Positions 1-32,019 of a DNA stretch of 32,019 nucleotides are shown here, one piece after another. The position numbers and the translations under genes are program-made. Positions within the stretch are counted from its first letter, which is position 1. Each line of letters opens with the position of its first letter. The DNA is from an uncultured Porphyromonadaceae bacterium (GTDB taxonomy: Bacteria; Bacteroidota; Bacteroidia; Bacteroidales; Muribaculaceae). The stretch is taken from positions 1-32,019 of the forward strand of contig CAMWSV010000004.1 in NCBI GenBank assembly GCA_947177015.1, given 5' to 3'. The notes below the pieces were generated by a model. That model was not told where the DNA came from. It saw only the letters and a program-made list of their open reading frames with translations, and did not search any database.

Positions 1-10
1 AGATAACAAT

Positions 11-196
11 ATGAAATTAATACAGGATATTAAGGAATCTTATGATGAATTAGTCTATAAGGTTTCTTGGCCGACTCAGAAGCAACTTGTCAACAGTTCT
101 GTACTGGTTTTGATCGCTTCCATCATCATTGCAGTATTTATATGGGCGGTAGACAAGATCTTTGAGTTATTGATGCAATTCATTTACAGTTTATAA
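11..196 (+). CDS. secE: Preprotein translocase subunit SecE
   Basis: 61-aa ORF with one C-terminal TM segment and SecE-like 'ESYDELVYKVSWPTQKQL' motif, immediately upstream of nusG. Confidence 0.93.
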   Translation: MKLIQDIKESYDELVYKVSWPTQKQLVNSSVLVLIASIIIAVFIWAVDKIFELLMQFIYSL

Positions 197-217
197 TCTT
201 CTTAAAAGTAGATATTA

Positions 218-769
218 ATGTCAGGAGCAACTAATGAATGGTACGTTTTGCGTGCCATTTCCGGCAAAGAGGCTAAGGTGAAAGAGATATTGGATGCTCA
301 GATCAAGAACAGCAATCTTGGCCGTTATGTTTCACAGGTATTGATACCTACCGAGAAGGTTCTTACCACTCGCAATGGCAAGAAGGTTGTGAAGGAGCGT
401 GTGCTCTATTCCGGCTATGTGTTTATTCAGGCACGTCTCACCGGTGAAGTAGAGTATGAACTTCGTAACACAACTAATGTCATTGATTTTTTGCGCGGAC
501 GCGCTAAGGGTGCTAAACCTGAGGTGCTTCGCGAGGCAGAGGTGATGCGCATGATGGGACGTGCTGATGATATGCAGCAGCCCGTTGACGAGGCTCTCGC
601 CGAATATACGGTAGGTGAGTCTGTCAAGGTAATGACCGGTCCGTTCCAGGACTTCTCCGGAACTATCTGTGAAGTCAATACCGAGAAGCGCAAACTGAAA
701 GTGGAGGTCAAGATTTTTGGCCGTGGCACAGAACTCGAGTTGGATTATTCTCAAGTCGAGAAGGAATAA
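218..769 (+). CDS. nusG: Transcription termination/antitermination protein NusG
   Basis: 183 aa; 'WYVLRAISGKEAKVKEIL' NGN start, 'GYVFIQARL', KOW-like 'GESVKVMTGPFQDFSGTICEV'; syntenic position. Confidence 0.96.
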   Translation: MSGATNEWYVLRAISGKEAKVKEILDAQIKNSNLGRYVSQVLIPTEKVLTTRNGKKVVKERVLYSGYVFIQARLTGEVEYELRNTTNVIDFLRGRAKGAKPEVLREAEVMRMMGRADDMQQPVDEALAEYTVGESVKVMTGPFQDFSGTICEVNTEKRKLKVEVKIFGRGTELELDYSQVEKE

Positions 770-913
770 GATTTTAATTTAGTGAAATACGGCAATCTAG
801 ATTAATTCGGATTGTCGGCTTTTCATGCGAAGTTAGGGATGATGTTACGCTCCCTTACTTACACAAATTGAGATTGGATTCATTTTCGCAAAATCAAATT
901 AAAAATCAGAACA

Positions 914-1357
914 ATGGCTAAAGAAATTGCTGGACAGATCAAATTGCAGATTAAAGGCGGTGCGGCCAATCCCTCGCCTCCGGTAGGACCTGCATTGGGT
1001 TCGAAGGGAATCAACATCATGGAATTTTGCAAGCAATTCAATGCCCGCACTCAGGATAAGGCCGGAAAGGTGCTCCCTGTAGTAATCACTTACTACTCGG
1101 ACAAGAGTTTCGACTTTATCGTAAAGACTCCGCCGGTAGCGGTGCAACTCAAGGAAGTTGCCAAACTCAAAAGCGGTTCTGCTCAGCCCAACCGTAACAA
1201 AGTTGCTGAGATCACCTGGGAGCAGGTAAAGACTATTGCAGAAGACAAGATGCCTGATTTGAACTGTTTTACTTTAGACGCGGCAATGCGCATGGTTGCC
1301 GGCACAGCCAGAAGCATGGGTATCACCGTAAAAGGGGCATTCCCTGAAAATAATTAA
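914..1357 (+). CDS. rplK: 50S ribosomal protein L11
   Basis: '[37 protein letters not shown]' L11 signature. Confidence 0.98.
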
Positions 1358-1372
1358 TAAACTTCAATTACA

Positions 1373-2068
1373 ATGGGAAAACTTACAAAGAATCAAAAGT
1401 TAGCATTGTCAAAGATTGAAGCGGGGAAGGCATACACGCTTACAGAGGCAGCAGAGAAAGTAAAGGAGATAACTTTTACCAAGTTTGATTCTTCTTTCGA
1501 TATCGATGTTCGTCTCGGCGTGGATCCCCGTAAGGCTGACCAGATGGTGCGCGGCGTAGTATCACTTCCTCACGGCACAGGCAAGCAGGTACGTGTACTC
1601 GTACTCTGTAACCCCGATGCTGAGGCGGCAGCCAAGGAAGCAGGTGCAGACTATGTTGGTCTTGACGAGTATCTCGAAAAGATAAAAGGTGGCTGGACCG
1701 ACGTAGACGTAATCATCACGCAGCCTTCAGTAATGGGTAAACTCGGTCCGTTGGGTCGTATTCTCGGTCCCCGTGGATTGATGCCTAACCCTAAGAGCGG
1801 CACAGTGACAATGGACGTTGCCAAGGCAGTAAAGGAAGTAAAACAAGGTAAGATCGACTTTAAGGTTGATAAGACCGGTATTGTACACGCTTCAATCGGT
1901 AAAGTATCATTCACTCCCGAGCAGATGCGCGAAAATGCCAAGGAATTCATCAACACTCTTTTGAAGTTGAAACCTGCTACAGCCAAGGGCACATATATTA
2001 AGAGCATTTATCTTTCAAGCACCATGAGCCCTGGTGTCAAAGTTGACACTAAGTCAGTGGCGGAATAA
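1373..2068 (+). CDS. rplA: 50S ribosomal protein L1
   Basis: 231 aa, '[24 protein letters not shown]' L1 signature; follows rplK. Confidence 0.98.
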
Positions 2069-2093
2069 TCAATCCTAAACCGAAAGCAACGAC

Positions 2094-2612
2094 ATGAAAA
2101 AGGAAGATAAATCACTTATCATAGATATGATCGGTAATACGCTCGATGAATACTCTTGCGTATACCTCGTACAGACTGCAGGCCTCGATGCCGAGAAGAC
2201 AAGCGCTCTCCGCAGAGCGTGCTTCAAGGAAGACATCAAGATGCTTTGCGTTAAGAATACTCTTCTTAAGAAAGCATTTGAGCAGAGCGCTACAGATTAT
2301 TCCGAACTCTACGACCTCCTTCACGGAGAGACTACACTCCTTCTTAGCAACGTTGGTAATGCTCCTGCTAAACTTCTCAAGAAGTTCCGCGATAAGAAGG
2401 ATACACTCCCGATGCTCAAGGGCGCTTACGTAGAAGAAACATGCTACATTGGTGAGGAATCGTTGGAGACCCTTTCCAATATCAAGTCCAAGGCAGAACT
2501 CATCGCCGACGTTATCGCTCTTCTTCAGAGCCCGGCGAAGAACGTCATCAGTGGCCTTCAGAGTGGTGCTACAAAATTGCATGGCATCCTGGAGACACTC
2601 TCCAACAAGTAA
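2094..2612 (+). CDS. rplJ: 50S ribosomal protein L10
   Basis: 172 aa, L10-like sequence between rplA and rplL. Confidence 0.95.
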   Translation: MKKEDKSLIIDMIGNTLDEYSCVYLVQTAGLDAEKTSALRRACFKEDIKMLCVKNTLLKKAFEQSATDYSELYDLLHGETTLLLSNVGNAPAKLLKKFRDKKDTLPMLKGAYVEETCYIGEESLETLSNIKSKAELIADVIALLQSPAKNVISGLQSGATKLHGILETLSNK

Positions 2613-2650
2613 AACTCATCATTTAAAAAAACGTAAAAAACTATACAACA

Positions 2651-3025
2651 ATGGCAGATTTGAAAGCATTTGCAGAACAGCTTGTTAACTTGACCGTAAA
2701 GGAAGTAAACGAACTTGCTCAGATTTTGAAGGAAGAATATGGCATCGAACCCGCCGCTGCTGCAGTAGCAGTTGCAGCAGGTCCCGCAGCAGGCGCTGCA
2801 GCCGCTGAGGAAAAGTCTGAATTCGACGTAGTCCTCAAAGCCGCTGGTGCAAGCAAACTCGCTGTAGTTAAACTCGTTAAGGAACTCACCGGTCTCGGTC
2901 TTAAGGAAGCAAAAGAACTCGTTGATAACGCTCCCAGCAACATCAAGGAAGGTCTTCCCAAGGCTGACGCTGAAGGTCTCAAGAAGCAACTCGAAGAGGC
3001 TGGCGCTGAGGTTGAACTCAAATAA
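2651..3025 (+). CDS. rplL: 50S ribosomal protein L7/L12
   Basis: 124 aa, Ala-rich hinge and '[39 protein letters not shown]' CTD. Confidence 0.98.
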
Positions 3026-3049
3026 TATAACCTTTCGCCCAAGAAATTT

Positions 3050-3097
3050 GGTTAAGATCCCCGCGGGTTTTCCCGCGTGGGATTCTTAACCTTTTTT
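3050..3097 (+). terminator. Probable intrinsic terminator/attenuator after rplL
   Basis: GGTTAAGATCCCCGCGGG-tttt-CCCGCGTGGGATTCTTAACC (imperfect stem) followed by TTTTTT. Confidence 0.8.
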
Positions 3098-3137
3098 CTC
3101 ATATAATATATCCTGTATATCTTTAGTAGGGTATTCG

Positions 3138-3220
3138 GATATATTGAATATTATCGGATATTATTCATGTTAATTTTCTGATATATTAATTATATCTTAT
3201 ATTATTCATATTAATATTCG
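3138..3220. repeat. Imperfect AT-rich tandem duplication, about 42-bp period, in the rplL-rpoB spacer
   Basis: GATATATTGAATATTATCGGATATTATTCATGTTAAT (3138) versus GATATATTAATTATATCTTATATTATTCATATTAAT (3180). Confidence 0.65.
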
Positions 3221-3243
3221 TAAATGGTCTCCTCAAAATTCTT

Positions 3244-3299
3244 CTCCCTCAGGTAATCTTTCTTATGCGGCTCCCCATTTGGGAGTGTGCGTCAGGGAG
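3244..3299 (+). ncRNA. Candidate structured RNA element in the rpoB leader
   Basis: Nested helices: CTCCCT (3244-3249)/AGGGAG (3294-3299) enclosing CTCCC (3271-3275)/GGGAG (3281-3285), in a ~450-nt non-coding leader. Confidence 0.4.
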
Positions 3300-3546
3300 G
3301 TGGCCCATCAAAGAAACACAGTTTTATTCGTGACTCCAACAGATATCGATTTTAAATATTTGATTTATTTATTTAACCTTCGATAACAATAGCAGGCACG
3401 GATATTGTTGTGTCAATAAAGCCATAGAGGACCGGTTTTGTCATCTCAGACGGAATTCATACATCTCGGCTACTGCTGAAAATTTATCTTTTAATTAGTC
3501 GAGTGGCAATAATCGGCATATAGAATCAATAATAATTCTAACCCAA

Positions 3547-6500
3547 ATGTCTGTAAATTTAACCGAAAAACCGCGTGTAAATTTTGCATCTGTCAAAAAC
3601 CCGCTCCCTTTCCCGGATTTCCTTGATGTGCAGTTGAAGTCGTTTCGCGATTTCCTGCAACTCGACACACCCCCGGAGAATCGTAAGAACGAGGGACTCT
3701 ATAAAGTATTTGCAGAGAATTTCCCCATCGCGGATACACGCAATAATTTTGTGCTTGAGTTTCTTGATTATTATATCGACCCCCCGAGATATTCCATCGA
3801 GGAGTGTCTCCGCAGAGGTCTCACATACAGTGTGCCACTTAAGGCTAAACTGAAACTCTACTGCACAGACCCCGACCATGAGGATTTCGATACGACTATT
3901 CAGGACGTATATCTCGGTCCGATCCCATATATGACTGATCAGGGCACTTTCATCATCAATGGTGCCGAGCGTGTCGTGGTATCTCAGTTGCACCGTTCGC
4001 CGGGTGTATTTTTCGGTCAGAGCGTTCATGCCAACGGTACGAAACTTTATTCCGCTCGTATCATTCCCTTCCGCGGAAGTTGGATCGAGTTCGCTACAGA
4101 CATCAATAACTGTATGTATGCCTACATTGACCGTAAGAAGAAACTCCCCGTGACTACTCTTCTGCGCGCTATCGGGCTTGAGTCGGATAAGGATATCCTG
4201 CAGATATTCGATCTCGCCGAGGAAGTGGAGGCTACAGAATCAAATCTGAAAAAATACGTAGGCAGAAAACTTGCTGCGCGTGTGCTCAATACATGGCAGG
4301 AGGATATCGTGGATCCGGATACCGGTGAAATGGAGTCGCTCGTACGCACGGAGATTATCGTGGAGCGTGGCAGCGAACTCACTGAGGATATGATCTCCGC
4401 TATCGTGGCAAGCAAGACCAAGACTATTATTCTCGAAAAGGAGAATGTCTCTGCCAACGATTATAATATTATCTTCAATACCCTGCAGAAGGATCCTGCC
4501 AACAATGAGACTGAGGCAGTGCTCTACATCTATCGTCAACTCCGTAATGCGGAGGCTCCGGATGAGATGTCGGCTCGCGAGGTGATCCAGAACCTTTTCT
4601 TCTCTGACAAGCGTTATGACTTGGGTGAAGTGGGTCGCTATCGTATCAACAAGAAACTCGATCTCAATATCCCGGAGGATGTGAAGGTTTTGACTCGTGA
4701 AGATATTGTGTCGATCATTAAATATCTCATCGGTCTGATCAACTCCAAGAGTGAGGTCGATGATATCGACCACTTGTCAAACCGCCGTGTGCGCACCGTC
4801 GGGGAGCAACTATACAATCAGTTCGGGGTAGGCCTGTCGCGTATGGCCCGTACTATCCGCGAGCGCATGAATGTGCGTGATAATGAGGTGTTCACTCCGA
4901 TTGATCTTATCAATGCCAAGACTATTTCGAGTGTGATCAACACATTCTTCGGCACCAACGCATTGTCACAGTTCATGGATCAGACCAACCCGTTGGCTGA
5001 GATCACTCACAAGCGTCGTATGTCGGCTCTCGGCCCCGGCGGTCTCTCGCGTGAGCGCGCGGGCTTCGAGGTTCGAGACGTGCACTATACTCACTATGGT
5101 CGTCTTTGTCCTATCGAGACACCTGAAGGTCCGAACATCGGTCTGATATCTTCACTTTGCGTATACGCTAAGATCAATTCACTCGGCTTTATCGAGACTC
5201 CCTATCGCAAGGTAGAGAACGGTAAGGTAGATCTTGATAATAATGACGTGGTTTATCTCACCGCCGAAATTGAGGAGGGCAAGATGATCGCGCAGGGTAA
5301 TGCTCCCGTTAATGACGACGGCACATTCATCAATCAGAGGATTAAGGCGCGTCTCGATGCGGACTTCCCGATTGTGGCTCCCGGCGAGGTAGAACTCATG
5401 GATGTGGCTCCGATCCAGATTGCATCAATCGCTGCATCTCTGATTCCTTTCCTCGAACATGATGACGCTAACCGTGCGTTGATGGGATCTAACATGATGC
5501 GTCAGGCAGTGCCTCTCTTGCGCAGTGAGGCTCCGATCGTGGGCACAGGCATCGAGGGGCAGTTGATCCGCGATTCACGCACTCAGATCATGGCTGAGGG
5601 GAGCGGTGTAATCGAGTATGTTGACGCTACAGTAATACGTATCCGTTACGACAGAACCGAAGATGAAGAATTCGTAAGTTTCGAACCTGCCGTTAAGGAA
5701 TATCATATACCTAAGTTCCGCCGCACCAACCAGGGCACTACTATCGACCTGCGTCCTATATGCAATGTAGGCCAGCGTGTGGAGAAAGATGACATCCTCA
5801 CCGAAGGTTATTCTACCGAGAAGGGTGAATTGGCGCTCGGTCGCAACCTTAAAGTGGCGTTCATGCCCTGGAAGGGTTACAATTATGAGGATGCTATCGT
5901 GCTCAACGAGAGAATGGTCAAGGAGGATATCCTGACTTCAGTTCACGTTGACGAATATACTCTCGAAGTGCGCGAGACAAAGCGCGGTATGGAGGAGTTG
6001 ACCTCCGACATCCCTAATGTGAGCGAGGAAGCCACTAAGGATCTCGACGAAAGAGGTATTATCCGAGTAGGCGCTCACGTGGTGCCGGGCGACATCATGA
6101 TCGGTAAGATCACACCTAAGGGTGAATCTGATCCCACTCCGGAAGAAAAACTTCTGCGTGCCATCTTCGGTGATAAGGCAGGCGATGTGAAGGATGCTTC
6201 GCTGAAGGCTACTCCGTCGCTGAAGGGTGTGGTAATCGGAACGAACCTTTTCTCACGTGCCATAAAGAAGAAAAGTTCGAAAAAGAGTGCGAATGCCCAA
6301 CTCCCGATGCTCGATGAAGAGTACGAGGAGAAGCAGAGCGAACTTATGGCTCTTCTCGTCAACAAACTCTCTACCCTGCTTAAGGGTATGAAGTCTGAGG
6401 GCGTCAAGGACTTTATCGGAGCCGACATCGTGGCTAAGGGTGAGAGATTCGATGACGTGGCTTTCGCTACGATCGATTTCGAAACAGTAAATCTCTCTGG

Positions 6501-7362
6501 CTGGACTGCCGATGAGCGCATCAATAAGATGATTTCACAGTTGATCACCAATTATCTGCGTAAATCTAAAGAGATCGACAGCGAATTGCGTCGCAAGAAA
6601 TTCGATATCACCATCGGCGACGAACTACCCTCCGGCATCATGCAGATGGCGAAGGTATATATTGCCAAGAAGCGTAAGATCGGTGTAGGTGACAAGATGG
6701 CAGGTCGTCACGGTAACAAGGGTATCGTATCGCGCGTTGTTCGCCAGGAGGATATGCCCTTCCTTGAGGATGGCACTCCTGTAGATATCGTGTTGAACCC
6801 GCTGGGTGTGCCTTCACGAATGAACCTGGGTCAGATTTTCGAGACTGTACTCGGATGGGCAGGTCGCGAGTTGGGCGAGAAGTTCGCTACTCCGATTTTC
6901 GACGGTGCCTCGCTTGATGATATCAATGCATGGACAGACAAGGCAGGTGTGCCTCGCTTCGGTAAGACCTACCTCTATGACGGAGGCACCGGCGATCGCT
7001 TTGACCAGCCTGCTACAGTAGGTGTGATCTATATGCTTAAACTGGGTCACATGGTTGAGGATAAGATGCACGCGCGTTCTATCGGTCCTTACTCACTGAT
7101 TACTCAGCAGCCTCTCGGCGGTAAAGCCCAGTTCGGTGGTCAGCGTTTCGGTGAGATGGAGGTTTGGGCGCTCGAAGCGTTCGGCGCCAGCCACATCCTG
7201 CAGGAGATCCTTACTATCAAGAGTGACGATGTAGTAGGCCGTAGCAAGGCATACGAGGCTATCGTCAAGGGTGATGCAATGCCTAATCCCGGTATCCCCG
7301 AATCTCTCAATGTGCTTCTGCACGAACTTCGCGGTCTGGGTCTCAGCATAACTCTGGATTAA
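3547..7362 (+). CDS. rpoB: DNA-directed RNA polymerase subunit beta
   Basis: 1271 aa; 'RERMNVRD', '[47 protein letters not shown]', '[16 protein letters not shown]'. Confidence 0.99.
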
Positions 7363-7427
7363 TCCGTACCTTTTCAGGCAAACGCTATATATAAGCGAAG
7401 TCTTAATCAGACAAGATTAAAATTTCA

Positions 7428-7469
7428 TGAAGCGCTCTCCGGAGGAAGATACTCCGGAGAGAGGCTTCA
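7428..7469 (+). promoter_or_regulatory. Strong hairpin in the rpoB-rpoC junction (no U-tract)
   Basis: TGAAGC(7428-7433)-g-CTCTCCGGAG(7435-7444)-gaagata-CTCCGGAGAG(7452-7461)-ag-GCTTCA(7464-7469): 16 paired bases. Confidence 0.7.
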
Positions 7470-7486
7470 AAAATCAAGATTCAAAT

Positions 7487-10400
7487 ATGGCTTTTAGAAG
7501 AGACAATAAAATAAAGAGCAATTTCACAAAAATCACCATCGGTCTTGCTTCTCCCGAAGAAATCAAGGAGAAGTCAAGCGGCGAGGTGCTTAAGCCGGAG
7601 ACGATCAACTATCGTACGTATAAGCCCGAGCGCGACGGTCTGTTCTGCGAAAAGATTTTCGGTCCGGTGAAGGATTATGAATGTCATTGCGGCAAATATA
7701 AGCGTATCCGCTACAAAGGTATCGTCTGCGACCGTTGCGGTGTGGAAGTTACCGAGAAGAAGGTGCGTCGTGAGCGCATGGGCCACATCGAACTCGTGGT
7801 GCAGGTGGCGCATATCTGGTATTTCCGTTCGCTTCCCAATAAGATCGGTTATCTGCTCGGTCTCCCCTCGAAGAAACTCGATGCGGTGATCTATTACGAG
7901 CGTTACGTAGTGCTCAACCCGGGCAACGTGATGATCAAGGATGCTAAGGGTAAGGAAGTACCCCTCCAGAAACTCGACCTCCTCACGGAGGAAGAGTACA
8001 TGGATATCGTAGATCGTCTGCCTAAGGATAATGACCTTCTTGACGATAACGATCCCAACAAGTTCGTTGCCAAGATGGGTGCTGAGGCTATCTATGATCT
8101 CCTTAAGGATATCGACCTCAAGAAACTGGCTGCCAACCTGCGTGAAATCGCCAATACCGATGGATCTCAGCAACGCAAGACTGAGGCTCTGAAGCGTCTG
8201 CAGGTAGTAAATTCATTCCTTGCATCCGCAGACCGCAACAAGCCCGAATGGATGATCCTGAAGGCTGTGCCGGTTATTCCGCCGGAATTGCGTCCGCTCG
8301 TGCCTCTGGATGGCGGCAGATTCGCTACTTCCGACCTCAATGACCTCTATCGCCGCGTAATCATACGTAATAACCGTCTGAAACGTCTTATCGACATTCA
8401 GGCTCCCGAAGTGATTCTCCGCAACGAGAAGCGTCTTCTCCAGGAGGCTGTGGACTCACTGCTCGACAACAGCCGTAAGTCTTCTGCCGTGAAGAGCGAT
8501 GTAAACCGTCCGCTGAAGTCGCTTTCCGATTCTCTGAAAGGTAAAGCCGGACGTTTCCGTCAGAATCTTCTCGGTAAGCGTGTCGACTACTCAGCGCGTT
8601 CGGTAATCGTAGTAGGTCCGGAACTCAAGATGCATGAATGCGGTATCCCGAAACTCATGGCTGCAGAATTGTACAAGCCTTTCGTGATCCGTAAACTAAT
8701 AGAGCGCGGTATTGTTAAGACCGTGAAGAGCGCAAAGAAGATCGTAGACCGTAAGGAACCCGTGGTATGGGATATCCTCGAACACGTCATGAAGGGTCAC
8801 CCGGTACTTCTCAACCGTGCTCCGACACTTCACCGTCTCGGTATTCAGGCGTTCCAGCCCAAGATGATCGAGGGTAAGGCAATCCAGTTGCACCCGTTGG
8901 CATGTACGGCGTTCAACGCCGACTTCGACGGTGACCAGATGGCGGTGCACCTTCCGCTCGGCAATGAGGCTATCCTTGAGGCTCAGATGCTGATGCTCGG
9001 TGCGCACAACATTCTTAACCCTGCAAACGGTGCGCCTATCACCGTGCCTTCTCAGGATATGGTGCTCGGTCTGTATTATATCACCAAACTCCGTAAGGGC
9101 ACTAAGGGCGAAGGCACCGTATTCTACGGTCCGGAAGAGGCTGAAATCGCCTACAATGAAGGTAAGGTTTCGCTTCACGCTCCCGTATCGGTATATGTAG
9201 ATGATATCGACGAAAACGGACATCCCGTCAAGGTGCTCAAGGAGAATACATCTGTAGGCCGCGTACTCTTCAATCAGTACGTGCCCAAGGAGATCGGCTA
9301 CGTAAATGAGATTATATCCAAGAAGTCTCTGCGCACCATCATCTCCGACGTGATCAAGGCTTGCGGTGTGACTCGTTCGGCTCAGTTCCTCGATGATATC
9401 AAGAACCTCGGTTACCGCATGGCATTCCGCGGAGGGTTGAGTTTTAACCTCGGCGACGTCATCATCCCGAAGGAGAAAGAGGAATACGTGGCAGAAGGTC
9501 ATGCTCAGGTAGAAGAAATCATGAACAACTACCAGATGGGTTTCATCACCGCTCAGGACCGTTACAATCAGGTGATCGACGTTTGGACCAATGTCAACAA
9601 GCGTCTCGCCGACACTCTGATGAAGCAGATGCAGGAAGACCAGCAGGGCTTCAACTCAGTATATATGATGCTTGACTCAGGTGCCCGTGGTTCTAAAGAC
9701 CAGATCCGTCAGTTGTCGGGTATGCGTGGTCTTATGGCAAAACCGCAGAAGGCAGGTGCCGAGGGTGGTCAGATCATTGAGAACCCGATTCTTGCAAACT
9801 TTAAGGAGGGTCTGTCGGTGTTGGAGTACTTTATCTCCACTCACGGTGCGCGTAAGGGTCTTGCGGATACCGCGTTGAAGACAGCCGACGCCGGATATCT
9901 GACACGTCGTCTTGTAGACGTTGCTCACGACGTCATCATCCACGAAGAGGACTGCGGCACACTCCGTGGCCTCGTATGCAAGGAGATCAAGAACAACGAG
10001 GAAGTTGTGGCAAGCCTCAGCGAGCGAATCCTCGGCAGAGTATCAGTGCATGACGTGGTGGACCCCTACACTCAGGAGATTATCGTTCGCGCCGGTGAGG
10101 AAATCACAGAGGCTGCCTGCGAGAAGATCGAGAAGAGTCCCATCGAAGCAGTTGAGATCCGTTCGGTACTCACCTGCGAATCCAAGAAGGGTGTATGTGC
10201 CAAGTGCTATGGCCGCAACCTCTCTACTCACCGCATGGTGCAGAAGGGTGAGGCTGTAGGTGTAATCGCGGCGCAATCTATCGGTGAGCCGGGTACTCAG
10301 TTGACACTCCGTACGTTCCACGTCGGTGGTGTGGCAGGTAACGTTGCCGCCGTTAAGGATGTCACAGCACGCCACAACGGTAAACTTGAAATTGATGAAT

Positions 10401-11794
10401 TGCGCACAGTTAAGGATGCTGAGGGCAATGATATCGTAGTAGGCCGTATGGCTGAAATGCGTATCGTAGAGCCTAAATCCAAGATTGTGCTCACTACAGC
10501 GAATATCCCCTACGGTTCTAAACTTTATTTCAAGGATGGAGCCGAAGTCAAGGATGGCGATATGATCTGCGAATGGGACCCCTTCAACGCAGTAATCGTT
10601 GCTGAAGAAGGCGGTCGCGCAGTATTCGATAATCTTATCGAAGGTGTGACTTATCGTGTGGAATCAGCCGAAGGTACTTCACTCCAGGAGAAGATCATCA
10701 TCGAATCCAAAGACCGTACAAAAGTGCCTGAGATCCGCCTCGTAGGCAAGGATGGCGATGTGATCCGCACATATTCACTCCCTGTAGGCGCTCACCTCAT
10801 GGTGAATGAGGGCGATGAACTCACTCCGGGTAAAGTATTCGTGAAGATCCCCCGCGCAGCAGGTTCTGCAGGTGATATCACCGGTGGTCTGCCGCGTGTT
10901 ACCGAACTTTTCGAAGCGCGTAACCCGAGCAACCCTGCGGTTGTCAGCGAAATCGACGGTGTTGTCACCTTCGGTAAACTCAAACGTGGTAACCGTGAAG
11001 TTATCGTCACCTCGAAACTCGGCGAAGAGAAGAAATATCTCGTGCCCCTTACTCGCCAACTCCTCGTGCAGCAGGATGATTATGTACGTGCAGGCACTCC
11101 GTTGTCTGACGGCGCGGTGACTCCGAGCGATATCCTCAACATCATGGGTCCGACTGCGGTGCAGGAATACATCGTGAATGAGGTTCAGGACGTATACCGT
11201 ATGCAGGGTGTGAAGATTAATGACAAGCACTTCGAAGTAATCGTCCGCCAGATGATGCGTAAGGTTAATATCCTTGATCCGGGTGATACAAAATTCCTGG
11301 AGCAGCAGGTTGTCGACAAACGCGAATTCATGGAAGAGAACGATAATATCTGGGGTAAGAAATATATCATCGATCCGGGTGACTCAGAGACTTACCTTGC
11401 AGGTCAGATCATCACTCAGCGCAAACTCCGTGATGAAAACTCTGCCTTGAAGCGTAAGGATCTTCGTCCGATGGTGGTGCGTGACGCTATGCCCGCTACA
11501 TCAGAGCAGATTCTCCAGGGTATCACACGTGCGGCTCTCCAGACTTCAAGTTTCATGTCTGCCGCATCATTCCAGGAGACTACCAAGGTGCTCAACGAGG
11601 CAGCCATCAACGGTAAGACTGACTATCTCGAAGGTATGAAGGAGAACGTAATCTGCGGTCACCTGATTCCGGCAGGTACGGGTCTCCGTGAATACAACCG
11701 TCTGGTTGTAGCCAATAAAGACGAACTCGCCGAACTCCAGATCACAGACGCTCCCGAATCAATCGTAGACGTTGAAGCCGTGGAGGTGAAATAA
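7487..11794 (+). CDS. rpoC: DNA-directed RNA polymerase subunit beta'
   Basis: '[15 protein letters not shown]' catalytic motif, zinc-binding '[24 protein letters not shown]'; start chosen at [10 protein letters not shown] (7487), since the track ORF start 7427 lies in the hairpin. Confidence 0.98.
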
Positions 11795-11867
11795 TCCACA
11801 CAGACCCATCCACTGCGGCGATTTCGGGCAATACAAATTCCTGAAGTGCGCGACTGAATAAAAATGC

Positions 11868-11909
11868 AACCGCGAAGTCAGTTTCCAATTGACTTCGCGG
11901 TTTATTTTT
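11868..11909 (+). terminator. Intrinsic terminator of the rpoBC operon
   Basis: AACCGCGAAGTCA-gtttccaat-TGACTTCGCGGTT perfect 13-bp stem followed by TATTTTT. Confidence 0.92.
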
Positions 11910-11981
11910 CGTAACAAAGGGGAGAAGTAAATGAAATTGAAGGGAAAAATCGGGAAGGAGCAAAAATTTAAAAAAAATTAG

Positions 11982-11989
11982 TAATTTTG
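11982..11989 (+). promoter_or_regulatory. Bacteroidota-type -7 element (TAATTTTG)
   Basis: Exact match to TAnnTTTG about 130 bp upstream of the lipoprotein gene; no clear TTTG -33 at 19-21 nt spacing. Confidence 0.5.
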
Positions 11990-12120
11990 CACGCTCCTTT
12001 TAAACAATATGAGGAGTGGCAGTGTTACCAACATTAGGAAAACTTACCTACTGAGATAGTAATCATTAAATATAAAAAAACAATTATTTATATAAACTAA
12101 AAACAATTCTTTAAAACACA

Positions 12121-12867
12121 ATGAAGAAATTTGCTCTTATGATGGCGCTCGCCTTTCCGTTGGCGTTCGCATCTTGTGGTGATGACAATGATGAAACATC
12201 AATCTCTCTCGATCAGACCAACATCACTCTTGACTATGGTCAGACTGCAACTCTTAAGGCTTCTGAAAAGAATGTAAACTGGGGTTCCTCTAACGAGTAT
12301 GTGGCAAAAGTTAACGACAAGGGTGAAATCACAACCGAACACGTAGGCACAGCAATCATCACAGCCACTAAAGACGGTTCTACCGCTCGCTGCACAGTGA
12401 CTGTATATCCCACCAACACATATTTCAGCACTATCACTACTTGGGGAGCAACAGTGGCACAGGTGCAGGCAAACGTTCCCGCTGAGTGGGTGCTTCTGAC
12501 TGAAACTGCCGACGGTAACCTCATGTACACTCAGCCCGCCGAAGCGTATCCCTGGTATGGCTTCATCTTCCGTAATAACGGTCTTGCAGGCAGCGCAATG
12601 TACTTCACTGACGCTCAGTTTGATGAGTACGACTTCAACGGCTACCTTAAGCAGTACTACACTAAGATCGAGAATTACGATGGTGAAGGCGTGCTTTACG
12701 TAAACGCCACGTCAGTGGCTAACGCTTCTGAATCTGCAATCGTAGAATATGATGGAGATGAAGACATCTGGACTGTAACTTATGAACCCGTAAGCCACAC
12801 TAAGGCAGGTCTCGTAGACGCTACTATCCACCACGACGCCAAGGCTCTTTACAAATCTGTAAAGTAA
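12121..12867 (+). CDS. Lipoprotein with Big2/bacterial Ig-like domain
   Basis: Signal peptide with lipobox 'LAFASC'; 'SISLDQTNITLDYGQTATLKAS...VNWGSSNEYVAKVNDKGEITTEHVGTAIITATKDGSTARCTVTV' typical Big_2. Confidence 0.8.
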   Translation: MKKFALMMALAFPLAFASCGDDNDETSISLDQTNITLDYGQTATLKASEKNVNWGSSNEYVAKVNDKGEITTEHVGTAIITATKDGSTARCTVTVYPTNTYFSTITTWGATVAQVQANVPAEWVLLTETADGNLMYTQPAEAYPWYGFIFRNNGLAGSAMYFTDAQFDEYDFNGYLKQYYTKIENYDGEGVLYVNATSVANASESAIVEYDGDEDIWTVTYEPVSHTKAGLVDATIHHDAKALYKSVK

Positions 12868-12905
12868 GAGATTAAACAATTATAACAATAAATTTTTTGG
12901 AAATC

Positions 12906-13376
12906 ATGAAGAAAGTACTTTATTTCGCCGGCGTTGCCGCTCTCGCTATGGGTATTACCGCTTGCGGAGGCAATAAGGGTGCAGAAGGTGACTCAATCGT
13001 AGAAACTATCGACGTTGAAGCGGCTGTAGACACTATCAATACTCCCGAAGGTGTAGACACTATCGTAGAAGTTGCCGAGCAGGTTGAGGCTGCTGCTGAA
13101 AACGCTGAGATTGCTGCCAAAGAGGCTCAGTCTGCTGCGAAAGAAGCAGTATCTGCTTCCAAGACCGCTACCAAGCAGGCTACTTCCAAAGTGAAAGATG
13201 CAGTGAAGGCTACTGGCGAGGCTGTGAAGGCTGAGGCTACCGAGAAGGTAAACAATGCCACTCAGGAGGCAAAGTCTAAGGCAGAGAAACTTCTCAAGAA
13301 GACTGAAGAGAAGGTTGATAAAGGAGTATCCGACGCTAAAGAGAAGGCTAAGGATAAACTTAATAAACTCAACTAA
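12906..13376 (+). CDS. Small lipoprotein with Ala/Lys/Glu-rich helical repeats
   Basis: MKKVLYFAGVAALAMGITAC lipobox; remainder low-complexity amphipathic helix; start set at 12906 (track start 12897). Confidence 0.75.
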   Translation: MKKVLYFAGVAALAMGITACGGNKGAEGDSIVETIDVEAAVDTINTPEGVDTIVEVAEQVEAAAENAEIAAKEAQSAAKEAVSASKTATKQATSKVKDAVKATGEAVKAEATEKVNNATQEAKSKAEKLLKKTEEKVDKGVSDAKEKAKDKLNKLN

Positions 13377-13425
13377 AACTACTTTAAAATCTCCGGATAT
13401 TCACCTGAGATTAGAAAAAATTAAT

Positions 13426-13465
13426 AAAAAAGTGCACAGGATTGAAAAATCTGTGCATTTTTTTT
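13426..13465 (+). terminator. Intrinsic terminator
   Basis: TGCACAG-gattgaaaaat-CTGTGCA followed by TTTTTTTT. Confidence 0.88.
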
Positions 13466-13482
13466 GTTATATGATTGTTATA

Positions 13483-13514
13483 ATTGTAGTTTTTGTTTTT
13501 TTTTGTTAAATTCG
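13483..13514 (+). promoter_or_regulatory. Possible Bacteroidota promoter for the acyl-CoA synthetase gene
   Basis: aTTG-N20-TAAATTCG, near match to TTTG-N19-21-TAnnTTTG. Confidence 0.4.
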
Positions 13515-13610
13515 CAGTTAGAGATTGTCCCGACAGAATAAAGAGGGTAGGGGAGATTTAAGTGTTACAAGGGGTAAAGGATAAACTCTAAAGACTCAAA
13601 ACCATACGGA

Positions 13611-15293
13611 ATGAAAGAATCAATCAAGGAAGATGTACGCAATTCGCACTCGCTGAATGCAATCATAAAGGATAGGATCAAGGCAAGTTGGGATCTCATG
13701 GCATTCAGTGATATGGGAGGTCATAACTATCGTTATCGCGATGTGGCGGAATGTATCGAAAAACTCCGGATCATGTTTGAGGCAGCCGGAGTGAAACGTG
13801 GTGATCGCGTGGCGCTCTGTGGCAAGAACTCCTCAAACTGGGCGGTGACCTTCCTGGCATGTCTCTCGGCAGGCGTGGTGGCAGTCCCCATCCTTCATGA
13901 ATTCCAGCCGGAAGTGATTCACCACATCGTAAACCACAGCGGATCGAAACTCCTCTTCGTGGATGCCAATATCTGGGAAAAACTTGATGAGAAGGAACTC
14001 CCCGGTATAGTCGCGGCTATCTATATAGCCGAATTCGGTATGCCGCTATCGCGCAGCGAAGAATTGACAGATACCCGCAACAATCTCAACGAACGTTTCG
14101 GTGCCAAATTCCCGTATGCTTACGAGGCTAAAGACTTTGAAGCCGTAGAAGATAAGCCCGACGAACTGGCTATCATAAACTATACATCCGGATCTACCGG
14201 GATGTCGAAAGGTGTGATGCTCCCATACGGTTCGATATGGAGTAATATCAGATATTGCCTTGATAATATTGACTATCTGCATCCCGGCGACGGAATGGTG
14301 AATATGCTGCCGCTGGCTCACCTCTACGGAATGGTGGTGGAGACACTCCATCCATTCTGCCGGGGTATGCACTGCCACTTCCTGACGCGTCTGCCGTCGC
14401 CCAATGTCATTATTGCGGCATTTGCAGAGGTGCGCCCCAAACTAATCATCACAGTGCCCCTGATTATCGAAAAGATTGTGAAAGGCAAAGTGTTCCCGAT
14501 GCTTGAGAAGCCGATGATGAAATTGCTGACTCATCTCCCCTTTATCGACGATAAACTCTATGCCAAGGTTAAGGCAAGCCTTATCGAGGTGTTTGGCGGT
14601 CAGGTAGTGGAGATCATCATTGGCGGCGCGGCACTCAATGCCGAGGTAGGAGGATTCCTGAAGAAGATCGGATTCCCCATAACGGTGGGTTACGGTATGA
14701 CGGAATGTGGACCGCTGATAACCTACACCCCCGCATCGAGAGCAAAAGAGGGTACTTGCGGGCAGATAGTGAGCCGTATGGAGATGAAGGTAAATTCTCC
14801 CGACCCGGAGAATATCCCCGGCGACCTCTGGGTGCGCGGTATGAATGTGATGCAAGGATATCTCGACAATCCGGAGGCTACCGAGGAGGTGATGATGGGC
14901 GACGGATGGATGAACACCGGCGATATGTGTACGATTGATGCCGATGGCTATCTCACTATCAGCGGTAGGTCCAAGACGATGATTCTCGGTCCGTCGGGTC
15001 AGAACATCTATCCCGAGGAGATAGAACAGAAACTCAACAACCTCCCATACGTATTGGAATCAATCGTGATCGATGATCATGGTAAATTGGTGGCGCTCGT
15101 GGTGCCTGATCGCGAACTGCTTGATAAGGAGAGTATCGATGATGCTCAACTCGATGGCATCATGGCAGACAATCTGGCGGCGCTCAATAAAGATCTCCCC
15201 GCCTATAGTAAGGTCTCTGAAATAGAATTGCAGAGCGAGGAATTCGAGAAAACCCCCAAGCGCTCAATCAAGCGATTCCTCTATCAAAGATAA
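13611..15293 (+). CDS. AMP-dependent synthetase/long-chain acyl-CoA ligase
   Basis: 560 aa; 'INYTSGSTGMSKGVML' AMP-binding P-loop, 'GYGMTECGPLITYTP', 'GDGWMNTGDMCTIDADGYLTISGRSKTMI'. Confidence 0.93.
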   Translation: MKESIKEDVRNSHSLNAIIKDRIKASWDLMAFSDMGGHNYRYRDVAECIEKLRIMFEAAGVKRGDRVALCGKNSSNWAVTFLACLSAGVVAVPILHEFQPEVIHHIVNHSGSKLLFVDANIWEKLDEKELPGIVAAIYIAEFGMPLSRSEELTDTRNNLNERFGAKFPYAYEAKDFEAVEDKPDELAIINYTSGSTGMSKGVMLPYGSIWSNIRYCLDNIDYLHPGDGMVNMLPLAHLYGMVVETLHPFCRGMHCHFLTRLPSPNVIIAAFAEVRPKLIITVPLIIEKIVKGKVFPMLEKPMMKLLTHLPFIDDKLYAKVKASLIEVFGGQVVEIIIGGAALNAEVGGFLKKIGFPITVGYGMTECGPLITYTPASRAKEGTCGQIVSRMEMKVNSPDPENIPGDLWVRGMNVMQGYLDNPEATEEVMMGDGWMNTGDMCTIDADGYLTISGRSKTMILGPSGQNIYPEEIEQKLNNLPYVLESIVIDDHGKLVALVVPDRELLDKESIDDAQLDGIMADNLAALNKDLPAYSKVSEIELQSEEFEKTPKRSIKRFLYQR

Positions 15294-15303
15294 AATCCGG
15301 TTG

Positions 15304-15346
15304 ATTTCGGGAATAGTCTCTTGAAATAAGAGATTATTCCCGGAAT
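15304..15346 (+). other. Long intergenic hairpin between acyl-CoA ligase and kbl
   Basis: ATTTCGGGAATAGTCTCTT-gaaat-AAGAGATTATTCCCGGAAT, 19 bp with two G-U pairs; weak U-tract. Confidence 0.65.
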
Positions 15347-15390
15347 TAATACAAAATAGAAAAACCAAACAAACCTTAAATCATAAATTG

Positions 15391-16590
15391 ATGTATACCA
15401 ACTTTCAACAACAACTTACTAAAGAACTTCAGGAGATCAAGGATGCCGGTCTCTATAAATCAGAGCGTGTGATCACAACTCCCCAGAGTGCGGATATCCG
15501 TGTGGAGAACACCGATGGCGAAGTACTAAACTTCTGCGCCAACAACTATCTCGGTCTTGCCGACAGCAGCCGCCTTGTAGATGCTGCCAAGAAGGCGATG
15601 GACGAAAGAGGCTACGGAATGTCGAGCGTGCGCTTCATCTGCGGCACACAGGACCTTCACAAAGAGTTGGAGAAAGCCATCAGCGACTACTTCAAGACTG
15701 AAGACACTATCCTCTACGCAGCCTGCTTCGATGCAAACGGCGGCTTGTTCGAGCCTCTCTTCACTGAGGAAGACGCTATCATTTCGGACTCACTCAATCA
15801 CGCTTCCATCATCGACGGCGTGCGTCTATGCAAGGCAAAACGCTATCGCTATAAGAACGCAGATATGGAAGATCTGGAGCGTTGTCTTAAGGAAGCCAAA
15901 GAGGCTGGCGCACGCAACATGATCATCGCTACCGACGGTGTGTTCTCGATGGACGGCAACGTGGCTCCGATGGATAAGATCTGCGAACTCGCCGACAAAT
16001 ACGGTGCCCTCGTCATGGTGGATGAGAGTCACTCGGCAGGTGTGGTAGGTCCGACAGGTCACGGCGTGGCTGAACAGTTTGACTGCTACGGTAAGATCGA
16101 CATCTTCACCGGCACCTTGGGTAAGGCTTTCGGTGGCGCTATGGGCGGATTCACCACAGGTCCGAAAGAGGTGATCGATATGCTCCGCCAGCGTTCACGT
16201 CCCTATCTCTTCTCCAACTCAGTGGCTCCCTCGATCGTAGGCGCCAGCATCGAGATGTTCAAGATGCTCAAAGAGAACGACGACCTCAACAAGAAACTCA
16301 AGGAGAACGTGGCTTACTTCCGCGACAAGATGCTTGAAGCCGGCTTCGACATTAAGCCCACACAGAGTGCCATCTGCGCCGTAATGCTTTACGATGCCAA
16401 ACTCTCGCAGGACTTTGCCGCCGAGATGCAGAAGGAAGGAATCTACGTCACCGGTTTCTACTATCCCGTAGTGCCTAAAGGGCAGGCTCGTATCCGTGTG
16501 CAACTCTCAGCCGCTCACGAACGCGAACACCTCGACCGCGCTATCGCCGCCTTCATCAAGGTGGGCAAGAAACTCGGTGTAATCAAATAA
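15391..16590 (+). CDS. kbl: Glycine C-acetyltransferase (2-amino-3-ketobutyrate CoA ligase)
   Basis: High similarity by eye to E. coli Kbl: 'NFCANNYLGLA', 'GMSSVRFICGTQDLHKELE', 'IISDSLNHASIIDGVRLCKAKRYRYKN', 'GTLGKAFGGAMGGF', 'EGIYVTGFYYPVVPKGQARIRVQLSAAH'; ATG at 15391 (track ORF uses TTG at 15388). Confidence 0.93.
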   Translation: MYTNFQQQLTKELQEIKDAGLYKSERVITTPQSADIRVENTDGEVLNFCANNYLGLADSSRLVDAAKKAMDERGYGMSSVRFICGTQDLHKELEKAISDYFKTEDTILYAACFDANGGLFEPLFTEEDAIISDSLNHASIIDGVRLCKAKRYRYKNADMEDLERCLKEAKEAGARNMIIATDGVFSMDGNVAPMDKICELADKYGALVMVDESHSAGVVGPTGHGVAEQFDCYGKIDIFTGTLGKAFGGAMGGFTTGPKEVIDMLRQRSRPYLFSNSVAPSIVGASIEMFKMLKENDDLNKKLKENVAYFRDKMLEAGFDIKPTQSAICAVMLYDAKLSQDFAAEMQKEGIYVTGFYYPVVPKGQARIRVQLSAAHEREHLDRAIAAFIKVGKKLGVIK

Positions 16591-16609
16591 TTCCATCGAA
16601 TCCCGATAT

Positions 16610-16650
16610 AAAAAGGATGCAATGCCAAGATCCGGCATTGCATCCTTTTT
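16610..16650. terminator. Bidirectional-type intrinsic terminator after kbl
   Basis: AAAAAGGATGCAATGCC-aagatcc-GGCATTGCATCCTTTTT, perfect 17-bp stem with A/T flanks. Confidence 0.93.
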
Positions 16651-16802
16651 AATAAGTAAGTTTGGAAAATTAACGAAATAGTTATTTTTGAATTCTTTGC
16701 CGTTTGATTTCAACGAGTTGATCATATACTGAGTGAAGCAGGTGTAGATGGACATGCCTCATTCTTCTTGCATTGTTTACCGATTGGGGAAGTCAAGCGG
16801 GA

Positions 16803-18884
16803 TTAGTTGGCAAAGTCGACGCAGAGACCCAACTGGAGGCAGCGGGGATTGAGGGGATAGTTAGGGACTGAGAAATAATCTTTTGAGAACCATCCCTGAT
16901 TTACGTGGCTCCAGAGCACGTAGAAGCGGCATTTGTAGAGTTTTGCCGACAGATAGGCGTTGCAGAAGGCATAGTTGCCGATTTCGCGGTCATGCTGCGT
17001 GTGGAATGTCATCAGTGCGGGCTGATAGGCGAGGCCGTAATAACGCGTATAGTAGTTGCAGTCTACGCCGATCTGCAGGTTGAGTACCCTGAAGGCACGG
17101 AATTCAATAAACATATTGGAGTATAGGGCGAGAGCCGGAAGCGGGATCACATCCTTATCCGACGACACCTGATAGGTGAGTGTATTATACCAGTTCCAGA
17201 TACCGAATTTAAGTTTCTGATCGAGAGTGGCAGAGAATACCTGCACGTTGCCGCCATATTGTGTGGGAATCGATTCGTCGTTGAAGTAGACGTAATTCTG
17301 AAGATTGCGCACACCGGCAGAGATTGTGGTGCGGGTCCAGGGAATCACCAATTTGCCGCCTACCTTGATGGTGCGGGTCTTGCCCAGAGATTGATTCCAG
17401 GCGAAATGATTTGAGATATAATGGGCGAGGAAATATGAGTTAGATACATTGGAGAATCCACCGTAGGCGGAAACATCCACCATATCGCCGAAGAGTCTGA
17501 ATCGGCTCCCTACGGTGCCGTTCAAGTCGATGTCGCCTGCGATGCCTCCGGTGATACCGAATTTGGCGGAGGCATTGTAGGTGATGATTTCTCCTTCGCG
17601 CTTGGAGATAGATCCACCGACTGACAGACGGTTCTGGGTCAGTTTTTCCGGACACTTGAATCCTTCCGGCAGGGGAGTCAGAAGGGTGGAGGAGTCAGTG
17701 CCGGTATTATCATTTTCGTCCTCGCCGGATGTCGCGCCGTCGCCCGGTGTGGTGGGAAGTTCAGGGATCGGAGTGTAGAAATTAGCCTGCGTTATGCCGC
17801 GTGTCTGGAGTGATGCGTAGGCTGAGATACCGAATTTAGCCCATTTCTTAAAACCTTCGAGGAGTTGGACTCCTATGGTATTGGTCACACTCCAGTAGCG
17901 GGTGTCGTCGTTTGTGCCGTCGGCAGAGAGATAAGTATTTTTCCAGAATTCTCGCCCCTGATTTACGTTGGTGTTTGTGAAGTTGTGGTGATTGTTTTCG
18001 TAATCGAGAGAATATACGAATTTCATCAGCGGCACGTAGACATCGCGCGTAAGAGTGTCGTTGACCTGCTCTTCAGTCCAGTAACCCACTTTGAATGCGT
18101 GAGTAGTGAAGAGGCGGTTGCCCGAAAGTCGGGAGCGTGCCGCGGAGAGGTTGACGGGGATTGATTTCGGTTCGACGCTCTCCACGCCACCCTGCACTTC
18201 GGCGGGATCGGTGATATAGCGGATATCAGTGATTCCGCCGTTTTCCTGATTCAGGTTGTTAAATTGATAATACTGCGCCTGCCCTTCATAGCGGTGGGAG
18301 TTATAATAGAAACTGAACCCGAAGGAGAGCCCTTTTGTGGCCTGGCGTGTGTAGGCACCTTTGGAATAGTTGTAGTCTACGAACGCTCCGATGCCGATGT
18401 TGCGGTTCACATTGCCGGCAAACGTGGCGTGCAACCGGTCTGCATGGTTTTGCTTATTTCCGCCGTAATTATACGAGAGCAGGGTCATCGGGGTATAAAC
18501 GTTGTAGAACTTGAATTTCTTTAGCGAAGGGAGGGTGGCGTCGAGCGAACGCTCGAAGAAGAATGTGGGTATACCCGGGCGATTAAAGAAAATCATATTG
18601 ATGCCTTCAGTGCCGAGTGTGCCAGTAGTGGCGTAAGCATCCGAGGCAAACGAGGGTATAAATGCCCTCTGATAATTATATTGCAGGGTGTCTACAGTGG
18701 CTTTCACGTGCTCACCGAGCGGCTGCGATAGAGTCCAGGCTGTAGATTTCCTTATCGGCTTCGGAGCAGTATCGTTGACGGCTTCGGAGGGCTTCGCCTT
18801 TGATTTGGGTCGATGAAGTTCCTGAGCAGAAGATGAGATACATACTGCAAGGAAGATTAATATAAGTGATATATATTTTGTCAT
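16803..18884 (-). CDS. Putative outer-membrane porin (Bacteroidota Porin_10-like)
   Basis: Signal peptide MTKYISLILIFLAVCISSSAQ; alternating aromatic beta-barrel pattern, C-terminal 'LGLCVDFAN'; start set at MTKY (18884) rather than the track start 18905. Confidence 0.75.
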   Translation of the reverse strand: MTKYISLILIFLAVCISSSAQELHRPKSKAKPSEAVNDTAPKPIRKSTAWTLSQPLGEHVKATVDTLQYNYQRAFIPSFASDAYATTGTLGTEGINMIFFNRPGIPTFFFERSLDATLPSLKKFKFYNVYTPMTLLSYNYGGNKQNHADRLHATFAGNVNRNIGIGAFVDYNYSKGAYTRQATKGLSFGFSFYYNSHRYEGQAQYYQFNNLNQENGGITDIRYITDPAEVQGGVESVEPKSIPVNLSAARSRLSGNRLFTTHAFKVGYWTEEQVNDTLTRDVYVPLMKFVYSLDYENNHHNFTNTNVNQGREFWKNTYLSADGTNDDTRYWSVTNTIGVQLLEGFKKWAKFGISAYASLQTRGITQANFYTPIPELPTTPGDGATSGEDENDNTGTDSSTLLTPLPEGFKCPEKLTQNRLSVGGSISKREGEIITYNASAKFGITGGIAGDIDLNGTVGSRFRLFGDMVDVSAYGGFSNVSNSYFLAHYISNHFAWNQSLGKTRTIKVGGKLVIPWTRTTISAGVRNLQNYVYFNDESIPTQYGGNVQVFSATLDQKLKFGIWNWYNTLTYQVSSDKDVIPLPALALYSNMFIEFRAFRVLNLQIGVDCNYYTRYYGLAYQPALMTFHTQHDREIGNYAFCNAYLSAKLYKCRFYVLWSHVNQGWFSKDYFSVPNYPLNPRCLQLGLCVDFAN

Positions 18885-18946
18885 TTCATGATGGCAAGGT
18901 GTCAAAAAATAAAGAACTTATGAATCGGGGCGTGCCCTGCCGACTG

Positions 18947-18978
18947 CAAAATTACAAAAAAGGGTTTGCCCTCGCAAG
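18947..18978 (-). promoter_or_regulatory. Bacteroidota promoter for the putative porin
   Basis: Minus strand CTTG-N20-TAATTTTG. Confidence 0.65.
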
Positions 18979-19023
18979 TAAAACGGCGTAAGGAGGGATA
19001 AAAAAGGTATAGGAGTGATGAAA

Positions 19024-19066
19024 AATAGAGGGATTGTGTCGTAAATCTTGATTACGACACAATCCC
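19024..19066 (-). terminator. Intrinsic terminator downstream of DUF4301
   Basis: Perfect 15-bp stem GGGATTGTGTCGTAA/TTACGACACAATCCC; on the minus strand followed by TCTATTTTT. Confidence 0.8.
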
Positions 19067-19145
19067 TTCAGTAATTTTGAATTATATAGACTCCGAAGCC
19101 GGCCACTACGGAGTAGACGTGCGATGTGAGTATGTGAGTACCCTA

Positions 19146-20666
19146 TTATTGATGGGCGGGGCGGAGGAGGTCGTTGACTGTCTTGACGGGGTTGAAAGTG
19201 TCGGCAGGGACTTCGATAAATATGGTGTTCCAGTCAGACATGGCTCCGTTCCAGAGTCCCGGGAGTTCGAGGGCTTTGATAGTGACCCCTTCGCGACTCT
19301 TCTCGGATATAAAACCTGTAGCAGGATCCACAAAGTCGGGGAGATTGAACTTCTTGCCTTCGAAATCCTTGATAGCCACTACGAGATCGACAGGATTGAA
19401 GTGGGTGGCTTCATTGAGCATCTTTTTGGATGCCTTGTTATCGGGGTCGATCTGTGTGGATTCAAGAATCTGAGGTTGTACGGTGCCGTCGGGGCTGTAT
19501 GCGAGGAACGGACCGCCGCCGGGTTCGCCTTCATTCTTCACCATGCCGCACACGCGGAGCGGACGGTTAAATTTCGAGAAGAGATAATCCGCTTCCTCTT
19601 CGGGGCTCATCCGGTCGGCATCATCGTGAGTGACACAGAGCACATTGCGCAGGAACTGAAGCATCTCTTCACGTTCCTCTTCTGAGGGGAGACCCTCCTT
19701 GAGCCGGCGGCAATATCCGTCGATTTTCATTTTTGTACCCGCGAGGATTCCGCCGATCACCTTTTTATATTCGATGGTGGATTCGCGCAAGGCATCAGGC
19801 ACAACGTTGTCGATATTCTTGATGAAGATTACATCAGCATCGAGATCGTTGAGATTCTCGATGAGTGCGCCGTGGCCACCGGGACGGAAGAATAGTTTAT
19901 CGTCTTCGCGATAGGGTTCGCCTGAGGGGAGGGCTGCCACCGTGTCGGTAGAAGGTTTCTGCACACTCAGTGTGATGTCGAGTTTAATACCGTAGTGATG
20001 TTCCATATAAGCCTTCACCTCTTCGATCTTGGCTTCTACCAGTGGCAGATGATCTTCGCTCACTGTGAAATGGAGATGGAGATGCTTATCCTTACCTACG
20101 GCGTATTGCGCCCCCTCGGCGATATGCTCTTCGAGCGGGGTGCGAGACACTCCGGGCACACGGTGGAACTGCAGCAGAGCCTTCGGCAGATGTCCGTAGC
20201 CCAGCCCGGGGGTAGTGAGCAGAACGCTGAGGATATCCTTATAGCGCTTCTCATTAATCAGTGAGTCGATGCTGAGTCCGTAGAGGGTGAGGGTCTCAAG
20301 ATTGAGGATGTGATAGAATGCGAAGTCTTCAATGCGGTTGAAGAAAGTCTTTATAAAATCATTGTCGGGAGTATTTTTCTTGCCGTTGAGGAAGGAGAAG
20401 AGATCCTTAAACATACGCGAAGCCGCGCCTGAGGCGGGAGTCATCTTCATGATTTTTGCGCCTGATGATAGATACTTATCCCAAATCTCCACGCTCTGAC
20501 GGATAAGGTCGGCGGAGGGCACGGTGATGCCGTGGCCCGGGGTGGCTGCCGCTTCGATTGCCAGATAGGGGAAGCCTTCGGAGAGTTGACGGAGTTGCGC
20601 GTTAAGTTTTTCTTCAGAAATACCTCTCTGGCGGAGTGTCTCAAGGTCTTGGGGTGTGATAGTCAT
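19146..20666 (-). CDS. DUF4301 family protein (nucleotidyltransferase-like motifs)
   Basis: 506 aa; overall DUF4301-like; motifs 'KMTPASGAASRMFKDL', 'VQKPSTDTVA', 'FFRPGGHGALIENLNDLDADVIFIKNIDNVVP'. Confidence 0.75.
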   Translation of the reverse strand: MTITPQDLETLRQRGISEEKLNAQLRQLSEGFPYLAIEAAATPGHGITVPSADLIRQSVEIWDKYLSSGAKIMKMTPASGAASRMFKDLFSFLNGKKNTPDNDFIKTFFNRIEDFAFYHILNLETLTLYGLSIDSLINEKRYKDILSVLLTTPGLGYGHLPKALLQFHRVPGVSRTPLEEHIAEGAQYAVGKDKHLHLHFTVSEDHLPLVEAKIEEVKAYMEHHYGIKLDITLSVQKPSTDTVAALPSGEPYREDDKLFFRPGGHGALIENLNDLDADVIFIKNIDNVVPDALRESTIEYKKVIGGILAGTKMKIDGYCRRLKEGLPSEEEREEMLQFLRNVLCVTHDDADRMSPEEEADYLFSKFNRPLRVCGMVKNEGEPGGGPFLAYSPDGTVQPQILESTQIDPDNKASKKMLNEATHFNPVDLVVAIKDFEGKKFNLPDFVDPATGFISEKSREGVTIKALELPGLWNGAMSDWNTIFIEVPADTFNPVKTVNDLLRPAHQ

Positions 20667-20707
20667 AAGTGTATGTTTTTTATTGGTGTAGAATTTTTAT
20701 GGAGTAA

Positions 20708-20772
20708 ATACTGATTCAATTTATGTAATGAATATTGATTCAATATGTGAGTAAATATTGATTCAATAGGTG
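20708..20772. repeat. Three-copy iterated dyad upstream of DUF4301
   Basis: TGATTCAAT at 20712, 20736 and 20759 (period 23-24); copies 2 and 3 are ATTGATTCAAT perfect dyads. Confidence 0.75.
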
Positions 20773-20792
20773 AGGATCGGGGGCTGAAAAAA

Positions 20793-21536
20793 TCACTGCT
20801 TCTTATTACCCTCGTGTTGCTTGAGGGTGATATGGAGGATTTCAAGTTTGCGGGCGTTGATTACCTGAAATGCTTCCAGACTATCGAGCATAGCCCGCGA
20901 GGAGGTGAATTGCCAGGTGCGGGCAATACAATTCCTTCTTGCGGGGGCAAGAGACACCGACTTGCGCACCGCGCCGTTCATCATATATTCAACGTTGATA
21001 TGCCCGATAGAGTTGTCAGCGGCAAATTCTCCTAATGGAGCATTGAGAGCGCCGGAGAATGCCACTACGGTAAGGCCATCGGCAGAGGTGTAGTTGAGCG
21101 CCTGATCGGGAGGCACCACGGTGGAGGTTACGCTTCGCGATGCATCTCCACCTGCGGCGAGACGGATTGCATCGAATTTCTGACCCGAAAGAGCCGCTAT
21201 CACTTCAAATTGCATATCGTTGGTGACACGTGCAATAATGCCGGTGGCTGTGAGGGGATATTCACCCTTAGCCGATGATAAGATATAATATGGCGCTACT
21301 TCGCGTTGATTGGCTACTTGCGAAAACTCCTTGATGTTATTGTCGATATCCTGGCGCAGCGAGATGATACGGGCGGAGTCTTCAGCGCGCATCTTATTTA
21401 TCTGCGCGATGGAGTCGTGGAGCGAAGCGATCCACTCCTCGCGCTGCGACTGAGCCTTAGCCGGGTTATATTTCTTGCAACTCCCGGCGGCGAAGATCAG
21501 AGCGCAGGGGAGCACCAAGGGGAGATATCTATTCAT
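20793..21536 (-). CDS. Hypothetical lipoprotein with N-terminal coiled coil
   Basis: MNRYLPLVLPCALIFAAGSCKKY lipobox followed by heptad-like 'WIASLHDSIAQINKMRAEDSARIISLRQDIDNNI'; 247 aa. Confidence 0.7.
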   Translation of the reverse strand: MNRYLPLVLPCALIFAAGSCKKYNPAKAQSQREEWIASLHDSIAQINKMRAEDSARIISLRQDIDNNIKEFSQVANQREVAPYYILSSAKGEYPLTATGIIARVTNDMQFEVIAALSGQKFDAIRLAAGGDASRSVTSTVVPPDQALNYTSADGLTVVAFSGALNAPLGEFAADNSIGHINVEYMMNGAVRKSVSLAPARRNCIARTWQFTSSRAMLDSLEAFQVINARKLEILHITLKQHEGNKKQ

Positions 21537-21545
21537 TTTCTTCGA

Positions 21546-21577
21546 GTTGATGAGTTTATGGGTTGATGAGTTTATGG
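21546..21577. repeat. Perfect 16-bp tandem duplication
   Basis: GTTGATGAGTTTATGG x2, filling the relA-to-lipoprotein gap. Confidence 0.9.
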
Positions 21578-21580
21578 GTT

Positions 21581-23833
21581 TTAGATTCGGGTCACCTCCT
21601 TGACCCCCTTTACGGTGCGTATCTTCTTCATCACTGACGAAAGTTGGGAATTGTCAGAGACACCGATGGTGAGGTAGCCCTGAAACATTCCGGCATTATC
21701 CGTATCCACCGAGATGTTGCGCAGGTTGACGCCCATCTCTTTGGAAATGATGGAGGTGATATTAGCGAGGATGCCGAGATCATCATTGCCGATGATGCGC
21801 ACATTGGCAGAGAGCATATCTCCCGTCTTACCGCTCCATTCCACGGGTATCACGCGATAGGGGTAACGCGCGCGGATGTTGGCGGCATTCGGACAATCCT
21901 TCTTATGCACTTTCACCGTGCCCTCGGAGGAGATGAATCCGAATACGTCATCGCCATATATAGGATTGCAGCACTTGGCAAACTTATAACTCAGACCGGC
22001 GATCGATTTGCCACCGATTACAAGCACATCGCTCTTGGAATCCTCCTTCTCATTTTGCTGAAGCACAAACTCACCCGCCGATACTTTCTCGCCATCGCCC
22101 GTTTCCGCTATGACTTCATCCTGATAAGTCTGGAGGAAGCGCGCCACGTCGAGTTTCTCAGTAGCCATATCCGAATAGAATTCATTGGCAAACTTATAGC
22201 CTGCCTTCTTTATGAGTTTCATCAGTATAGACTCGTCGAGTTCGATCTTGCGATTTTTGGCGCGGCGTTCAAGGAGTTCCTTACCGAGGTCAGCGAGTTT
22301 CTGAGCCTCCTCGTTGAGAGCCTGACGAATCTTATTACGTGCCTTGGTGCTGACCACGATGTTGAGCCAGTCCTGTTTGGGAGTCTGGGTCGAGGAGGTG
22401 ATGATCTCTACAGTGTCGCCGTTCTGGATGCGATGTGTTATCTTGCGGTGTTTGCCATTGACTACGGCTCCAATACACTGCGAACCCACGTTGGAATGAA
22501 TTCTGAAAGCGAAATCCAGCACGGTGGCTCCGGCAGGGAGTTTGAAGAGGTCGCCTTTGGGAGTAAAGGCGTAAATTTCCTTCTCGTAATCATCCATCTT
22601 GAGATGGCGCATCATCTCCATCGGTCCGTCGTGGGCGGATTCGAGAATGTCGCGGATATTATTCATCCACTGGTCGGTGGAATCAGACTTAACCCCCTTA
22701 TATCGCCAATGGGCGGCGAGACCCTTCTCTGCCACGAGGTCCATGCGGCGCGTACGGAACTGCACTTCGACCCACTTGCTTTCGGGACCCATCACCGTGG
22801 CATGAAGCGATTCATAGCCGTTGCTTTTAGGAATTGAGATCCAGTCGCGCATACGGGCAGGGTTAGGGGTGTACATATCGGTGAGGATAGAATAGGCGAG
22901 CCAGCAATCCGACTTCTCCTTCTCAGGCTCCGAATCCAGAATCACGCGGATGGCAAAGAGGTCGTAGATGCCTGATACATCCACTTTCTGCTTCTTCATC
23001 TTGCCCCAGATTGATGAAATCGACTTTGTGCGCCCCTTGATGGAGAACTTGAGTCCGGCGGCTTCGAGTTTCTGCTTCACCGGGTCGATGAAGGATTTGA
23101 TATAAGCATCGCGCGAACGCTTGGTAGCGTTAAGTTTATGCGCTATCTGAGAGTAGATCTCGCGATTCGAATATTTCAGCGAGAGATCTTCGAGTTCGCT
23201 TTTGAGTTTATAGAGTCCGAGGCGGTGGGCGAGTTGGGCGTAAAGGCAATTAGCCTCAAAAGCCACGTCGCGCACCCAATCCTGATCGGGATGCAGATTG
23301 ATGTCGCGCATCAGCACGAGGCACTTCACGATCATGATGATGATCACGCGGATGTCGTCGGCGAGGCTCAGCATCAGTCCGCGGAAGTTGTCCTGATTCA
23401 CGGCATTGTTCTTATTCGAGAATTTCTCAACGGCAGCCACTCCTACAAGCAGCGAAGCCACGTCCTCACCCCAGAGCGAGCGGAGTTCGCTGATGCTGTA
23501 GATCTCATCCTCAAGCATGGGGTAGAGGATTATGGCGAGCATTATATTATGGTCCGGGTCTATGGCATCGGCAAAGAGGAGAGCCGTCTTCAGGGTGAGC
23601 AACGCCTTGGAGATGCCGTGAGTGTTGCGCGGAGTCTCACCGCGTCGCATGGCCTCAATGCAGAGCGACTTTATTTTTGCAATCTCATTTGCCGATAGCG
23701 ACTCGGCGGCGATTGCCTCTACCCGGCGTATCAGCGAGAGTATCTCGCGCCTTTCTGCCACACTAAGCGGAGCGGTAGGGGAGAGGATTGCCCCCTCTGG
23801 TTGAATAGAGGGGTGAGAAATATGTGTTTCCAT
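21581..23833 (-). CDS. relA: RelA/SpoT-family (p)ppGpp synthetase, degenerate HD domain
   Basis: Synthetase 'GRTKSISSIWGKM...RMRDWISIPKSNGYESLHATVMGPESKWVEVQFRTRRM...AAHWRYK', TGS 'IYAFTPKGDLFKLPAGATVLDFAFRIHS', CC domain and C-terminal ACT; start set at METHIS (23833). Confidence 0.93.
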   Translation of the reverse strand: METHISHPSIQPEGAILSPTAPLSVAERREILSLIRRVEAIAAESLSANEIAKIKSLCIEAMRRGETPRNTHGISKALLTLKTALLFADAIDPDHNIMLAIILYPMLEDEIYSISELRSLWGEDVASLLVGVAAVEKFSNKNNAVNQDNFRGLMLSLADDIRVIIIMIVKCLVLMRDINLHPDQDWVRDVAFEANCLYAQLAHRLGLYKLKSELEDLSLKYSNREIYSQIAHKLNATKRSRDAYIKSFIDPVKQKLEAAGLKFSIKGRTKSISSIWGKMKKQKVDVSGIYDLFAIRVILDSEPEKEKSDCWLAYSILTDMYTPNPARMRDWISIPKSNGYESLHATVMGPESKWVEVQFRTRRMDLVAEKGLAAHWRYKGVKSDSTDQWMNNIRDILESAHDGPMEMMRHLKMDDYEKEIYAFTPKGDLFKLPAGATVLDFAFRIHSNVGSQCIGAVVNGKHRKITHRIQNGDTVEIITSSTQTPKQDWLNIVVSTKARNKIRQALNEEAQKLADLGKELLERRAKNRKIELDESILMKLIKKAGYKFANEFYSDMATEKLDVARFLQTYQDEVIAETGDGEKVSAGEFVLQQNEKEDSKSDVLVIGGKSIAGLSYKFAKCCNPIYGDDVFGFISSEGTVKVHKKDCPNAANIRARYPYRVIPVEWSGKTGDMLSANVRIIGNDDLGILANITSIISKEMGVNLRNISVDTDNAGMFQGYLTIGVSDNSQLSSVMKKIRTVKGVKEVTRI

Positions 23834-23925
23834 AAATCCAATAGTTCTTAAAAGAGAGATTCCGGCGGATTGCCATATATGAGCGGAATGCCTTACGGAA
23901 AAAGATTCCGGAATCAGTGTTGCTA

Positions 23926-23957
23926 CAAACTTACAAAATTTATTGAATCTATGCAAG
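23926..23957 (-). promoter_or_regulatory. Bacteroidota promoter for relA
   Basis: Minus strand CTTG-N20-TAAGTTTG. Confidence 0.65.
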
Positions 23958-23994
23958 AATAATAATGCAAGAATAAATAATAATGTAAGAATAA
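23951..23994. repeat. Three-copy repeat ATG(C/T)AAGAATAA overlapping the relA -33 region
   Basis: Copies at 23951-23962, 23965-23976, 23983-23994. Confidence 0.75.
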
Positions 23995-24013
23995 CAAAGA
24001 TTAAAATATAAAA

Positions 24014-24045
24014 TTTGCGATATTTAAAAAAAAACTGTAAATTTG
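24014..24045 (+). promoter_or_regulatory. Bacteroidota promoter for the NSS transporter
   Basis: Exact TTTG(24014-24017)-N20-TAAATTTG(24038-24045). Confidence 0.75.
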
Positions 24046-24050
24046 AGCAG

Positions 24051-24104
24051 TTTTAATCAAAGTCACTGTAGTTTTAACATAATCAAGTGTAATTTTGATT
24101 AAAA
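24051..24104. repeat. Perfect 11-bp inverted repeat in the NSS transporter leader
   Basis: TTTTAATCAAA (24051-24061) / TTTGATTAAAA (24094-24104), 32-nt spacer containing another AATCAA. Confidence 0.75.
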
Positions 24105-24177
24105 ATAAAGCAGGGTAAATGTTATGGTTTCCTGCAGGTTTAACTAAATAAGATCACGGTGGAAGTCCGATACATAG

Positions 24178-25581
24178 ATGCAAGCAAAGAGTGCAAGCAA
24201 CGAATTTTCGAGTAAGATAGGCCTTGTGGCAGCCACGTTGGGTTCGGCTGTGGGGCTTGGCAGTATATGGCGTTTCCCTGCTGAAGCGCAGGAAAACGGT
24301 GGCGGAGCGTTCCTCTTGGTATATATCGCCTGTGTGCTTCTGCTCGGTATTCCGGTTATGGTGGCAGAGATGGCGATAGGCAGATCGGGAGGTTTCGCCG
24401 ATCGGCTTGCGGCATCTGATTCGGAGCCTGCTGCGGATGCCAAGAAGAATCCCTGGCGTATGGCAATACTCTTCGGTGTGGTGTCGTCATACATGATTCT
24501 GACGTTCTACATGGTTGTGGCAGGCTGGACGCTGGAGTATCTCGTGGATTCAATCACCGGCACCCTCTATGAAGGCATATCCGCCTCTACGTCCGATTCA
24601 GGAATGGAATCCACATTCCATCAACGTATGGAGGAATATATAGCCTCGGATTGGTCGCCACTCGTCTCCACGTGGGTGGTGATAGCGATGAATGTAGGCA
24701 TCCTTATGCTTGGAGTGAAGAAGGGTATAGAGCGCGCATCCAATATCATGATGCCGGTGCTCTTCGTTCTGCTCCTGATTTTCGGAGTCTATGCGCTTAC
24801 TCTCTCAGGCGCTTCCGAGGGACTGAAATTCTTTTATCATCCCGACTTCTCCAAATTCTCATGGAGCATGATCGTGAATGCTCTGGGACAGACCTTCTTT
24901 TCGCTGAGTCTCGGCACTGGAATCCTCATCACGTACGCATCTTACTATCCGCGCGATACCAGACTCACGAGAACTTCAGCCACAGTGTCAGTGCTCACCA
25001 CGGTGGTGGCGCTGATGATGGGTATGATTATATTCCCGGCAATCTTCACCTACGGACTTGATGTGAACGCCGTGCGCGGCACCACACTGGTGTTTGTAAC
25101 CCTGCCGGAGGTATTTGCCAAATTGCCGGGTTCGCAGTGGTGGTCTATTCTTTTCTTCACCCTTCTGCTGGTGTCGGCGCTGACGAGCACCATCTCTATC
25201 GCAGAGGTGTCGGTGGCTTACGTGCAACGCCATTTCCGCAAGTCACGCCTGAGCGCCACGTTGATCGTGCTGATGCCGCTGGTGGTGTTGAGTTCGCTCT
25301 GTTCGCTTTCTTTCGGCAGACTCGATGACCTTCTCATCTTCGGATACACCATTTTTAATTTCCTCGATACATTCACCACCAACTATATGCTCCCCATCAC
25401 GGCGCTTGTAGGGGTGGTATACATAGGATGGTTCGCCCCCAAGGGCATCCTCAGGGACGAAATCACCAACTACGGCACCACCGGGCGCTTTATGAGTCCG
25501 CTGATGCAGTTTATCATCAGATACCCCGCTCCGATACTCATATTCATCATCCTGCTGAGCGGAATAATTGGGGTGAGATAA
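24178..25581 (+). CDS. Sodium-dependent transporter, NSS/SNF family
   Basis: 'LVAATLGSAVGLGSIWRFPAEAQENGGGAFLLVYIACVLLLGIPVMVAEMAIGR' NSS TM1-2 signature; polytopic. Confidence 0.94.
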   Translation: MQAKSASNEFSSKIGLVAATLGSAVGLGSIWRFPAEAQENGGGAFLLVYIACVLLLGIPVMVAEMAIGRSGGFADRLAASDSEPAADAKKNPWRMAILFGVVSSYMILTFYMVVAGWTLEYLVDSITGTLYEGISASTSDSGMESTFHQRMEEYIASDWSPLVSTWVVIAMNVGILMLGVKKGIERASNIMMPVLFVLLLIFGVYALTLSGASEGLKFFYHPDFSKFSWSMIVNALGQTFFSLSLGTGILITYASYYPRDTRLTRTSATVSVLTTVVALMMGMIIFPAIFTYGLDVNAVRGTTLVFVTLPEVFAKLPGSQWWSILFFTLLLVSALTSTISIAEVSVAYVQRHFRKSRLSATLIVLMPLVVLSSLCSLSFGRLDDLLIFGYTIFNFLDTFTTNYMLPITALVGVVYIGWFAPKGILRDEITNYGTTGRFMSPLMQFIIRYPAPILIFIILLSGIIGVR

Positions 25582-25673
25582 AGATACGAAATGATTACGA
25601 TAATCTATCCGGGATTTCACCGGATCATTACTTAATTATATTAAATTATACTTAACTAAAAAATTCTTAAATC

Positions 25674-28673
25674 ATGAACGACTTTATGAAAAGTATCCTC
25701 GCCGGCGCGTTGGGTCTTACGGCTCTGACGTCAACGGCGGCAACTTTCGTAGGGGATCGCACCGACTTCCGCGACGAGACTATCTACTTCGCGATGACTA
25801 CGCGCTTCTACGACGGCGATCCCGCCAACAATGTGTATTGCTGGGATGGCGTAAATAACATCAACGACCCTGAATGGCGTGGCGATTTCCGTGGCCTGAT
25901 CGACAAACTTGACTATATCAAGGCTCTCGGCTTCACAGCCGTGTGGATTACTCCGATTGTGGAGAATGGTTCGGGTCTCGATTATCATGGTTATCACGCG
26001 ATGGACTTCTCTAAAATCGATCATCGCTATGTATCGAAAGATGCTGATGCGGTGGGTGCCGATGTGGCTTTTCAGGAGTTGATCGATGAGGTGCATAAGC
26101 GCGGCATGAAACTGATTCTCGACATCGTGCTGCAGCATACCGGCAACTTCGGTGAGGATACTCTCTGCAAGATGTTTAAAAAAGACTACACCAAGGATCT
26201 TGCCGACATCAACGCCTCGATGGTGGTGGTGCCCCAGTCGGAAGGTGGTCAGTTGCCCTCCAACTATCCCTCCATGAAACCTGCCGACCAGTATGGCACA
26301 CGCCTGGCGATGATGAAAAATTCAGACTTTACCAACCGCGACAAACACAACTATTGGCATCATAAGGCATGGTTTGACTGGGATGATCCGTCACGCTGGT
26401 GGGGTCAGATCGCCGGCGACTGCGTCGATCTCAATACGGAGCATCCAGCGGTGACGAATTATCTCGTGGATTGCTACTCGCGCTTCATCAAGATGGGTGT
26501 AGACGGATTCCGAATCGATACTGCCGGCCATATTCCGCGTCTTTCGTTCAATAAGATGTTCCTTCCGCAGTTTATGGCTGCCGCCGAGTCTGCCGAGGCC
26601 AAGGCGAAGCGTGGCAATACCCCCTTCTTTATGTATGGTGAGGTGTGTGCCCGCTCTATGGAGGTGATTTACCGCGGAGATAACTATAACTGCTCACCAT
26701 GCTACTATACGTGGAAAGAGAGCAAGGATTATGCCTGGGATATGGACCCCAAATCATGGGATTCCGTGGTGGCAATCCCCACTAAGGATGAGCAATCGCA
26801 GGATTACTTCACCGTTTCGGGACACACCAACTGGGATTCAGTGTTGAAATCGGCTGCGGATGATAAGGGGCACAGCGCTTCGATTCTGCGCCATAGCACC
26901 AATCATAAACTCAATGGCAACGAATATCACACTCCCGATTACTCGGCTCATTCGGGCCTTAATGTGATTGACTTCGCCATGCACTGGAACTTTAATTCGG
27001 CTCAGGGGGCATACGGTGTTCACTCACAGGATGACCTCTATAACGATGCCACCTATAATGTGGTATATGTGGACTCTCACGACTATGCACCGGATAGCAA
27101 CTACCGCTTTATGGGTTCGCAGGAGACGTGGGCGGAAAATCTCTCGCTGATGTTTACATTCCGCGGTATCCCCTGTATTTATTATGGTTCGGAAGTAGAG
27201 TTTCAGAAGGGTAAGGATATCGATAAGGGTGCTATACTCGCGCTTAAGGATACAGGCCGCGCATACTTCGGAGGTTATATTGAAGGTGATGTGAAGGTGA
27301 GTGACTTTGCTGAATATACCGGCACCACAGGCAATATGGCTTCAACACTGTCGTACCCGCTGGCCAAGCATATTCAGCGCCTCAATAAGATCCGCGCCGC
27401 AGTGCCGGCTCTCCGTAAGGGTCAGTACAGCACTGATGGGTGCTCGGGTAAGATGGCGTTTAAGCGCCGCTATACGGATTCCAAAACCGACTCATACGTT
27501 CTGGTCACTATCTCTGGTGATGCAACCTTCACCGGTGTGCTCAACGGCACATATGTGGATGCAATCACGGGCGATGTGCAGAATGTGACTGATGGCAAAC
27601 TCACTGCCAAGTGTTCGGGCAAGGGCAATCTCCGTGTGTATGTGCTCAATACCCAGAAGACAAAGTCACCGGGCAAGGTAGGTGTCGATGGCAAATATCT
27701 CCATGGGGGTACTCCCGTTAATGAATCCTGGGTGGCATGGCCCGATGAGACGATGCCCGAAGAGACATTGACCCAAAAGCCCAACTCTGTGACTCCGACT
27801 CCCGGCGGTAATCGTGTAGAACCTGCGGAGGTGATCAAACCCGCTATGGCTGAAGGTGAGCAGGCTGTATTCTTCGAGCATGAGTCATGGAATCCTGTGA
27901 ATGCATGGATCTGGACTTCAAGCACCAATTATACAGGCGGCACATGGCCCGGTCAGGCAATGACGTATCTCGGCAATAACGTATATAAATGGACTTATAC
28001 CGGCAGCGGCAAGATTGCCGACGGTGCGAAGGTGATCTTCTCAAATGCAGGTAATGATCAGGTCACTAAGGATGGTTTCCCCTTCGTAAACGGAGGTTAT
28101 TACACCGCTGCCGGGCTGAAGACCACTATTGAGGGGGCCGGTGAAATTGAGGACGATCCGGTTGTTCCCGGCAAGGAGACTACTTACACTTACTATTACG
28201 ATGATTCAGAGACAAACTGGGGCAGTGTGAACGCTTACTTCTGGGATCGCGATAACACTGATGCCACCAAGATGCTTGGCGCATGGCCCGGTAAGACAAT
28301 GACCAAGCAGAATGACGGTCTCTTCGCAGTGTCGTTCACATCGGATATTAATTTCGGTAATCCGATGATCATTTTCAACCATAACGGCGAACAGACTGCC
28401 GATCTTGAGGCTGTGAACTATGGAATCTACACCCGCTCAGGATTCAAGCAACAGAGTTCTACAGGCGTTGATAACGTATCGGCAACAGGCGCATTGAAGG
28501 TTTACACGGTAAACCGTTCGCTCGTAATCGAGACACCCGCAGCAGGCAACATCACTATCGCCACTCTCGACGGACGCGGTAGAAACGTAATGCTCAACGA
28601 AGGTGTCAACGTCTTCGTGGATTACGCTCCCGGCTTCTACATCATCGCCGGACATAAAATTATCGTGAAGTAA
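25674..28673 (+). CDS. Secreted GH13 alpha-amylase with two CBM26-like starch-binding modules and T9SS-like C-terminal domain
   Basis: Signal peptide; 'GVDGFRIDTAGH', 'MYGEV', 'NVVYVDSHD' GH13 regions; modules near 'VFFEHESWNPVNAWIW' and 'YYYDDSETNWGSVNAYFW'; C-term '...VYTVNRSLVIETPAAGNITIATLDGRGRNV...GFYIIAGHKIIVK'. Confidence 0.9.
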   Translation: MNDFMKSILAGALGLTALTSTAATFVGDRTDFRDETIYFAMTTRFYDGDPANNVYCWDGVNNINDPEWRGDFRGLIDKLDYIKALGFTAVWITPIVENGSGLDYHGYHAMDFSKIDHRYVSKDADAVGADVAFQELIDEVHKRGMKLILDIVLQHTGNFGEDTLCKMFKKDYTKDLADINASMVVVPQSEGGQLPSNYPSMKPADQYGTRLAMMKNSDFTNRDKHNYWHHKAWFDWDDPSRWWGQIAGDCVDLNTEHPAVTNYLVDCYSRFIKMGVDGFRIDTAGHIPRLSFNKMFLPQFMAAAESAEAKAKRGNTPFFMYGEVCARSMEVIYRGDNYNCSPCYYTWKESKDYAWDMDPKSWDSVVAIPTKDEQSQDYFTVSGHTNWDSVLKSAADDKGHSASILRHSTNHKLNGNEYHTPDYSAHSGLNVIDFAMHWNFNSAQGAYGVHSQDDLYNDATYNVVYVDSHDYAPDSNYRFMGSQETWAENLSLMFTFRGIPCIYYGSEVEFQKGKDIDKGAILALKDTGRAYFGGYIEGDVKVSDFAEYTGTTGNMASTLSYPLAKHIQRLNKIRAAVPALRKGQYSTDGCSGKMAFKRRYTDSKTDSYVLVTISGDATFTGVLNGTYVDAITGDVQNVTDGKLTAKCSGKGNLRVYVLNTQKTKSPGKVGVDGKYLHGGTPVNESWVAWPDETMPEETLTQKPNSVTPTPGGNRVEPAEVIKPAMAEGEQAVFFEHESWNPVNAWIWTSSTNYTGGTWPGQAMTYLGNNVYKWTYTGSGKIADGAKVIFSNAGNDQVTKDGFPFVNGGYYTAAGLKTTIEGAGEIEDDPVVPGKETTYTYYYDDSETNWGSVNAYFWDRDNTDATKMLGAWPGKTMTKQNDGLFAVSFTSDINFGNPMIIFNHNGEQTADLEAVNYGIYTRSGFKQQSSTGVDNVSATGALKVYTVNRSLVIETPAAGNITIATLDGRGRNVMLNEGVNVFVDYAPGFYIIAGHKIIVK

Positions 28674-28792
28674 GCATACGGTCTCGTCTTGAATATAACT
28701 CTCACGGTTGCCTCTCTATCACCATACGCCTTTATGTAAGGGAATCCTCTACATCTGAAAGTAGAGATGCCTCTGTAAAATCAATACATCCG

Positions 28793-28830
28793 CGGCTGCC
28801 CCTCAAATCAGAGGAGCAGCCGTATTTTTT
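28793..28830 (+). terminator. Intrinsic terminator after the amylase
   Basis: CGGCTGC-CCCTC-aaatca-GAGGa-GCAGCCG followed by TATTTTTT. Confidence 0.88.
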
Positions 28831-28876
28831 ATACGGGATAATGGTGGCGTAAAATACGGGATAATGGTGGCGTAAA
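28831..28876. repeat. Perfect 23-bp tandem duplication
   Basis: ATACGGGATAATGGTGGCGTAAA x2, immediately after the terminator and upstream of the antiporter gene. Confidence 0.95.
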
Positions 28877-28940
28877 ATATGCTGTAATCCGGTGAACCTG
28901 CGGGGAAAGATGAGCGTTGAAATTGAAAAATTTAAATGCT

Positions 28941-30089
28941 ATGCTACACGATATATTCTTTTTGATTGTTGGATTGGTACTCCTCGTGGTGGGAGCGAAT
29001 TACGTCACGGATGGGGGAGTGTCGGTGGCGCGACGTTTTAATGTATCGAATCTTATCATAGGGCTTACGGTAGTGGCTCTCGGTAGCACGCTTCCGGATA
29101 TGGTGGTGTGTATTGAGTCTGCATTTCAGCATAAGCCGGCAATGGCTATCGGCGAGGTGATCGGATCCAATATTTTCGATCTGCTGCTGGTGGTGGGGGT
29201 GATGGTTCTGATACGCCCGATGAAGGTTGATAGGGTAATGCTTTATCAGGATCTGCCGATACTCCTCATTGCGTCCGTAGCGTTATGGGTAGCAGGGGAT
29301 ACGGTGCTTTTTGACGGATTGGATCATAACATCATAAACCGGTCGTCGGGGGTGATGCTTATCGTGGTATTCGTATTCTATATGTGGTTTATGATTCTTG
29401 CTTCGCGTAAGGAGAAGCAACTCGGAGCGCCGACGGTAGTCATAGATTCATCCGGCGGGCAGTCTGTAAAAGAGAAATCTACAGATTCAATGTCTGTCGC
29501 TGATCAGCAGGTTGCATCTGACGTATCTGCAAATGTTAAACCTGTAAAAGATATTACGCACTCCGGAGCAGTGGAATCTAATTCCGGGAAGGGGGAGATG
29601 AATGAGTTGAAAAGCAGGATTTCAGCGTTGCGTCAGCGCCAATGGTTTGCGTGGATAATGATTGTTGCCGGTCTCGGAGCGCTTGTGATAGGGGGTAATT
29701 GGGTGGTGGACGGAGCCGGCGGGCTGGCGTTGAAGATCGGAATGAGTCAGGGCATGGTGGCGCTCACGGTGGTGGCGATAGGGAATGCGCTGCCGGATCT
29801 GGTCACTTCCGTCACTGCCACTGTGAAGGGAGCCAGCGGCATAGCCTTGGGCAACATTGTGGGGTCGTGCATTATCAATGCTCTGCTCTCGATCGGACTC
29901 AGTGCGCTCGTACTGCCGCTGAAAGCCGATTCAATCGGATTTGTAGACTTCATCACACTCGTGGGCGCCTCCGCCGTGATATGGCTCGTGCCGCTACTTT
30001 CAAAAAGCAAGAGTATCAACCGGCCACTCGGCATCTTCCTCATTCTGTGCTACATCGCTTATATGATTTTCACGGTTATACGCGGTTGA
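28941..30089 (+). CDS. Calcium/sodium antiporter (CaCA family, YrbG-like)
   Basis: Two inverted alpha repeats: 'ALGSTLPDMVVCIESAF...AIGEVIGSNIFDLLLVVG' and 'AIGNALPDLVTSVTATVKGASGIALGNIVGSCIINALLSIG'; ATG at 28941. Confidence 0.9.
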   Translation: MLHDIFFLIVGLVLLVVGANYVTDGGVSVARRFNVSNLIIGLTVVALGSTLPDMVVCIESAFQHKPAMAIGEVIGSNIFDLLLVVGVMVLIRPMKVDRVMLYQDLPILLIASVALWVAGDTVLFDGLDHNIINRSSGVMLIVVFVFYMWFMILASRKEKQLGAPTVVIDSSGGQSVKEKSTDSMSVADQQVASDVSANVKPVKDITHSGAVESNSGKGEMNELKSRISALRQRQWFAWIMIVAGLGALVIGGNWVVDGAGGLALKIGMSQGMVALTVVAIGNALPDLVTSVTATVKGASGIALGNIVGSCIINALLSIGLSALVLPLKADSIGFVDFITLVGASAVIWLVPLLSKSKSINRPLGIFLILCYIAYMIFTVIRG

Positions 30090-30244
30090 TATCTGTACCC
30101 TTTCCCCCGGTGGTAGGGCATTTCCGATTTTTTCAGTTACCGGCTGCGTACTTGAGAGTCCGCTTTATTCTTGAGAATGGATGCAATCAATGAAATACGG
30201 ATCATGCTTTATCGGTGCCTGATATGAAGGAGTGACGAGATGAA

Positions 30245-32019
30245 TCAGTAGGACAGTATTGCCCGCACAGCGTATGGGTATGATTTGTGGGAAGGATAAG
30301 TATAATTCAGCGGGGAGTATTCATGTGATAACGCTCGTGCCTCAAAATCACTCTCGTTGGAAGACCAGTAATAGGGATAGCCGCGCCAAGTGTCGTGGTA
30401 TTTTAACCAACCTATATGCTCCTTGTAGGGGACATCTTCAGCCAACTTCTCCTTTATTTCTTCATAGCGCTTCAAAAAAAGGTCTCTATATTGCCTAAGT
30501 TCGACAAGCATGCCGTTAGCCGGCAGGTACCAGCCGGACGTATTCTTAGGAGCCTGCAGAGGTTGCTGCCATGCGTAGGGATTCCGTGCATCCTGTTTTC
30601 CGCCGCTCGGCGTATTCTCATCACGGTTATTGAAGAGAATAGTTTTACTAATTTCCTTTTTAGTACTGGGGTCAGTGAATTTATATGTCCCGGTTGCAAG
30701 ATTGCCGTAATAGTATGCAGCATATACAGCGGGATAAAAATTTTTGTACCACCCGTTATCTTCGCAGGTTTGCAGAATCTTTTGAGTATTGTAATATCCG
30801 CTCCAATCTCCGGGATCTATAGTTACCCCCATACGAGTTCGTATATTTTCTTCCTCATACGGAAGGTAGGAATCATTCAATTCCCACTCAAACATGTCGT
30901 TAAGGTCATTATGAGCATCTGTCAGCGCCAAGACATAACCATGGCAACTACTCTCCTTTATTCCTGTTTCAGTGTAGTCAAAAACTGACCTGGAGTCGTC
31001 TCCATCGAAGTCATGTTGGTCGGTGCGTAACACCAGTCCTATGCAACGGTGGTTATCATTATCCAAATATTGGGTAGCCTCGTAAGGAAGTACAAAGCCG
31101 TGATTCTGGGAGTTTTTACAATAAAAATCACCGACAATCACCTGGTCAAAGGTATACACTTCCTTATCGATAGTCTCGTATTTGCAATAGAGTGTGCCGG
31201 TCTGTGAGGGTTGAATTTCGAATGAACCTTTGTACATCAAATCACGATAGTTGTAGAAATAAGTTATCTCACCCTCATATCCATCGGGGAGAATATAGCG
31301 GAAGGTGCCGTCAGCGGCCTGATAGGTCTTGAGAAGATTGTCATCCTTATCTTTAATGGTAGCCTCGTTGGGATTCTTAAAGGTGACTACCTCCCTGAGG
31401 TCTTCGACATCCGGGTAAGAATCATTCCAATTGATTAATGTTTCGTTACTGTAATCTATTGGCGGATTGTCATTCAAATGTTTGGGATCGATAGTAAGCA
31501 GTTTCCACCGGACAGTAATGTCGAGCGAAATACCGTTGCGCAGATGCTGCAGTTTGGCTTTTATATCTTTGAGAGGGCCATTGGACGACTCCCATGCCAT
31601 CACGTCAGAAAAGCTATATGCGGCTTTAGTCGTTTGGTCCTTTTGCTGCTTGAAGGCGTCCAAGGCCAAGAGTTCTTGAGCGCTCTTGATTTTCATCTCA
31701 GTCACTGATATATCGTAGGGGAAATAGACGATATAGGTTTGCATCAGGGTGTCGTAGTAGGGGGTATCTTTACCGAGGCCCGAATATGTCCATTCGGAGG
31801 TGCCATCGGTGTTCGCTTTTAAAAGATACTTGGCATTATTCACGATAAATTCGCCGTCTTTGTCGAGAATGATGACACCGACCGAGTCGCCCGGCTCAAA
31901 ATGTGTGGACATACCCTCATCTGACGCACGCGAGGCCGGGTCGCCTGACTTAACATTGTCGGCCACAGTGACGTTGAGCGAAATTATGTCTCCATCAACT
32001 TTACCTGCCTGTGTGGGAA
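30245..32019 (-). CDS. Fimbrillin-like (Mfa-like) family protein, 5' end beyond window
   Basis: Minus frame stays open from the stop at 30245 to the right edge (upstream residues ...PTQAGKVDGDIISLNVTVADNVKSG); N-terminal 'TVADNV...RASDEGMSTHFEPGDSVGVIIL' fimbrillin pattern; C-terminal 'GWYLPANGMLVELRQYRD...YWSSNESDFEARAL...YAVRAILSY'. Confidence 0.7.
   Translation of the reverse strand, partial: PTQAGKVDGDIISLNVTVADNVKSGDPASRASDEGMSTHFEPGDSVGVIILDKDGEFIVNNAKYLLKANTDGTSEWTYSGLGKDTPYYDTLMQTYIVYFPYDISVTEMKIKSAQELLALDAFKQQKDQTTKAAYSFSDVMAWESSNGPLKDIKAKLQHLRNGISLDITVRWKLLTIDPKHLNDNPPIDYSNETLINWNDSYPDVEDLREVVTFKNPNEATIKDKDDNLLKTYQAADGTFRYILPDGYEGEITYFYNYRDLMYKGSFEIQPSQTGTLYCKYETIDKEVYTFDQVIVGDFYCKNSQNHGFVLPYEATQYLDNDNHRCIGLVLRTDQHDFDGDDSRSVFDYTETGIKESSCHGYVLALTDAHNDLNDMFEWELNDSYLPYEEENIRTRMGVTIDPGDWSGYYNTQKILQTCEDNGWYKNFYPAVYAAYYYGNLATGTYKFTDPSTKKEISKTILFNNRDENTPSGGKQDARNPYAWQQPLQAPKNTSGWYLPANGMLVELRQYRDLFLKRYEEIKEKLAEDVPYKEHIGWLKYHDTWRGYPYYWSSNESDFEARALSHEYSPLNYTYPSHKSYPYAVRAILSY

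Follow-up and report, generated by a model that had tools for sequence, protein, structure and literature searches.

The DUF4301 protein encoded in the window (the whole 32,019-nucleotide stretch of DNA analyzed here) is predicted, with very little doubt, to adopt a GT-A fold and to belong to the UDPGP branch of that fold, a placement that rests on sequence comparison and a structural model. The gene lies on the minus strand at positions 19146–20666, as a single open frame with an ATG start, 506 codons, and a stop codon; ORF, Pfam, AlphaFold2, and Foldseek analyses together describe its product as a 506-residue UDPGP-like nucleotidyltransferase. The protein is a full-length member of PF14134 (DUF4301), with residues 5–506 aligned to profile positions 2–507 (E = 1.1e-208; 694.7 bits, compared to a Pfam cut-off of 27). 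DUF4301 was found in 58 of 61 near relatives and, nearly always as a single copy, in 281 of the 295 genomes sampled from the Bacteroidales (the order to which Bacteroides and Prevotella belong), yet Pfam assigns it no function, and annotated relatives are still named “DUF4301 family protein” in RefSeq. Nearly all genomes of the 295-genome set are at least 90% complete, and the window's own genome (84%) was included. Across the phylum, 52 of 297 genomes carry the gene, again nearly always once. NCBIfam gave no match to the window protein at E ≤ 10, the GalU model TIGR01099 included, and a full-text search across 5.39 million papers found no functional report on DUF4301; the single mention was in a rumen metaproteome table, among the proteins of Prevotella ruminicola (PMC7035244).

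An AlphaFold2 model, built with the window protein and 50 relatives from named genomes as input, was obtained with a mean pLDDT of 91 and a pTM of 0.90. The initial annotation had proposed a GT-A nucleotidyltransferase fold, to be compared with the UAP1 and UGP2 structures, and Foldseek searches of the PDB agreed with it: the 45 best matches were all UDP-glucose pyrophosphorylases (UGP) or UDP-N-acetylglucosamine pyrophosphorylases (UAP), all eukaryotic (E = 6.3e-11 to 2e-6), in alignments of approximately 500 columns that spanned the whole protein. A GT-A core with UGP/UAP topology is therefore present in the predicted model. Sugarcane UGP (5weg) was the best match (E = 6.3e-11), and UAP structures appeared at ranks 9–45, interleaved with UGP. 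Rank 46 was another nucleotidyltransferase, inositol-phosphate cytidylyltransferase, with an E-value of only 5.5e-4. The TM-scores against UGP and UAP were moderate (0.40–0.52 on the query), probably because of long helical stretches, read as insertions, in DUF4301. In a library of viral structures, the best match was the UGP of a Klosneuvirus (E = 1e-8).

Profile searches pointed to the same group, with weak but specific matches. A profile of 35 DUF4301 members, drawn from across the phylum, matched only UAP 3oc9 and the UGPs 2i5k and 5weg in the PDB; these matches were individually weak (best E = 0.0074), and used two separate regions, one extending from the GHG motif to N-x-D-N and the other comprising the C-terminal FN and PVK...DLL motifs. 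A shallower profile, restricted to Bacteroidales, gave weaker matches than the phylum-wide one. Fourteen of the 35 members matched Pfam UDPGP at E ≤ 0.1 (best E = 9.1e-5), and no other foreign Pfam family was matched by more than one. The window protein itself scored 16.3 bits against PF01704 (UDPGP), below the curated cut-off of 22, and is therefore a relative of the family rather than a Pfam member. A single-sequence PDB search with the window protein returned cytochrome c matches only, which were judged to be due to chance.

The motifs on which the initial annotation had relied were all located: the N-terminal glycine-rich stretch, KMTPASGAASRMFKDL, corresponds to residues 74–89, and the later block to LHFTVS...QKPSTDTV (residues ~198–243) and FFRPGGHG...KNIDNVVP (residues ~259–290). 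The by-eye alignment proved correct: the UGP counterparts are “PPGHG” for PxGHG, “N-x-D-N” for “NIDN”, and the “FNQ” segment for the Q-K stretch. The order of these motifs is not a chance likeness, in that the profile aligned UAP and the UGPs at exactly these places and the fold search agreed. A further C-terminal stretch, absent from that annotation, was also aligned to UAP and the UGPs by the profile.

A paper on AnUGP lists Leu121, Gly123, Gly124, Gln198, and Gly227 as uridine contacts, Lys135, His228, and Lys403 as phosphate contacts, Asp258 as the Mg contact, and Asn256, Glu307, Asn329, and Asn331 as sugar contacts (PMC10470519). Residue numbers were paired with DUF4301 by motif. In the profile–PDB alignments, Q236, G264, H265, and N284 fall on the motifs of Gln198, Gly227, His228, and Asn256, and D286, E402, N424, and K495 on those of Asp258, Glu307, Asn329, and Lys403, respectively; all eight residues are invariant in 35/35 DUF4301 sequences across the phylum. 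The residue set of the UDPGP group, namely the catalytic His, Asp, and C-terminal Lys, the uracil-binding Gln, and the sugar-binding Glu and Asn, is thus found in DUF4301. On the minus strand, Q236, the counterpart of the uracil-binding Gln, lies within S234-x-Q236-K-x-x-T-D (19944–19967; aligned with 5weg), H265, the counterpart of the phosphate-binding His, within R261-P-G-G-H-G266 (19869–19886; aligned with 3oc9, 2i5k, and 5weg), and N284 and D286 within K283-N-I-D-N287 (19806–19820). E402, the counterpart of the sugar-binding Glu, lies within E402-S-T-Q405 (19452–19463; aligned with 2i5k and 5weg), N424 within F423-N-P-V-D427 (19386–19400), and K495, the counterpart of the catalytic Lys, within F491-N-P-V-K-T-V-N-D-L500 (19167–19196), which is also covered by the Pfam UDPGP match. 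The sole mapped catalytic position to be altered is that of Asn331, the second sugar-site Asn, which is Val426 in DUF4301.

Equivalences in the N-terminal part follow from motif order and predicted secondary structure. The putative nucleotide-binding loop, P77-A-S-G-A-A-S-R-M85 (20412–20438, minus strand), sits between the first core strand (residues 72–76) and a helix (residues 82–94), like the UGP loop, and would take the position of the UGP LxGG loop; A78, S79, G80, R84, and M85 are invariant in 35/35 sequences. P161-K162 (20181–20186, minus strand) is likewise invariant, and K162 is the proposed equivalent of the phosphate contact Lys135, with G80, R84, and K162 in the right order for an N-terminal loop followed by a phosphate-binding Lys. 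The poorly conserved helical stretch between the loop and the P-K motif (residues 90–157; 20196–20399, minus strand) is probably, judging from the model, an insertion relative to UGP. DUF4301 thus shares with UDPGP-type UGPs (PF01704; 5weg, 3r3i, 2icy, and 4r7p), its best Foldseek matches, the GT-A core and the GHG, N-x-D-N, (L/I)-L-E-x-x-Q, FN, and PVK...DLL motifs, but differs in the PASGAASRM loop, in the stretch 90–157, and at its C-terminus. Only 11 residues follow the PVK lysine, too few to form the left-handed beta-helix described at the C-terminus of UGP (PMC10470519). UAP1/AGX1 (3oc9, 6tn3, and 1jv1) provided the top PDB profile match; however, identity to DUF4301 is 10–13%, and nothing points to GlcNAc-1-phosphate specificity.

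The conservation of these positions makes it very probable that the DUF4301 protein is an active nucleotidyltransferase. The initial annotation had left the choice between such an enzyme and a derived pseudo-enzyme; the former part of the proposal is upheld by the mapped catalytic residues, invariant except at Val426, and the latter is not. An inactive protein with a binding or regulatory role would be consistent with the divergent nucleotide loop (PASGAASRM in place of LxGGxGT), with the replacement of the UGP Asn by Val426, and with the absence of any known DUF4301 substrate, but is very unlikely because the equivalents of the uracil, phosphate, Mg, and sugar contacts of UGP are invariant in all 35 sequences, which would not be expected under relaxed catalysis.

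UTP and a sugar-1-phosphate, glucose-1-phosphate included, are the somewhat favored substrates, with both the uracil base and the sugar-1-phosphate acceptor being inferred. DUF4301 would then act as a Mg-dependent pyrophosphorylase, converting UTP and a sugar-1-phosphate into a UDP-sugar and pyrophosphate. The nucleotide base would be held by the P77–M85 loop, Q236, and G264, the beta and gamma phosphates by K162 (and R84), and Mg by D286, while the phosphosugar would rest against N284, E402, and N424. H265 and K495 would hold the phosphate of this sugar for its attack on the alpha phosphate of the NTP, with departure of pyrophosphate. Counting against UTP and a sugar-1-phosphate as substrates, no conserved carbohydrate operon was found in the DUF4301 neighborhoods.

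A special form of this proposal is that DUF4301 is the UDP-glucose pyrophosphorylase of the Bacteroidales, serving glycogen and galactose metabolism and filling the gap left by a missing GalU. The idea is attractive because GalU and PF01704 are rare while most of these genomes carry a GT3 glycogen synthase: of the 295 Bacteroidales, only 17 carry GalU (TIGR01099 over cut-off) whereas 265 carry GT3, and PF01704 was detected in one of the 75 Bacteroidota tested. UGPs are also the best fold matches of the DUF4301 model, UDP-glucose pyrophosphorylase activity is ascribed to Prevotella bryantii (Lou 1997a, as cited in PMC4432691), and the gene ahead of DUF4301 in one lineage (L083) resembles, by eye, a glycogen debranching enzyme. 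Displacement of GalU by DUF4301 was nevertheless rejected, since cross-tabulation of DUF4301, GalU, and GT3 over the 295 Bacteroidales gave no pattern of replacement; GalU is present in 2 of the 14 genomes without DUF4301 and in 15 of the 281 with it, and GT3 is kept in 11 of those 14. In addition, most of the phylum has neither DUF4301 nor GalU, and for gut bacteria without galT an earlier prediction assigns the uridylyltransferase step to GalY, a PF00483 protein (PMC5583593). GalU and the other NTP_transferase proteins (TIGR01099 and PF00483, including the predicted GalY) resemble DUF4301 in chemistry and in belonging to the wider GT-A nucleotidyltransferase superfamily, but DUF4301 matches neither model, and its distribution is not complementary to theirs. 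UDP-glucose is thus a possible product, to which comparative genomics lent no support, and the assignment of DUF4301 as the missing enzyme is doubtful.

Gene neighborhoods in one family (f30), which we take to be the Flavobacteriaceae, point in a different direction. A PnuC gene lies directly upstream of DUF4301 in 25/25 loci, its product matching the nicotinamide-riboside transporter PnuC over cut-off, and a NadR-type nicotinamide-riboside kinase is fused to DUF4301 in 13 of these loci, adjacent in nine, and absent from three. Similarity between this kinase and NadR is confined to the kinase half of the latter. A second kind of fusion was found in one Bacteroidales genome (G433), where DUF4301 shares a single 701-aa frame (L216, 6073–8178) with a P-loop kinase resembling Cytidylate_kin2. 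Both the kinase fusions and the pnuC neighborhood suggest that the substrate is of nucleoside type and not a hexose. By analogy with the bifunctional NadR (NMN adenylyltransferase and ribosylnicotinamide kinase), DUF4301 might act on a nucleoside-type monophosphate supplied by the linked kinase, for example on NMN as an adenylyl- or other nucleotidyltransferase of the GT-A fold; unlike in NadR, the kinase comes first, and the other half of the fusion is DUF4301 rather than the NMNAT domain. Several observations make this unlikely: at least 15 DUF4301-carrying genomes have neither PnuC nor any AAA_28 kinase, three Flavobacteriaceae loci keep DUF4301 without a linked kinase, three other Flavobacteriaceae (L201–L203) retain the PnuC–kinase pair without DUF4301, kinase-linked and unlinked members show the same invariance at the UGP sugar-site residues, and the flavobacterial operon also holds unrelated genes. 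It is quite unlikely that DUF4301, as a GT-A nucleotidyltransferase, activates NMN or another phosphate of nucleoside type, which would make it a UDPGP-group enzyme that forms dinucleotides; in that case, the kinase–DUF4301 fusion would represent a second kind of NadR-like bifunctional enzyme, unrelated to the first. A kinase and a nucleotidyltransferase in one chain are also described for FKP, the fucokinase/GDP-fucose pyrophosphorylase of Bacteroides (PMC11982464), a likeness in principle only. In two flavobacterial loci (L118 and L113), no NadR-type kinase lies between pnuC and DUF4301, and in L118 (7640–9159) DUF4301 is split into two frames.

A protein of the Thiamine_BP family is encoded upstream in some of the flavobacterial operons; a role of DUF4301 in thiamine metabolism was considered and set aside, but is conceivable. 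Against this, an Rfam search of six loci found no riboswitch, only Flavo-1 RNAs, and the adjacent transporter is the PnuC noted above. Outside the Flavobacteriaceae, DUF4301 neighborhoods show no conservation except for a RelA/SpoT gene, which is the immediate divergent neighbor in 45 of 90 Bacteroidales loci. In the window, the RelA/SpoT gene (21581–23956) lies two genes upstream of DUF4301 and is co-directional with it. Three near-identical, tandem GIY-YIG-like small ORFs were seen directly upstream of DUF4301 at another locus (L089, 9461–10430).

On present evidence, DUF4301 forms a new branch within an enzyme group already known, and does not represent new chemistry. The branch would be a Bacteroidota addition to the UDPGP family, for which the solved structures encountered in this analysis all come from eukaryotes; structural-domain databases may already contain the fold relationship in implicit form. 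Placement in the UDPGP group narrows DUF4301 to a short list of questions, namely which NTP and which phosphorylated acceptor are used, and the kinase fusions offer a concrete route to the substrate.

Very weak DUF4301 matches in two Bacteroidales lineages (G358 and G483; E = 1e-4 and 7e-6, respectively) are perhaps fragments or a divergent paralogue. The few matches in plasmid and phage records appear to be pieces of chromosome that were wrongly labelled; three short, unannotated “Bacteriophage sp.” records that carry DUF4301 (MT839125, MT837672, and MT837181) are probably fragments of bacterial chromosomes filed as phage. Upstream of the DUF4301 start in the window, by 39–101 bases, ATTGAATCARTATTYA is present in three tandem copies with a period of 23–24 (20696–20774), three matches in the window compared to a chance expectation of 0.16; the array is possibly an operator array or a simple tandem duplication.
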